From NCBI RefSeq assembly GCF_003172895.1, contig NZ_QGKL01000021.1, positions 62,001 through 126,000 on the forward strand: DNA of 64,000 bases. Reading direction: 5' to 3'. The notes beneath the pieces were generated by a model. That model was given only the letters and a program-made list of their open reading frames with translations. It had not been told where the DNA came from and ran no database searches. A program made the translations under genes and the position numbers. Shown piece after piece: positions 1-64,000 of the stretch; position 1 is the first letter of the stretch; every line of letters starts with the position of its first letter. The stretch comes from Leucothrix arctica. Lineage in GTDB: Bacteria > Pseudomonadota > Gammaproteobacteria > Thiotrichales > Thiotrichaceae.

Positions 1-2163
1 TTTGAAGCTTGGGTATGCGCCACGCTCTTTAGCAAGGTTGTTAGATGCTGTGATTGCGAAGTATGAAATCGCTTCCATGCTGTTGTCAGCAAACGTGACC
101 GCGTCTTGTGATGCGTATACTAAGTCTTGCTTGTAAAGTGCATCGTGGAAGCCCATCAAGCCCATTCCAACTGGACGATGCTGTAGGTTTGAACGACGCG
201 CTTGTGGCACGCTGTAGTAGTTGTAGTCGATGACGTTGTCTAACATGCGCATTGCCGTGTTAACTGTCTTCTCCAACATCTTCATATCAATACCGTCAGC
301 AGTTGTGTGCTTAGCGATGTTGATAGAACCTAGGTTACATACTGCAATCTCGTCTTCGTTTGTGTGAAGCATGATTTCAGTACATAGGTTTGAGCTGTGA
401 ACCACACCTACGTGTTGGTTGCTGTAACGAATGTTGCATGGGTCTTTGAATGTGATCCAAGGATGACCTGTTTCAAACAACATGCCTAACATTTTACGCC
501 AAAGGTCTAGTGCCTTCAGTGTCTTTGTTAGTTTGATCTCACCGTTAGCGGCTTTCTCTTCGTATTCTTTGTACTTCGCTTCAAACGCTAAGCCTGAAAG
601 GTCGTGAAGGTCAGGGCAGTCGTCTGGTGAGAACAGAGTCCAGTTACCTTCTTCTGCTACACGCTTCATGAATAAATCAGGAATCCAGTTTGCGCTGTTC
701 ATATCGTGCGTACGGCGACGATCATCACCTGTGTTCTTACGTAGCTCGATAAACTCTTCTACGTCGATGTGCCACGTCTCAAGGTATGCACAAACTGCAC
801 CCTTACGCTTACCACCTTGGTTTACGGCTACAGCAGTGTCATTCGCGACTTTAAGGAACGGTACAACACCTTGTGACTTACCGTTAGTACCCTTGATGTG
901 TGAGCCAAGACCACGAACTGACGTCCAGTCATTACCCAAACCACCTGCGTACTTAGATAACAATGCGTTATCTTTAATAGCATCGTAGATGCCCGCTAGG
1001 TTGTCAGGCAGTGTCGTTAGGTAGCATGACGACAACTGTGGACGAAGTGTTCCAGAGTTGAATAGTGTCGGCGTACTGCTCATGAAGTTGAAGCTAGACA
1101 GTAGGTCGTAGAACTCAATCGCACGAGTTTCGCGATCAACTTCGTTGATTGCCAAGCCCATTGCTACACGCATAAAGAAGATCTGTGGTAGCTCAAAACG
1201 AACGTCGTCAACGTGTACGAAGTAACGGTCGTATAGTGTTTGTAAGCCAAGGTATGTGAACTGCTGGTCACGCTCTGGCTTCATTGCCGCACCTAACTTA
1301 TTTAGGTCATAACGGCTTAGCTCGTCGTCGATTAGCTCTAACTCAACTGACTTACGAATGTATTTACCCAACATTTCAGGGTAAAGCTTCTTCATTTCAG
1401 CTTGCGTTGCGTCTGTAGGACGACCGTTTAGCAGCGTTAGCGCTTCAGTACGGATAGAGTCCATCAATAGGCGAGCAGCGACTTGTGAGTAGCTAGGATC
1501 TTTTTCGATCATCACACGAGTAGACATAACGAAAGCAGAGATAACGTCTGTCTCTTTGATGCCGTCGAATAGGTTACGCATACTTTCTGCAAGTACCGCG
1601 TCACCGTCAACACCACTCAAACCAGCAACGGCTTCTTTAACCACTTTCTTTAGACGCTTTTCGTCTAATGGCTTACGCTCGCCAGTCACTGTTGTTACGT
1701 GAATAACCGCTTTCTTTACTGCGCCTTTGCCTTTCTTAGGTGCTGCTTTACTTTCTTTCTCAGCACGTAAGCGTGAACGCTCTTCACGATACAGTACATA
1801 ACTACGTGCAACCTTTTGCTCACCCGCACGCATAAGTGCTAGTTCAACTTGGTCTTGTACGTCTTCGATATGCACTACTCCACCATCCAACATACGACGG
1901 AACAGTGAGTCAAATACTTGAGCAGCAAGGTCTTTTACTTCGATGTGTACGCGAGATGAAGCAGCGACTACGCCACCTTCAACTTCTAGGAACGCTTTAG
2001 TAAGTGCCACTTCGATTTTGTTAACATCGAAAGGGGTCACACTTCCATTACGACGGATGACCTTATAGATAGAATCAGCAACTACAACGTTATTAGTAGC
2101 AGTGTTTGTGTTTTGTACAGGTGCGCCTGATGTTATCGACAAGTCGTCGCTAGCAGTACTCAT
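1..2163 (-). CDS. nrdA: Ribonucleoside-diphosphate reductase, class I large (alpha) subunit, 3' end outside window
   Basis: This is the catalytic subunit that reduces ribonucleotides to deoxyribonucleotides. The reading frame is open from ATG (2161-2163) to base 1, giving 721 residues without a stop. The carboxyl end lies outside the window, so the gene is partial only because of the window edge. Two ATP-cone allosteric domains are visible, one near residue 25 (YKVIRRNGS) and one near 150 (VTTVTGERKPLDEKR), as in the long Pseudomonas-type NrdA. Catalytic landmarks include SSCYL and the NLCTE motif, which contains the Asn, Cys and Glu of the active site. The upstream region carries NrdR-like boxes and a DnaA box. 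nrdB would be expected beyond the left edge. Confidence 0.97.
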   Translation of the reverse strand, partial: MSTASDDLSITSGAPVQNTNTATNNVVVADSIYKVIRRNGSVTPFDVNKIEVALTKAFLEVEGGVVAASSRVHIEVKDLAAQVFDSLFRRMLDGGVVHIEDVQDQVELALMRAGEQKVARSYVLYREERSRLRAEKESKAAPKKGKGAVKKAVIHVTTVTGERKPLDEKRLKKVVKEAVAGLSGVDGDAVLAESMRNLFDGIKETDVISAFVMSTRVMIEKDPSYSQVAARLLMDSIRTEALTLLNGRPTDATQAEMKKLYPEMLGKYIRKSVELELIDDELSRYDLNKLGAAMKPERDQQFTYLGLQTLYDRYFVHVDDVRFELPQIFFMRVAMGLAINEVDRETRAIEFYDLLSSFNFMSSTPTLFNSGTLRPQLSSCYLTTLPDNLAGIYDAIKDNALLSKYAGGLGNDWTSVRGLGSHIKGTNGKSQGVVPFLKVANDTAVAVNQGGKRKGAVCAYLETWHIDVEEFIELRKNTGDDRRRTHDMNSANWIPDLFMKRVAEEGNWTLFSPDDCPDLHDLSGLAFEAKYKEYEEKAANGEIKLTKTLKALDLWRKMLGMLFETGHPWITFKDPCNIRYSNQHVGVVHSSNLCTEIMLHTNEDEIAVCNLGSINIAKHTTADGIDMKMLEKTVNTAMRMLDNVIDYNYYSVPQARRSNLQHRPVGMGLMGFHDALYKQDLVYASQDAVTFADNSMEAISYFAITASNNLAKERGAYPSFK

Positions 2164-2320
2164 GTAGTCTCTCCGATGTTCTCTAAAGCCCAGGAAGCAG
2201 TTGCTGCAACCTAAAAAATAATAAAATGTTTTTTTAAGCAGTGATGATTAAAAATCAGACCACTTGTTTATTCAGGCCAAGATTATAACATGGTATTTTA
2301 TAATTTACATTATGATTAAA

Positions 2321-2336
2321 TAACCATAGGATGTGT
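2321..2336. promoter_or_regulatory. Candidate NrdR box 1 upstream of nrdA
   Basis: The 16-mer TAACCATAGGATGTGT matches about 10 of 16 positions of the NrdR consensus (ACACWATATATWGTGT). Its start lies exactly 32 bp from that of the second box, which is the usual NrdR pair spacing. The site is weak on its own and is supported mainly by the spacing and the neighbouring nrdA gene. Confidence 0.5.
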
Positions 2337-2352
2337 TTCTCACCCAACATAA

Positions 2353-2368
2353 CCACTACATGATGTGT
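2353..2368. promoter_or_regulatory. Candidate NrdR box 2 upstream of nrdA
   Basis: CCACTACATGATGTGT matches about 12 of 16 positions of the NrdR consensus. With the box at 2321 it forms a tandem pair three helical turns apart, the arrangement known from gammaproteobacterial nrd promoters. NrdR would repress nrdA when dATP is plentiful. Confidence 0.6.
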
Positions 2369-2397
2369 ATTTCTTACTGAATAATCTGTGAGAAAGC

Positions 2398-2406
2398 TGT
2401 GGATAA
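2398..2406 (-). promoter_or_regulatory. DnaA box upstream of nrdA
   Basis: The minus strand reads TTATCCACA, the perfect 9-bp DnaA box, within the 312-bp nrdA upstream region (2164-2475). In E. coli, DnaA controls nrdAB through boxes in its promoter, so a similar link between initiation and dNTP supply is plausible here. I see no open reading frame worth calling in the rest of this intergenic region. Confidence 0.7.
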
Positions 2407-2475
2407 CTATTTATAACTTTGAATCTAGTGACTCACAATTCAATAACTACAAGCCACTAGATTTGCTTGAGATGC

Positions 2476-3426
2476 TTATTTAAAGCCTCTACGCAGGTTT
2501 GTACCGATGACTTTAAACCACGTCACATGCGGTGGACCTTCCCAACCTCTACGCACGCCAGCAACCAGTAATGCGACACGTTCTGAATCAGAACCTGCTA
2601 AATAACCGATGACATCGACATCCAACACGCTGATTGGGTTTTTATACGTTTCCTTATGAACAACCTTGCTACCACGCGTCGCAGACTTAACCGTGACTTG
2701 GTACTCAGTGACCATCGCTGTGTTACCGAAGTCTGGTTGTCCTTTTAGTTTCTTCTGTACTTGGTAGGTTAAACGATCATCGCCATAGCCAATCGGGCCA
2801 CCCATCAAATTAGCTTGCTCGCTCTCGACTATTGAGTACTTCACAAACTGTTGCTTGATGATTTTATTACCTGCAGCCCAATAAGCAGCAAAGCTTTTAG
2901 CGTCTGTTGTCGAGCCTGGGTTACTTTTATATTCTTGTTTCCAAAGAATTTTATCGGTCACCAAGTCTTGGATATAGATGTTTAGCATGTAGATTCCAGC
3001 GGCTTCATCTGGCGGCTCAACCGCGTATGCAAATTTTCCATCAGCTGACCAACCTAGCGGATAAAAAACCGCTTCGATCATAGGGATACCACTTGGGCCC
3101 GACTGGAAACTGGCAAAACGCTGCTGAACAACATCACTTAGTAATAAGGGTAATGGTGCGTCAATCGTTGGAACTACCGTTCCTGCTTCCTCTGCTGGTA
3201 TGTTGCGCTCTATCGTTTCCACATTATCCGCAGTGGTATTAGGGGCTGGCATCATCTCAGTTTTTACTGCTTCGCCACCCACGCCGGGGATCTGTAAACT
3301 CACAGGTGCTAAGCGTTCTGCTTCCTTAATGATAGGTGCGACCACTGTTCTTGGCTCTTTGTCATCACTGCATCCGGCCAGCAACAATAGCGACAAGCTG
3401 ATTGCTGTGTATTTTATTACGCTCAT
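2476..3426 (-). CDS. Putative lipoprotein of unknown function
   Basis: A 316-residue protein with an N-terminal signal peptide ending in the lipobox LLLAGC; Cys19 is the predicted lipidated residue. A low-complexity linker (about residues 25-90, rich in Pro, Val and Thr) leads to a globular domain with a Trp-rich ending. I do not recognise the family. The stretch LGWSADGKFAYAVEPPDEA reads like a beta-propeller blade or a descriptive WD-like segment, but one such segment is not enough to assign a fold. It lies alone between nrdA, which is co-directional, and a divergent reductase. The start ATG is the only sensible one because it directly precedes the signal peptide. Confidence 0.8.
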   Translation of the reverse strand: MSVIKYTAISLSLLLLAGCSDDKEPRTVVAPIIKEAERLAPVSLQIPGVGGEAVKTEMMPAPNTTADNVETIERNIPAEEAGTVVPTIDAPLPLLLSDVVQQRFASFQSGPSGIPMIEAVFYPLGWSADGKFAYAVEPPDEAAGIYMLNIYIQDLVTDKILWKQEYKSNPGSTTDAKSFAAYWAAGNKIIKQQFVKYSIVESEQANLMGGPIGYGDDRLTYQVQKKLKGQPDFGNTAMVTEYQVTVKSATRGSKVVHKETYKNPISVLDVDVIGYLAGSDSERVALLVAGVRRGWEGPPHVTWFKVIGTNLRRGFK

Positions 3427-3522
3427 CTAACACTCCTTGATATGATGTTTTGCAGATTTTAACTGATCTATTGTTTAAGATTGATCATATTCTAAATAAT
3501 TCACTTATCAAGGTTATTAGTT

Positions 3523-4533
3523 ATGTCGTATGAGGTCACCGTTCAACCTAGCGGACATATATTTGAACTCGCTGAAAACGAGACGGTGCTTGATGGCGCA
3601 TTACGTCATGGCATATTGCTACCTTACAGTTGTCGCGGTGGTTCTTGTGGCACGTGTTTTGGCTCGGTACTGAGTGGTAAAATTAATTTCCCCGATGGTT
3701 TGCCAATGGGTTTGATGGAAAGTGACCGAGATGCAGGCAAGGCCTTGTTTTGTGTCGCTACCGCTGAGTCAGACATCACGATAGATATTCGTGAAGTGCG
3801 TCGCATTCAAGAGATTGAAGTTAAGACGCTACCTGCCAAAGTGATTTCCGTTAAAAAACTCGCGCCTGATGTCATGGAGGTGCGCTTAGCGTTACCGCCA
3901 ACGCAACGCCTACAATTTCGCGCTGGCCAATACATCGACTTTCTTCTCAGAAATAAACGCCGTCGTGCATTTTCGATTGCTAACGCGCCAGTGAATGATG
4001 AATTCCTTGAGCTGCACATCCGTCATGTTGAAGGCGGTGAATTCACGAGCATGGTGTTTGAGAGGTTTCACGTGAAAACATTGGTGCGTATTGAAGCGCC
4101 ACTGGGTAATTTCTATATTCGTGAAGAATCTAACCGCCCTTTGATACTTGTGGCTGGCGGGACGGGCTTTGCTCCGCTGAAAGGGATGATCGAACAATTA
4201 CGGTCTGAGGAAGATACACGACCGATTCATTTGTATTGGGGTGGTCGAGCAAAGGTTGATTTGTACCATCTTGAACTGGCGGAGAGTTGGGCTAGGGAAG
4301 AGCGTTTTGAATTTATTCCGGTGTTGTCCGATAAAGCTGAAGGGGATAATTGGCAAGGTAGGGAAGGCTATGTCCATTCAGCGGTGGCTAGAGACTTTCC
4401 AGATTTATCGGGCCATGATGTTTATATGGCAGGGCCACCACCAATGATTGTGGCGGCGACGGCTGCATTTGTTGCGCAAGGGTTACCTAGAGAGCAGTTG
4501 TTTGCAGACTCGTTTGAGTTTAGTGATGATTAA
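3523..4533 (+). CDS. 2Fe-2S ferredoxin / FAD-NAD(P)H oxidoreductase (CDP-6-deoxy-glucoseen reductase-like)
   Basis: A single-chain electron-transfer flavoprotein of 336 residues. Residues 1-90 form a plant-type ferredoxin domain with the cluster motif CRGGSCGTC and a later Cys in LFCVA. This is followed by an FAD-binding barrel with RRAFSIAN (the RxxS motif) and an NAD-binding domain with GGTGFAPLKGMIE. The best family match is the group annotated as CDP-6-deoxy-delta-3,4-glucoseen reductase, which often contains general flavin or oxygenase reductases. No deoxysugar genes lie nearby, so the true electron acceptor is unknown. A hairpin terminator follows it. Confidence 0.85.
   Translation: MSYEVTVQPSGHIFELAENETVLDGALRHGILLPYSCRGGSCGTCFGSVLSGKINFPDGLPMGLMESDRDAGKALFCVATAESDITIDIREVRRIQEIEVKTLPAKVISVKKLAPDVMEVRLALPPTQRLQFRAGQYIDFLLRNKRRRAFSIANAPVNDEFLELHIRHVEGGEFTSMVFERFHVKTLVRIEAPLGNFYIREESNRPLILVAGGTGFAPLKGMIEQLRSEEDTRPIHLYWGGRAKVDLYHLELAESWAREERFEFIPVLSDKAEGDNWQGREGYVHSAVARDFPDLSGHDVYMAGPPPMIVAATAAFVAQGLPREQLFADSFEFSDD
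4064..4079. other. Degenerate parS-like palindrome inside the reductase gene
   Basis: The core TTTCACGTGAAA is intact, but the outer bases deviate, giving about 13 of 16 matches to the parS consensus TGTTTCACGTGAAACA. It may be a weak ParB site or chance, and better sites lie at 33822 and 41811. Confidence 0.35.
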
Positions 4534-4604
4534 ACTTACATGGCATTAAAACGTTAGGCATTTAGCTAAGCGTTTCTACGACAGATTTTGATCCCGTACT
4601 GAGG

Positions 4605-4628
4605 AGTCCAACAGCTTGTTGGACTTTT
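4605..4628 (+). terminator. Rho-independent terminator
   Basis: An 8-bp stem AGTCCAAC / GTTGGACT with a 5-nt loop is followed by a short T run. It is placed 72 bp after the reductase stop codon and would end its transcript ahead of the convergent pirin gene. Confidence 0.75.
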
Positions 4629-4650
4629 AAGCAACTGACTTATTTAGTGA

Positions 4651-5508
4651 TTAAGCAAAAGCACCGCTTTGAAAATCCTTAAATGCCTGTAAAACCTCTG
4701 CTTTAGTATTCATTACGAATGGCCCACCACGCTCAACTGGCTCATTTAAAGGAGCGGCTGAGATAAAGATAAACCGTGTGTCTGCAGCCGTTGATGTTAA
4801 CTTAACCAACTCACCACGACTCAATACACCGAGTTGCTTCTCTGCTAACGCTGTTTCTTTATCGCCCACTAACAGCCCACCTTCCAATACATAGATAAGC
4901 GTATGGTCGTCCGTCGGTAATACTTGACTAAAACTAGCACCTTTCGGCAAGTCGACATCTAAATACATCGGGTAGATAAACTGATTAACCACTGGGCCTG
5001 TCGTACCTTTGTCGGTTGTCCCAGCAATCACGCGCACCGCACACCCATTTTCATGTTGCTCGGTAGGTACTTGTGACGAGGTATATTCTTGGTACAAAGG
5101 CTCGCACATTTTTTGTGATGCGGGAAGGTTGACCCAAAGCTGAAAGCCCATCATCAAGCCTTCTTCTTGTTCTGGCATTTCGGAGTGAAGGATTCCTCTT
5201 CCAGCAGTGATCCATTGAATATCACCCGGGCCGATCACACCGACATTGCCCATGCTGTCTTTGTGACGCATGCGACCTGCGATCATATAAGTGACTGTTT
5301 CAAAACCTCGATGTGGATGCTCAGGGAAACCACCAATATAGTCCATCGGCTTGTCAGTACCAAAAGCATCGAGCAATAAGAAAGGATCAATCATGTCCAA
5401 CTCTTGATTACCGATCAGGCGTGTCATCTTAACGCCATCGCCATCACTCGTTTTCATACCTGCGCTGATATGCACTAAGTCTCTTACTTGTTGCTTACTC
5501 TCGGTCAT
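4651..5508 (-). CDS. Pirin family protein
   Basis: A 285-residue bicupin. The N-terminal cupin holds the metal-binding signature around FPEHPHRGFETVTYM (His64 and His66), followed by GRMRHKDSMGN. The second half matches the Pirin_C domain. Bacterial pirins bind a metal ion, and some, such as E. coli YhhW, open the quercetin ring in vitro; their cellular role is usually redox or electrophile sensing, and the substrate here cannot be read from sequence. It is a single gene, and the ATG is preceded by AGGAG on the minus strand (tgacaggagataatc), so the start is firm. Confidence 0.92.
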   Translation of the reverse strand: MTESKQQVRDLVHISAGMKTSDGDGVKMTRLIGNQELDMIDPFLLLDAFGTDKPMDYIGGFPEHPHRGFETVTYMIAGRMRHKDSMGNVGVIGPGDIQWITAGRGILHSEMPEQEEGLMMGFQLWVNLPASQKMCEPLYQEYTSSQVPTEQHENGCAVRVIAGTTDKGTTGPVVNQFIYPMYLDVDLPKGASFSQVLPTDDHTLIYVLEGGLLVGDKETALAEKQLGVLSRGELVKLTSTAADTRFIFISAAPLNEPVERGGPFVMNTKAEVLQAFKDFQSGAFA

Positions 5509-5565
5509 GATTATCTCCTGTCATTGATCTATCAGTCACTCAAGCAAACATTAGCAGCTCGTTTA

Positions 5566-6471
5566 TTAGTGAGCTAATTTACTCTTTCGCAGTAAGTCTT
5601 CAAGAATAGGCGTAAATATTGTTTCCATCGCCAGTGACATTTTATTACCCGGCACAACAATGGTATTTCGACGAGACATAAACGAATGCTCAATCATATT
5701 AAGCAGGAAAGGGAAGTCGATGCCGTATTTTCCTGGGCGCTTAAAACGAATAACGACCTTACTCTCATCTAATGAAGGAATGTCACGCGCCACAAAAGGA
5801 TTTGAGGTATCGACCATTGGTACCCGCTGAAAATTAACATCAGTATTAGAAAACTGCGGCGCTATGTAATTGACGTAGTCAGGCATGCGACGCAGAATTG
5901 TTTCAACAACTTGTTCTTCGTCATAGCCACGCTCTTCATGATCACGGTGTACTTTTTGAATCCACTCTAAGTTAATCGTTGGCACGACACCGATGCCAAA
6001 ATCGACATGTGGACGTAAATTTACACACTGCTCTTTGTCCGTGACCATACCGTGCAGACCTTCGTACATTAGTAACTCACTGTCTGGGATAATATCTTCC
6101 CAAGGTGTAAAGCCACCCAACTCAAGCTCCATGCCTAAACGGGCAGTCTGCTCTTTTACACGCTCTTTACTATGTAAGTAAAAGCGACTCCGAGCGTTCC
6201 CCGTTTCACCGTAATTTCTGAAACACTCTTGTAGTGCTAGAAAATCGTTAGCCTCAGGGCCGAAGTGACTAAAATTATTATTACCTTCTAATGCCGCTTT
6301 CTTTACCGCTTTTTGAAATTCATCTCGGGTGACATTGTGGAAGCAATCTCCAGCAATGATCGCTGCTTTCATACCTTCACGACGGAAAATATTCATGAAA
6401 GCATTTCTAACATAGGTCGTACCTGCACCAGATGAACCAGTAACAGCAACAATAGGATGCTTCGCAGACAT
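5566..6471 (-). CDS. prkB: Phosphoribulokinase (PrkB-type)
   Basis: An ATP-dependent kinase of the phosphoribulokinase/uridine kinase family, about 301 residues long. The P-loop GSSGAGTT lies near the start, followed by DCFHNVTRDEF and ELLMYEGLHG, all typical of the bacterial class I enzyme. The open frame reaches 6486, but those first five codons begin with TTG. ATG at 6471 (MSAKHP) has a GGAA element about 9 nt upstream and is chosen here. True phosphoribulokinase makes ribulose 1,5-bisphosphate for Rubisco. No Rubisco or other Calvin-cycle gene is in the window, and orphan prkB genes also occur in non-autotrophs such as E. coli, so autotrophy cannot be concluded. Confidence 0.9.
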   Translation of the reverse strand: MSAKHPIVAVTGSSGAGTTYVRNAFMNIFRREGMKAAIIAGDCFHNVTRDEFQKAVKKAALEGNNNFSHFGPEANDFLALQECFRNYGETGNARSRFYLHSKERVKEQTARLGMELELGGFTPWEDIIPDSELLMYEGLHGMVTDKEQCVNLRPHVDFGIGVVPTINLEWIQKVHRDHEERGYDEEQVVETILRRMPDYVNYIAPQFSNTDVNFQRVPMVDTSNPFVARDIPSLDESKVVIRFKRPGKYGIDFPFLLNMIEHSFMSRRNTIVVPGNKMSLAMETIFTPILEDLLRKSKLAH

Positions 6472-6701
6472 AGGCAGTATTTCCAAGTAAGAGGGTTGCT
6501 TTATTTAGTGAGTTTAATGCAACGAGAAGCAGGGTGTAAAACTTAATTAGAAAAACAAGGATAGTGATCGGTCAGTCTGATTGAAAAACAAGCTATGACT
6601 TCCACTTATCGAGTCATTAATTAGACGCTTGACGGTCATTATCTAGATTAATGAACCTGAACGAGCTTGACTTATTTTCATTTCCACAGGCCTTCAAAAG
6701 C

Positions 6702-6710
6702 TGTGGATAA
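6702..6710 (-). promoter_or_regulatory. Perfect DnaA box in prkB-rimO intergenic region
   Basis: The minus strand reads TTATCCACA. A second perfect copy lies 413 bp away at 7115-7123. Neither is beside a replication gene. Confidence 0.6.
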
Positions 6711-6970
6711 GTCTGTTGATAGAGACTGAGCATCCCCTATGAGCCTTATAAAACCTACCGTTTGTCGAGTTGATCGTTTTTAAGCCATTTTTATTTTTTA
6801 TATATTTATCAATAACTTGAAGTATACAGTAAAGATCGAACAAACAGAATACACCGTTTGTTCATTTTATGTTCACGATGAGCGGTAATGTGAATAACTT
6901 ACTTAACAATTAATTCAATCCCCTATATTAGCCGAATCGTTAAGCTAACATTCAGCAAAAGTTAAGGAGA

Positions 6971-7057
6971 ATAGCCGCCACTTATCGGGGAGTAGACCGC
7001 TTAGTCTGTTACTTACTTAAAGTAGACAACTAATACTAAAGTACAGCCAATGGCTCA
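6971..7057 (+). ncRNA. Weak candidate yybP-ykoY-like (manganese) riboswitch
   Basis: The hallmark GGGGAGTAG (6987-6995) is followed by a short GAC/GTC hairpin and then by ACAACTAATACT (7026-7037), which resembles the second conserved loop (CAACATACT) with a two-base insertion. AGCC at 6973-6976 can pair with GGCT at 7052-7055 to close the element. The 3' AGACC consensus is not seen, and no manganese exporter gene follows, so the call is tentative. Confidence 0.22.
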
Positions 7058-7114
7058 TCTAACTCGTTGTTTAGCGACATCTTTGATATTGCAACCGTTT
7101 TATTCCTCAAAACC

Positions 7115-7123
7115 TGTGGATAA
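7115..7123 (-). promoter_or_regulatory. Perfect DnaA box in prkB-rimO intergenic region
   Basis: The minus strand reads TTATCCACA, in an AT-rich context (cctgtggataactttg). It is one of two perfect boxes in this gene-free region. Confidence 0.6.
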
Positions 7124-7341
7124 CTTTGTTGACAACTTACAAATAAGCGCTTTAGAGCTAGTAATATCAAGGGGTTTTACTAAAAATATCTTTTTTAGGC
7201 GTTTTTATAACATTCCTTTACAATCAAACACTTAGCCTGTTAAACCTGATCTTTATTCTTGTTATTATTCTCTATGTTAACTTTTTGTTACACAGGATTT
7301 AATATTGTGAATAAGTCAATATGTGAATTCTTGAGATGTTG

Positions 7342-7357
7342 ACACTACATCTTGTGT
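7342..7357. promoter_or_regulatory. NrdR-like box upstream of rimO
   Basis: ACACTACATCTTGTGT matches 14 of 16 consensus positions (ACACWATATATWGTGT), better than either box at nrdA. It overlaps a TTGACA hexamer at 7339-7344. A partner at the usual 31-32 bp spacing is not evident; a 10 of 16 match lies 47 bp upstream at 7295. No nrd gene is adjacent. Confidence 0.5.
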
Positions 7358-7454
7358 TTAAATATTTGTAACTTAGTAAAGAGCGCAATTTTAGGTATGA
7401 AAGCGCAGTCCTTATTGGTGTACAATATCCGATTTTCTTAGAGTCGACATTTCA

Positions 7455-8789
7455 ATGAGTCAAGCAACAAACGGTACACCCAAAAACGGTCGCGTAGGCA
7501 TGATTAGTCTGGGGTGTCCCAAGGCACTCGTCGATTCGGAGCGCATTCTCACACAACTACGCACAGAAGGCTATGAGATTTCACCTGATTATCAAGGTGC
7601 AGACGTCGTTGTTGTAAATACTTGCGGATTTATCGACTCAGCGGTTGAAGAATCACTCGATGCCATCGGTGAAGCGATGGAAGAAAACGGTAAAGTTATC
7701 GTGACAGGTTGTCTTGGCGCTGACTCTGAGAGAGTCCTTCAGGCACATCCTGGCGTTCTTGCGGTGAGTGGCCCACATGCTTATAAAGAAGTAATGACAG
7801 CGGTACATGCGGTCTCTCCTCCTAAGCACGATCCTTTCTTAGACCTTGTTCCACCACAAGGTATCAAACTGACGCCTGCACATTACGCTTACCTTAAAAT
7901 TTCGGAAGGCTGTAATCACCGTTGTTCGTTCTGCATCATCCCCTCTATGCGTGGTGACTTAGTAACTCGCTCTATTGGCGAAGTTATGCAAGAAGCTGAG
8001 AACTTGGCAAAAGCCGGTGTTAAAGAATTATTAGTTGTTTCACAAGACACCAGTGCTTACGGTGTTGATGTGAAGTATCAAACGGGTTTCTGGAATGGAC
8101 GCCCTATTAAGTCTCACATTCAGCAGTTGGCTGAAGCGTTAGGCGAGTTGGGTATTTGGGTACGCTTACATTATGTATACCCTTACCCGCACGTGGATAA
8201 GCTGATTCCATTAATGGCTGAAGGTAAGATCCTTCCATACTTAGATATTCCATTCCAGCATGCGAGTCACCGTATCTTGAAAGATATGCGTCGTCCGGCT
8301 CATGCTGAGAAAGTTTTGGATCGTTTAAAAGTATGGCGCGACATCTGCCCAGACATAACTGTACGTAGTACCTTTATTACAGGTTTTCCTGGTGAGACGG
8401 AAGAAGACTTCGAAACACTGTTAGGCTTTATTAAAGAAGCACGCTTAAACCGCGTGGGTTGTTTTACTTATTCTCCTGTAGAGGGAGCAACAGCCAATGC
8501 GCTACCGAATCATGTACCTGAAGACGTCAAGCAAGATCGCTTGGAACGCTTCATGGCCGTTCAGGCGGGCATTAGTGCTGAGATTCTTTCAACGAATGTT
8601 GGCAAGCGTATGACCGTGTTGACGGATAGTTATGAAGATAACTTAACCATTGCTCGTAGTAAAATGGATGCACCGGAGATTGATGGTGTGGTACATATTG
8701 AAGGCGAAATGTTAGAACCCGGTCAGTTTGTTGACGTTGAGATTACTCGCGCTGATGATCATGACTTGTGGGGCACAATCGTCGAATAA
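7455..8789 (+). CDS. rimO: Ribosomal protein uS12 methylthiotransferase
   Basis: A radical-SAM enzyme that adds a methylthio group to the conserved aspartate of ribosomal protein S12. The 444 residues show the three N-terminal cysteines of the auxiliary cluster (Cys21, Cys57, Cys86), the radical-SAM motif CNHRCSFC (Cys153, 157, 160) and a C-terminal TRAM domain. The N-terminal [12 protein letters not shown] motif separates RimO from the related MiaB. It is the first gene after a long regulatory region and is followed 44 bp later by an FKBP isomerase. Confidence 0.97.
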
Positions 8790-8833
8790 CACCTGTATTA
8801 AATGAATTAAACTAAAATTTATAGGAACAGAAC

Positions 8834-9532
8834 ATGAAAAAGACACTTGTAGCAGCTTGTTTAGCAACATTACTGAGCACTGGCAGCGTAATGGCTGCTG
8901 ACTCAGCAGAAAAGCTGACATCAGAAGATGACCGTTTAAGCTATAGCCTTGGCATGTTGATTGGTGAGCGTATTCTTAAGCAGTACTCTGAAGACATTAA
9001 CTACTATGTGATGTTGGAAGGTATTCGTGCTGCGCATACTGGTAAAGAGACATTGCTGACAATGGATGAAGCTCAATCAGTGATGCAGGCAAGTGAAGAC
9101 AATGCAGCACAAGCAGGTATTGCAGAAGCTAAGGCGTCTGGCGTAGCTTATATGGCTGAAAATGCTAAAAAAGAAGGCATTAAGACTACCGACAGTGGTA
9201 TTCAGTATGAAGTGATCGCTGAAGGTACAGGTCCAAGTCCTAAAGCAACGGATAAAGTGAGTGTTCATTATGTTGGTCAGCTGACTGATGGAACAACATT
9301 TGACAGCTCTGTTGATCGTGGCGAGCCTGCTGAGTTCGGTTTGAATCAGGTTATTCCGGGTTGGACTGAAGGTGTTCAGTTGATGAATAAGGGTAGTAAG
9401 TTCCGTTTCGTGATTCCTTCTGAGCTAGCGTATGGCGATCAAGGTGCGGGTGCTAGTATTGGACCTGGCGAGACGCTAGTATTTGAAGTTGAGTTACTAG
9501 ACATTCTGACACCTGCGACAGAAGAGAAATAG
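8834..9532 (+). CDS. FKBP-type peptidyl-prolyl cis-trans isomerase, periplasmic (FkpA/Mip-like)
   Basis: A folding catalyst for exported proteins. A cleavable signal peptide (about residues 1-21, ending VMA-AD) is followed by the FKBP N-terminal dimerisation helices (about 25-110) and a C-terminal FKBP domain (about 130-226) with VHYVGQLTDGTTFDSS and VIPGWTEGVQLM. The length of 232 residues suits this family. A good ribosome site (ATAGGAACAG) precedes the ATG. It sits 16 bp ahead of the HemF-like gene, so the two are probably cotranscribed. Confidence 0.93.
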   Translation: MKKTLVAACLATLLSTGSVMAADSAEKLTSEDDRLSYSLGMLIGERILKQYSEDINYYVMLEGIRAAHTGKETLLTMDEAQSVMQASEDNAAQAGIAEAKASGVAYMAENAKKEGIKTTDSGIQYEVIAEGTGPSPKATDKVSVHYVGQLTDGTTFDSSVDRGEPAEFGLNQVIPGWTEGVQLMNKGSKFRFVIPSELAYGDQGAGASIGPGETLVFEVELLDILTPATEEK

Positions 9533-9548
9533 TAAGGAAGTAACAGCG

Positions 9549-10589
9549 ATGCAACGTATTACCGCACAATCACCTAGCGCACAGAGCGCTATGGCATTAG
9601 TAACCAAGCTTCAACAGCAATTGGTTAGCCGTATGGAAGCGATCAGCCATGAGGTAGGTAACAAACAAGCGTTTGAGCCTATCGAGTGGTTTCGTAACGA
9701 TGGGAAGTTTGGTGGTGGTATACGTTGCGTGGCTACGGATGAGTCGGTATTTAACCGAGGCTCGGTTAATGTTTCTCAGGTTCAGTATGAAGCGGATGAC
9801 ACTAAGTCATTAGCCTCTGCAACGGCCCTGTCGAGCATCATTCATCCTAAAAATCCTTTGGCACCGTCGGTTCACTTGCATGTGAGCTGGACGGAGCTTA
9901 AGAGTGGTCATGCTTATTGGCGTGTCATGGCGGATTTAAACCCTGCGATTGAAAATCCAGAAGCGACTGCAAAATTTCGTGAAACCTTGATGGCCGCTGC
10001 GCCTGAGCAATGTGATTCTGCATTTGAACAAGGTGATCGTTATTTCTTTATCCCTGCACTCGATCGACATCGTGGTGTGTGTCATTTTTATCTGGAAAAT
10101 TACCAGACGGATGACAAAGCTGCTGATAGCGACATGGCAGTGCAGGTGATCAGTAACATCATTGATTGCTACGCAGAAATTTTAGCGGACGCTCTGACTA
10201 AAACTCCAGAAACGACCGAGTCTCACCTAGCACAACAACGTGCTTACCATACGCTGTATCTATTCCAAGTGTTGACGCTTGACCGTGGAACAACCTCAGG
10301 TCTGTTAGTTCATGACCAAAATGATGTTGGGATACTGGGTTCTCTACCATCACATATTGATGGTGATTTACTTGATTCTTGGCAGCATAAAGTACCCGAG
10401 CCACAACATGAGTTAGTGATGGGTTTGGTTGCGTGTACTGAGATGGTGTCTGGTACTTGTTACATTGATGACGAGACTAAGCAAGCATTGGCTATTACGG
10501 TGCGTGAACATTATAAAAAGCACCCTAAGGCACTCGACTTCCAAGCAAGTGGCAACACAATACCGACTACAGTGTCTAACCACCGCTAA
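9549..10589 (+). CDS. Divergent coproporphyrinogen III oxidase (HemF-like)
   Basis: HemF uses oxygen to decarboxylate coproporphyrinogen III to protoporphyrinogen IX in haem synthesis. Several HemF blocks can be recognised in this 346-residue protein: RGSVNVSQVQYE (HemF has AGVNFSHVHG), SSIIHPKNPLAPSVHLHVSW, YFFIPALDRHRGVCHFYLENY and FQVLTLDRGTTSGLLVHDQNDVG (HemF: FNLLYDRGTxFGLxTGGRTE). Identity is clearly low, and the protein is longer than E. coli HemF (299). A strong AAGGAAG ribosome site lies 16 bp after the FKBP stop. It may be a paralogue with altered chemistry; a standard HemF or HemN is not in the window. Confidence 0.72.
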   Translation: MQRITAQSPSAQSAMALVTKLQQQLVSRMEAISHEVGNKQAFEPIEWFRNDGKFGGGIRCVATDESVFNRGSVNVSQVQYEADDTKSLASATALSSIIHPKNPLAPSVHLHVSWTELKSGHAYWRVMADLNPAIENPEATAKFRETLMAAAPEQCDSAFEQGDRYFFIPALDRHRGVCHFYLENYQTDDKAADSDMAVQVISNIIDCYAEILADALTKTPETTESHLAQQRAYHTLYLFQVLTLDRGTTSGLLVHDQNDVGILGSLPSHIDGDLLDSWQHKVPEPQHELVMGLVACTEMVSGTCYIDDETKQALAITVREHYKKHPKALDFQASGNTIPTTVSNHR

Positions 10590-10660
10590 AAGTCCGTAAC
10601 TGCTCAGTTATCTAAGAAAAAATTACCGAGATAATGTGTCTGCTAGTTAGCGAAGCGTTT

Positions 10661-12268
10661 CTAGTTGTTTGAACAACTTATAAGTAATTCAAAACACGCG
10701 CCCTGCTCACTGGGTTTGTAGCTAATTGAGCCTTTCCACGTTTGTAATAACGCTTGAACAATTCCCAAGCCCAAACCTGTTCCACCATTATCGCGCTTAG
10801 TGGTGAAGAAGGGCGTGAAGATGTTTTCTTGATTGGCTTTAGAGATACCCCTGCCGTTATCTTGGACGTTTATAACCGTGTCAGTTTCAAGCTGTGATAT
10901 AGATAACGTCACACGATTAGCGCCGTGTTGTAGGCTATTTTCAAACAAGTTACTAAGAACTGTTTCTAAGGCAACGGGGGCAATGTTTAGCCAGAGTGTG
11001 TCCGCCTTGTCTTCCTCATTAAACGTGTAGTGTACTAATAAGCCTCTCTCCTCGTAACGGCTTTTCAGCATACGCAAAATGGGGTACAGATCGGTTCGTT
11101 CGTTGGCTGGTTGCAAGGCATCGGCTCGGGCTTGCTCTAGTAGTCGATTAACCAAACGGCGTAGGCGCTGAGTATCCTCGTAGAGGTTCGTTAAGAACCG
11201 TTGACGCTGTTCGGCTGGCATATCGTCAGCATGTTCCTGAAGAAGCTCTAGCGCGCCTTGCATGGCCGTTAATGGGGTCTTAAACTCGTGTGAAACGTGG
11301 GAAGCAAAGCGATCGATATACGTCGAACGTTCATGCAGTGCTTCGGACATTTCTGCAAAGCTTCGTGACAGTTGCGCTAGCTCATAGGTACCAGGTTGGT
11401 GAAGTGGCTCCACCATTTGCTGCTCGCCTTTAGTGACTTTCTGAGTCTGTTTAATAAGGTCACGAATCGGTCGTGATAAACGTGCAGAAATAAACAGGAC
11501 CAACGACCCTGCGACTAACACCAAAATCAAACCAAGAAAGATCAACCGTCCTCGTATTTGATACATGTGCTTGAGGATGTTTTGCGGTGTGCGAGATAGG
11601 TAAACGACACCGTAAACCTTCTTTTCATCAATAATGGGATAGGCAATAAACACGCGGATACTGGTACCACGACTAATCGACGCTAATGGCGGCAGTGGTT
11701 CGTCCGACACTCGCTCACGAATAACCGCTTTGTAGTGACCTTTTAGGGCTGTACTAACTTCTTGAACGTGTTTAAGCGACTGACCAACTTCTCCTCGACC
11801 TGCAATCACAACACCGTTTTCATCTAACAAACGCATACCTGCCAAGGTCACACGTTGCGCTTCGACCAAGATATTTTGCATTCTCTGGCCCGCTTGGCGT
11901 GCCTTTGGACTCGATGCTATCTGTGCTGCGCGGGCATCCTCTCGTCTTGGCAGTACATCAACATTGGCAAGATCCAACGTTGGGTCGATAGGTGTGTAAT
12001 AGGGTGTGGAAACTGTTCTGCCATAGGACGTGGTTGTACGCGGCATGGGCGTTACGCTGCTTTGTCCAATCAGTGCTCGATACGTTGACGCCATAACCGC
12101 CGCTTGCGATATCAACTGTTCTTCTGTGCGATGGACCAACTCATTTTCGTAAAACCTAAACAAAAACACACTGGCAATCGGTAGCACTAATACCGATAAC
12201 ATTACGACTAATAAGATTGTGCGCAGTCGATAAAGACGTCGGTTACGAGGTATCGCGTTTATTGGCAT
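10661..12268 (-). CDS. Membrane sensor histidine kinase (CreC-like architecture)
   Basis: A 535-residue two-component sensor. An N-terminal membrane helix (about 17-38) and a second one (about 242-262) enclose a periplasmic sensor region of roughly 200 residues. A HAMP linker, the HisKA box HVSHEFKTPLTAMQG containing the phosphorylated His, and an ATPase domain with N box (NLFENSLQHG), DNGRGI and GTGLGLGI follow. Its start overlaps the response regulator's end by 10 bp, so translation is coupled. The stimulus is unknown, but the upstream M23 peptidase in the same operon hints at a cell-wall signal. Confidence 0.92.
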   Translation of the reverse strand: MPINAIPRNRRLYRLRTILLVVMLSVLVLPIASVFLFRFYENELVHRTEEQLISQAAVMASTYRALIGQSSVTPMPRTTTSYGRTVSTPYYTPIDPTLDLANVDVLPRREDARAAQIASSPKARQAGQRMQNILVEAQRVTLAGMRLLDENGVVIAGRGEVGQSLKHVQEVSTALKGHYKAVIRERVSDEPLPPLASISRGTSIRVFIAYPIIDEKKVYGVVYLSRTPQNILKHMYQIRGRLIFLGLILVLVAGSLVLFISARLSRPIRDLIKQTQKVTKGEQQMVEPLHQPGTYELAQLSRSFAEMSEALHERSTYIDRFASHVSHEFKTPLTAMQGALELLQEHADDMPAEQRQRFLTNLYEDTQRLRRLVNRLLEQARADALQPANERTDLYPILRMLKSRYEERGLLVHYTFNEEDKADTLWLNIAPVALETVLSNLFENSLQHGANRVTLSISQLETDTVINVQDNGRGISKANQENIFTPFFTTKRDNGGTGLGLGIVQALLQTWKGSISYKPSEQGACFELLISCSNN

Positions 12269-12957
12269 GACGAGAGCTTGTAACCCACACTGTGTAACGT
12301 TTCGATCACTGTCTCACAGCCAACCGCGGCTAATTTACTGCGGATATGTCGAATGTGACTATCAATAGTGCGGTCGCTGACATGAATGTTAAATTCATAC
12401 GCGCCACTCATAATGCTGTCGCGGCTAAACACGCGTGTTGGTTGGCGTAAAAACTGACTGAGAATAGCAAATTCAGTGGCAGTCAGATGCACACTTGTTT
12501 CATCCCACCAGATGGCATGTTGCTCTGTGTCCATTTTTAATAGGCCATGTTGTAATCGAGTATTGTCTTCTGACTCTGTCGTCACTTGGCCTTGTGTACG
12601 CTTCAAGATGGCATTGATACGAGCGACTAATTCGCGCGGACTAAACGGTTTTGTGACGTAGTCGTCACCGCCAATTTCTAATCCTAAAATACGGTCGATC
12701 TCATCGTCACGTGATGACAGAAAAAGAATAGGGACTTCGGTGACTTTACGTAGCTCACGACAGCAGGTCAGTCCGTCCATTTCTGGCATATTAATATCAA
12801 GCACGATTAGATCGGTTGGGTTTTGCTCAAATAATTCGAGCGCTTGCTGGCCATTTTCTGCAAGTTGAACATTCATATCCGCTTTTTCGAGGGCGAAGTT
12901 AATCACTTCACGAATATGCGGGTCATCATCCACAACCATTATGTATTTTTTACTCAT
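12259..12957 (-). CDS. Response regulator, OmpR/PhoB family
   Basis: A receiver domain (VVDDDPHIRE, phospho-acceptor in LIVLDINMPEMDG, Lys in VTKPFSPREL) precedes a winged-helix DNA-binding domain (RVFSRDSIMS, DRTIDSHIRHIRSKL, GYKL). The open frame extends 28 codons further upstream, but the ATG at 12957 directly precedes the receiver domain and has GAGGAG 8 nt upstream. It overlaps the M23 peptidase stop codon in an ATGA arrangement. It is the cognate partner of the downstream kinase, with an architecture comparable to CreB. Confidence 0.93.
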   Translation of the reverse strand: MSKKYIMVVDDDPHIREVINFALEKADMNVQLAENGQQALELFEQNPTDLIVLDINMPEMDGLTCCRELRKVTEVPILFLSSRDDEIDRILGLEIGGDDYVTKPFSPRELVARINAILKRTQGQVTTESEDNTRLQHGLLKMDTEQHAIWWDETSVHLTATEFAILSQFLRQPTRVFSRDSIMSGAYEFNIHVSDRTIDSHIRHIRSKLAAVGCETVIETLHSVGYKLSSCQ

Positions 12958-13469
12958 TGCGGCGCTCCTCGCAAAAATTTCCCGGGGTCTAAATAAAACG
13001 TGCGTTGCCAAGCGGCATAGGTCCCATGGCGATAAGCCCATATACGAGGAAACACGCTTTTGATCGTATAATGCAGGTGAGGGGATTTACCTTGGGCATT
13101 TCCCGTTGTGCCCACTGTGCCTATTTGCTCTCCCGCTGACACGACACGATACCATGGAACCGACACATTATTTAGATGCGCAAAGTAATGAAAACGCCAG
13201 TTAGCACCTAGCATGTAAACCACCTTCCCGCCTCGTCCGTAGCTGCCGCTATACAACACAATACCGCCCGTTGCAGCGCGTACAGGTGTGCCTTTTTTTG
13301 CAAATATATCGATGCCTTTATGGACGCCTGATAGCCCCCATGGGTAGTACCAAAACGACTGTTGGTTCCAATCTTTTGTTGAAGCGCCATCAACCGGCAT
13401 AACGTTATTTTCTTCCGGCAAGAAGCCCAATAAGAAAATTAAAAAAGCAAGTAACAGTAATGATTTCAT
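12954..13469 (-). CDS. M23 family metallopeptidase (LytM-type), periplasmic or membrane-anchored
   Basis: A 171-residue zinc peptidase predicted to cut peptidoglycan cross-links. The hydrophobic N-terminus (MKSLLLLAFLIFLLGFL) is a signal anchor or signal peptide. The zinc and catalytic motifs are complete: HKGIDIFAKKGTPV (HxxxD), FHYFAHL and PHLHYTI (HxH). Its stop codon overlaps the start of the response regulator (ATGA), making it the first gene of a peptidase-regulator-kinase operon. Complete active-site residues argue for real hydrolysis rather than an activator role of the EnvC or NlpD type. Confidence 0.9.
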   Translation of the reverse strand: MKSLLLLAFLIFLLGFLPEENNVMPVDGASTKDWNQQSFWYYPWGLSGVHKGIDIFAKKGTPVRAATGGIVLYSGSYGRGGKVVYMLGANWRFHYFAHLNNVSVPWYRVVSAGEQIGTVGTTGNAQGKSPHLHYTIKSVFPRIWAYRHGTYAAWQRTFYLDPGKFLRGAPQ

Positions 13470-13663
13470 AGTCCCAATTGTCCTTGATTACCTCAAGAAT
13501 ACAATTGCCAGGCTCTGTTTATTCAACGCATTTATTTTGCAGTTTTTGTGCAGATACGGTTATTAATAGTCTTATCTAACTAAAAGGCATAACACGTTAA
13601 AGCTTGAGAATGTTCAAGCCGTTCGTGTAAAGTCTAATCATTATCAAACTTTGGAAGGGTGCA

Positions 13664-13987
13664 ATGGCAAACGATACGCCGATTTATAAAAAATCAGAAG
13701 CTGGCTACCGAGATAAAGCGCTTAAGATGTACCCATGGGTATGTGGCCGTTGCGCGCGTGAGTTTACGTATTCTGTATTGCGTGAATTAACGGTTCATCA
13801 TGTAGATCATGATCATGACAACAACCCTGAAGATGGCAGTAATTGGGAGCTTTTATGCTTGTATTGCCATGACCATGAACACCAAAAGTATGGTGAGTTT
13901 GTTCAGTATGGGACAATGGCAGAAAAAGAAGTGAAAGTGGCCACTCACAATCCATTTGCAGACTTAAAAAATCTGATGAAAGACTAG
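13664..13987 (+). CDS. yajD: YajD family HNH nuclease
   Basis: A small 107-residue protein with CGRC and CLYC zinc-knuckle cysteines flanking the HNH core (LTVHHVDHDHDNNPEDGSNW ... CHDHEH). This matches YajD, a widespread conserved protein whose substrate is not established. GGAAGGG 7 nt before the ATG supports the start. It stands alone and converges with the diguanylate cyclase gene. Confidence 0.93.
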   Translation: MANDTPIYKKSEAGYRDKALKMYPWVCGRCAREFTYSVLRELTVHHVDHDHDNNPEDGSNWELLCLYCHDHEHQKYGEFVQYGTMAEKEVKVATHNPFADLKNLMKD

Positions 13988-14009
13988 TCGCTTGAGTAGT
14001 TAGCAATGC

Positions 14010-15530
14010 CTAGCTCTCGAGTGTGCTGCGTCCATCAAAAATATTGACGAGCTTCAACTTCAAAGGCGAGACTCTTTCTTGCCTTTTGACGCAATTACGA
14101 CCTGCTTCTTTAGCCTTATAAAGCGCCTTATCAGCTCGCTCTATTAAAGAGCATTCGGTGCCATCATCAACACTGCAGCTGACACCTAAGCTAGCCGTCA
14201 CCTTGCCTACCGTATCAAAGCACATAAACTCAATCAGGAGACGTAATTTTTCTGCTTGAACGACGGCATTTTCCAAGCTTGTATTGGGCAATATTATTAA
14301 AAATTCTTCACCTCCCCAGCGCCCAAGGACGTCGGTACTTTGTATGTTTTTTAATAAAGCCTGAGTCAAAGCCACCAACACCGAATCACCCACCTGGTGT
14401 CCATAAGTATCGTTAACATGTTTAAATTTATCAATATCTAATAGTATGATTGATAAAGGCTTTTTGTCACGCACGGAGCGTTCTAACTCCTTCGACAAGA
14501 CCTCATCAAGCTTAAGTCGGTTATAAGCTTGAGTTAATGGATCCGTCACTGATAAACGCTTTAGCTCATCATTTTTATGACTCATTTCAACGTTAAGTTC
14601 TACGTATTTTTGCTTAGCTTCTTGAAGCTCTACATTTAAATCAATCAGGGTATCTAACTCTCTAATTTTCACATAAGAGGGTGGTGATTCCTCAGCCCTC
14701 TGCTGATTAATTTGGGAGATGAACTTGGTCATTGTCTCTATTGGCTGAGTAATGCGACGGGCAAATCTTTTCGATGCGACCATTAGATAAATAAAGAACG
14801 CGACGTAGAAGTTTATGATGAGCAATATGACGAGATAGCCCAAGTTTTTAGACTCCGTTTTCTGCTCATAAATTGGCGCATAGATACTTTTCATATCCGT
14901 CAAGATAACTAGCCGCCAGCCAGACTCATCAATAATGCTTTGAGTAATAAAGTACTGTTCGTTAAGAGACTGAAACTCTTTCGAGCGCAGTTGACCTGCT
15001 ATGAAGTCTTGGATTACAAGATCCAGCGGCTCGGTGCCCCGTAAATAGTCATGCTTTGTATAAGGCTGTCTAACATCAATGTAGTCACTACCAATAACAT
15101 TTTTATCAACTAATCCATCCAGCGCATTTGAAGAGACTAGTACTTCACCTGCTGAGTCAAGTATCAGCGCACCACTGCCCCACGGTAGATCAACAGGTAA
15201 TGTCTCTTGAGCAAAAGTGTCATAAGTAAAACCCGTTTTCGCTTGATGTAATTTCTGAAATGTATTCATGCTGCGCGTGATATGTTTCAGCTTATTGTTT
15301 ATATAACGTGTTTCATTTACTGACAGGTTGACCAAACTTTGATTGGCTGTTTGAGACATGACATCCATTGTTTTGTCTGTCATGTAGTTGACGCTAATAA
15401 AATAAAAGGCAATCAAAGCAACTTCTACGAAAAGAATGGGGATCATTGCTTTTCGTAGAAATTCTCGATAAATGACGGACTTTAATGATTTTTGACTACT
15501 ATTATTCTGATTTTCAAATGATGTAATCAT
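14010..15530 (-). CDS. Membrane diguanylate cyclase with periplasmic sensor domain
   Basis: A 506-residue protein that makes cyclic di-GMP. A membrane helix at about 29-48, a periplasmic Cache-like sensor region, a second helix at about 228-250, a HAMP-like linker and coiled coil, and a GGDEF domain with intact GRWGGEEF are visible. The position of the inhibitory RxxD I-site reads QSTD, so product feedback inhibition is probably missing. It is transcribed alone, and its ligand is unknown. About 390 bp of AT-rich sequence precede the next gene upstream. Confidence 0.93.
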   Translation of the reverse strand: MITSFENQNNSSQKSLKSVIYREFLRKAMIPILFVEVALIAFYFISVNYMTDKTMDVMSQTANQSLVNLSVNETRYINNKLKHITRSMNTFQKLHQAKTGFTYDTFAQETLPVDLPWGSGALILDSAGEVLVSSNALDGLVDKNVIGSDYIDVRQPYTKHDYLRGTEPLDLVIQDFIAGQLRSKEFQSLNEQYFITQSIIDESGWRLVILTDMKSIYAPIYEQKTESKNLGYLVILLIINFYVAFFIYLMVASKRFARRITQPIETMTKFISQINQQRAEESPPSYVKIRELDTLIDLNVELQEAKQKYVELNVEMSHKNDELKRLSVTDPLTQAYNRLKLDEVLSKELERSVRDKKPLSIILLDIDKFKHVNDTYGHQVGDSVLVALTQALLKNIQSTDVLGRWGGEEFLIILPNTSLENAVVQAEKLRLLIEFMCFDTVGKVTASLGVSCSVDDGTECSLIERADKALYKAKEAGRNCVKRQERVSPLKLKLVNIFDGRSTLES

Positions 15531-15919
15531 ATGAGCTACTCAGTATTAAAAATAGTAACCAAACGCAGCTCTCCCGCACTTAAAGCACTATTTATTATTA
15601 AATTTTGATAAAATAATACACAAAAATTACGCCTTAGAAGTATTCAAAAGAACATATTTTAAAAATAATATCAATAAATACAAGAGCTTAAAAAATATTA
15701 GATACATTTGGTGTTACTTTATACACTATTATCAACCACTAAAGAGTGGTTTTATATTCCCCAAACTTATCATCGCCTTACGTGAAAAGTCTCAAGTGCA
15801 TCGTCAACATTACCTCCGTAGTGAACAAAACACAATGGTGTATGACTTAATAATATCGTTATATTAGTCTTTTTTCTAAGAATCACCTGTGTTATTACGA
15901 TTTTAACGCAGGTAATTTC
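15531..15919. other. AT-rich intergenic region without a gene
   Basis: No open frame of interest is seen between the diguanylate cyclase start and the nspC end. The only structure noted is a 6-bp hairpin, ACCACT-aaag-AGTGGT at 15735-15750, followed by a short T run on the plus strand. The stretch probably contains the diguanylate cyclase promoter. Confidence 0.6.
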
Positions 15920-17082
15920 TTAAGATAACCGTTGGCGAAAATCAGAGTAATTAAATTGCTTAATTATTTTTAGGTCATCACTCTGAGAGTTCCAAACAGC
16001 CAAAGCGGGTAGCTTTGTTCCGTTAAAAGTACTCGTTTTAACCATTGTATAGTGAGCCATATCTTCGAAGATAAGACGTTCGCCCACTGACAGAGGCTGT
16101 GCGAAACTATAGTCAGAAATAACATCACCTGCTAAACAGGTCAGTCCACCAAGACGATAACTATGGGCTAACGCCCCTGCTTCTGCTGCTCCCAAAATAT
16201 CGGGACGGTATGGCATCTCTAATGTGTCGGGCATATGACAGGTCGCAGAAGTATCTAAAATAGCTTGGTTTACTTGATTCCACGTAATGTCCAACACCTC
16301 ACTGACTAATACACCGGTGCCAATCGCAACCGCTTCTCCAGGCTCTAAATACACTTGAACCTGATACTTCTCTGAAAAGGCTTTAATTCGCTCAACCAAA
16401 CCCGCTCGATCATAGTCATCTGCGGTAATGTAGTGTCGCCGCCAAAATTTACCCACTCCATTTGTACTAGAAGGTGACCAAACTTAGCTTCGACAGCATC
16501 TAGTGTCCGTGATAACGGCTCAAAGCCCTGCTCACATAAGGTATGAAAGTGAAGCCCGCTGATCTCTTCAAGCAACGACTCGTCCAACTGAGAGAGAGGT
16601 ATACCTAAACGTGAACCAGGCGCACACGGGTCATAAATAGGGACGGCACCTTCTGAGTGTTCAGGGTTAATCCTTAGACCAAACGCTATGTGACGCTCTT
16701 TTAAAGCGGCTTTTATCAATGGTTGAAAACGCAGCCATTGCGACTGAGAGTTAAACACGATGTGATCCGCAAAGGTCAGCAGCTCTTTGAAGTCATCTTC
16801 ACTATAAGCCGCTGAGAATACATGCACTTCTCCACCGTATTCTTCATAACCTAACCGCGCCTCGTGCAGGCCACTTGCGCAAGTACCACTTAAGTAACGA
16901 CTGGTCAGCGGCGCTAAATGCCACATTGAAAATGCTTTCAATGCAGCAATGACTTTCGCACCTGACGCATCAGCAATCTCTTTCAAGATTGCGAGATTAC
17001 GCTCTACGGCAACTTCATCGACCACAAAGCAAGGCGAGGGCAAGCGGGATAAATCCAGCTTGCTAAAGTCCGTAAATTGCAT
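15920..17082 (-). pseudogene. nspC: Carboxynorspermidine decarboxylase with a one-base frameshift
   Basis: A PLP enzyme that decarboxylates carboxynorspermidine or carboxyspermidine. The first part (17082 to about 16436) reads through AALKAFSMW (PLP Lys49) and HFHTLCEQG to WVNFGG. The frame then goes wrong (DTTLPQ...) and would stop at 16345. The correct continuation, HYITADDYDRAGL to LEPGEAVAIGTG and DTSATCHMPDTLEMPYRP, lies in the next frame. Adding one base near 16435, which restores GGCGGCGGA before CAC, yields one 387-residue protein of normal length. All catalytic blocks are otherwise intact, so this is either a very recent mutation or a sequencing error. It is 2 bp from carboxynorspermidine synthase. 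Confidence 0.88.
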
Positions 17083-17084
17083 GA

Positions 17085-18320
17085 TTAAACAGCCTTACCG
17101 TCAGCAGTTTGTGTCTTGCTGCTGTCATCTAAGTCAAAGTCTGTCAGCTCTAGTACCTTCCAAGGTAGGCCGTACTTGTTCATGTCTTCCATAAACGGGT
17201 CTGGATCAAACTGTTCGATATTCCATACGCCGTCGGCTTTCCACTTTTTCTCAAGCAACATCTTGGCACCGATCATGGCAGGAACACCGGTGGTGTATGA
17301 AATCGCCTGTGACTGCACTTCTTTGTAACAGTCTTGGTGATCACAAGTGTTATAGAGGTAAATAATGCGTTCCTTACCGTCTTTGATACCTTTCACTACG
17401 CAACCGATACAGGTTCGACCTTTTGTACGTGGGCCTAAGCTTGATGGGTCTGGCAACATTTGAGCAAGCAGTTGAATCGGTACAATTTCTTGGCCGTTAT
17501 ACATAATCGGCTCAATGCTAGTCATACCAACATTACCAAGTACTTCTAGATGCTTTAAGTAGCTATCACCAAAGCTCATCCAAAACTGAGCGCGCTTAAG
17601 TGTTGGATAGTGCTTAGTTAGCGACTCCAACTCTTCGTGGTACATACGGTAAATATTGTAAGTACCCACGTCTTCTGGGCAAGTGAAGCTAGCCTTTTTC
17701 GACATGGCAGGTGTTTCAATGAACTCACCATTTTCCCAATGACGGCACTCTGCAGTGACTTCACGAATATTGATTTCAGGGTTAAAGTTAGTCGCAAACG
17801 GATAACCATGGTCGCCACCATTAACATCAATAATGTCCAGCTCGTGAATCTCATCGAAATAATGTTTAGCGATGTAGGCTGTAAACATATTGGTCGCGCC
17901 AGGGTCAAAACCACTCCCTAGTAATGCCGTCAAACCTGCTTCTTTAAAGCGCTCGTGGTATGCCCACTGCCAGCTATATTCAAACTTTGCCGTATCTAAT
18001 GGCTCGTAATTTGCCGTGTCCATATAGTCCACGCCAGCGGCTAAGCACGCGTCCATAATGGTCAAATCTTGGTAAGGCAAAGCAACATTGATCACTAGTG
18101 ACGGCTGCTCTTTTTCTAACAGCTTAGTCAAGTCGGGTACATTATCCGCATCAATTTGAGCGGTGCGAATAGGGCGACTGAGTTGTTCGGCTATTGCCTT
18201 ACATTTTGACTCAGTTCGACTCGCTAAAATAATCTCACTGAATATTTCAGGTAACTGCGCACATTTGTGCGTTACTACACCACCGACACCGCCGGCACCA
18301 ATTATCATGACCTTAGACAT
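17085..18320 (-). CDS. Carboxynorspermidine synthase (saccharopine dehydrogenase family)
   Basis: An NADPH-dependent enzyme that condenses aspartate semialdehyde with a diamine, the step before NspC. The N-terminal Rossmann motif is IGAGGVGGVVTHKCAQ, and the saccharopine dehydrogenase C-terminal domain (LGSGFDPGATNMF, GGDHGYPFATNF) follows. The open frame reaches 18338, but ATG at 18320 directly starts the Rossmann domain and has a GGGGG ribosome site, so it is preferred; this gives 411 residues. It forms an operon with nspC (2 bp apart). With speA it supports a spermidine or norspermidine pathway that avoids SpeD/SpeE. Confidence 0.93.
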   Translation of the reverse strand: MSKVMIIGAGGVGGVVTHKCAQLPEIFSEIILASRTESKCKAIAEQLSRPIRTAQIDADNVPDLTKLLEKEQPSLVINVALPYQDLTIMDACLAAGVDYMDTANYEPLDTAKFEYSWQWAYHERFKEAGLTALLGSGFDPGATNMFTAYIAKHYFDEIHELDIIDVNGGDHGYPFATNFNPEINIREVTAECRHWENGEFIETPAMSKKASFTCPEDVGTYNIYRMYHEELESLTKHYPTLKRAQFWMSFGDSYLKHLEVLGNVGMTSIEPIMYNGQEIVPIQLLAQMLPDPSSLGPRTKGRTCIGCVVKGIKDGKERIIYLYNTCDHQDCYKEVQSQAISYTTGVPAMIGAKMLLEKKWKADGVWNIEQFDPDPFMEDMNKYGLPWKVLELTDFDLDDSSKTQTADGKAV

Positions 18321-18412
18321 AGCTATACCCCCACACACAGCATTCTGAATTAGCTGGTGCTTGTTGTTTCAGTAAAATTTAATAAATTTGTGTGATCGAG
18401 AAATTCGCGAAT

Positions 18413-19048
18413 TTACTCTATTTCAAACTCATCTAAAAAGTTCTTCAATTGATCAAAAATTGGGTGATCCCAATCCCATAAGTTCTTCTTAAATGTATCG
18501 TGAAAATTAGCATTTTCAAACAATGCTGAATAAGCATAGCTTTTACTTTTATCTGAGCTTTTGTACTTAGCTAGCTGTGCCTCTGGAATGTGATTATGTG
18601 CTCCGGAAACAAAGCCACTAGCAGCAGACTGCATATCATCGCTTAAAGACTTTAGCAACAAAGCCTCTAACGCTCCTATGCTAGAACAATCAGGCATAAT
18701 ATAAACACCTACAGAGATTGCAGGGTTTTGTTTATTAACAACGCCAGCTTCAACTGGAACAGCATCACGAGGAACCAACTCATCTCTTTTTAGCTGATCG
18801 CAAATACTTTGTAGTGCCGAATCACAACTTTCATCTGCATCTCTAAAAACAACCAAGCCTTTAACATCTTCAAACTCTGCCTGATTGCTAATATTTTTCC
18901 AGACAGCTTTAAAGTTATCTTTCCCACCATAAGGGACTATCTGAAATGCTTCTTTATTTTTTCCAAGATGAGAAAGCAAGGATGACAACATGATGTGATC
19001 ATCTTTTCCTTCCACAAGCAGCAAAAAAGGAGACTTAACGATTTGCAT
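18413..19048 (-). CDS. DUF3226-like TOPRIM protein, partner of upstream ATPase
   Basis: A 211-residue protein whose N-terminus carries a TOPRIM pattern: LLLVEGKDDHIML (catalytic Glu) and GLVVFRDADES (Asp pair). This fits the DUF3226 group, related to the nuclease half of OLD proteins. A TGGAGAG ribosome site precedes the ATG, and only 12 bp separate it from the ATPase gene, so both are one unit. Split ATPase plus TOPRIM pairs are known from anti-phage systems (OLD, PARIS, Gabija); a defence role here is inferred from that resemblance. The exact family needs a profile search. Confidence 0.75.
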   Translation of the reverse strand: MQIVKSPFLLLVEGKDDHIMLSSLLSHLGKNKEAFQIVPYGGKDNFKAVWKNISNQAEFEDVKGLVVFRDADESCDSALQSICDQLKRDELVPRDAVPVEAGVVNKQNPAISVGVYIMPDCSSIGALEALLLKSLSDDMQSAASGFVSGAHNHIPEAQLAKYKSSDKSKSYAYSALFENANFHDTFKKNLWDWDHPIFDQLKNFLDEFEIE

Positions 19049-19060
19049 ATTACTCTCCAG

Positions 19061-20077
19061 TTACCGTAATGGCAGGTTAAGATCAAACGCTGTCTTTATA
19101 TCTTCTTCATCATGATTGATAGCAACAACCTCACCTTTTCTATTTTGCAGACGGATAACATTTAATTCATAGTTATCTTGAGCTTCCATCGCTTCATGAG
19201 CAGCAGCAATACATTCACGACTGTGTGTTGTTGCAAACACCTGAACATCATTTTTTACTGCATAGTCGATAATTGCTTTCCAAACAGAACCTAACGCTGA
19301 GTAATGAATACCATTCTCAATTTCATCAGCAATCATAATGTCTGAACCCGATAAAATTAAATTAGAGAGCATTTCCATTGACCGTGTAAAACCATGGCCG
19401 AATTGAGTGGTCGGGATTTTGTAATCTAATCCAACATCAGCATATACCATTGGTTGTGTTGACGGAGGTGCTTCAAGGTACCTTAGGCCATTTAATCGCG
19501 GCTCGATTACACTTAACGAATCAATCAGTTGTGACTCGCCATTCTTCATTAATGATACCTTGTTGAATAAACTTTTTTGCTTTTCGTAGTCTCCAATACC
19601 TATAGGTAAGATGTTTATCTTTAGAAAGTCCCGGTGAAAGTATTCTTCATATACCTTGGCGGGGACCACATTAAACCTTCCAGAGCCTGCATTAGTTATT
19701 TTTTCTGGAGTCACATATTCTTTGTACCTAGTAAAATCATCCCTAAATCTCACCCTATGTACTTCATGGTCTTGAGATCCAATATAGTGTGACGCTAACT
19801 CAACACTGAGGCTTTTATTTTTTTCTGGGTAGAGCCAACTCCAAAAGTTCTCTTTTGTCGTTATGTCATTCCCATAATTCATTCTAAATGTATTAGGCAA
19901 AGCTTTAAACTGTTGTTCATCACCCCAAAGCGTCACCAACCCCTCTAACAACCCCGTCTTACCAACATTACTATCACCCACAATCAAGTTTACCCGCTTG
20001 AGATCTTTCATCTCAAAGTCAGTAAAGTTTCGATAGTTTTTAAATTGGACGGAATCAACTAAAGGCATGATATTCAC
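19061..20077 (-). CDS. AAA/ABC-type ATPase (AAA_15/AAA_21-like) of a two-gene module
   Basis: A 338-residue SMC/OLD-like ATPase. It has Walker A GDSNVGKTG near residue 35, an ABC-signature-like FGHGFTRSMEML, Walker B IMIADEIENGIH and a switch His in ATTHSRECI. The N-terminal FKNYRNF motif is typical of RecF/OLD ATPases. The first codon is GTG; an ATG three codons later is an equal choice, and neither has a clear ribosome site. It lies directly upstream of a TOPRIM gene and between two polyamine genes, an odd place that suggests insertion. Confidence 0.82.
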   Translation of the reverse strand: MNIMPLVDSVQFKNYRNFTDFEMKDLKRVNLIVGDSNVGKTGLLEGLVTLWGDEQQFKALPNTFRMNYGNDITTKENFWSWLYPEKNKSLSVELASHYIGSQDHEVHRVRFRDDFTRYKEYVTPEKITNAGSGRFNVVPAKVYEEYFHRDFLKINILPIGIGDYEKQKSLFNKVSLMKNGESQLIDSLSVIEPRLNGLRYLEAPPSTQPMVYADVGLDYKIPTTQFGHGFTRSMEMLSNLILSGSDIMIADEIENGIHYSALGSVWKAIIDYAVKNDVQVFATTHSRECIAAAHEAMEAQDNYELNVIRLQNRKGEVVAINHDEEDIKTAFDLNLPLR

Positions 20078-20151
20078 ACTAAAATTAGGGCTAGGGTTAA
20101 AGTATAACTCACATTATCCAACAACCCTAAAATTGCACAAGACTAGATCAA

Positions 20152-22077
20152 CTAGCGCTCAAAGTAGGTGTAACCCTGTAAACTGTCTCTAAATGCTTTT
20201 AACATCTGTTTTCTCATGGCAACGGATATCTTACCTTCACGCACTGCCACTTCAGCTTTCTTACGGAACTGCTCCAGCATTGTGCTAGGGCTGTATTCCA
20301 CGTAACTGAGTACGTCCGAGATGCTGTCGCCCTCAAACTCACGCTGAAAATCAAAATCGCCGCCTGCATTTATTTTCACACTGACCACATTGGTATCACC
20401 AAATAGGTTATGTAAGTCTCCTAACGTTTCTTGGTACGCCCCAACTAAGAAGACCCCTAAATAATATTCTTCATCTGGCTTCAAGGGGTGCAAAGGTAGT
20501 GTATTTACATACCCTGCTGGTGATGAAAATTTATCAATTTTGCCGTCACAATCGCAGGTAATATCTGCAATGATAGCGTCGCGTGTCGGTTTTTCATCCA
20601 AACGATGAATCGGCATAATTGGGAAAATTTGGTCAATTGCCCAGACATCAGGTAATGACTGAAACAAACTAAAGTTGCCATAATAAATATCGGATAACAG
20701 CTCTGGTAGGTTTTCTAGCTCAGCAGGTACACGCGCTATACTTGGCAAAATCGCGGCAATTTTATCGAGGATTGCGAGGTTAATATTTTCTGCTAGGGCG
20801 CGTTCACGCAATGTCGCTTGGCCTCGGTGAAATAAGTCTCTCACTTCATCGCGGTAATACAACGAGTCGTTGTAGCACTCTTGGAAGTTCTTGGGTGTCA
20901 CCGTGTTTAACACCGAGAACAGGTTCTTCAATACCTCAATAGTATCTTCTGGCAGGCTATCTGGCAGCTGTCCTGGCTTATGGTCACGTACGTCCAGCAC
21001 ATTGAACAGCAACATCGACGAATAAGCGACTGTCGCACGACCTGACTCAGACACTAACACCGGGTGATCAATCGCCATTGCATCTAACGTTTCTTTTACT
21101 GTTTCAACGATATTGACGCAGTACTCATCCAGCTGGTAATTCATGCTGTGAGTGCTATTACTACTGCTTCCTTCATAGTCCACAGCAAGTCCACCACCTA
21201 AGTCTAGATAACCCAGTGGCGCGCCTTCTGAGACTAACCCTGCATAGAAACGACAAGCTTCTGCAACGCCAGTACGGACATTTCGGATATTTGGAATCTG
21301 CGAGCCAAGGTGAGTGTGCAACATCTGCAAGCAATGCAGTTTGTCATTCGCTTTAAGCTGGTCAACCACATCTAATAAAGCAGAAGTCGATAAACCAAAA
21401 ATAGAGCGATCGCCGCTATCTTCTTGCCAGTGTCCATCAACCGTAGTTGATAAGCGTAAGCGCACACCAATCAACGGCTCTATGCCTAACGCTGCGCTGC
21501 GCTCAAGAATGACTGGTAGCTCTGCTGGCGTTTCAAGTACAAAGAAGCACTGTACGCCCATTTGACGCGCATAAAGCCCTAGCTCTATAAACTCAGCATC
21601 TTTATAACCGTTGCAAATGATGAGGCTATTATTATCTTTGAGCTGAGATAACGCGATGATCAGCTCGGCTTTACTGCCCGCCTCTAAACCATGGTTATAT
21701 CGCTGGCCAAACGTCGCGATCTCTTCAACCACGTGACACTGCTGGTTAACCTTGATAGGGAAGACGCCACGGTAATGGTTTTGATAATCCGCATCTTTAA
21801 TTGCATTGGCAAATGCTTCGTTAAGCTGCTGAATTCTATAATCCAACAGGTTTTCGATACGTAAGATGCAAGGCATCTCCATACCACGCTCTTGCATACC
21901 TTTAACAATATCAATAATGGCGACAGAGACTTTTTCACCCTTGATATTGACCGTAACGGTCGCATCACCATTATCGGAGAGGTCAAAGTATCCCGCTCCC
22001 CACTGTTTGACGCTGTATAAATCTGCACTTTGTTCGACTGACCAGTCTGCTGCGCTATGTGGTTGATTTTGACTCAT
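20152..22077 (-). CDS. speA: Biosynthetic arginine decarboxylase
   Basis: A PLP enzyme that converts arginine to agmatine, the first step of the agmatine route to putrescine. The 641 residues match SpeA length. The PLP lysine lies in GVFPIKVNQQ (Lys109), with GLEAGSKAEL, LDLGGGLAVDYEGS and the C-terminal barrel also clear. The start ATG precedes the typical SpeA beginning (DWSVEQSADLYSVKQWGAGYF). It is in the same direction as the carboxynorspermidine genes, separated from them by the ATPase/TOPRIM pair. Confidence 0.97.
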   Translation of the reverse strand: MSQNQPHSAADWSVEQSADLYSVKQWGAGYFDLSDNGDATVTVNIKGEKVSVAIIDIVKGMQERGMEMPCILRIENLLDYRIQQLNEAFANAIKDADYQNHYRGVFPIKVNQQCHVVEEIATFGQRYNHGLEAGSKAELIIALSQLKDNNSLIICNGYKDAEFIELGLYARQMGVQCFFVLETPAELPVILERSAALGIEPLIGVRLRLSTTVDGHWQEDSGDRSIFGLSTSALLDVVDQLKANDKLHCLQMLHTHLGSQIPNIRNVRTGVAEACRFYAGLVSEGAPLGYLDLGGGLAVDYEGSSSNSTHSMNYQLDEYCVNIVETVKETLDAMAIDHPVLVSESGRATVAYSSMLLFNVLDVRDHKPGQLPDSLPEDTIEVLKNLFSVLNTVTPKNFQECYNDSLYYRDEVRDLFHRGQATLRERALAENINLAILDKIAAILPSIARVPAELENLPELLSDIYYGNFSLFQSLPDVWAIDQIFPIMPIHRLDEKPTRDAIIADITCDCDGKIDKFSSPAGYVNTLPLHPLKPDEEYYLGVFLVGAYQETLGDLHNLFGDTNVVSVKINAGGDFDFQREFEGDSISDVLSYVEYSPSTMLEQFRKKAEVAVREGKISVAMRKQMLKAFRDSLQGYTYFER

Positions 22078-22316
22078 TCACAACGACTTCCATTCAAAAA
22101 ATACTATAAACAACAACGCCATGGCGTTGACTCACCTTGCACATTTTATGCAGCCGAAAATTGTACCACCAAACTATTTTTTGGCGCTAGTAAATATGCC
22201 CTCTTAGGGTTAAAGCATCTAAATTATTGTTAATACCGTATTTATTTCCTAAGGTTAATTGTATAAATTTAAATCTGTCTCCTATAATTACCGCACCCAA
22301 CCTCGGAGTAGTCGTT

Positions 22317-22919
22317 GTGAAAACTACTGCAATACTTGTCGTAAGTCTTTCTTTTTTTACCCTCTTCAGTGCCTCTCTTGTACTAGCAGAAGATTCGATT
22401 GAATTCGCTGTTAAGCCTAATCGTGAGCTTACAAAAATCCAACATAACCAGTTGGATACTTTATTTCTGTCTCTACGAAATGCTAAAAGTGCGGTAGAAG
22501 CTTATGGCCATGAAAAAGAAATATGGCGTATTTGGATGACACCAAAAGACGAGAAGCTCGCAGCGCTGATGTACACCGCGATGGGGCATATTGATGATGA
22601 ACAATACAAAGAAGCTATTACCACACTAAACATGGTTGTATCGCGCTTTCCAAAATATGCGGAAGGATGGAATCAGCGTGCATTTGCACACTTTCATTTA
22701 GACCAGTACGAAGAGTCACTTAACGATATTGCTAAGACATTAAAACTTGAGCCAAGACACTTCGGTGCTATGTCAGGCAGAGGAATTATTTACATTAATA
22801 GGGGGGAGTCATTGCTGGCGAAAGAAACTTTCATCCATGCAATGAACTACCACCCTTACTTGCGTAGCCGTAATTTATTATTAACAATTCCCGCAGAAGT
22901 GAAGGAATTATTTATCTAA
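22317..22919 (+). CDS. Exported tetratricopeptide-repeat protein
   Basis: Starting at GTG 22317, with GGAG 9 nt upstream, the 200-residue protein opens with a clear signal peptide (VKTTAILVV ... LVLAEDS). The frame continues 30 codons upstream from a TTG but would bury the signal. Residues about 95-170 hold two or more TPR units (AITTLNMVVSRFPKYAEGWNQRA, SLNDIAKTLKLEPRHFGAMS). It is probably a periplasmic protein-interaction factor. It is single and divergent from speA, and its function is unknown. Confidence 0.85.
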   Translation: MKTTAILVVSLSFFTLFSASLVLAEDSIEFAVKPNRELTKIQHNQLDTLFLSLRNAKSAVEAYGHEKEIWRIWMTPKDEKLAALMYTAMGHIDDEQYKEAITTLNMVVSRFPKYAEGWNQRAFAHFHLDQYEESLNDIAKTLKLEPRHFGAMSGRGIIYINRGESLLAKETFIHAMNYHPYLRSRNLLLTIPAEVKELFI

Positions 22920-22951
22920 ATACTGGCCTAGCGAATAGCTGAAGTTGTCGC

Positions 22952-23818
22952 TTAAGACACTTCAGCGAGTGCCATTTCGATATATAACTCACGCAACTGC
23001 TGAGTAATTTTACCTGGCTTGCCGTCGCCTAACTTTGCGCCGTCAATCTTCACCACGCCTTGCACAAACATTGTTGCAGAGGTGACGAACGCTTCTGCAG
23101 CGTCATAACATTCTTCAACGGTAAATAGGCGTTCTTCGACCTTATAGTTATGCTTTTCAGCGAGTGCTAATACAGCACGACGCGTAATTCCGTTCAGAAT
23201 GGCATTACCAACCTGACGCGTCACTATCGTTCCTTCTTTAGTCACAATATAAGCGTTGTTTGAGCTACCTTCTGTAACATAGCCATCTTCAACCATCCAC
23301 GCATCACTGAAGCCGGCCGCTTTCGCTTCCATCTTCGCCATACAAGGTGCGAGTAGACCTACTGTTTTGATGTCGCGACGTGCCCAACGGATATCAGCAA
23401 CCGTTTTAACAGTAATACCTGTTTCTGCGATCGGGTTATCAATCACATTTTTAGCCTGAGTAAATAAAACCAGCGTTGGTTTTACATTTTCACCAGGATA
23501 AATAAAGTCGCGATCAGCTGCACCACGCGTTACTTGTAGATACACCAAACCTTCATCAAGCTTGTTTAGCGTAATCAATCTGTTTTGTATCGCTTCGATC
23601 TCATCATCAGTTCCAGGAGACTGCATTGATAACTCAGACAGAGAACGACGTAAACGAGTCATATGCCCTTCGTTTTCGATCAATTTACCACGCAACACAG
23701 ACGACACTTCATAAACGCCATCCGCAAACATAAAACCACGATCAAACACGGATACACGTGCTTCTTCTTCAGGGACAAACTTGCCATTGACGTAAACTAT
23801 TCTGCTCATCATTTTCAT
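22952..23818 (-). CDS. dat: D-amino-acid transaminase (class IV aminotransferase)
   Basis: A PLP-dependent branched-chain/D-alanine aminotransferase-fold enzyme of 288 residues. Key blocks are VSVFDRGFMFADGVYEVSSV, the PLP lysine in LLAPCMAKMEAKAAG, and EGSSNNAYIV. These fit D-alanine transaminase, which makes D-glutamate and D-alanine. The start could also be the ATG two or three codons further in (MMSRIVYV or MSRIVYV), as no strong ribosome site separates them. It is a single gene, convergent with the TPR gene. Confidence 0.9.
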   Translation of the reverse strand: MKMMSRIVYVNGKFVPEEEARVSVFDRGFMFADGVYEVSSVLRGKLIENEGHMTRLRRSLSELSMQSPGTDDEIEAIQNRLITLNKLDEGLVYLQVTRGAADRDFIYPGENVKPTLVLFTQAKNVIDNPIAETGITVKTVADIRWARRDIKTVGLLAPCMAKMEAKAAGFSDAWMVEDGYVTEGSSNNAYIVTKEGTIVTRQVGNAILNGITRRAVLALAEKHNYKVEERLFTVEECYDAAEAFVTSATMFVQGVVKIDGAKLGDGKPGKITQQLRELYIEMALAEVS

Positions 23819-24008
23819 CTCAATATTCTCAACAAAGCTTTCATCTAAATATACTTAAACTAACAGGTTGAAACAACTGATATATATCTATAGATAGGTT
23901 GATTTAACCATAAATTCATACAGTTCATGATGAATGGACAGATTAAGCAAGGATGCAGACTTCTTTTTCTACACTAGTGGCAATAATAAAAATAATGACA
24001 CTAAGCAT

Positions 24009-25937
24009 ATGAGCATTAAATACCGCCCAGAAATTGACGGCTTACGCGCATTAGCGGTATTGCCCGTTCTGCTTTACCACATCGGTTTTGCCGGCTTTAG
24101 TGGGGGATTTATCGGAGTTGATATTTTCTTTGTCATCAGCGGTTACTTGATTACTGCCATCATTCTCAGAGAGAAAGTAGAGGATGATTTTTCGATTGGT
24201 CGTTTTTATGAGCGTCGTGCGAGACGTATCTTACCTGCCTTGCTAGCCATGATTTTTGCTTGTCTCTGTGTATCTTATTTTTGGATGGCACCTTCGCAGT
24301 TGAAAGAGTTTGGTGGCTCTAGCATATCCGCGATATTTTTTGTCTCAAACCTGTTTTTCATGAAGCATTCGACCTACTTCGATGCGGCTTCTGAAGAAAT
24401 GCCGCTGCTACACACTTGGAGCTTGGCGGTCGAAGAACAGTACTACATTATCTTTCCCATTTTTATCTTGCTGACTTGGCGCTTTGGTTTTAAAGCCGTC
24501 TTTTCTCTAGTCATAATGAGCTTTTTACTGAGTCTAGGCCTCAGTGAATACGGTTGGCGTAACCACAATACTGCTAACTTTTTCTTGATACCGTTTAGGG
24601 CATGGGAAATTTTAGCCGGCTCTATTTGTGCCTTCATGATGTTCAAGCGATCTGAGGTAAAGCATCAGCAAGTATTACCTTTACTGGGTTTAGCCATGAT
24701 TCTAGCTAGTGTGTTTTTATATGATAAGCACACGCCTTTTCCATCCTCGTACACCTTACTTCCAGTTGTTGGAACAACATTAATTATTTTGTTCTGCTCA
24801 GCAAGTAGTTTAGTTGGAAAGCTTCTAACAATTAAGCCGATGGTTTTCATTGGTTTAATCAGCTATAGCGCCTACTTATGGCACCAACCGCTATTAGCTT
24901 TTTATAGAATTCGTTTTGATGGCGACTTTTCGCTACTGCTTAAAGTGATCATTTTACTGATCAGCTTTGGGGTCGCTTATTTATCATGGCGTTATATAGA
25001 AACACCATTTCGTACCAAAGCCCCTGTTGCAACTCCTAAGCAACGATCTCGTGTGTTCTGGACATCCTCTGCTGCCATGTCTGTACTAGCAGCCGCTGGT
25101 TTAGCCTTATTTTTAAACAATGGCTTTACAGAGCGTCAGTCGGTTAACAACCAAAAAATGGCGACACTGGAGCATCAAGTAAGAAACAACTACGGCTTAA
25201 GTCCAGACTGTCAGTCATTTAACCTGTCTGATAATTGTAAAACGAACAATAACCCTGAGATATTGTTATGGGGGGACAGCTTTGCCATGCATCTTGGCGG
25301 CGCCTTAGTGAGCGCTGATAAGAACATAAAACTCATTCAGTTGACGCAGAATAGTTGTCCACCACTCATCGACTTTTCGATTATGAGGCCCAATAAAAAG
25401 GGTGCGGAAAACTGTATTACCTTCAACCATGACGTGATGGAGTTTATCGCTAGCACGCCGAGCATCAAGAAGGTCATTATCTCATCGCAGATTGCTTACC
25501 TTGTGGATCAAAAGGCAATTGGTAATAACGGTGAGCTTGTTTCGGCTAGTAAGGACGAAATCAGTCAAAAGTTCTTAAATACGGCTTCTAAAGTTAACGA
25601 GCTAGGGCGTGAAGTGCTTTTTGTCTCTCCAACGCCGGCAGATGGGCGTGATTTAGGGAAGTGTGTGTTTCGTAAAAACATGTTTGGTGGTGACTTAGAA
25701 GACTGTTCGTTTTTACGTAGTAACTATTCAGATGATGCTCGCCAAGCTTTTCAGGTGACTGATAACATCAAAAAACACGTGAATACTTTGCTGCTTAGCG
25801 AATTAATTTGTGATGATAATGACTGTGCGACATCACTCAACCGTATTCCGATCTATCGTGATAAAGGCCATTTGTCGTATGATGGCGCTAAAATAATAGG
25901 CGCTAAAAGCAAGCAATTAAAAGCATTTATAAACTAA
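24009..25937 (+). CDS. OafA/YrhL-type acyltransferase with C-terminal SGNH domain
   Basis: A membrane O-acyltransferase, about 642 residues from ATG 24009. The Acyl_transf_3 domain begins YRPEIDGLRALAVLPVLLYH and includes GGFIGVDIFFVISGYLIT and about ten membrane helices. It is followed by a periplasmic SGNH domain (ILLWGDSFAMHLGG, catalytic Ser in GDS, and a C-terminal DKGHLSYDGA). Such fusions acetylate LPS O-antigen, exopolysaccharide or peptidoglycan. The frame is open back to ATG 23934, but the conserved family start is at 24009. No polysaccharide gene cluster surrounds it. A convergent terminator follows. Confidence 0.92.
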   Translation: MSIKYRPEIDGLRALAVLPVLLYHIGFAGFSGGFIGVDIFFVISGYLITAIILREKVEDDFSIGRFYERRARRILPALLAMIFACLCVSYFWMAPSQLKEFGGSSISAIFFVSNLFFMKHSTYFDAASEEMPLLHTWSLAVEEQYYIIFPIFILLTWRFGFKAVFSLVIMSFLLSLGLSEYGWRNHNTANFFLIPFRAWEILAGSICAFMMFKRSEVKHQQVLPLLGLAMILASVFLYDKHTPFPSSYTLLPVVGTTLIILFCSASSLVGKLLTIKPMVFIGLISYSAYLWHQPLLAFYRIRFDGDFSLLLKVIILLISFGVAYLSWRYIETPFRTKAPVATPKQRSRVFWTSSAAMSVLAAAGLALFLNNGFTERQSVNNQKMATLEHQVRNNYGLSPDCQSFNLSDNCKTNNNPEILLWGDSFAMHLGGALVSADKNIKLIQLTQNSCPPLIDFSIMRPNKKGAENCITFNHDVMEFIASTPSIKKVIISSQIAYLVDQKAIGNNGELVSASKDEISQKFLNTASKVNELGREVLFVSPTPADGRDLGKCVFRKNMFGGDLEDCSFLRSNYSDDARQAFQVTDNIKKHVNTLLLSELICDDNDCATSLNRIPIYRDKGHLSYDGAKIIGAKSKQLKAFIN

Positions 25938-25970
25938 AGATATAGTTTAAAAGACTATATAAGGATTTAT

Positions 25971-26005
25971 AGCAAGTCAGTTAAGTACCTTAAAACTGAC
26001 TTGCT
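25971..26005. terminator. Bidirectional terminator between acyltransferase and UbiB-like genes
   Basis: A perfect 12-bp stem, AGCAAGTCAGTT / AACTGACTTGCT, has an 11-nt loop and T-rich flanks. It is placed between two convergent genes. Confidence 0.8.
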
Positions 26006-26035
26006 TACTTTTATGGCCGTTAGCTTATATAAGGC

Positions 26036-27373
26036 TTATTTATTGTTAGCGTTATGTTCCAAGAACAATGTCCGTACATCTACTCTCGCTTTTAAACGAG
26101 CAGCTAGCAGATACAAACCACCCAATTTACGGTGTAAAAATAGCGCATCAGCCGGTGGTGTATGCCAGTAATCTTGCTCCATACTGAGCTTTAAACCGAC
26201 TTCTTTTATTCTTTCAGCAAGTCGTGACTCACCAAAGTCGTATATCCCATCATGGCCCAACGGCTCACATCCCTGAACAAAGAGGTCTATCACTGCTTCC
26301 TGTTGTTCTGGGTTTATATCTTCCGCAAAAAAACCTATTTGCTTCATCGCTTCTTGCATAGTCTCGCGGTCATGCTCTGTACCTGCAGTCATTAGCTTCA
26401 AGTAGGCATCCGCTATGTGAGCTGGGTATTCTCGTGTTGCACCAAAGTCCAAAAGTATCAGCTGCTTGGTGTCACTATCATATTGATAATTAGCAAAGTT
26501 TGGATCTGTTTGAATAAGACGGAAATCAAATATTTCTCTAAATAACAAGCCTAGTAGTAAGGAAATCGCGTTATCACGGTCAGCTTGTGGCGCGTTTTCT
26601 AAAGATTCAATCGGCACACCACTCACAAATGACATCGCTAATACATTGGTGGTGGTTAAGTCATCAAATACTTCGGGCAGTATAAAGTCGGTATCGTCCG
26701 CAAGTAGCTCATGATATTGCTTTAACCATCGGGCTTCCTGCTCATAATCGGCTTCTAAGTGAAGCTGTTGTTTGGCTTCTTCCATTAGCGGCTTATAGTC
26801 TAAAGTCTTAGGTAAAAACCCTGATACTCTTAACAGTGTGGCAACGTTGTCTACGTCACTATCAATACTTTCACGCACACCCGGATATTGAACTTTCAAT
26901 GCTAAATGGCGGCCGTCTTTTGTATGAGCTGAGTGAACTTGGCCGATGGATGCTGCTGCAATCGGCTCAAATGAAAATTGTTTAAATTTCAGGTTCCAGC
27001 CTTTACCCCAACTTTCCTCAAGTACTTTGTTTAACTGACTCAGAGGCATCGATTTTGCATCGGAGCGTAGTCTAGCCAATATATCAGTCATTTCTGGGGG
27101 TAATAGGTCACCCGTATCCATCGACATGATCTGACCCACTTTCATCGCAGCGCCACGCAACTGTGCGAGCTGGTCAGTAATACGTTTGGCATTACCGGGA
27201 GTGAGCAACATGTCACGCGCCTTGGGCCGATTACCTTTAGCAATTTGGCGGGCGCCTTCCGCTAACATTCCACCTGCAACACCTGTTGCTAGTGAACCTA
27301 GCTTTGCAAAACGAGATAAGCGGCCACTAGGGACTGCAGAAGTATTTTTATTATCAAACTCTTTATCTGTCAT
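26036..27373 (-). CDS. ABC1/UbiB (ADCK) family atypical kinase
   Basis: A 445-residue member of the UbiB/Coq8 group of protein-kinase-like ATPases. Features include the N-terminal KxGQ motif (AAMKVGQIMSMD), the Ala-rich nucleotide loop AAASIGQVHSA, the lysine in LALKVQYPGV, the catalytic segment LIQTDPNFANY and the metal-binding LLDFGATRE. The bacterial UbiB supports ubiquinone synthesis, but it carries C-terminal membrane helices that I do not see here, so this is probably the soluble ADCK1/3-like branch. It is a single gene. Confidence 0.9.
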   Translation of the reverse strand: MTDKEFDNKNTSAVPSGRLSRFAKLGSLATGVAGGMLAEGARQIAKGNRPKARDMLLTPGNAKRITDQLAQLRGAAMKVGQIMSMDTGDLLPPEMTDILARLRSDAKSMPLSQLNKVLEESWGKGWNLKFKQFSFEPIAAASIGQVHSAHTKDGRHLALKVQYPGVRESIDSDVDNVATLLRVSGFLPKTLDYKPLMEEAKQQLHLEADYEQEARWLKQYHELLADDTDFILPEVFDDLTTTNVLAMSFVSGVPIESLENAPQADRDNAISLLLGLLFREIFDFRLIQTDPNFANYQYDSDTKQLILLDFGATREYPAHIADAYLKLMTAGTEHDRETMQEAMKQIGFFAEDINPEQQEAVIDLFVQGCEPLGHDGIYDFGESRLAERIKEVGLKLSMEQDYWHTPPADALFLHRKLGGLYLLAARLKARVDVRTLFLEHNANNK

Positions 27374-27556
27374 CGAAAGTTGCTCGTGTTGTTAGAGAGT
27401 ATCTTTGTATAAAAGCTAAGCTTACCGTTAAATAAACAGATTACTAGTCATTCATATCTAACTAGGACAATGTGCGCAATAAATTGGGCTAGCTCTAAAA
27501 GAGCACCTAATCATCAGGATAAGATGATCAGCACTATAATGATAAACGGGGTATAC

Positions 27557-28051
27557 ATGAAGTTTCATTCTAATGATGTTATTGATACAACAAAAGAGAG
27601 CAGGTTATTTGCAAGCTTACCTTTATTGCTACATACCTTATCCGATCATATCGATAATGAAAGTAGTGGAAACTTTTTTATAGTCACTGATGATAATGCA
27701 TCTTGTCGATTTGCATTGAGTAACGGGAAAATCACTCATTGTGCATTTAAACGTCATAAGGGGCATGCTGCGTTAGAAGCAATATTGACGTCTGATATTC
27801 GTGGCATTGCACGGTTTATGGAGAGTCAATCACCACTTCGTCACGCAAGAGAGGTGATTGATCATGACTATGCCATGAATGTATTGAAGATTAAAAAATT
27901 GGACCAGAATGATACTGAACGACTAACCACTGAGGATAAGCAATACATGATGTATCGTGGCCAAAGAACAGAGCGGACAACTGAACTACCTCCAGTAGAA
28001 GCAACCGTCACTAAACCATCCACTCGTATGTACCGTGGTCAACCTATCTAA
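27557..28051 (+). CDS. PATAN/DUF4388-like protein of unknown function
   Basis: About 164 residues from ATG 27557, which has GGGG 6 nt upstream; the frame upstream to 27470 lacks such a site. The pattern SGNFFIVTDDNASCRFALSNGKITHCAFKRHKGHAALEAIL resembles the DUF4388 (PATAN) fold found in regulators of twitching motility and signalling, but this is judged by eye. The C-terminus is a linker with two copies of the short motif MYRGQ, one of them the near-terminal residues. It is a stand-alone gene, and no function is assigned. Confidence 0.7.
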   Translation: MKFHSNDVIDTTKESRLFASLPLLLHTLSDHIDNESSGNFFIVTDDNASCRFALSNGKITHCAFKRHKGHAALEAILTSDIRGIARFMESQSPLRHAREVIDHDYAMNVLKIKKLDQNDTERLTTEDKQYMMYRGQRTERTTELPPVEATVTKPSTRMYRGQPI

Positions 28052-28072
28052 GGTCAGCCAACCTAAAAATGG

Positions 28073-28549
28073 CTAAGGAATAGAGACTGATAAGGTTTCC
28101 TTAACCGCTTCCATTACTACGATACTTGTAGACTCTTGCACTGCTGGTACCGACAGTAACGCTTCTTCTAAGAACTTTCTATAGGCCGTCATATCAGCCA
28201 GGCGCACCTTAATCAGGTAGTCGAAGCTGCCGGATACTAGATAACACTCTTGCACTTCAGGCACTTCTAATACCGCTTCTTTAAACTGAGCGAAAGTGTG
28301 TTTTGACGTTCTATCTAAACGAATTTGGACAAAGACAATCAATCCAGCATCTAACTGCTCTGGGTTGATAACCGTCGTATATTGTTTAATAAACCCATCT
28401 CGTTCCAAACGGCGAACGCGTTCGATACAAGGTGTCGTTGTAAGTCCAACCTGTCTTGCTAGCTCTGCGTAAGTGATACGGCCGTCGTCTTGCAATATTC
28501 TTAGGATATCTTTATCAATCTGACTTAGTTGGTTAACGGTGCTTTTCAT
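28073..28549 (-). CDS. Lrp/AsnC family transcriptional regulator
   Basis: A 158-residue regulator starting at ATG 28549 (MKSTVNQLSQIDKDIL). It has an AsnC-type helix-turn-helix (DGRITYAELARQVGLTTTPCIERVRRLERDGFI) and a RAM ligand-binding domain (QECYLVSGSFDYLIKVRL). The 17-codon upstream extension is hydrophobic and not family-like. Length and sequence are close to leucine-responsive Lrp, a global regulator of amino-acid metabolism, but an Lrp paralogue cannot be excluded. It is a single gene, convergent with the PATAN-like gene. Confidence 0.92.
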   Translation of the reverse strand: MKSTVNQLSQIDKDILRILQDDGRITYAELARQVGLTTTPCIERVRRLERDGFIKQYTTVINPEQLDAGLIVFVQIRLDRTSKHTFAQFKEAVLEVPEVQECYLVSGSFDYLIKVRLADMTAYRKFLEEALLSVPAVQESTSIVVMEAVKETLSVSIP

Positions 28550-28848
28550 AATTATCCAGTTTATTACTCTGATAATTGGATTATAAATAGAATTTGCCAC
28601 TATTGTTACCTATGAATGAGAGGTGGACTATTAAACCCGCTGAACTCACACTTTTTTCTAGCGACATGCCTATCACAATGTTTATTTTAAGAGCATTTCT
28701 TACTAATTACTAAACATAGCGCTTTTAGTAAGAGTTATTTACTCTAATTCTTAGGGGGACATTTTATAAAATCCCTTCCAAATTTCAGAATAAACATTAG
28801 TAAAAAATCCTTCAGTCCACATTTCACTTAGCCATATATACTGAGGCT

Positions 28849-29571
28849 ATGACTAAATTTATTCTTATCGTATGGCTAATATTCATTCATGCCATAGCCA
28901 TACTAGCAGTGCTAGAAACTGACTTAGCTTATAGGATTGACCGTAAGCTAGGGCTTGGCTTAATTACATCAAAAGAACTCACTTCGTTTTACACAAACAT
29001 GGTGGGTAGCCAAGAGCAGCTTGATGGTAGTGTCAAAACCGGCTCTGTAATTTTTCTGGGCGATAGCATTACACAGGGGTTAAATGTTGCTGCCATCACT
29101 CACCCAGCTATTAACTACGGCATCGGAATGGATACCACTTATGGGTTAATTAATCGTCTTCCCAAATACCAATCACTTAGCCGAGCATCCCATATTATTG
29201 TTGCAATAGGCATCAATGACTTGATCCGTACTCACCGAAATAATGATGAGATCTTGGACAACTTTAGTCATATTTTTAAGCTACTGCCAGTTGGTATTCC
29301 TGTGACTGTGCAGGCAATTTTACCTGTTGATGAACGTGTTACGACTCAAGGCTTTAATCTTCGTGTAGACCAAATCAATCAAGCGTTGGCCTTACTTGCT
29401 AAATCACATGGCGCACGCTTTCTAGATATGAGTCACTTACTAATAAATGATCAGGGAAATCTTAAAACTGAATATCATGTTGGTGATGGTTTACACCTCT
29501 CTACAAGCGCTTATCAGGTGTGGATTGATACCCTTAAGCCGTATTTTAAAGTAGATGTATCACTTAGATAA
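28849..29571 (+). CDS. SGNH/GDSL hydrolase, membrane-anchored
   Basis: A 240-residue esterase or acetylhydrolase. One N-terminal membrane helix (about 3-22) is followed by the catalytic GDSITQG block (Ser73), a Gly/Asn block (NYGIGMDTT, VAIGINDLIR) and the C-terminal Asp/His block DGLHLS. All four SGNH blocks are intact. It probably removes acyl groups from a lipid or envelope polysaccharide. The next gene downstream is a carbohydrate-active-like lipoprotein, 95 bp away, so the pair may serve the same polysaccharide; this is inference. Confidence 0.88.
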   Translation: MTKFILIVWLIFIHAIAILAVLETDLAYRIDRKLGLGLITSKELTSFYTNMVGSQEQLDGSVKTGSVIFLGDSITQGLNVAAITHPAINYGIGMDTTYGLINRLPKYQSLSRASHIIVAIGINDLIRTHRNNDEILDNFSHIFKLLPVGIPVTVQAILPVDERVTTQGFNLRVDQINQALALLAKSHGARFLDMSHLLINDQGNLKTEYHVGDGLHLSTSAYQVWIDTLKPYFKVDVSLR

Positions 29572-29666
29572 ATGTCCTATTATCTATCACCTTGAACTAT
29601 CTATAAAATTTGTTTACTAACTGTATAAATAACGATAATAAAAAAGTAATTGGGGAAAAAATAACG

Positions 29667-32381
29667 ATGGCTAAACTAATAAATCATGGGCTTTTACTTT
29701 TTGCCATGTTGTTTCTAACAGCATGTGGAGGCGGAGGCGGAGGCAGCGGGAGTAGTAGCAATAGTTCTACACCTGTCGATAGCGGACTAGCACTTGAAAG
29801 CAGCGTATTAACAGTGAATGGAAAGCCGGTATCAGGTGCGACCTTCACGAGTTATGGCGGGGCAACGGATACGACTGGTGTCACTACTAGTAATGGTGAA
29901 GTTGAGTACTACGAGGATAGCACCACGGTTGCCGTTTATATTGGTGATGTATTAATCGGGACGGTTGCTTCAGATGCGGTCACTGACCCGCTAACAATAG
30001 AATCACTGTTAGCCTCAAATAGTGCTGCTGCAAATAATTCAACGTTGCAAAACTTACCGACCATCTTATTAGAAGATCAAGGTAGTACGGTGAGTAGCTA
30101 TGCTTTGCCTGCTAATTTGGCAGCACTAGACCCTGTTGCCTCAACTATCTTAACCTTAAATGGTAAACCTGTTTCTGGCGTGGATTATGTTTCTGGCGAT
30201 ACTTCTGGTACCACTTCTCAAAATGGTGTGTTTGAACAAGAGTCTGATCACAGCATCAGTTTTCAAGTGGCTGGTTTAGAACTTGGACCTGTCGATACTG
30301 ACCAACTGCCTACCAGTATTGAAGCATTGAGCGCTGCAAGTGAGAGCAGTAATCCACTGATTACCAACTTACCAGCACTATTAACTGACTTAAACGCTGC
30401 TGATGCTTCTAACCCTATCGCTGGTTTTCGCTTATATAACTTAGAGCAAGCGCTGTTAAAGCCGAGTAGTTTGCCAGCCAATCGTGTTTTAGGTGTGAAT
30501 TTAGAAACGCCTCAAGCTGAAGCTGATCATATCAACCAGCCCTTAATTACAGCAGACATATTCAGAGTCGCTCGTCCTTTTGTGGAAGGCTCATGTAATG
30601 ACATTATTTACGATGCAAACGGTTGGCCAACTAGTATTCCTGATGCTTGTGCTAATGCAGATACTGCCAATGGTGAAAGCAAATATGCTTTCACGCGTAT
30701 CCTTCAATTTGCGCTAGGCTTATCTTTTCCTGAAGGGGCTTACACTGTCTTTTACGATGGTAAGGGTCAAATCAACTTTAGCGGCATGGGTTGTAACGGT
30801 ACTCGACTTGAAGAAGGGCATTATACTGTAGATGTTAAAGCTGCTAATGCTTGCCCTGATGATTCAGGAAAAGTACAAAATATTAATAACATTCGTGGAC
30901 TCGAAATAAGTATCACAGCAATTGATGCGACTGACCCAATTCGTAATATTCGAATTGTTATGTCGGGTGGTATCTGTAAAGGAAACCCATTTGAGCGAGT
31001 CACTACTGAAGATAGCTGTAGTAGTGAGACATCATTTATTGAGTTTGCTGAACTGTATAAAAACAATGATAACGTGATTGTGTTTAACCCTGAGTTCTTA
31101 AACTTCTACAAAGACTTTCGTGTGCTGCGTTTCATGAACTCTATGGAAGCATCACCACGTCGTCCTGAATCTCAAACATTAAACCCATGCCTTGGTTTAT
31201 CAGGCACTGACTATGAAGCCTGCTTATTGCAAAGTTTTGAGTGGCAAGACCGTCCAACTTTAGATACCGCACAATGGGGTGGTTCGTATAAAACGAGTGT
31301 TCTAAAACGTCTAGGTATGCCTATCGAAGTTGGTATTGCTTTAGCAAATCAGCTTGATGCTCACCCTTGGTTTAACATCCGTCATAACGCTACTGATGAT
31401 TTTGTTACACGGTATGCAGAGCTTCTTAATGATGAACTTAATGACAACCTAATTGCTCATGTTGAATACAGTAATGAGGTATGGAATGCAGGTTTCTGGG
31501 GGCATCATTATGTGATGCAAAAAGGGTATAACGATACTGAAATTAGTGCGATGGATAACTTCCCATTCCGTAATAGTGATTTCTCTGTAAGGACTCGTTA
31601 TTACGCTAAACGCTCTATTCAGATCTTCAAGATATTCGAAGGTGTCTTTGCGAATAATAGCCGCCTGAAACGTATCATGGGTGGTCAGCATAAATTTGCG
31701 GCGCTTGCTGATAACTTATTAGGGTTTGAAGATGCTAAAGATCATACCGATGCTATCGCCATTGCACCTTACTTTCATGGTTGTTGGAATCGCCAAGCCG
31801 TTAATGGCTCTGGTGAAACCTATGATCATCCTAGTTGTTCTAATACTGAGACGGTCGCTAAAACCATGTCAGAGGTAACATCACTCGAACAGGTATTTGA
31901 TGTGATGAATGGTGTTTACGATGATTCAATTAGTGACGCTTCATTAAGGGGTGACCCAGATAGTGTCGAGGCGACAATCAAACTAATCGCACCACAGGTT
32001 GCTGTGACCGATAGTTACAGTACCGATGAGCATCCGATTGACTTGTACGCTTATGAAGGTGGGCAACATCTAACGGTTAACTGGGGAGATACCTTGGTAT
32101 CTACTGCGCGTAAGAATAGCTTACTAGACTTTTTCCAAGCTGCGAATCGTGATGATAGAATGGGCGAATACTACACTCGCTTAATGGAAGGCTGGAAAGA
32201 AGCTGGCGCAAAGCAGTTTGTGTTATTTACATCGCCACAGTCATTCAATCGCTATGGTAGTTTTGGTCTAAAGGAACACTTAGGTATGACTCGCACGGAG
32301 TCACCAAAGTACGATGCGGTACTGACATTCCAAGAAGCACTATTAGGTTGCTGGCCTGAGTTTTCTGAAGCAGGCTGTTAA
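29667..32381 (+). CDS. Large outer-membrane lipoprotein resembling a clan-A glycoside hydrolase
   Basis: About 904 residues from ATG 29667 (GGGG upstream). The signal peptide ends in the lipobox FLTAC with Cys20, followed by a Gly/Ser tether. The N-terminal ~270 residues hold two related units, each starting with SxxLTxNGKPVSG. The rest looks like a TIM barrel: LRFMNSMEAS, PWFNIRHNATDDFV, a YSNEVWNAGFWG motif whose Asn-Glu suggests a clan-A acid/base, and a later LYAYEGGQHL Glu that could be the nucleophile. Similar proteins are annotated as cellulose-binding or hypothetical. The substrate is unknown. A strong terminator follows. Confidence 0.72.
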   Translation: MAKLINHGLLLFAMLFLTACGGGGGGSGSSSNSSTPVDSGLALESSVLTVNGKPVSGATFTSYGGATDTTGVTTSNGEVEYYEDSTTVAVYIGDVLIGTVASDAVTDPLTIESLLASNSAAANNSTLQNLPTILLEDQGSTVSSYALPANLAALDPVASTILTLNGKPVSGVDYVSGDTSGTTSQNGVFEQESDHSISFQVAGLELGPVDTDQLPTSIEALSAASESSNPLITNLPALLTDLNAADASNPIAGFRLYNLEQALLKPSSLPANRVLGVNLETPQAEADHINQPLITADIFRVARPFVEGSCNDIIYDANGWPTSIPDACANADTANGESKYAFTRILQFALGLSFPEGAYTVFYDGKGQINFSGMGCNGTRLEEGHYTVDVKAANACPDDSGKVQNINNIRGLEISITAIDATDPIRNIRIVMSGGICKGNPFERVTTEDSCSSETSFIEFAELYKNNDNVIVFNPEFLNFYKDFRVLRFMNSMEASPRRPESQTLNPCLGLSGTDYEACLLQSFEWQDRPTLDTAQWGGSYKTSVLKRLGMPIEVGIALANQLDAHPWFNIRHNATDDFVTRYAELLNDELNDNLIAHVEYSNEVWNAGFWGHHYVMQKGYNDTEISAMDNFPFRNSDFSVRTRYYAKRSIQIFKIFEGVFANNSRLKRIMGGQHKFAALADNLLGFEDAKDHTDAIAIAPYFHGCWNRQAVNGSGETYDHPSCSNTETVAKTMSEVTSLEQVFDVMNGVYDDSISDASLRGDPDSVEATIKLIAPQVAVTDSYSTDEHPIDLYAYEGGQHLTVNWGDTLVSTARKNSLLDFFQAANRDDRMGEYYTRLMEGWKEAGAKQFVLFTSPQSFNRYGSFGLKEHLGMTRTESPKYDAVLTFQEALLGCWPEFSEAGC

Positions 32382-32394
32382 TATCTAGCACAAC

Positions 32395-32427
32395 GCAAAA
32401 GGCCAGTTAAGTTAACTGGCCTTTTGC
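32395..32427. terminator. Bidirectional rho-independent terminator
   Basis: GCAAAAGGCCAGTTAA / GTTAACTGGCCTTTTGC is a near-perfect long stem with A-run and T-run flanks. It separates the convergent lipoprotein and fdxA genes. Confidence 0.92.
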
Positions 32428-32453
32428 TATCTGTCTTTTGTATTCTTTATTCT

Positions 32454-32777
32454 TTATTCTTTTAAGTATTTCAACTTATCCTTCACTCCATCCCATTCAG
32501 CAGCATCTTCAGGGTGTGGAATCATTTCACTGATCACTGGCCAATTGACTGAGAGGTCAGCATTGATCTTGATGAATTTAACCTGATCTGCAGGCAAGTC
32601 ATCTTCCGCAAAAATGGCTTCTGCTGGACACTCAGGAACACATAACGAGCAGTCGATACACTCATCAGGATCTATCACCAAAAAGTTTTCACCCTCATGA
32701 AAACAATCCACTGGGCAAACTTCTACACAGTCTGTGTATTTACACTTGATGCAGTTATCGGTAACGACAAAAGTCAT
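32454..32777 (-). CDS. fdxA: Ferredoxin FdxA (7Fe-8S type)
   Basis: A 107-residue electron carrier. The N-terminal cluster motif [18 protein letters not shown] and the second, [12 protein letters not shown], bind a 3Fe-4S and a 4Fe-4S cluster. The C-terminal extension with [13 protein letters not shown] is characteristic of FdxA from proteobacteria. It is a single gene, divergent from the sulfurtransferase gene. Confidence 0.96.
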
Positions 32778-32935
32778 GTTAATTTCCTAATCTAAAAATA
32801 TTACGCTTAACAACGCCCATTATCCAATTAGTCCGAGCATGGTTGCAAGTGCCACTTGTATTGATTTGCAACGTCATTGCATTTCTGAAATGATATTTTG
32901 AATTATAACGCAATCCAACCTGTTGAGATTTTTCT

Positions 32936-33790
32936 ATGTCCACACTTCCTACACCGCTTATTTCTGTTCAAGAACTGTCAAAACAACTGGTTCATGAGCA
33001 GCTTGTTTTATTAGACGGTAGTTGGTACATGCCAGCGATGAAACGTGATGGTCAAGCGGAATGGAATCAGCAACGCATAGCTAATGCTCAACACTTTGAC
33101 TTTCATGAAACAGTTTGTGATCTAGGGAGCGAGTACCCTCACACCATGCCTTCTCCTGAGGTATTTACCGAGTGTGTCCAGGCATTAGGCATCAACCAAG
33201 ATAGTCATATTGTTGTCTATGATGGTATGGGCCTATTTGCTAGCCCTCGTGTTTGGTGGATGTTTAGAGCAATGGGTCATGTGAAAGTGAGTGTATTGAA
33301 TGGTGGACTACCTGCATGGATAAAATCAGGTTTGCCTTTAAACAAATCAACGCCTCTCCCAGTCAAAAGGGGCGACTTTATTGCACAGCCAATAGAAAGT
33401 AGATTCTTGAGTGCTGACTCCATTCTGACTAAACTGCACGATGACGATATGGTTGTCTTAGATGCTAGAGGTCAAAGTAGATTTGTAGGTAGTGATCCAG
33501 AACCAAGAGAAGGTCTGCGTAGCGGTCATATCCCTAACTCCAAAAACCTGCCTTTTACTGACTTAATTGCTGATGGTTTTTTGCGATCGTCTGAAGAACT
33601 TCACAAGTCCTTAAGCGCAGTTGCATCGAAGGATCAAGCATTAGTTTTTAGTTGCGGTTCTGGTGTAACAGCATGTCACTTAGCACTGGCTGCCGATATT
33701 TGTGGATACACAAAGTTATCTGTATTTGATGGCTCTTGGAGCGAATGGGGTGCAAGGCATGAGTTACCTATCGTGACCGGTCAAACTTAA
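32936..33790 (+). CDS. sseA: 3-mercaptopyruvate sulfurtransferase (rhodanese family)
   Basis: A 284-residue enzyme of two rhodanese domains. The C-terminal active-site loop is CGSGVTA, the signature that distinguishes mercaptopyruvate from thiosulfate sulfurtransferases. The first domain lacks the catalytic cysteine, as usual. It transfers sulfur from 3-mercaptopyruvate to cyanide or thiol acceptors. A parS-like site lies 32 bp beyond the stop codon. Confidence 0.92.
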   Translation: MSTLPTPLISVQELSKQLVHEQLVLLDGSWYMPAMKRDGQAEWNQQRIANAQHFDFHETVCDLGSEYPHTMPSPEVFTECVQALGINQDSHIVVYDGMGLFASPRVWWMFRAMGHVKVSVLNGGLPAWIKSGLPLNKSTPLPVKRGDFIAQPIESRFLSADSILTKLHDDDMVVLDARGQSRFVGSDPEPREGLRSGHIPNSKNLPFTDLIADGFLRSSEELHKSLSAVASKDQALVFSCGSGVTACHLALAADICGYTKLSVFDGSWSEWGARHELPIVTGQT

Positions 33791-33821
33791 TTATTTTAGG
33801 TAATAGCTATTCAGTAGTTGG

Positions 33822-33837
33822 TGTTTCACATGAAACA
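33822..33837. other. parS site (15 of 16 match)
   Basis: TGTTTCACATGAAACA differs from the ParB-binding consensus TGTTTCACGTGAAACA at one central base. It sits in the short gap between sseA and mnmE, about 4 kb from oriC, where chromosomal centromere sites are expected. Confidence 0.85.
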
Positions 33838-33853
33838 TTTGATTGATTATTAA

Positions 33854-35191
33854 TCACTTCCCGATACAGAAAGAACTAAATATTTCACCTAATAAGTCAT
33901 CGGGCGTAAAGCGCCCTGTGATCTGACCTAGGGCATCTTGAGCGACTCTAAGCTCCTCAGCCATCAGTTCACCTGCATTAAAGACTTGTAGCTGCTCTGA
34001 AGCATTATCAACGGCAACTTGCGTCTCTTCTAAAGCATGTAAATGACGTCTACGTGCAATAAATAAGTCTTCACTATCCCCTTGATAACCCATACGTTGT
34101 TTAAGTGTGCCGCGTAAAGTATCTATACCGATATGTTGCTTTGCAGATATGTATAGGTGTTCGTTATGTAGACCTTCGGTATGGCCACTTTTATCGATTT
34201 TATTATGTACAGTGATCCGTGGTAGCTTTTCAGGCATCTGATCAAGCAATGCATGGTGTGACATATCAGAAGCTTCGGTATCGTCAACTAAGAACAGAAT
34301 CAAGTCTGCTTTTTCAACGGCTTGCCATGCTCTTTGGATACCAATTTTCTCGACTGGGTCATCACTCTCACGTAGCCCTGCAGTATCGATAATGTGTAAC
34401 GGCATGCCATCTAGGTTTATAGACTCACGCAGTACATCACGAGTAGTACCTGCATACTCTGTAACAATCGCGGTTTCTTGGCCTGCTAGTGCATTGAGTA
34501 AACTCGATTTTCCAGCATTAGGTTTACCAACAATGACTAGCTGCATACCTTCACGTAATAAGCTACCTTGTTTCGCTTTATTAAAAATATCACCCAGTTG
34601 CGATTGAATACGGTGAACGCGATCTAAAACGCGTTGATCAGCAAGAAAGTCTATTTCTTCTTCAGGGAAGTCGAGAGCGGCCTCAACATAAATGCGTAAC
34701 TCAGTAATTTGAGTCAATAACGAATTGATAGCCGCAGAGAAGTCGCCTTGTAAAGAGCGTATAGCCGAGCGTGCAGCCTGCTCACTACTACTATCAATTA
34801 GGTCAGCAATGGCTTCTGCTTGAGCGAGGTCAAGCTTGTCATTCAGAAAAGCACGCTCAGAAAACTCACCAGGTCTGGCTAATCGAGCACCATTTTGAAG
34901 ACATACTTGTAACAACATATCCATGACAATTTTACCGCCATGACCTTGTAGCTCTAAAACGTCTTCGCCTGTAAAGGAATGAGGGCCAGGGAAGTAGATA
35001 GCAACACCATCATCAAGTACCGTTCCGTCTTTTCCTAAAAACTGACGGTGGGCTGCTCGATGAGGTTTTGTGAGTTGACCCAGCATGGATTCAGCAATGA
35101 GTGAAACCTTAGGACCAGATAGTCGAATTATACCAACACCACCGCGACCTGCCGGGGTGGCAATGGCCGCAATAGTGTCATTTACATGCAT
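33854..35191 (-). CDS. mnmE: tRNA uridine-5-carboxymethylaminomethyl(34) synthesis GTPase
   Basis: With MnmG, this GTPase modifies the wobble uridine of several tRNAs. The 445 residues show the N-terminal folate-binding domain ([18 protein letters not shown]), a helical domain, and an inserted G domain with [17 protein letters not shown] and NKID. The invariant C-terminal CIGK is present. It is the last gene of rpmH-rnpA-yidC-mnmE, 15 bp after yidC. mnmG is not in the window. Confidence 0.98.
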
Positions 35192-35206
35192 AAGTTCTGT
35201 ATAACT

Positions 35207-36853
35207 TTAGTTAAGGACAGGGGCAGTATCACCCATGATTTTCTTAGTTATAACGTACTGCTGAATGATAGATAGAACGTTGTTCACTACCCAGTAAAGT
35301 ACAAGACCAGCAGGGAAGAACAAGAACATTACCGTGAATACCACTGGCAAGAACTGGAAAATCTTTTGCTGCATTGGATCAGATACTGCAGGCGGGTTAA
35401 GTCGCTGCTGGATATACATACTAAGACCCATCAATAGAGGCAGTACGTAGTAAGGATCCATTACTGACAAGTCGTGGAACCACATAATCCAAGGCGCCTG
35501 GCGTAACTCAACACTTTCTAGTAGTACCCAGTATAGACCCATGAAGACTGGCATCTGAATCAAAATAGGTAAACAACCACCTAAAGGATTAATCTTTTCC
35601 TTTTTGTAGAACTCCATCGTTGCTTTTTGCTTAGCTTGTGGATTGTCCTTATGCTTTTCAGCTAATTCTTTAAGCTTAGGTGAAAGCTTTTTCATTTTAG
35701 CCATTGAACGATAACTAATCGCTGATGGGTAAAAGAATAGAATTTTAAGCGTTAATGTCATCAGAATGATCGTCCAACCCCAGTTGCTGACAACTGATTG
35801 GATCTTATTCATTACCCAGAATATAGGCTTGGATACAAAACTAAACAGTCCGTAATCAACTGTTAAATCGAGACCTGGCGACATCTTTATAAGATTTTTT
35901 TGTGTTTTAGGACCGACATAAAATTGGCTATTGAACTGACCAGCTTCACCATTAGGTACCGATAAAGTAGGAGAGGTCAAACCAATGATGCGGCTATTAC
36001 GATCGCCTATAAACTTAGTGTAATAGTTGTTTTTAGCATCAGGACCAGGAATCCAAGCACTCAAGAAATAATGCTCAAGCATTGCTGCCCAACCACCCTT
36101 AATTTGTTCGCTTACATCCGTATCTTCAAATTCGCTCAGTTTAACTTTTGTGTACTTACCATTGTAATAAGCACCACCAACAAAAGAAACAGACGTTAAA
36201 CCAAATCCACCGCCGGTATCATTGTCACCATGTGTTAATTGTTGATACTGATTACCACTCCAAACAGTCCCCGACTGGTTGTTTAGTGTTTGCTGTACAT
36301 CAATTAAGAATTTACCGCGTGTGAAAGTGTAAGTCTTTACTACGTTGAGGCCTTTCTCATTCATCCACGTTAGTGGAACTACGAGAGTATCTCCTTCCAT
36401 TACGAATTCTTCTTTTTCAGCAGTGAACAATGCGTAGTGATTAGGTGCATCATCAGCACTCTTAGTCACATTAATCAAACCTGACTGAGCAGCATATTGC
36501 TTATTTTTATCGAGAATACGGACTGGATTATCTAGCTCTTCTAAACTAACAGGATATGTCAGTAAGTCAGCTTCGAGTATTGATCCACCCGTTAAACTAA
36601 TCTCAAGATCTAAAACATCTGTCTTTACACGAATGCTTTGAGCATCAACACCCGTAGTATTAGGTACGCCACTTGCAGCTACAGCAGGTAAACCACCAGC
36701 CTGAGGAACATCAAGTTGCTGGTTACTACCATTGCCTTGTGTTGTCTGTTGCTGAGGGATTGGCTGAGGTGCGTTGCGCTGACTCCATGTTGACCAAATC
36801 ATAAAAGCCATAAAGGCTAACATTAAGTACAGAAGAGGGCGTTGTTGTTCCAT
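35207..36853 (-). CDS. yidC: Membrane protein insertase YidC
   Basis: Inserts and folds inner-membrane proteins, alone or with SecYEG. The 548-residue protein has an N-terminal membrane helix, a large periplasmic domain (about 60-340) and the conserved C-terminal five-helix core, with KKLSPKLKELAEKHKDNPQ and PLGGCLPILIQMPVFMGLYWVL. The gene begins 3 bp after rnpA ends. The yidD gene that usually lies between rnpA and yidC is absent from this locus. Confidence 0.98.
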   Translation of the reverse strand: MEQQRPLLYLMLAFMAFMIWSTWSQRNAPQPIPQQQTTQGNGSNQQLDVPQAGGLPAVAASGVPNTTGVDAQSIRVKTDVLDLEISLTGGSILEADLLTYPVSLEELDNPVRILDKNKQYAAQSGLINVTKSADDAPNHYALFTAEKEEFVMEGDTLVVPLTWMNEKGLNVVKTYTFTRGKFLIDVQQTLNNQSGTVWSGNQYQQLTHGDNDTGGGFGLTSVSFVGGAYYNGKYTKVKLSEFEDTDVSEQIKGGWAAMLEHYFLSAWIPGPDAKNNYYTKFIGDRNSRIIGLTSPTLSVPNGEAGQFNSQFYVGPKTQKNLIKMSPGLDLTVDYGLFSFVSKPIFWVMNKIQSVVSNWGWTIILMTLTLKILFFYPSAISYRSMAKMKKLSPKLKELAEKHKDNPQAKQKATMEFYKKEKINPLGGCLPILIQMPVFMGLYWVLLESVELRQAPWIMWFHDLSVMDPYYVLPLLMGLSMYIQQRLNPPAVSDPMQQKIFQFLPVVFTVMFLFFPAGLVLYWVVNNVLSIIQQYVITKKIMGDTAPVLN

Positions 36854-36856
36854 GGA

Positions 36857-37213
36857 TCATCCTTGGATTTTTCTACGAATATACCGCCACTGGGTATCCA
36901 GTTGCGCGCTTATTTCATGGCTGGGCAATTCTACCGCGCCTCGACGACACATGGCAATGATATCTATGGGGGGAAGTTCAGCTATTTCATGTCGAAAGTT
37001 TTCGCGTATTAACCGTTTGATACGGTTACGATCTACAGCGAGTTTTACACTTTTCTTAGCGATAGCTAGGCCAAGACGTGCATGGCCTAAGTCATTTTTC
37101 CTGACTAACAGGGTGAAATTATGATTACCGAAGCGTTGCGCATTTGCGAACACGTACTGATAATCCTCAGCCTTAGTTAGTCTGAACTCTCGGCTGAAGT
37201 CTAATCCTGTCAT
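36857..37213 (-). CDS. rnpA: Ribonuclease P protein component
   Basis: The small basic protein subunit of RNase P, which matures tRNA 5' ends. The 118-residue sequence contains the RNR signature KLAVDRNRIKRLIREN and the substrate-contact region FRLTKAEDYQYVF. It follows rpmH by 39 bp, the universal bacterial order. Its stop is 3 bp from yidC. Confidence 0.97.
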   Translation of the reverse strand: MTGLDFSREFRLTKAEDYQYVFANAQRFGNHNFTLLVRKNDLGHARLGLAIAKKSVKLAVDRNRIKRLIRENFRHEIAELPPIDIIAMCRRGAVELPSHEISAQLDTQWRYIRRKIQG

Positions 37214-37252
37214 ATTTTATACTCGGTTAGAACGTTAACGCTCTACTCCGAA

Positions 37253-37387
37253 TTAAGGGCAAAGAAGTGCGCGACCTTTTGCTCTGCGTGCTTTTATGAC
37301 CTTACGACCACCAACAGTGCTCATGCGTGAACGGAAGCCGTGAGTACGAGCGCGTTTCAGGTTGCTTGGTTGGAATGTTCTTTTCAT
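37253..37387 (-). CDS. rpmH: 50S ribosomal protein bL34
   Basis: A 44-residue basic protein, starting at ATG 37385-37387 with [18 protein letters not shown] and stopping at TAA 37253-37255. The [19 protein letters not shown] core is typical of L34. The ending (LLCP) contains a cysteine, which is a little unusual. It is the first gene of the rpmH-rnpA-yidC-mnmE run and diverges from dnaA across oriC. Confidence 0.98.
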
Positions 37388-37704
37388 CGTAGTAAACCTA
37401 AGTTCATCGTTATTTTGCTATGCCCACCGGCAAATAGCAGCCAAGGTGGCGGAAGGATGAGGAAAATAAATGACTCAGCGATAAATGTCAAATTTTTTTA
37501 TTATTTAGTTTTAAATTTGAATGATGACGGTCAGTTGCAGAGCTGGTTGATTGTAGTTGTTTTATATATTTAAAAGATAACAACAATAATAAGGGAAGTA
37601 GTTTTTTGTGGATAGTTTCCATTTCTAGAACTATTACAGGTACTTAAGTATGACAAGCTACCTGTATGAGAACTGTTTATGTCATTAGTAATATGTGGAA
37701 GGAA

Positions 37705-37713
37705 TGTGGATAA
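37705..37713 (-). promoter_or_regulatory. DnaA box (oriC, box 1)
   Basis: The minus strand reads TTATCCACA, a perfect match, at the left edge of the box cluster. Confidence 0.85.
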
Positions 37714-37739
37714 GTCTGTCTGCCTCATTTATCCACTTG

Positions 37740-37748
37740 TTATCCACA
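37740..37748 (+). promoter_or_regulatory. DnaA box (oriC, box 2)
   Basis: A perfect TTATCCACA on the plus strand. An 8 of 9 copy lies immediately upstream at 37729-37737. Confidence 0.85.
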
Positions 37749-37775
37749 GAATGGTGCAGGTGTTTGCCCACCGAG

Positions 37776-37784
37776 TTATCCACA
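37776..37784 (+). promoter_or_regulatory. DnaA box (oriC, box 3)
   Basis: A perfect TTATCCACA in the same orientation as box 2, 36 bp downstream of it. Confidence 0.85.
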
Positions 37785-38030
37785 GGCAATTATAATCATA
37801 AAAAGATCCTGTGGACACTTTTTAATGTTTATTATTATTTGGGGAATCTGTTGATCTGTATGGCTCTACAAGCTGTCAAGATATTTAGGCGTTGCTTCCT
37901 GTGAATATATATTGATTAATATTTGACCATATAAGCTCTTTATTTGTTAGTAATATTAAATATAATTCTTGTATTACAGGAGGTTACAAGTATTTCGCTA
38001 TTTATAATAAATAAATAAATATTTTTTAGT

Positions 38031-38039
38031 TGTGGATAA
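38031..38039 (-). promoter_or_regulatory. DnaA box (oriC, box 4, next to dnaA)
   Basis: The minus strand reads TTATCCACA, at the far side of the AT-rich tract and 72 bp before dnaA. It may serve dnaA autoregulation as well as origin opening. Confidence 0.8.
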
Positions 38040-38110
38040 AACTAGGTTTCTTGTAAACTAGCTTACCCTGATTGTTTACGTTAAACCTTATTTCTGGATA
38101 CTGCTGCCCT

Positions 38111-39610
38111 ATGCTCTGGTCTGATTGCCTTAAGTTGCTTGAAAATGACCTGCCTGACCAAGAGCTAAACACTTGGCTTAGAACGTTACATGGACAAGAA
38201 CACGACGACACCTTGCTTCTCCTAGCACCCAACGACTATGTACTAAAACACGTTTCTAGTTATTATTTAGATCGTATAGTTATATTGGTCAGAAGAATTA
38301 AGAAGAACGATAGCTTCCAAGTGAGAATACAGATCGGTAGTGCTGATTATGTTGCACCTATGGCAATCGGTACTGAACAACCCCATATAGTAGACCCAGC
38401 TATGGCTGCTGCTGCACCTTTTCCTAATTCTCTTCAACAGCCTTCTGAGTTTGTGAACCCTAATATGCATACAGGTGCGAGTCTGAGTAACAACTTAGGC
38501 CAATCACAACCTTTTAATCAAGGTTACCAAACGACTGGTAGGCATGTTAACCCTGGTCTTACGACTGCAGAAAATCAGGTCATATTTGCGAACAACCTAA
38601 ATCCTTCACTGACGTTTGATAATTTTGTTGAGGGTAAGTCGAATCAATTGGCTCGTGCTTCAGCAATCCAGGTAGGTGAAAACCCGGGTACCTCTTATAA
38701 TCCGTTGTTTATCTTTGGTGGAGTTGGTCTGGGTAAGACTCACTTGATGCATGCCATTGGTAATCATATCAAGGCTCATAACCCTGAGGCTAATGTTGTA
38801 TACCTACATTCTGAGAGATTTGTGAATGGAATGGTTGCCGCACTTCGCCATAATAAAATTGAAGAATTTAAGAATTATTACCGTTCTGTCGATGCGCTGC
38901 TGATTGATGATATCCAGTTTTTCGCGAATAAAACGCGAAGCATGGAAGAGTTTTTCCATACCTTTAATGTTTTGTTGGAATGTCAAAAACAAATAATTAT
39001 GACAGGTGATCGTCTTCCTCGTGAAGTAGAGAACCTTGATGATCGTTTACAGTCCCGACTTGTCTGGGGATTAACCGTAGAGGTTGAACCGCCTGATGTA
39101 GAAACACGTGTTGCTATACTTCGTAAGAAGGTGGAGCACATGGGGTTAGATATTCCCAATGAAGTTGCTTTCTTTATTGCGCGACGTTTCCGATCGAATA
39201 TTCGTGACTTGGAAGGAGCTTTATTACGAGTTCTAGCTATTCTGCGTTTACGCAATACGACAACGATTACTTTGGACTTTGTTCAAGATGCACTGCGTGA
39301 CCAGTTAGCCGTCATGGATAAAATGGTCACCATTGAAAGTATTAAGAAACTCGTTGCTGAACATTTTAATATTCGTGTTGCTGATCTCGACTCAAAAAGC
39401 CGTGCACGCTCAATCACTCGCCCACGACAAATGGCGATGGCTTTGTCTAAAGAATTAACTAATCACAGTCTACCTGAGATTGGTGAAAAGTTTGGTGGTC
39501 GAGATCACACAACCGTACTTCACGCATGCCGTAAAGTACGAGAGCTGATACAATCGGATAGCCGTCTTGAAGAGGCACACCGCATTTTGTCAAGAACCCT
39601 ACGCAGCTAA
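38111..39610 (+). CDS. dnaA: Chromosomal replication initiator protein DnaA
   Basis: The AAA+ initiator that binds DnaA boxes and melts oriC. From ATG 38111 the protein is 499 residues and starts MLWSDCLKLLENDL, as the family does; the frame reaches 38072 only through a TTG. Domain I (1-90), a variable Asn/Gln-rich domain II (about 95-160), the AAA+ core with FGGVGLGKTH and LLIDDIQFF, and the DNA-binding domain IV with GGRDHTTVLHACRKV are all intact. It heads dnaA-dnaN-recF-gyrB. Confidence 0.97.
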   Translation: MLWSDCLKLLENDLPDQELNTWLRTLHGQEHDDTLLLLAPNDYVLKHVSSYYLDRIVILVRRIKKNDSFQVRIQIGSADYVAPMAIGTEQPHIVDPAMAAAAPFPNSLQQPSEFVNPNMHTGASLSNNLGQSQPFNQGYQTTGRHVNPGLTTAENQVIFANNLNPSLTFDNFVEGKSNQLARASAIQVGENPGTSYNPLFIFGGVGLGKTHLMHAIGNHIKAHNPEANVVYLHSERFVNGMVAALRHNKIEEFKNYYRSVDALLIDDIQFFANKTRSMEEFFHTFNVLLECQKQIIMTGDRLPREVENLDDRLQSRLVWGLTVEVEPPDVETRVAILRKKVEHMGLDIPNEVAFFIARRFRSNIRDLEGALLRVLAILRLRNTTTITLDFVQDALRDQLAVMDKMVTIESIKKLVAEHFNIRVADLDSKSRARSITRPRQMAMALSKELTNHSLPEIGEKFGGRDHTTVLHACRKVRELIQSDSRLEEAHRILSRTLRS

Positions 39611-39640
39611 TGTTGTTGCTTAACTGATGATAGAAAAGTT

Positions 39641-40753
39641 ATGAAATTTACTGTTGCTAGAGACACCCTTGTAGAATTACTTGCTAACGTTGTGGGTGCT
39701 GTAGAAAAAAAACATACCTCTAAAATTTTAGAGAATGTGCTTTTAAGTGTTTACAAAGATCAACTGCGTTTAGTTGGTACTGATCTTGAAATCGAATTAT
39801 CCGCTAGCGTCAATATTCAAGTCGATAGGGAAGGTGCAATTACTGCGCCTGCTCGTAAACTTCTTGATATTACAAAAGCGCTTCCATCTGATTCTTTTAT
39901 TCAAGTTGAACAAGACGAAGAAAACTCGCGCCTATTAATCAAAGGTGGGCGTAGTCGTTTTGAGTTAGCTACTTTGCCTGCTGAAGATTTTCCTGAGCTA
40001 GACGAAATTCCGCTAGAACACGAACTCGTATTAGTCGAAAGCCAGTTTAAGCGTTTGCTGGATAAAACGTCTTTCTGCATGGCTAACCAAGATGTTCGTT
40101 ATTATCTAAATGGATTATTATTGGATATTACATCTGGAACGATTAATACCGTTTCTACGGACGGCCATCGTTTAGCGCTTTGTGAATTTAAAGACGATGC
40201 TATTTCTGTTGATGAGCGTTCAAGTATTATTGTGCCTCGCAAAGGTGCCTTAGAATTATCTCGAATTCTAGAAGCGAGTGCCGATGTTAATGTGCGTGTT
40301 CAAATGAGTAACAACCATATTCGTGTTGAAAAAGATAACGTGCGTTTTACTTCGAAGTTGATCGATGGAAAATACCCTGACTATCAGGCAGCGGTTCCAT
40401 CTAACAGTAGTTTCAGTATCCAACTAGATCGAATGGTTTTCCGCGATACCTTATCGCGTGTTGCCATTCTTTCTAATGAAAAATTCCGTGGTATTCGTTT
40501 GCGCTTGAGTGATGGTTTGATGATGTTAATGTCAAATAATCCTGAGCAGGAAAGTGCAGAAGAAGAAATTGACATTAACTATAGTGGCGACGTTTTCGAA
40601 ATTGGTTTTAACGTGAGCTATGTACTTGAAGCAGTCAATCATCTCGAAGGAGAAATGATCGACTTCAGTTTTACAAGTTCAGCAGCAAGTGCATTATTAT
40701 CATCTCCAGAAGATGAAGGTGTACGTTATGTAGTTATGCCGGTAAGGCTTTAA
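39641..40753 (+). CDS. dnaN: DNA polymerase III beta subunit (sliding clamp)
   Basis: The ring-shaped processivity clamp of the replicase. The 370 residues match the usual length (366-370), begin MKFTVARDTLVELLANV and end in the typical YVVMPVRL. Three repeated clamp folds are expected along the chain. It lies 30 bp after dnaA and 12 bp before recF, as in the standard operon. Confidence 0.98.
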   Translation: MKFTVARDTLVELLANVVGAVEKKHTSKILENVLLSVYKDQLRLVGTDLEIELSASVNIQVDREGAITAPARKLLDITKALPSDSFIQVEQDEENSRLLIKGGRSRFELATLPAEDFPELDEIPLEHELVLVESQFKRLLDKTSFCMANQDVRYYLNGLLLDITSGTINTVSTDGHRLALCEFKDDAISVDERSSIIVPRKGALELSRILEASADVNVRVQMSNNHIRVEKDNVRFTSKLIDGKYPDYQAAVPSNSSFSIQLDRMVFRDTLSRVAILSNEKFRGIRLRLSDGLMMLMSNNPEQESAEEEIDINYSGDVFEIGFNVSYVLEAVNHLEGEMIDFSFTSSAASALLSSPEDEGVRYVVMPVRL

Positions 40754-40765
40754 ACGTAATTTATT

Positions 40766-41860
40766 ATGTTGCTTGAGCAGCTTTCGATTAGTCACTGTAG
40801 AGTTATTGAAAAAGCTGAACTTAAATTATCGCCACGAGTTAATCTAATTTGTGGCGATAATGGATCTGGTAAATCCAGCATCCTTGAAGCGGTTGCCATT
40901 TTATCCCGCGGCCGCTCATTTCGAACTTCCCGCATCACCGATGTCATTCGACAGAATGAAGAAGCTATTCTTATTCGTGCAGACAGTCATGACGGTGAAA
41001 ACCATTTCCGTATCGGCATTGAAAAAAGTAAAACCACCACACGTATTCGAGTCAATCAACAAGATATAAATACTCAAGCTGCGCTTAGTCGATACCTTCC
41101 AATTACGATTATTGATCCAAATTCGATTGAACTTTTGACTGGCTCTCCATCGATTCGTCGTTCCTATGTCGATTGGATTGCGTTCTATTTATTTCCCGAA
41201 TTTCATTCTATCTGGCAGAACTACCAACGAATATTAAAGCAAAGAAATTTGTGTTTACGTGTTCCAAAGTTTATTTCTGCTTTGCCCGTTTGGACTGATG
41301 AATTGATAAAAGCACAATTACAAATCATCAGTTACAGAGAGCGCTCGTTAGAATTGTTGAATCCGCAGTTGGCGATTTTTGCTGACCAACTGCTGGAAGG
41401 GCACTCCATTAAATTGAAACTTACTTCTGGTTTTGCGCAGGCCATGGATTTGTCTGTTGAGTCCCAAAGAGCATTTTATCTAGAGCGACAAGAGACAGAT
41501 ATCAAATCTGCTAGAACATTATCGGGTGCTCACAGAGCAGATCTTCAGGTTTTATTTAACGATCAAATTGCACAGCATAGTGCTTCACGCGGTCAGTTAA
41601 AACTAATTGCGATTGCTATGTTGCTTGCCCAAAGTCGAAGCATTGATCCTGATGATAAGCGCAAAGGGATTATAGCAATTGATGATCTTGCTGCAGAATT
41701 GGATGGTGATAATAAGGTTCGTTTGCTCTCAACATTACGTGGATTAAACCAACAACTATTACTGACAACCACCCAGTCAGAACTGATTCCACTGCACGAT
41801 GAAGACTGTATGTTTCACGTGAAACACGGCAAAGTAGTTCTCAATGATTCAAGCGTTTAG
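40766..41860 (+). CDS. recF: DNA replication and repair protein RecF
   Basis: An SMC-like ATPase that helps load RecA at gapped DNA with RecO and RecR. The 364-residue sequence has Walker A GDNGSGKSS, the signature SRGQLKLIAIAML and Walker B GIIAIDDLAAELD. The gene's 3' end contains a perfect parS sequence at 41811-41826, encoding part of MFHVKHG. It is followed by a gap with a gyrB promoter. Confidence 0.97.
   Translation: MLLEQLSISHCRVIEKAELKLSPRVNLICGDNGSGKSSILEAVAILSRGRSFRTSRITDVIRQNEEAILIRADSHDGENHFRIGIEKSKTTTRIRVNQQDINTQAALSRYLPITIIDPNSIELLTGSPSIRRSYVDWIAFYLFPEFHSIWQNYQRILKQRNLCLRVPKFISALPVWTDELIKAQLQIISYRERSLELLNPQLAIFADQLLEGHSIKLKLTSGFAQAMDLSVESQRAFYLERQETDIKSARTLSGAHRADLQVLFNDQIAQHSASRGQLKLIAIAMLLAQSRSIDPDDKRKGIIAIDDLAAELDGDNKVRLLSTLRGLNQQLLLTTTQSELIPLHDEDCMFHVKHGKVVLNDSSV
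41811..41826. other. parS: Perfect parS centromere site inside recF
   Basis: TGTTTCACGTGAAACA matches the ParB consensus at all 16 positions. It lies within recF codons near the 3' end, less than 4 kb from oriC. ParB loading here would mark the origin region for segregation. parA and parB are not in the window. Confidence 0.92.
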
Positions 41861-41881
41861 CTGTTCTTGAGTAGCCAAAGT

Positions 41882-41889
41882 GGTATAAT
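41882..41889 (+). promoter_or_regulatory. Extended -10 promoter element for gyrB
   Basis: GGTATAAT contains a perfect TATAAT at 41884-41889, preceded by TGG to give an extended -10. No good -35 hexamer is seen at 17 bp, as in many gyrase promoters. It lies 28 bp before the gyrB ATG. Confidence 0.6.
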
Positions 41890-41902
41890 CTGACGAGTAT
41901 AA

Positions 41903-44329
<2,427 letters not shown>

Positions 44330-44403
44330 TTGTTTAGGATGACTTCCAGCATCTAAGTGCAGCGATAGTGAGAACGACAAATTAAATCGCTATGGAAATC
44401 AAA

Positions 44404-45759
44404 ATGAAAAAAATAAGGCATATGGGGAGTTATGCTGTTTGTGCGGCAGTGACCGTACTGACAGCATGTGCAGCTAACCCTGTTGGGGATATTAAACCAG
44501 CCTCAACAGTAAAAAGCAGTGAGAAAATTATTGCAGCTAAAGTAGAAGCACCTATCATTAAAAAGACTAAGGCTGTGATTAGCGCGAAACAAGCTCAAGA
44601 TAAAAAGAAGCAAATAATTGCGATGGGTACAGCAAAGGCTAAAGCAAGAGCTGCAGCTGCGCCAAAGAAAAAAGTGACGACTGTAGCTAAAATAAAAACA
44701 GTGTGGAAAAAGCCAGTTGTGCGAAAGGTTGCTATGGTCATACCTAATAGGATAGTGAGAAAAAAAGCACCTGTTGTACTTGCAAAGAGAACGGCACGAT
44801 CAGTTGTTAAAAGAGTGGTTTCTAAGCCTGTTGTTAAGCAACAACGAGTTTACAAAAAAGTAGTTCCTGTTGTAGCTAAACCTAAATTGCAGTACGCCGT
44901 GAATAGGCAGAAAACAACACAATATCGTAAAGCAGTCATTCGTAAACCTGCGACGGTGCAGCGTCGTGTTTCTAGAATTGATCCAGATAAGTCTTTTGGC
45001 CACGCGCTTTCAAACGCTGCTATTGATAGAACCAAGCATAGAGTTCGTTATGACGGAGCTTATATAAAGATTGGTTATCCTTGGGGAGATGTTCCTAAGT
45101 CGATAGGAGTTTGTACTGATGTTGTTATTCGTGCTTACCGCAAAATGGGCATTGATCTACAAAAAGAAGTACATCAAGATATCAGTAAAGACTTTTATGC
45201 TTACCCAAATCTAACGAAGTGGGGGTTAACAAAACCTGATCCAAATATCGATCACCGTCGAGTTTATAACCTACAGGCATTCTTTAAGCGTCATAAAGCA
45301 GAGCTACCTCGCTCACGTAACCCGAGAGATTATAAGCCGGGTGATTTGGTAACTTGGATGGTAGGGCCGACATTCCCACACATTGGTGTTGTCGTGAATA
45401 AGCCATCAAAAGCTGATCCTAACCGTTTGATGATTTCTCATAATATTGGTAATGGTCCTCAGATTGAAGACATTTTGTTCCGATTCCCGATGACGGGACA
45501 CTACCGTTACACACCTAGAAACAAGCAAATTAATCCTGCACATCATTATGCTAAAACAGCTGCACCAGCATCTGTCCAAAGGAAAAATTCGATGGATTAT
45601 AATGACCTGTTAAAAGCGAGTCGCTATCTACTTGGTGATGGTAACAAAGTGAATACAGCGAAAAATAAGAAAGTGCTACAGGTTAAGCAGACACAGCCTA
45701 ACCGTATTAATCTGGCACAGTTAGATCCTGCAGCACTAAACGCTTTATTAAAATATTGA
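44404..45759 (+). CDS. Lipoprotein with Lys-rich linker and DUF1287 domain
   Basis: About 451 residues from ATG 44404 (GGAA 6 nt upstream). A signal peptide with lipobox VLTAC (Cys22) is followed by about 170 residues of low-complexity sequence very rich in Lys, Arg, Val and Ala. A DUF1287 domain follows (YIKIGYPWGDVPKSIGVCTDVVIRAYRKMGIDL, HIGVVV), an NlpC/P60-like fold with Cys and His placed as in cysteine amidases. It probably acts on cell-wall peptides while the basic tail grips an anionic envelope polymer; this is inference. A hairpin lies downstream. Confidence 0.8.
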   Translation: MKKIRHMGSYAVCAAVTVLTACAANPVGDIKPASTVKSSEKIIAAKVEAPIIKKTKAVISAKQAQDKKKQIIAMGTAKAKARAAAAPKKKVTTVAKIKTVWKKPVVRKVAMVIPNRIVRKKAPVVLAKRTARSVVKRVVSKPVVKQQRVYKKVVPVVAKPKLQYAVNRQKTTQYRKAVIRKPATVQRRVSRIDPDKSFGHALSNAAIDRTKHRVRYDGAYIKIGYPWGDVPKSIGVCTDVVIRAYRKMGIDLQKEVHQDISKDFYAYPNLTKWGLTKPDPNIDHRRVYNLQAFFKRHKAELPRSRNPRDYKPGDLVTWMVGPTFPHIGVVVNKPSKADPNRLMISHNIGNGPQIEDILFRFPMTGHYRYTPRNKQINPAHHYAKTAAPASVQRKNSMDYNDLLKASRYLLGDGNKVNTAKNKKVLQVKQTQPNRINLAQLDPAALNALLKY

Positions 45760-45813
45760 TCAAAGCACCTCCCTATAAATAATCGATAGGTAAGTGTGAT
45801 TACAACGAGATGC

Positions 45814-45849
45814 ATCCATGATAAGTGGCATATTCCACTTATCATGGAT
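45814..45849 (+). terminator. Long perfect hairpin, probable terminator
   Basis: A 15-bp perfect stem ATCCATGATAAGTGG / CCACTTATCATGGAT has a 6-nt loop and is followed by TTGTTG. The T run is imperfect. It is placed 55 bp after the DUF1287 gene. Confidence 0.65.
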
Positions 45850-45917
45850 TTGTTGTAGGTCTTTATTTTTTAGCGTTATAGTATAAAAATACTACCAATA
45901 AATAATAAGGTTGCAAA

Positions 45918-46547
45918 ATGAAAAGCCCAACGCTATCAACTATGGCTCTAATCGCCGTGACAACAATACTATTAACAGGTTGTGGTGCTGATGAGGAAAT
46001 GCAGTCTGATGCTGTGGGTTCTTCTGCTGAAAAACAATCATCCAAAACAGTAGCTAAAGCAGCTGATGAGCTAGGAACTTTTCTTAGCTTACATAAGCAA
46101 TATTGTGAAGGCAGTCATAAATCACGTGATTCATTAGTCACTGCATTACAGTCTGATCAGCGATTCACGCCTGCACCTGGATTCAATGGTGTGTTTGAAA
46201 CTAAGATAGCTGGCGTTAGCTATGCAGTTTCACCAGAAGTCGATGGCTGTACCACTGATGTGCTTGTGCAAGATGCATCAACAGGGCAGTTATTATTTAG
46301 TTATGCACAGATTAATGCAGCACTTGTGAAAAGCGGCTACGCAATTGTTGGCGAAGAGACGACAAGAAAAGATTTAGGGAAAGATAATCAAGAAGTGACT
46401 ATTCTAGAAAAGACATTCGTCTCTCCTTCAAACGAAGTGACTAATCTTGACTACCCTGCTAACAGAAAAGATCAGTACTACATGACTCTGTTTGCGAAGA
46501 AATTTGAGCCTATTGTGATGACTGAAGAGATCAGTTTAAATAACTAA
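45918..46547 (+). CDS. Putative lipoprotein of unknown function
   Basis: A 209-residue protein with a signal peptide ending in LLTGC (Cys22 lipidated), then an acidic/Ser linker and a small domain that contains two further cysteines (YCEGS, DGCTTD). These could form a disulfide in the periplasm. I do not recognise the family. AAGG 10 nt upstream supports the ATG. It is followed by a strong bidirectional terminator. Confidence 0.78.
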   Translation: MKSPTLSTMALIAVTTILLTGCGADEEMQSDAVGSSAEKQSSKTVAKAADELGTFLSLHKQYCEGSHKSRDSLVTALQSDQRFTPAPGFNGVFETKIAGVSYAVSPEVDGCTTDVLVQDASTGQLLFSYAQINAALVKSGYAIVGEETTRKDLGKDNQEVTILEKTFVSPSNEVTNLDYPANRKDQYYMTLFAKKFEPIVMTEEISLNN

Positions 46548-46600
46548 CAGTAAATAACAACATACCCTGCCTGTTAGATTCTATATTTAACAGGCAATAA

Positions 46601-46628
46601 AAAAGGCACCCAATGGGTGCCTTTTTTT
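46601..46628. terminator. Bidirectional rho-independent terminator
   Basis: AAAAGGCACCC-AAT-GGGTGCCTTTTTTT forms a GC-rich stem with a clear T run and A run. It separates the convergent lipoprotein and rpmE2 genes. Confidence 0.93.
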
Positions 46629-46647
46629 AAGCTTACGCAATAATAAA

Positions 46648-46890
46648 TTATCGGGCGTAACGCTTCTTAAACTTATCTACCTGACCAGCAGAAGTATTCA
46701 AGTTTTGCTTACCTGTGTAAAACGGGTGAGACTCACTAGATACATCTAACTTGATTAGAGGGTATTCATTACCATCTTCCCAAGTAATTGTTTCTTTTGC
46801 TGGAGCTGTAGAACGCGTTAGGAATGAAAAATCACTAGTAACGTCTTGAAATACAACTGCTCTATAATCTGGGTGGATACCGGCCTTCAT
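46648..46890 (-). CDS. rpmE2: 50S ribosomal protein bL31, type B
   Basis: An 80-residue L31 paralogue starting at ATG 46890 ([14 protein letters not shown]), with AGGA about 8 nt upstream. The longer frame begins at a TTG and is rejected. It has no zinc-binding cysteines, so it is the type B form that in many bacteria replaces zinc-type L31 under zinc limitation. I see no obvious Zur palindrome upstream. Confidence 0.95.
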
Positions 46891-47006
46891 AGTGAAGATC
46901 CTCAAAATTTGTTTAATAAATCTAATGACCGCGAATCATAGCAGATAGTCTTTGAGAAAAACAATAGCTATCTGTCGCTAAATATAGAGAAAATAAGGAA
47001 GTTTTA

Positions 47007-47945
47007 TTACTTTTTCTTCTTTCTCGCTCGCGGATGAGCCTTATCATACACCGATGCTAAGTGTTGATAATCCAAGTGAGTATACACTTGCGTGGAACTA
47101 ATATCGCTGTGACCTAAAAATTCTTGTACAGCACGTAGATCACCAGAAGACTGAAGCAAGTGAGATGCAAAACTGTGTCGTAGTTTATGAGGATGTACCG
47201 ATTGCGGAATACCCTGCTTCATTTGCCAATGGCTAATTCGCAATTGAATGTTACGGTGAGAGATAGCTTTGCCCTGCTTACTAAGAAACAAAGTATCTAG
47301 ACTAAGTCGGTTAACTAAACTTCTGTGCTGGAGGTATTCTTGTATAGCCACCATCGCTTTGCTGCCCACAGGAATTACTCGAGTTTTATTACCCTTACCC
47401 GTGACTCTAAGTAGCGCTTCATCCGCATTAATATCAGAGACCGCTATACCGGCCAGTTCAGCAAGTCGTAACCCAGAGCTATAGAACAACTCTAGAATAG
47501 CGCGATCACGAGCCGTAATAAAATCATCACCCTTAATATCTAAAAGTTGGCTAACCATTTCGATGTCTAAGGTTTGCGGCAAGGGTTTGTGTTCTTTGGG
47601 TGCGCGAATATCGATGGCAGGGTTTGAACTGAGACGCTTATGTTTTATCTGATAACGATAGAAGCTACGTAGTGAGGAAAGTTTGCGTTGAAGGCTTCGA
47701 GATTTCAAACCTTGTCTATGCAGCTTTGTAATCCACTGACGAACGACAAACTCAGTCACTTGGTTTAGATCAAGGCTATCTTTGTGCTCAGTAAGCCAGA
47801 GCTGGAATTGATCAAGATCGCGCTGATAGTTTTCACAGGTAAGGGGTGAGTAGCGACGCTCATAGCGCAGGTAGTCTAGGAACGCCGCTAAGTCAATTTT
47901 GTTAGTGTTCAAGGTGTTGGGAAATAGCCGTTGCAATAAGCTCAC
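47007..47945 (-). CDS. xerC: Tyrosine recombinase XerC
   Basis: With XerD, XerC resolves chromosome dimers at dif. The 312-residue sequence has an N-terminal SAM-like domain and the catalytic residues Arg (SGLRLAEL), Lys (GKGNKTRVIPV), HKLRH, LGHSD and Tyr (STQVYTHLD). The GTG start overlaps the DUF484 gene by 44 bp, so translation is coupled. It is the last gene of dapF-DUF484-xerC. The C-terminus ends in a run of lysines. Confidence 0.96.
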   Translation of the reverse strand: MSLLQRLFPNTLNTNKIDLAAFLDYLRYERRYSPLTCENYQRDLDQFQLWLTEHKDSLDLNQVTEFVVRQWITKLHRQGLKSRSLQRKLSSLRSFYRYQIKHKRLSSNPAIDIRAPKEHKPLPQTLDIEMVSQLLDIKGDDFITARDRAILELFYSSGLRLAELAGIAVSDINADEALLRVTGKGNKTRVIPVGSKAMVAIQEYLQHRSLVNRLSLDTLFLSKQGKAISHRNIQLRISHWQMKQGIPQSVHPHKLRHSFASHLLQSSGDLRAVQEFLGHSDISSTQVYTHLDYQHLASVYDKAHPRARKKKK

Positions 47946-48600
47946 CTAGGTGGTTTAAAAAGACAGTGCCCATACCCTTATTGAATCGCTCAGCTTCTGT
48001 ACTACCAAGTGCCAGTAAACCAATACTATGGTTACCCTGTAACGGAACCAAAGCAACGGACTCAATGCGAGAGCTATTCTCATCAAACAAGAAACTGAGT
48101 TGCTCTTCAGGACAAGTACCACAGACCGGCTTTAAGTTATCTAACAAACCGTGAAAAGCTTGCATGACTTCATGGTCACCCTTAACAAAGTGCAAACCAG
48201 GTAAATCATCTTCGTCTTTATCATGAAACAAACGGAATGAAACAAAGTCAGCGTTGAAATCGCTACGTAACACATCCTGAGATGTACTCAATAACATATC
48301 CAAACTATCAGCTCGAAGCAGTTCTAGCGTCAAGTGGTGTAGCTTTGTCATGATTTGTTCATTGGATCGAGCAGCGGTAATCAATGCATCCAGTTGTCCT
48401 TCAAGCTGCTTATTCTTAGAACGAAGTACTGACGTTTGGCGCTCTAGTAAAGACGTCGCACCTGTAATGCCCTGACTGACTTCTAAACTTTCTAACACGC
48501 TAGGATTGCGAATTAGAAAGTCTGGTGTATTCTTTAAAAATTCAATGACTTGATTATCTTCAATTGTATCTGGCTGTTCAGATTGAACGGTCTTGCTCAT
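47902..48600 (-). CDS. DUF484 family protein
   Basis: A 232-residue GAF-like protein that is always found between dapF and xerC in gammaproteobacteria. Features are NTPDFLIRNPSVLESLEV, a coiled coil (about 45-85) and the C-terminal GAF-like part with VALVPLQGNHSIGLLALGS. Its molecular function is not known. The ATG overlaps the dapF stop codon (ATGA). Confidence 0.93.
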   Translation of the reverse strand: MSKTVQSEQPDTIEDNQVIEFLKNTPDFLIRNPSVLESLEVSQGITGATSLLERQTSVLRSKNKQLEGQLDALITAARSNEQIMTKLHHLTLELLRADSLDMLLSTSQDVLRSDFNADFVSFRLFHDKDEDDLPGLHFVKGDHEVMQAFHGLLDNLKPVCGTCPEEQLSFLFDENSSRIESVALVPLQGNHSIGLLALGSTEAERFNKGMGTVFLNHLGELIATAISQHLEH

Positions 48601-49427
48601 ATTTTTATAGTTCCGTTAAATACGGTGGTTACAGGGCCAGTCATCATCACAGGAGATCCGATGCCAGCCCAGCTAATAGTTAGGTTACCTGCAGGGAGTA
48701 TAACAGTTACAGATTCATCTAATAAGCCTTGAAGAATGCCCGCAACAATCGCAGCACAAGCACCCGTACCACAGGCCATTGTTTCACCTGCACCGCGCTC
48801 ATATACTCGAAGACGAACGTTTGAACGGTCTATTATCTGCATAAATCCAGCATTCACCTGCTCAGGAAAAATAGGTGTGTTCTGAAAAGCCTTACCAATG
48901 ACTTTTACAGAAGCATCATCGACACTTTTAACAAGCATCACGGCATGAGGGTTACCCATCGAAACCGCAGAAAATGTGATTTCCTGATCCGCTAGCGTAT
49001 GGCGATATGTGGTTTGTTGTGAGTCAGCGATAAACGGGATGTCGGCAGGCTCAAGAACAGGCTGTCCCATATCAACAGTGACTTGGTCATTACCTTCAAG
49101 TGTAAGTACGATACGCCCACCAGCAGTCAGCACTGGTATTTCTGTCTTATCTGTTAAACCTTCATCAACCACGAAGCGAGCAAAGCAGCGAGCACCATTT
49201 CCACATTGCTGTACTTCACCACCATCTGAATTAAAAATACGATAGCGAAAGTCACAGTCATCAACTGGTGACGGTTCGACTACAAGTAATTGGTCGCAAC
49301 CAATTCCCATATTACGGTCAGCAAGGCACTTCACTGTTTCAGTATCTAGCGTGACTGATTGGCTAATAGCATTGATCATTACAAAGTCATTGCCGAGACC
49401 ATGCATTTTAGTAAATTTAATGTTCAT
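48597..49427 (-). CDS. dapF: Diaminopimelate epimerase
   Basis: Converts LL- to meso-diaminopimelate for lysine and peptidoglycan. The 276-residue sequence starts MNIKFTKMHGLGNDFV and carries both catalytic cysteine motifs, QQCGNGARCFARF and ETMACGTGACA. It is the first gene of dapF-DUF484-xerC. Confidence 0.98.
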   Translation of the reverse strand: MNIKFTKMHGLGNDFVMINAISQSVTLDTETVKCLADRNMGIGCDQLLVVEPSPVDDCDFRYRIFNSDGGEVQQCGNGARCFARFVVDEGLTDKTEIPVLTAGGRIVLTLEGNDQVTVDMGQPVLEPADIPFIADSQQTTYRHTLADQEITFSAVSMGNPHAVMLVKSVDDASVKVIGKAFQNTPIFPEQVNAGFMQIIDRSNVRLRVYERGAGETMACGTGACAAIVAGILQGLLDESVTVILPAGNLTISWAGIGSPVMMTGPVTTVFNGTIKI

Positions 49428-49587
49428 AACAGACTGTCTTCATTGTTCTAAAGGTACTTTTAAAAGGGAGTTTAACATTAAAGGGACTGACTTGAGATAT
49501 TCACAGAAAGCTTTGTTGTTGTCCTAAGTATTAAATAGCGGATATGTTAAAATCTACTTTGTTTGTTTAACTAAAAGAGAATTTATT

Positions 49588-49818
49588 GTGAGCGAATTTA
49601 ATCAAGAAGTTGATGCGACAGGTCTAAACTGCCCACTGCCTATCTTACGTTGTAAGAAAGCGATGAATGGATTGGAGTCAGGCAACGTGTTGAAAATCAC
49701 GGCAACTGACGGCGGCTCACCAAAAGATTTCGAAGCGTATTGCAAACAAACAGGTGATGAGCTTTTAAGTAGCATAGAAGAGAACAACAAGTTTATATTT
49801 ATGATCAAGAAAAAATAA
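49588..49818 (+). CDS. TusA family sulfurtransferase
   Basis: A 76-residue SirA/TusA-fold protein with the active-site motif NCPLPILRCKKA (Cys15) that carries persulfide sulfur. Members act in tRNA 2-thiolation, molybdenum cofactor synthesis or sulfur oxidation. The start is GTG, with AGAGA upstream. It is a single gene ahead of bioF. Confidence 0.93.
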   Translation: MSEFNQEVDATGLNCPLPILRCKKAMNGLESGNVLKITATDGGSPKDFEAYCKQTGDELLSSIEENNKFIFMIKKK

Positions 49819-49874
49819 GCGGTTATGAGTCTAAACATAGCTCGTTTTTTATCTGCATAACTTAGTCATAAAAC

Positions 49875-51071
49875 ATGAAAAGAACCCCATTAGTTATTGC
49901 TGAGTATTTGCAGCAGCAACAAGCAAAGCACCTGTATCGTAAACCTAGAATAACAACGTCTGCTCAACAGCCGGAGATGGTAGTTGATGGTGTGCCGTTA
50001 CTAACGTTTTGTAGTAATGACTATTTGGGTTTAGCCAACCACCCTGAACTGATTAAAGCCTTTCAATATGCGGCTAACCAATACGGTGTAGGAAGTGGTT
50101 CAGCGCATCTTGTCAGCGGCCATAATATTGAGCATCAGAAATTAGAAGAGAGTCTTGCTGAGTTTACAGGGCGAGAACGGGCATTGATGTTTTCAACAGG
50201 CTACATGGCAAACGTTGGTGCTATCGCAGCGTTTGCAGGTAAAGGTGAAACCATTTACCAAGATCGTTTAAACCATGCGTCATTGATTGATGGCGGCCGA
50301 TTGAGCGATGCAAAAATGTGGCGCTATCATCATAATGATATGCAGGACTTGGCAAGACGCATGAATAAAGGAGGCGATGATTGCAGTATGATCATTACTG
50401 ACGGTGTTTTTAGCATGGATGGTGACTGTGCAGATGCAGCAGCGCTAGCCAGATTAGCCAAACAACATAAAAGCTGGTTGATGGTCGACGATGCACATGG
50501 CTTTGGTTGCTTAGGTAAACAGGGTGGTGGTTTAGTTGAGGCCTTGGGCTTAAGCAGCGATGATGTTCCTTTATTGATGGCGACATTAGGAAAAGCCGTC
50601 GGAAGTAGTGGCGCATTTGTAGCAGGTGACCACGATGTCATTGAATACCTGATACAATCCGCTCGCAGTTATATATTTACAACAGCGATACCGCCTGCGG
50701 TGGCTGCTGCTAGTAGAAAAGGTCTTGAGCTTATTCAAACAGAGTCTTGGCGCAGAGAGAAGTTAGCAAAGAATATTCAGCAGTTTAAACAAGGTGCTGC
50801 TGGGCTGGGTTTACCGATGATGTCATCTGACACTGCGATTCAACCGATAATGGTTGGAAGTAGTGATGTAGCGATGCGGTATAGCCAACAGCTATTAACA
50901 CACGGGATTCTGGTTACTGCCATTCGTCCACCCACCGTTCCCAACGGTGAGGCAAGGTTACGAGTGACATTATCAGCAGCCCACACTGCATCACAAATAG
51001 AACAGTTACTTGTAGCCCTGGAGTCTCTCAATATGACTCAAAAGCCAGAGTACGCAATCAAGGAGAGATAG
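49875..51071 (+). CDS. bioF: 8-amino-7-oxononanoate synthase (BioF-like)
   Basis: A PLP alpha-oxoamine synthase of 398 residues that joins pimeloyl-ACP or -CoA to alanine in biotin synthesis. FCSNDYLGLANHPEL, GSAHLVSGH, DDAHGFGCLG and the PLP lysine in LMATLGKAVGSSG are all present. No other bio gene is adjacent, so a related role (for example 2-amino-3-ketobutyrate ligase type) is possible but less likely. fur follows 2 bp later. Confidence 0.92.
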   Translation: MKRTPLVIAEYLQQQQAKHLYRKPRITTSAQQPEMVVDGVPLLTFCSNDYLGLANHPELIKAFQYAANQYGVGSGSAHLVSGHNIEHQKLEESLAEFTGRERALMFSTGYMANVGAIAAFAGKGETIYQDRLNHASLIDGGRLSDAKMWRYHHNDMQDLARRMNKGGDDCSMIITDGVFSMDGDCADAAALARLAKQHKSWLMVDDAHGFGCLGKQGGGLVEALGLSSDDVPLLMATLGKAVGSSGAFVAGDHDVIEYLIQSARSYIFTTAIPPAVAAASRKGLELIQTESWRREKLAKNIQQFKQGAAGLGLPMMSSDTAIQPIMVGSSDVAMRYSQQLLTHGILVTAIRPPTVPNGEARLRVTLSAAHTASQIEQLLVALESLNMTQKPEYAIKER

Positions 51072-51073
51072 GA

Positions 51074-51481
51074 ATGGGAACTGAAGAAATTAAATTGGCA
51101 GGGCTAAAAGTCACGCTACCGCGTACGCGCATTCTACAAATATTAGAAACGAATAAAACACGTCACATGAGTGCGGAAGATGTCTACCGTGTACTGCTTG
51201 ATGATGACGCGAGTAGTATCGCATTAGCTACGGTTTATCGCGTACTGACACAGTTTGAAACAGCAGGTTTAGTGATTCGTCACAACTTTGAAGGTGGCCA
51301 AGCTGTTTTTGAATTAGACAATGGCGAGCACCATGACCACATGGTTTGTCTGAAATCTGGCAAGATAGTAGAGTTTCATGATGAAATTATCGAACAGCGT
51401 CAACGCGAAATTGCTAAAGAGCATGGTTTCGAGTTAGCTGATCATAGTTTGATTCTTTACGGCGAGTTCAAAGGTAAATAA
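51074..51481 (+). CDS. fur: Ferric uptake regulator Fur
   Basis: An iron-responsive repressor of 135 residues. The winged helix ([27 protein letters not shown]) and the metal-binding [16 protein letters not shown] segment are clear. The second cysteine of the E. coli CxxC zinc site is Ser (CLKS), so the structural zinc site is incomplete, as in some pseudomonad Fur proteins. It lies between bioF (2 bp) and ubiD (1-bp overlap). Confidence 0.95.
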
Positions 51482-52950
51482 TGAAGTACAAAGATCTGAG
51501 AGATTTTATTGAGCAATTAGAAGCTCAAGGCGAACTAAAGCGCATTACTGCTGAAGTTGATCCTTATCTGGAAATGACCGAAATCTCAGATCGTGTGCTA
51601 CGAGCAGGTGGTCCAGCCCTACTGTTCGAAAACCCTAAAGGCCATCAAACACCGGTGCTAACCAACTTGTTTGGAACGACTAAGCGTGTTGCGATGGGCA
51701 TGGGTGAAGATAGTGTTGAAGCTTTACGTGGTGTGGGCGAGTTACTCGCAATGCTCAAAGAGCCTGAGCCGCCGAAAGGTTTTCGTGATGCTCTCAGTCT
51801 CATTCCAAAGTACCGTAAGGTGCTAGATATGGCACCGAAAAAAATCAGCAATCCAGCCTGTCAGGCAGTGGTTGTTGAAGGCGATGCGGTTAATCTAAAT
51901 AAAATCCCAATTCAACACTGTTGGCCAGGTGATGCCGCACCGCTCATTACGTGGGGTTTGGTAATCACTAAAGGCCCTCACAAGAAGCGTCAAAATTTAG
52001 GGATCTACCGCCAACAAGTACTGAGCAAAAACCGTGTGATCATGCGATGGTTGTCACACCGCGGTGGCGCACTAGACTTCCGCGAGTGGCAGCAAGAACA
52101 TCCGGGCGAGCCATTCCCAATCTCAGTAGCACTAGGGGCTGACCCAGCCACTATATTAGGGGCTGTTACACCAGTACCTGACACGTTGTCGGAATATGCA
52201 TTTGCAGGACTGTTACGGGGTTCACGTACCGAGTTAGCCAAGTGTATTGGAAATGATTTACAAGTACCTGCATCAGCTGAGTTTGTATTAGAAGGTTATA
52301 TTTATCCCGATGATATGGCACCAGAAGGTCCATTTGGTGACCATACGGGTTATTACAACGAAGTTGATAGCTTTCCTGTATTTACCGTTGAGCGGATAAC
52401 TCACCGAAAAGACCCAATTTACCACAGCACGTATACCGGCCGTCCGCCGGATGAGCCAGCGATTCTTGGTGTTGCGCTAAATGAAGTGTTTGTACCTATT
52501 TTGCAGAAGCAATTTCCAGAGATTGTCGACTTCTACTTACCGCCAGAAGGTTGTTCTTACCGCATGGCCATTGTTAGTATGAAGAAACAATACCCTGGTC
52601 ATGCGAAGCGAGTGATGATGGGCGTTTGGTCATTTTTAAGACAGTTTATGTACACTAAATTCGTCATAGTGGTCGACGATGATATAAATACGCGTGATTG
52701 GCAGGATGTGATTTGGGCAATGACTACCCGAATGGATCCAGCCCGTGATACACTCTTGATAGAAAACACTCCAATCGATTATCTGGACTTTGCATCACCA
52801 GTATCTGGTTTGGGGTCAAAGATGGGGTTAGATGCTACAAACAAGTGGGAAGGTGAAACTACCCGCGAATGGGGCGAGCCTATTACCATGAAGGCCGATA
52901 TTAAAACCCGTATTGACGAGATATGGGCAGATCTAGGTCTTGATGAATAA
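51481..52950 (+). CDS. ubiD: 4-hydroxy-3-polyprenylbenzoate decarboxylase UbiD
   Basis: A prenylated-FMN-dependent decarboxylase of ubiquinone synthesis, 489 residues. Landmarks are the N-terminal [14 protein letters not shown], the central GIYRQQV region, [12 protein letters not shown] with the catalytic Glu, and the C-terminal LDATNKW. The prenyl-FMN maker UbiX is not in the window. The ATG overlaps the fur stop. Confidence 0.97.
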
Positions 52951-53004
52951 GGCAGTGGTTAGAAACACAATAAAAATAATAAAACCCGAAAAAGGGAATA
53001 CACA

Positions 53005-54456
53005 ATGAAATTTAGTAAGACGTTAAAGACATTAGTCTGCGCAGCACTAGTTATAATACCATTGGGGAGTGCGGCAGCAGCAGCGCCAATCTATCCAAAC
53101 TTACCACCTGAAATACAGCAATCATTGCGTGACAAAGGTATGTCTGCGTGGGGAATGAGTGCACATGTTCAGGCGATTGGCTCACCTAGACCGCTGATAT
53201 CACACAACGCTAAAATCGCAAGAAATCCAGCATCGGTGATGAAACTACTCACCTCTTATGTAGCACTTGGTGTGTTAGGACCAAACTACCGTTGGCCAAT
53301 TGAAATTTCCACAACAGGCACACTTCAAGCCGGTGTACTTTCTGGAAATGTTTATATCAAAGGTTATGGTGCGCCAGACTTTGATACAAAAGGTTTGCGT
53401 GAAATGTTGAGCCAGTTACGACGTAAAGGCATTCACACAATCCGTGGCCGTTTGATATTTGATGATACCTTCTTTAATGGACCTAAGATTGACCCAGGTG
53501 CATTTGACGGAAAGCCATACAATACTTATAACGCACAACCTGACGCTCTAATGTTTAATGAGCGACGTACTACCTTTGCTGCCTACCGTAAGGGCAACAA
53601 AATCAGTGTGACAACCGCTACTCCAGCACATAACCTACGTATTGTTAATCGTATCAAGCTTGCGAAGAAAACATGCCGTGTGAATACTAGCGTCAAGCGT
53701 GGTCAAGGTGATGCAGTTACTGTGACATTTACAGGTTACCTTGCAAGACGTTGCCGTAAACGTGGTTACACCATGGTCGTTACTGACCCTGCAAATACTA
53801 TGTACTCTGCGATCAACAAAATTTGGACTAAAGAATTAAAAGGCCGCATGGACACACAGTTTATGGTTGGCGCAACACCACCAGCTGCACGTCCAATACA
53901 CGTTCATTACTCAAAGACTTTAGCTCAGTTGTTACCAACGGTCGTTAAAGATAGTAATAATGTAATGGCTCGTCAGCTACTACGTTCGGTTGGCGCAAAA
54001 CGTTTTGGCGCACCCGCTACACCTAGAAAAGGTGCTGAAGCTGTTGATGATTACCTACGTAGTCAAGGTCTAGACTTTCCTGAGCTACGGATTGAAAATG
54101 GCTCTGGTTTAAGCCGCTACGCTCGTATTAGTACAGAAAATATCTCACGTCTACTTAGTAAGGCTTACTATGGTAAGCACCGCGATGTGTGGATGAGCTC
54201 AATGGCAATCGCAGGTGTTGACGGTACAATGAAAGGCCGTTTAAAGAAGTCAGCCGTTCGCGGTCGTGGTTTCTTTAAAACAGGTACATTACGTGACGTA
54301 CGCGGTATTGCAGGTTATGTAAATGCAGCGGATGGCCGTACTTATGTTGTATCTATTTTACACAATGATCCTGCTGCCCGTAGCCGTGGACGTAAAATTC
54401 ATGATAATTTTATTGAGTGGGTATTCTGGGGCAAGCAAATGGCCAAAGGCTATTAA
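53005..54456 (+). CDS. dacB: D-alanyl-D-alanine carboxypeptidase/endopeptidase (PBP4 family)
   Basis: A periplasmic peptidoglycan hydrolase of 483 residues. A signal peptide (about 1-27) is followed by the catalytic SxxK (ASVMK, Ser77 and Lys80), SxN (SNN) and KTG (FFKTGTLRDV) motifs. The domain between the SxxK and SxN motifs is of PBP4 type. It ends 36 bp before the three-gene ion-channel cassette on the same strand, so cell-wall cleavage and the channel may be linked; this is inference. Confidence 0.95.
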   Translation: MKFSKTLKTLVCAALVIIPLGSAAAAAPIYPNLPPEIQQSLRDKGMSAWGMSAHVQAIGSPRPLISHNAKIARNPASVMKLLTSYVALGVLGPNYRWPIEISTTGTLQAGVLSGNVYIKGYGAPDFDTKGLREMLSQLRRKGIHTIRGRLIFDDTFFNGPKIDPGAFDGKPYNTYNAQPDALMFNERRTTFAAYRKGNKISVTTATPAHNLRIVNRIKLAKKTCRVNTSVKRGQGDAVTVTFTGYLARRCRKRGYTMVVTDPANTMYSAINKIWTKELKGRMDTQFMVGATPPAARPIHVHYSKTLAQLLPTVVKDSNNVMARQLLRSVGAKRFGAPATPRKGAEAVDDYLRSQGLDFPELRIENGSGLSRYARISTENISRLLSKAYYGKHRDVWMSSMAIAGVDGTMKGRLKKSAVRGRGFFKTGTLRDVRGIAGYVNAADGRTYVVSILHNDPAARSRGRKIHDNFIEWVFWGKQMAKGY

Positions 54457-54492
54457 TTGACCCGTTTCGAATAATGCTAAGAGAATAATAAT

Positions 54493-55506
54493 GTGACAGA
54501 AAACACGGTATCCAAGGCAATGCCAAATGTTATTAGTGCGCGTCAATACCCCCTAGAGCAGGCGTTTACACAGCCCCTGCTTCTGGGCGCTATTATTGCG
54601 TTAGTTCCAGGTATATTGATCCAGATGTTCATCGATCCAGCAGATATGAACCGAGTGGCGAAGATACTGTTTGGTAACTGGATATCGCCACTGATTTTGT
54701 GGTTCTTCGTGAGCAGTCTCATGCATTTATGGATGAAGGCTGGCCGCTTAACCCGAGAGTGTAAGCAAACACAGCTTTTGTCTGAACGTGCATTACCGAG
54801 TGTACTCGCTGCATCTACCGGTGAAACACGTGGGCATGGTTTGTGGGCGGTTCTCCGTCAGCAAGTGACTCCTAAACAGGTTTCTAGCGACAATTTGTTA
54901 ATGAACCGTTTACAGCTTTTTCTCAGTCAATCTCATCCGAGTGATGAGATTGATGAAGCATTCGGTATCACCGAGCGTGAGTATATGCGTGGTTCATTCG
55001 CGCTTTCACGCTTTATGGTATGGGCTATTCCTATTTTGGGCTTCATTGGCACAGTATGGGGAATCAGTAATGGTATTGCGCATTTCTCTGATGCGATGAC
55101 ATCGACTAGTTCAGTGACGGATGTATCGTCAATGCTTAAAGACAACCTACCACTCGTGACCAATTCACTAGCGACAGCGTTTGATACAACTCTACTAGCA
55201 TTGTTGTTAAGCGTACCGTTGATGATGGTTATGATTTGGTTAGAGAAGCGTGAAGAAGCCTATCTGATTCAAATAGATCAGCAGTGGTTTCATGACATTA
55301 AGCCAAAACTCATTCAAACAGCAGGCATGGGTTTAGCGCACTCTGGCGATTCGTCAGATGGTACAAACATGGCACCTGTCCAGTCAGTTGCAAATGAAAT
55401 AAAAATGCTCAGCACCCAAGTGGGCGCGCTGCAAGAAACGATGGAAGATCTGTACGAAATGATTTTCGAATCACGACTAAGCGACTACAAGAAGCATGGC
55501 AAGTAG
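54493..55506 (+). CDS. MotA/TolQ/ExbB-type proton-channel protein, channel subunit of an unassigned system
   Basis: A 337-residue inner-membrane protein. Helices are predicted at about 28-47, 63-80, 174-193 and 227-250. The last two carry the family core, PILGFIGTVWGISNG and LATAFDTTLLALLLSVPLM. The C-terminus has a short helical tail (about 290-330). The first codon is GTG; the next in-frame ATG is ten codons in. The next gene overlaps by 11 bp. It does not look like the standard ExbB, TolQ or MotA, and no flagellar, Tol-Pal or TonB gene is near. Confidence 0.88.
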   Translation: MTENTVSKAMPNVISARQYPLEQAFTQPLLLGAIIALVPGILIQMFIDPADMNRVAKILFGNWISPLILWFFVSSLMHLWMKAGRLTRECKQTQLLSERALPSVLAASTGETRGHGLWAVLRQQVTPKQVSSDNLLMNRLQLFLSQSHPSDEIDEAFGITEREYMRGSFALSRFMVWAIPILGFIGTVWGISNGIAHFSDAMTSTSSVTDVSSMLKDNLPLVTNSLATAFDTTLLALLLSVPLMMVMIWLEKREEAYLIQIDQQWFHDIKPKLIQTAGMGLAHSGDSSDGTNMAPVQSVANEIKMLSTQVGALQETMEDLYEMIFESRLSDYKKHGK

Positions 55507-56110
55507 AGCGTCACGTTACGCCCGTTATCTACCTCAAGAAAAGTTAGAAATAAGCTTATTTCCATTCTTGAGCATCTTCCTGTGCGTGATGGGAGTGCTA
55601 TCGTTTATCAATATACTAAGCAGTGTATCAACACCGCAAAAAGTGCAGTTGACGATGGATTTGGAACAAGGTTATAAAGTGGCCTTTCAAATATTCACTC
55701 TGCCTGAAGGGATAATCGTCGCGCCTTCTATAAAGCGTTTAACCGACCTTCAGGGCGTAGTGGACGATGACTCAAAAGCAATACTGGCGATGATCATTTT
55801 GAGGCGTAAGATGATGATTGAGCAGTTAGCATTGGGTCAAACAGAAGCTAACTTTGGTGCCACATCACCTGACTCTGAAGATATTCGTTTATGGATGTAT
55901 GAGATTCGTCAGATAAACGAAATGGCGTTGCGAGCCAACTTCCTTTACGAAGAGTTTGTATTGTTTGGTGTGTACCCTAACGGTGGGCAAGCGTATCAAA
56001 AGGTGCGTGATGTCATGAACAGTTCGGGTGATGCTCAGAGTATTAGTGTCGGTCTTGAGCCTTTGGACTCGAATTGGTCCTTGAGTTTGCATAATCAGGA
56101 GGAGCCATGA
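55496..56110 (+). CDS. ExbD/TolR-like membrane protein lacking the conserved aspartate
   Basis: A 204-residue protein with one N-terminal membrane helix (about 20-41) and a periplasmic remainder. The segment LFPFLSIFLCVMGVL lines up with the ExbD/TolR pattern P-F/L-I/L-D, but the proton-carrying Asp is Ser26 here. The periplasmic part (about 50-200) is mostly helical and not recognised. Its start overlaps the channel gene by 11 bp and its end overlaps the next gene (ATGA), so all three are co-translated. It is probably a partner subunit rather than an independent protein. Confidence 0.75.
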   Translation: MASRASRYARYLPQEKLEISLFPFLSIFLCVMGVLSFINILSSVSTPQKVQLTMDLEQGYKVAFQIFTLPEGIIVAPSIKRLTDLQGVVDDDSKAILAMIILRRKMMIEQLALGQTEANFGATSPDSEDIRLWMYEIRQINEMALRANFLYEEFVLFGVYPNGGQAYQKVRDVMNSSGDAQSISVGLEPLDSNWSLSLHNQEEP

Positions 56111-56733
56111 AGAACCTGATTAACGTAGACTCATTGACAGACATCGTGTCCAATTCTGTTGGTATCTTGATTATCTTTGCCGTGATCAATCTGATTCATG
56201 ACAACAATAAGACCTATGAACTTGAGATCCCAATTGAACACCAAACCGATCTAAAGCCGGCTTACATCATTAGTAAGGATGATCGTCTTTTGGTCATGAA
56301 TACAGATGAAGTATTCGCAAGTGCAGCGCAACAAGCAAGTAACGGTGCTGCAGCCAATAAGCGTATATTCGATTTAAAGTACAAAGGACTCTATGCTCAA
56401 GTAGAAGATGAGCAGGGCATCGCGTTCCATGCGCGTGTGACAGATGACTGGCCTAAATTCACTGAGCTTGAAACTACCGGTAGTGAATTACAAAAACAGT
56501 TAAACAAGATCGACCCTAAAGAGTACTTCGCTTATTTTTTCGTCTACGATGAAACAAATTTAGGCAGTACTGCTGGTAGCGGCTACGAAAGTTTTCGTGT
56601 TGCCAGAAAGTACCTAAAGGCACGTCGAATCAAGTCAGGCTGGCAGCCTGTTAATGCTGAGTCCCCAGCCAGCATCTGTAGTTATAGCGATTGCCGTTAT
56701 CTACCGTCATTTCTCGCTTCTGAAGCGCCATAG
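56107..56733 (+). CDS. ExbD/TolR-like membrane protein with conserved aspartate
   Basis: A 208-residue protein with one helix right at the N-terminus, NVDSLTDIVSNSVGILIIFAV. Asp12, just before or within the helix, takes the place of the ExbD/TolR/MotB proton-relay Asp. A periplasmic domain of unknown fold follows, with a Cys-containing C-terminus (CSYSDCRYL) that may form a disulfide. An AGGAGG ribosome site ends 5 nt before the ATG. It shares its general plan, but not its sequence, with the gene before it. Confidence 0.75.
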   Translation: MKNLINVDSLTDIVSNSVGILIIFAVINLIHDNNKTYELEIPIEHQTDLKPAYIISKDDRLLVMNTDEVFASAAQQASNGAAANKRIFDLKYKGLYAQVEDEQGIAFHARVTDDWPKFTELETTGSELQKQLNKIDPKEYFAYFFVYDETNLGSTAGSGYESFRVARKYLKARRIKSGWQPVNAESPASICSYSDCRYLPSFLASEAP

Positions 56734-57013
56734 CCTTACAAAAACTTTGTGTTACTCCTTGCTTCTCAAGACGTAGCTAATATAACTATGTATTAGTTCT
56801 AATAGTGGTGTCTTTGGCTTATTCTTTTGTATGTTGATTTACTTTGTGTCATTATTATTAAGAACAAGCATGTTTGTTCTTACAAGTCATCGTAAGGCGA
56901 AATAATTAAAGACACGTTGGACTTCTTGGGTCACCCATTCCAGACAGTATTTTATTTATTTCTGTTTGAAATTTTTGGTGCTCACCTGAAAATTAACCGC
57001 AATTATTGAAGAG

Positions 57014-57457
57014 ATGGCTATGAATCTTCGTACTTCTGCGCTCACTATATCCACGGGCAATCGCCTACAGAGCCACATTTCGCAGTTTTTACAAGGTCGT
57101 TATGACATTGGGTCTGTTGAGTGGCGGATGTTGGTTGTACTTTCTGAACAACCCGACTTACGCATGAATCAAATTACCCAAATTACCGAAATGGATAAAG
57201 CCGCTGTGAGCCGTGCTTTAACAAAACTGGGTGAAAAGCGCTTAGCAAAAGCTGAAGTTGATAAAGACAACCAACGCAGTAAAAGTTGGCAGTTAACGCC
57301 CGCTGGCAGTGCACTACATGATGTAGTACGGGCCGAATACTTGAAGCTGCAGAGTGAGATATTTGCAGGAATAGAAGAGGCTGAAATGTCACAAGCCTGC
57401 GATGTTCTTAACAGTATTAAAAGTAACCTTGATCAGATTGAAGACTCAGACAGATAA
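57014..57457 (+). CDS. MarR family transcriptional regulator
   Basis: A 147-residue winged-helix repressor. The DNA-binding core MNQITQITEMDKAAVSRALTKLGEKRLAKAEVDKDNQRSKSWQLTPAG is typical of MarR. About 280 bp of AT-rich sequence with no gene separate it from the channel cassette. It is a single gene, and its ligand and targets are unknown. A bidirectional terminator follows. Confidence 0.93.
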   Translation: MAMNLRTSALTISTGNRLQSHISQFLQGRYDIGSVEWRMLVVLSEQPDLRMNQITQITEMDKAAVSRALTKLGEKRLAKAEVDKDNQRSKSWQLTPAGSALHDVVRAEYLKLQSEIFAGIEEAEMSQACDVLNSIKSNLDQIEDSDR

Positions 57458-57497
57458 GTTGTAATACATAACCCCCGGCCCAAATAAAGAATATAAA

Positions 57498-57533
57498 AAA
57501 AGCCCCGTAAGATGTAAATCCTACGGGGCTTTC
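57498..57533. terminator. Bidirectional rho-independent terminator
   Basis: AAAGCCCCGTA / TACGGGGCTTT form a strong stem with a loop of about 14 nt and flanking A and T runs. It separates the convergent marR-like and icd genes. Confidence 0.92.
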
Positions 57534-57559
57534 CTTTATCTAAAAAAGGCTAAAGCAAT

Positions 57560-59791
57560 TTACGCGTTAGCAGCTTTTAAAGCAGCGTTGAATGTTGCAC
57601 TAGGGCACATGGCAGCTGTGATCTTCTCTGAGCTAGGTAGGAAGTAACCACCGATATCAACAGCTTCACCCTGTACAGCAGCAAGCTCAGCAACAATCTT
57701 CTCTTCATTGCTAGTGAGTGCTTTTGCTAGTGGAGCGAACTCTGCAGCAAACGCAGCATCTTCAGTTTGAGCAGCGATTGCCTGCGCCCAGTACATAGCA
57801 AGATAGAAGTGGCTACCACGGTTATCAAGCTCGCCTGTGCGACGTGAAGGAGACTTGTTGTTGTCTAGTAGCTGACCTGTTGCAAGATCAAGTGTATCCG
57901 CAAGGATCTTAGCGCGAGCATTGCCAGTCTTGATGTTTAGATCTTCAAGAGACACAGCCAATGCCAAGAACTCACCTAGTGAATCCCAACGAAGATGATT
58001 TTCTTCAACCAACTGCTGAACGTGCTTCGGTGCAGAACCACCAGCGCCTGTTTCAAACAATCCGCCGCCCGCCATTAGCGGTACGATAGAAAGCATCTTA
58101 GCGCTTGTACCAAGCTCCATGATAGGGAACAAGTCAGTTAGGTAGTCACGTAGGATATTACCTGTTACTGAAATAGTGTCTTCGCCTTTAATAATGCGCT
58201 CTAGTGAGAACTTCATTGCGTCAAGCTGATCCATTACACGGATATCAAGGCCGTCTGTATCGTGGTCCTGAAGGTAAAGTGCAACTTTCTTACGTAGCTC
58301 GTTCTCGTGTGGACGGCCTTCATCCAACCAGAATACTGTTGGCATACCTGACTGACGTGCACGATTAACGGCAAGCTTAACCCAGTCACGAATAGGTGCG
58401 TCTTTAGTCTGACACATTCTGTAGATATCGCCTTCTTCAACTTCTTGCTCAAGAAGCACATCACCGTCAAATGTAACAACGCGTGCAGTACCTGCAGCAG
58501 GAATTTCAAATGTCTTATCGTGAGAACCGTATTCTTCAGCTTTCTGAGCCATCAAACCAACGTTAGGAACAGTACCCATTGTTGTAGGATCAAATGCGCC
58601 GTGAGTCTTACAGAAAGTAATGACTTCCTGGTAGATACGAGCAAATGTACTCTCAGGGATAGTTGCCTTAGCATCTTTAGCCTTACCATCAACACCCCAC
58701 ATCTGACCACCGTTACGGATCATAGAAGGCATAGATGCATCAACGATGACATCGTTTGGCGCGTGTAGGTTAGTGATACCCTTGTCAGAATCAACCATCG
58801 CAAGCTCTGGACGATCAGCATATACAGCAGCGATAGCCGCTTCGATTTCTGCACGCTTTTCAGCAGGTAGGTCAGCAATTTTGTCGTAAACACTGCTTAT
58901 ACCGTTATTAGCGTTAACGCCAATTTCTTCAAATAGATCGCCGTACTTAGCAAATACATCTTTGTAGAACACCTTAACCGCGTGACCAAACACGATAGGG
59001 TGAGATACTTTCATCATTGTTGCTTTCATGTGAAGAGAGAACATAACGCCTTGTGTCTTAGCGTCTTGCATCTCAGCTTCCAAGAATTCGCAAAGTGCCT
59101 TCTTGCTCATGTTCATGCCATCGATAACTTCGCCAGCAAGCAATGATACTTTTTCTTTAAGAACTAGCGTCTCGCCACCCTTAGTAACCAACTCCATGCG
59201 TACGTCACATGCTTTGTGCAATGTGATGCTCTGCTCGCTTGAGTAGAAGTCACCTGAAAGCATGTGTGAAACGTGACTCTTAGAGTCAGGATTCCATTTA
59301 GCCATTGAGTGAGGGTTCTTTTGAGCGTAACGCTTAACTGCTGGAGGTGCACGACGGTCAGAGTTACCTTCACGTAGAACAGGGTTTACCGCACTACCAA
59401 GTGCTTTAGAGTAACGTGCTGCTAGCTCAATTTCTTCTTTAGTCTTCTGCTCTTCAGGGTAGCTAGGAATCTTATAGCCTTTCTCTTGAAGCTCAGTGAT
59501 AGTCGCAATCAACTGTGGAACAGAAGCACTGATGTTAGGTAGCTTGATGATATTCGTATCAGCAAGTTGTGTAAGACGACCTAGCTCAGCAAGGTTGTCA
59601 GTTACTTTCTGATCATCAGTCAAAAACTCAGGAAATTCACCAAGTATACGAGCAGCAACCGAGATATCACTTGTCTCTACATCAATCTCTGCCGCAGCAG
59701 TAAACGTCTTGATGATTGGCAGCAAAGAATGCGTCGCGAGTAACGGCGCTTCATCAGTGAGCGTATAAATAATTTTTGGATTAGTAGACAT
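57560..59791 (-). CDS. icd: Isocitrate dehydrogenase (NADP+), monomeric type
   Basis: A 743-residue single-chain TCA-cycle enzyme making 2-oxoglutarate, clearly the monomeric type (about 740 residues) and not the dimeric form. It begins [21 protein letters not shown] and contains [27 protein letters not shown] and [17 protein letters not shown]. It is a single gene. The upstream 220 bp are AT-rich and gene-free. Confidence 0.98.
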
Positions 59792-60012
59792 AGAGTTCCC
59801 TAGCTGTGATTTACATGTGATTTTTCAGAGCAGTAGTATAACAAATTGGTAGACCTGAAAAAGAATAATTATTACAAAACAATGCTATACACCCCGAAAG
59901 TGCTGATAACTACGTCTATTTAACCCCCAATCGTTGTTATTTTTAATACATAGAATTTGTATTTAATAGTACTGAAATTGTAAATTTTCCATACAAACCT
60001 CTTATATCAGAG

Positions 60013-61215
60013 TTATCGACTAAAAATCTCGCCGATATTCGTTTCCATGCCTTGCTCAGGTTTCACTGGAACCATCCGTGCCAGTATCAACGAAACAGCT
60101 GCCATAGCGGCACCCGCATAGAAGACAGCAGAGGGTGATACTAACCAAATATAGCCAAATACAACGGGCACAACGACCGCAGCTATGTGACTAATAGAGA
60201 AAGAAACACCAGCAGTTGGAGCGATGTCAGCAGGGTCGGCTATCTTCTGGAAATAGGTTTTTAAGGCAATCGCCATCGCAAAGAACAGATGATCAAGGAT
60301 ATACAGCACAATCGCCCAAGCAGCTGACTCAACTAAAGCATAACCGATAAACACAATAATCAGTCCAACATACTCTAAGGTAAGTGTTTGGCGTTCACCA
60401 ATAAATCTAATCAAGCGACCAATTTTAGGTACAATGTAGATATTGGCAACCATGTTGGCGATGAACATAAGGGCCACTTCTGAGGCTGAAAAGCCGAACT
60501 TCTCAACCATTAGAAACCCTGCAAACACCACAAATATTTGTCGGCGAGAGCCACTCATAAATACCAGAAGGTAATACAACCAATAGCGCTTACGAAGCAC
60601 CAAATGTTTGTTTTGCTCAACCTTGGCAGGGAAGTGAGGGAACTGAAGCCATGCAAATACAGCAACCGCCATGGTGACGCTTCCACCTATCATATACAGC
60701 GTTAGCATGGATAAGTTGAACAGTTCTAAGCTGATATACACCATGCTGTAAGCCAGCAGAGAGGAGCAAGCACCGACTGAAATTAAGCGGCCAAGTAGCT
60801 CTGGTGCTTTGTCTTTATCAAGCCATTGAAGCTGTAAGGATTGGTTGACGGCTTCAAAGTAATGAAAGCCAATTGACATAATCATGGTGGTAAAACACAG
60901 CCCCCAAAAGCTGGGTAACCAACCGGTTAGTACTACACCTAGTCCCAAAATCAGTAACGAAATAACGGCTAGTGTTTGCTCGCGAAACAGCAGTAATAAA
61001 AAAACGACAGCAAATGATAAGAAGCCAGGAACTTCCCGTAAGCTCTGCAATATTCCCATATCCGAACCGTTAAATGCAGCTTGTTCGATGGCAAAGTTGT
61101 TTAACAATGCCATCCACACGCCAAAGGAAAACGGCATGGACGCGGCCATGAGGTATAGCAATATTTCAGGCGTTCGCCATTGGCCAGTTCTAACAGACTC
61201 AATAATAGCTCTCAT
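60013..61215 (-). CDS. Major facilitator superfamily transporter, substrate unknown
   Basis: A 400-residue membrane protein with about 12 helices and a central cytoplasmic loop (about 200-215, FPAKVEQNKHLVLRKRYW). The typical MFS loop motif is weak, and I cannot assign a substrate. It is a single gene 71 bp downstream of the PurO gene on the same strand. A parS-like palindrome sits just before its start. Confidence 0.85.
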   Translation of the reverse strand: MRAIIESVRTGQWRTPEILLYLMAASMPFSFGVWMALLNNFAIEQAAFNGSDMGILQSLREVPGFLSFAVVFLLLLFREQTLAVISLLILGLGVVLTGWLPSFWGLCFTTMIMSIGFHYFEAVNQSLQLQWLDKDKAPELLGRLISVGACSSLLAYSMVYISLELFNLSMLTLYMIGGSVTMAVAVFAWLQFPHFPAKVEQNKHLVLRKRYWLYYLLVFMSGSRRQIFVVFAGFLMVEKFGFSASEVALMFIANMVANIYIVPKIGRLIRFIGERQTLTLEYVGLIIVFIGYALVESAAWAIVLYILDHLFFAMAIALKTYFQKIADPADIAPTAGVSFSISHIAAVVVPVVFGYIWLVSPSAVFYAGAAMAAVSLILARMVPVKPEQGMETNIGEIFSR

Positions 61216-61221
61216 GGCACT

Positions 61222-61237
61222 AGTTCCACGTGAAACA
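61222..61237. other. parS-like site (14 of 16 match)
   Basis: AGTTCCACGTGAAACA deviates from the ParB consensus at two positions and lies 7 bp before the MFS transporter start. It is about 23 kb from oriC, within the range over which parS sites are found. Confidence 0.5.
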
Positions 61238-61285
61238 AAAGAGCTATTGTAGGGTAGATTATTGGGGCGGTGTTAGTGTGGTTTA

Positions 61286-61921
61286 CTACATATTTACGAT
61301 TGCAGTTTTGTAGCCATCGTCAGATTCAACCGCAGCAACAGACGATACTGGATTCGTAAATTCAGCGAAGACGCCACCATTAATGACAAACTGAGCAGCT
61401 TGTTTTTCATCAGTAATATCCAAGTTGAATGCTTGGTTTTCTGGACTGACAACACACTTTTCATAAGTGCTAACAAAGCGGTATTCACCCAGTGATAAGT
61501 CAAAAACTTGGACATCAATACCATCAGCACGAATAGAGCCCAGAGCGCCTTTTTGATATTTTTGGTCAGCTACTGCAACAATACGTGGAGTAGAATAATC
61601 GTCATGCTCGTAGTCCATTGCTAACAAAACATTAGCAATCGCATCACGCATATTCATGCCTGATTCTAGCTTTTCAAACACGGGGTCAGCTTGAGTACCA
61701 TTGCCAACAACAGCGTATTGGCTGTTAGAACGAAAGCAGTTATAGCTAATGTATGGGCTGGTATAGATATCTTCGTGATGTCCCTTTTTCGGTATGACCG
61801 CTAGCGAGTTTTCAAGCTGAGCGATTTCACGATTTGGGAATGATCGAGAGGAAACTCTGTACATGACTGTAAGCTTGTTATCTTTGGTGCGTCCAACTGA
61901 AACGATTCTACCGACATACAT
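61286..61921 (-). CDS. purO: IMP cyclohydrolase, archaeal type (PurO-like)
   Basis: A 211-residue protein with the PurO layout: MYVGRIVSVGRT, YRVSSRSFPNRE, PYISYNCFR, GMNMRDAIANVLLAMDYEHDDYSTPRIVA and ADGIDV. PurO closes FAICAR to IMP in archaea; most bacteria use PurH. It lies 101 bp downstream of the NrtR-type regulator and may be cotranscribed with it. Whether it serves de novo purine synthesis or a salvage or repair role is unknown. Confidence 0.85.
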   Translation of the reverse strand: MYVGRIVSVGRTKDNKLTVMYRVSSRSFPNREIAQLENSLAVIPKKGHHEDIYTSPYISYNCFRSNSQYAVVGNGTQADPVFEKLESGMNMRDAIANVLLAMDYEHDDYSTPRIVAVADQKYQKGALGSIRADGIDVQVFDLSLGEYRFVSTYEKCVVSPENQAFNLDITDEKQAAQFVINGGVFAEFTNPVSSVAAVESDDGYKTAIVNM

Positions 61922-62022
61922 ATTGCTTAATCCTCTAGTGGTTTTACAAAGCAGTGTGTTTTGTAAAACCCTAGCAGCTTACTTTTTAAAACAAAGTAAT
62001 TCAATCTAGGAAGCTTTACTGA

Positions 62023-62736
62023 TCAACCTTCCAAATTTCTCACAAACGTATACTCACCAGACGCTTCTTTCATTTTATAGAGCGCAGCAGGTCGACCACC
62101 CTCATAGCGTTTTTCACCCGTATCTTCCAATAATTCAGCTTGCTCTATACGACGTCTAAATGATTTTTTCTGAATCGTTTTACCAATCAACACCTCATGC
62201 AATTGCTGCAACTCAGGTAATGTAAATTGTTCAGGCAAGGCATAAGCAGGGACTATTGAGTACAGTGCTTTTTGCCTCAATCGCTCTAAAGCCACCGTAA
62301 TAATAGCTTGATGATCAAAGGCCAGTGTTTGGTCTTTTAACGTATCAACCGCAACCCAAGCCGCATCCGATACATCTGCAATACCCACTTCACAGTCTTG
62401 ATGTGCAATCAGCGCACTGAAACAAACCGTTACCGACCAACCTCGTTTATCACGGTTAGCATCACCCACACATTGTAGTTGCTCGACATAAGGAGGGATG
62501 ACTTTGGTCTTTTCTTCCAGCTTGCGCAGCACCGTATCGCGAATACTTTTATCCTGCTGCATATCGATAAAGCCACCTGGTAATCCCCATAAATCAAGGT
62601 CAGGATGATTGGAGCGTTTCACTAATAACACCTTTAACTGGTGATCGTGGTAAGTGAATAATGTCGAATCAACGCTAATCAAGGGCGTATCAAATTTGCG
62701 TTTATCGTATGTTTTAAGAAAAGTAGCTTCATCCAT
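62023..62736 (-). CDS. NrtR-type NUDIX-fold transcriptional regulator
   Basis: A 237-residue protein with an N-terminal NUDIX domain and a C-terminal winged helix, the architecture of NrtR, a repressor of NAD metabolism that responds to ADP-ribose. LLVKRSNHPDLDLWGLPGGFID is typical. The NUDIX catalytic box is degenerate: the expected REUxEE reads RKLEEK and the first Glu is Asp, so hydrolase activity is probably lost, as in regulatory NrtR. Two identical-arm palindromes lie in the divergent promoter region upstream. Confidence 0.9.
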   Translation of the reverse strand: MDEATFLKTYDKRKFDTPLISVDSTLFTYHDHQLKVLLVKRSNHPDLDLWGLPGGFIDMQQDKSIRDTVLRKLEEKTKVIPPYVEQLQCVGDANRDKRGWSVTVCFSALIAHQDCEVGIADVSDAAWVAVDTLKDQTLAFDHQAIITVALERLRQKALYSIVPAYALPEQFTLPELQQLHEVLIGKTIQKKSFRRRIEQAELLEDTGEKRYEGGRPAALYKMKEASGEYTFVRNLEG

Positions 62737-62800
62737 CTGGTCTTCTTCCGTGTTGTTTTAAACCATCCTAACCAGTGTGAATGTTAATTTCAATTATTTT

Positions 62801-62815
62801 GTGTCCTAATGACAC
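62801..62815. promoter_or_regulatory. Palindromic operator 1, candidate NrtR site
   Basis: GTGTC-CTAAT-GACAC, with 5-bp perfect arms, lies 65 bp before the nrtR-like start. The same arms recur at 62860. Confidence 0.75.
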
Positions 62816-62822
62816 TTTTATG

Positions 62823-62851
62823 TTGACAGTAATGGAGATACTCCTCATTAT
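62823..62851 (+). promoter_or_regulatory. Candidate sigma-70 promoter for the SPFH operon
   Basis: A perfect TTGACA (62823-62828) is followed after 17 bp by CATTAT (62846-62851). Operator 2 begins 9 bp further down and would block the transcript start. Confidence 0.55.
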
Positions 62852-62859
62852 TGCTTAAA

Positions 62860-62874
62860 GTGTCATAACGACAC
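62860..62874. promoter_or_regulatory. Palindromic operator 2, candidate NrtR site
   Basis: GTGTC-ATAAC-GACAC has the same arms and spacer length as operator 1. With the flanking A and T, the arms extend to AGTGTC / GACACT. It lies just after the -10 element and 26 bp before the SPFH gene. Confidence 0.75.
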
Positions 62875-62899
62875 TAATAGAAACAACCGGAGAAACGAT

Positions 62900-63922
62900 A
62901 TGTTAGGTATTCCATATTTTAAAGCAGACTCATCTACCTACGTGATTAAAAGCGTTAACGGTAAGGTGAAAAAGAAGGGAAAGGGTTTAAGCTTTTTCTA
63001 CAACGTAGCAACCACATCAATCGCGACCGTGCCTATAAACGCACAGCAATCGCCATTTATATTCAACTTACAATCACAAGATTTCCAAACCCTGCAGGTA
63101 CAAGGGCAAGTCACCTACCGCATAGTAGAGCCTGAGAAAACAGCAGAGATGTTGAACTTTAATCTCAAGAAAGACGGTGTTAACTACAGTTCAGAAGACC
63201 CGCTAACGATTGGTGACTTAGTGATTCGTTCGGTACAAACCATTGTGCAGAACACTGTTCAAAACTCCTCATTACGCACCGCGTTGAAGTTAGGGCAGCC
63301 GTTGGTTGAACAGATTAAAAAGGAATTGTTTCAGCAAGAGTCGTTAACGAACTTGGGTATAACCGTGATTGAAACATCGATTACTGCCATTACACCGAGT
63401 CGCGAAACAGCTCGAGCGTTAGAGGCAGAAGTGCGTGAAATGATCTTGAAAGAGGCCGACGATGCTACCTATGCCCGACGTAAGTCAGCAGTTGAACAAG
63501 AGCTAACCATCAAGGAAGCGGAGTTACAGACTGAGCTAACCGTGCAGGAAAAAGAGCAGGAAATTGCCGAGTCTCGTGTTGAAAACGAACGCACCATGTT
63601 GCGAACCAAAATGGAGATCGACCAAGAGCGTTTGGACGGTGAAATACAGTCCGAAGAGCAGCGTCAAAAGTTGGTCGTGCTAAGTGTCGAAAATAGCAAG
63701 CAAGAAGCAGACGCTGAGGCCTATGCGGTTAGCCAGCAGATGAAAGCATTCCGCGAGTTACCGGTCGAAAACTTGAAAGCTTTGGCCTTGGCAAGTATGC
63801 AGCCAGAGCAGTTGATGGCGGTGGCGTTTGAGTCGTTAGCTAACAATGCAGAGAAGATCGGTGAGTTGAATATCAACCCTGACATGTTTAGCCAAGTGGT
63901 TAAAAAGGCAGTGCGCTCATGA
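62900..63922 (+). CDS. SPFH (band 7/stomatin-like) domain protein
   Basis: A 340-residue protein. An N-terminal SPFH domain (about 30-190, with VPINAQQSPFIFNLQSQDFQTLQVQGQVTYRI) is followed by a charged coiled coil (about 190-290) with many Glu and Lys, and a short C-terminal region (LALASMQPEQLMAVAFESLANNAEKIGEL). There is no membrane segment, so it is probably cytoplasmic or peripheral. It is controlled by the twin operators and overlaps the next gene (ATGA). Its link to NAD metabolism is inferred only from the regulator. Confidence 0.88.
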   Translation: MLGIPYFKADSSTYVIKSVNGKVKKKGKGLSFFYNVATTSIATVPINAQQSPFIFNLQSQDFQTLQVQGQVTYRIVEPEKTAEMLNFNLKKDGVNYSSEDPLTIGDLVIRSVQTIVQNTVQNSSLRTALKLGQPLVEQIKKELFQQESLTNLGITVIETSITAITPSRETARALEAEVREMILKEADDATYARRKSAVEQELTIKEAELQTELTVQEKEQEIAESRVENERTMLRTKMEIDQERLDGEIQSEEQRQKLVVLSVENSKQEADAEAYAVSQQMKAFRELPVENLKALALASMQPEQLMAVAFESLANNAEKIGELNINPDMFSQVVKKAVRS

Positions 63923-64000
63923 GTACCAAAAACCAATACCGCTTCGTGTTAGTGAGTCGAAAGACTCGCTTGCAGGAGTTGGTGGAGCGTTTTAACACAT
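63919..64000 (+). CDS. Start of an unidentified gene, cut by the window edge
   Basis: ATG 63919 overlaps the SPFH stop codon. Only 27 residues are visible (MSTKNQYRFVLVSRKTRL and on). The RKTRLQEL-xx-RFNT pattern is reminiscent of a family annotated as ATP-NAD kinase-like that often sits beside such SPFH genes, but this fragment is too short to be sure. It is probably translationally coupled to the SPFH gene. Confidence 0.6.
   Translation, partial: MSTKNQYRFVLVSRKTRLQELVERFNT

Follow-up and report, generated by a model that had tools for sequence, protein, structure and literature searches.

A ring-and-axle gene cassette of Leucothrix arctica with two unequal axle-like proteins, one of which has serine in place of the ExbD/TolR aspartate

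Motors of the 5:2 rotary type carry one ion-binding Asp on each axle chain, and in the model given in the available text of a review of these machines, each ion transit corresponds to one 36-degree step, with ten ions per turn (PMC9389320). The same text describes ten-fold rotational symmetry as 'almost certain to be a universal feature' of 5:2 motors (PMC9389320). Cassettes with one ring gene and two axle genes are already known. The AglRQS gliding motor of Myxococcus xanthus, whose genes were all reported in the accessible part of one study to be needed for sporulation (PMC3858216), combines one ring gene with two different TolR/MotB-type genes; in the portion of the review that was available, AglQ and AglS are both described with a conserved Asp, and whether they form hetero- or homodimers is given as not known (PMC9389320). 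Further two-axle cassettes are represented by the TPH-vWA pairs and the tolR pairs, in which a tolQ-like gene is accompanied by an unequal axle gene pair with a TPR gene nearby (PMC12204202). The available text of that report describes one conserved Asp per vWA monomer and makes no mention of an Asp-less member (PMC12204202). The cassette described here resembles both kinds in its gene content. It differs from AglRQS in having the Asp in the second axle protein alone, with Ser in the first, and from the TPH-vWA cassettes in having Ser, or in related cassettes Glu or Ala, in the first axle protein, and in the lack of a vWA match for either axle protein. If its two axle proteins share one axle, the rule of one ion-binding Asp per axle chain would not hold here. 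Judged from sequence, what appears to be new is therefore not the pair of axle genes but the axle partner without Asp, of which we found no report in the open-access PMC literature, including the available portions of PMC9389320, PMC3858216, PMC12505986, PMC12204202 and PMC10374538.

The cassette, whose genes are here called A, B and C, lies on contig C14 of a genome of the order Thiotrichales (G000), in a stretch of 64,000 nucleotides that was analysed as a whole and is referred to as the window. Its features, in window coordinates, are as follows.

53005-54456, plus strand: dacB (PBP4), identified by a PBP4 equivalog match; a neighbour and probably no defining part of the cassette
54493-56733, plus strand: cassette A-B-C, three overlapping genes
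54493-55506, plus strand: gene A, MotA/TolQ/ExbB-type ring or channel subunit, 337 aa, GTG start
55051-55053, plus strand: codon of A Thr187, the TM3 threonine in GTVWG, invariant in 25/25 rows
55183-55191, plus strand: codons of A Asp231-Thr232-Thr233 in TM4 (AFDTT), located by ring alignments
55496-56110, plus strand: gene B, first axle-like subunit with one N-terminal helix, 204 aa
55571-55573, plus strand: codon AGC of B Ser26, at the ExbD/TolR Asp column
56107-56733, plus strand: gene C, second axle-like subunit with one N-terminal helix, 208 aa
56140-56142, plus strand: codon GAC of C Asp12, at the ExbD/TolR Asp column

A preliminary description of this DNA had reported three overlapping genes, a dacB gene 36 bp upstream and the motifs of the two small proteins, and all of these were confirmed: A and B overlap by 11 bp and B and C by 4 bp (ATGA), dacB ends at 54456, which is 36 bp before the start of A at 54493, LFPFLS occupies residues 21-26 of B and ends in Ser26, and SLTDIVSNSVGILIIFAV occupies residues 9-26 of C and includes Asp12. 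The overlaps vary among relatives, some of which have a gap between A and B. No clear promoter or terminator signal was found around the cassette (12 promoter-like sites vs 9.2 expected, and three terminator-like sites vs 3.4). Across the genome, a profile search detected five PF01618 genes, located on contigs C33, C29 (two), C14 (gene A) and C7, and three PF02472 (ExbD/TolR) genes, located on C29 and C33, with none on the contig of the cassette.

The proposal that A is a four-helix channel protein of the MotA/TolQ/ExbB type is supported by its match to Pfam MotA_ExbB (PF01618; E 1.7e-7, 31.5 bits, above the cut-off of 22.9) and by a Kyte-Doolittle scan, which showed four hydrophobic regions, although two are marginal. 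Profile and sequence searches of the PDB gave weak ExbB or ZorA matches only. In a family alignment of 25 rows, GFIGTVWGIS in TM3 and AFDTT in TM4 are invariant, and Thr187 of the former aligns with the GTVWG threonine of ExbB/TolQ, both in PDB ExbB chains (a weak match) and in the genome's own TolQ/ExbB proteins. This threonine is one likeness to ExbBD/TolQR, the other being a P-x-x-D/S motif followed by a single helix in the axle proteins. The differences from ExbBD/TolQR are that there are two axle genes here, that B has no Asp, that neither B nor C matches PF02472, and that Asp231 of A aligns with Ile, Ile and Lys in the TolQ/ExbB proteins of the same genome.

B and C each contain one hydrophobic region, near the N-terminus (Kyte-Doolittle scan), and beyond its helix C has a domain with two invariant cysteines, C191 and C196. 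Neither protein had a match in Pfam, NCBIfam or PADLOC at loose limits, and 26 members of each family compared with Pfam gave scattered weak matches, none of them to ExbD. Searched against the PDB, the B profile returned chance-level matches only and the C profile returned none. The AlphaFold monomer model of B was poor (pLDDT 58), and that of C, which reached pLDDT 71 and stayed below 50 in its helix region, returned nothing significant from a Foldseek search of the PDB (best E 0.1), with no ExbD or TolR protein among the 50 matches shown. Profile-profile comparison with hhalign aligned C with ExbD at E 0.007, Asp on Asp, and gave a weak, non-significant match of B to ExbD (E 0.09) in the same register, with Ser on the Asp column. 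We also tried 31 loci of the genome and its relatives as a source for an ExbD HMM, built it from the 25 ExbD/TolR proteins that had the motif, and searched ten sequences with filters off. It matched the first axle proteins of two cyanobacterial cassettes, introduced below, at best-domain E-values of 9.6e-8 (L093) and 8.4e-4 (L092), with PFLS placed on P-L-I-D, and the other eight proteins, including B and C of the window, fell below threshold. L093 additionally matched PF02472 itself at E 0.0036, which is below the gathering score. The apparent link of B and C of the window to ExbD accordingly runs via the cyanobacterial homologues and the profiles. B was considered as a member of the ExbD family (PF02472) and rejected, as it has neither the profile match nor the Asp.

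The relation between B and C themselves was assessed in the same way. With cyanobacterial rows included, the two profiles aligned across 164 columns (E 1.6e-6), and Ser26 fell opposite Asp12. None of ten control pairings, of which two were reversed and eight involved other protein families, did better than E 0.085, and with Thiotrichales rows alone the B-C match was not significant (E 0.14). The B and C proteins of Microcystis also have a common C-terminal part of 42 residues (BLASTP E 5e-11). Because of these profile alignments and the Microcystis match, B and C are most simply viewed as paralogues. Traits that recall ExbD/TolR are an N-terminal helix after a short stretch, the P-x-x-D/S motif (in C without the P), an adjacent ring gene and a helix that aligns with ExbD, the B-ExbD profile match being weak. 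The earlier suggestion of two unequal, single-helix ExbD/TolR-like proteins is thus upheld by the profile alignments, with no match to PF02472 itself, and the suggestion that the Ser of B replaces the ExbD/TolR Asp agrees with the B-C profile alignment and with the placement of cyanobacterial B by the ExbD HMM, and more weakly with the direct comparison of the B and ExbD profiles.

Among 63 genomes of the order, 29 had a match to A. Two of these were set aside, one for a fragment at a contig end (G036) and one for a weak match to a different ring (L034 of G057), and the remaining 27 genomes yielded 28 cassettes, with two in G005. Ser26 of B was present in 28/28 rows, encoded by AGC in nine and AGT in 19, and Asp12 of C was likewise present in 28/28 rows, encoded by GAC in five and GAT in 23; the 28 C rows represent 27 distinct cassettes, since one cassette contributes two rows (L020 and L051) and L009 ends before C. 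The order A-B was found in all 28 cassettes and A-B-C in 27, the remaining one lying at a contig end. In alignments of 26 rows, SLFPFLSIF was invariant in B and DSLTDI in C. As to taxonomy, the genus of the window (g1) takes in Leucothrix pacifica, Cocleimonas is another genus of the order, and a MAG that bears the label Leucothrix mucor (L040) belongs to genus g4. Across the class (369 genomes), the C profile matched the window's own genome only, and a cross-phylum C profile searched across the phylum (398 genomes) had the same sole match. The Ser/Asp kind of cassette therefore looks rare in Pseudomonadota outside Thiotrichales, with the reservation that the search prefilter may hide distant copies.

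Outside the order, a tblastn search of plasmids with A returned two records, Microcystis NIES-2481 p1 and Anabaena cylindrica pANACY.03, and both cyanobacterial plasmids have the same gene order and the same Ser/Asp split. Their first small protein reads DLFPFLSIL or ELFPFLSVL and their second LDSFLDIMTNTVG or LDSFLDILTNTVG. The Ser codons of the cyanobacterial B genes are TCG and TCA, which belong to another codon class than AGC/AGT. As serine is encoded by TCN in Cyanobacteria and by AGC/AGT in Thiotrichales, either it arose twice or it persisted while its codon passed from one class to the other. Local drift was considered as an explanation of Ser26 and rejected, given its invariance, the silent codon change and the other serine codon class in Cyanobacteria. 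Conservation of gene order and of the Ser/Asp split, a point raised with the preliminary idea of an asymmetric stator, was thus found in the Thiotrichales cassettes and on two cyanobacterial plasmids, and no homologue of the first small protein in either set carried Asp at this position (0/28 and 0/2); Asp in both axle genes occurs in other ring lineages. When the Microcystis A protein was used as query (tblastn), plasmids gave one further weak match, in Sagittula (E 4e-5), and phages gave none. A search of viral contigs with the B profile and the Microcystis C protein produced no confirmed match.

The A profile had matches in 35 of the 369 genomes of the class at E 1e-8, the window's own included. 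In five gammaproteobacterial loci, the residue of the first axle protein that corresponds to Ser is Glu (L064, L065, L066 and L068) or Ala (L063), in a register read by eye from the motif, with L064 and L065 being near-copies; the second axle protein of these cassettes contains ALADILAN with its Asp where visible, which excludes L063. A further nine cassettes (L074, L081-L086, L088 and L090) have Asp in both axle proteins, and the first axle protein of L074 matches VWA_2 (E 1.3e-6), which fits the TPH-vWA kind.

The best reading of the cassette, and one that we hold with moderate confidence, is a motor of the 5:2 type with a heterodimeric B:C axle that bears one axle carboxylate and pulls on two partner proteins, T and X, described below. 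A would form a pentameric ring, and B and C a heterodimeric axle in which the classic carboxylate is present on C alone (Asp12), with Ser26 on B. Ions would pass mainly via Asp12, aided by Thr187, Asp231, Thr232 and Thr233 of the ring, and the relative rotation of ring and axle would be passed to T and X. If B and C share one axle, its single acid leads to the simplest prediction of five ions and 72-degree steps per turn, rather than ten ions and 36-degree steps. The biological task would be an envelope-spanning job, possibly surface motility. The heterodimer, the stoichiometry, the rotation, the coupling ion, the transfer of force to T and X and the biological task are all inferred, and B or C could form homodimers.

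Homodimers are the basis of the strongest alternative, a C:C axle with two Asp, as in ExbBD/TolQR, in which B would be an accessory next to the ring, such as a regulator, plug or tether, and would have lost its acid because its helix lies outside the pore. The retention of an ExbD-like helix in B from which the acid has gone would suit such a role, as would the binding of TolA/TonB-type helices to the edge of such motors, reported in the accessible text of PMC12204202. Against it stand the alignment of the B and C profiles over most of their length and the common C-terminal part of the Microcystis pair, the near-complete invariance of the B helix from S20 to N39 (26 rows), and the unequal axle pairs with Asp in both members that were found in other ring lineages. 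We consider a C:C axle credible yet rather improbable.

The ring itself bears on how many ion sites the heterodimeric motor would have. Residue 231 of A is Asp in 34/34 rings from cassettes with asymmetric axles (27 from Thiotrichales, the window included, two cyanobacterial and five gammaproteobacterial), whereas the 25 other rings compared, for nine of which the axle type was established (Asp in both axle proteins), have Asn or Tyr and in no case Asp (0/25). In a tree of 49 rings that included ExbB/TolQ and 15 of the 27 Thiotrichales rows, the asymmetric rings grouped together with support of 95/96. In an unrooted tree with no outgroup, in which residue 231 was masked and five rows were omitted (L075 and the four from the genome itself), they formed one side of a branch with support of 96/84; both trees warn of long branches. 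The asymmetric rings are probably one lineage of single origin, as far as these trees indicate, and because they look like one long-branched lineage, a single event may underlie both the Ser/Asp split and the ring Asp.

The invariant Asp231 also suggests an alternative that we regard as unlikely, in which the acid was shifted from axle to ring. The five copies of Asp231 would then be the main ion site, with Ser26 and Asp12 as partners, and Na+ is a candidate for the ion. Beyond the distribution of Asp231 (34/34 asymmetric rings, 0/25 others), this explanation draws on Thr187, Thr232 and Thr233, whose likeness to the three-threonine sodium site of PomA, as presented in the available part of PMC10374538, is tentative. 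It is weakened by the position of Asp231 two residues before Thr233, which means that it may not face the pore, and by the presence of TT in an ExbB-like protein encoded by the same genome. Under the heterodimeric reading, this additional Asp of the ring might act as a second site or adjust the pKa. Of the asymmetric stator with one active proton site that had been suggested from this DNA, the Ser/Asp split stands as conserved, and the single-site view is complicated by Asp231. A more specific version is tentative and, in our judgement, doubtful: a motor lineage spanning two phyla, in which an obligate heterodimeric axle carries one carboxylate and the five Asp of the ring compensate for this, and which would turn with about five ions per turn in 72-degree steps and drive an unnamed envelope machine, A-B-C-T-X.

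The candidate partners were found at six Cocleimonas-side loci (L044, L048, L049, L050, L053 and L056), where T, a protein of about 540 aa for which L053 gave weak TPR matches, and X, of about 605 aa, come after A-B-C in one operon. Three genus g4 loci (L041-L043) instead have A-B-C followed by two small proteins with coiled-coil-like weak matches. In G000, T (503 aa, TPR-like) and X (599 aa) are adjacent at a second locus (C38:73632-76948), and in G028, T-X (C1:3869496-3872859) end about 9 kb before C-B-A. The G000 proteins had no Pfam match at E 0.01, and X had no PDB match. Each has one hydrophobic segment, in its first quarter, and the larger part of both would lie in the periplasm. T was detected in 23/63 and X in 22/63 genomes of the order, all of them A-positive (23 and 22 of 29), and neither was detected in the A-negative genomes (0/34). 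Fisher p-values for co-occurrence with A, without correction for shared descent, are 5e-12 for T and 3e-11 for X. In 18/18 genomes of the two patchy genera, g2 and g3, X and A were present or absent together. The five A-positive genomes without T or X comprise G023 (58% complete), G024 (90%), G025 (84%), G036 (83%, with the A fragment) and G057 (with the different ring), of which G024 and G025 count against a strict linkage of A to T and X.

These distributions also bear on two further explanations. An anti-phage defence motor like Zorya is very improbable. A weakly matches ZorA profiles (E 1.4e-5), and the plasmid-borne cyanobacterial cassettes have a helicase-related gene or type III-B CRISPR genes nearby; however, unlike ZorAB, the cassette has two axle genes and its B and C have no PADLOC match, T and X co-occur with A, and its presence in 7/7 genomes of genus g1, always after dacB, fits a resident rather than a defence-island set. 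Least probable of all is the PBP4-linked cell-wall motor suggested earlier from the dacB gene 36 bp upstream, because dacB, which adjoins A in 7/7 g1 genomes, is limited to the Leucothrix genus and was found at no other locus examined (including 16 further GTDB-contig loci, seven of them with about 6 kb upstream), with T and X being the more widely conserved partners. A cell-wall role based on dacB alone was thus rejected, and the T/X pair is a better functional link than dacB.

A link to gliding was also weighed. The title of one paper speaks of gliding Thiothrix, and in G000 T-X come after three genes that we take to be PilT/PilU-like. Among the 16 genomes of genus g8, A had no match except the weak one to a different ring (G057). 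The gliding link is a guess.

If the heterodimeric reading is true, motors of this family would lack the ten-fold symmetry regarded as universal among 5:2 motors, as well as the two-fold symmetry ascribed to such motors. The cassette would then provide a native one-acid pair, which offers a test of one versus two axle acids, of the number of ions per turn and of the supply of an acid by the ring, whilst T and X would provide a handle on what the motor drives.

In C, one of the two single-helix axle-like proteins of the A-B-C cassette, two cysteines are invariant across the family alignment:

Window 56677-56694: C191 and C196 of C, near the C-terminus

The pair suggests a disulphide in C, and the part of the protein that holds it is absent from the cyanobacterial homologues. 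The two cyanobacterial cassettes (L092, L093) are plasmid-borne, one with a helicase-related gene upstream and DUF559/NUDIX genes downstream, the other preceded by type III-B CRISPR genes, and their surroundings are defence-island-like.

FGE-sulfatase (PF03781) was a neighbour common to two ring lineages:

L095:10968-12548: FGE-sulfatase gene adjoining a cassette with Glu in the first axle protein and Asp in the second
L072:40-747: FGE-sulfatase gene adjoining a ring cassette with Asp in its visible axle

The L. arctica genome (G000) also encodes a further ring gene, with no PF02472 match found on its contig:

G000:C7:15734-15997: L005, fifth MotA_ExbB gene, 332-aa frame

Elsewhere in the order, G005 holds the cassette in two copies on different contigs (L020 and L035), reflecting either duplication or a mixed bin. 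In three loci of genus g4 (L041, L042 and L043), A-B-C is followed by two small proteins with weak, coiled-coil-like matches, located where the candidate partners T and X would stand. In G000, T and X follow three ATPase genes, which we take to be PilT/PilU-like:

L130:3845-10951: three PilT/PilU-like ATPase genes, then the T-X pair

This neighbourhood raises a possible link to surface movement.
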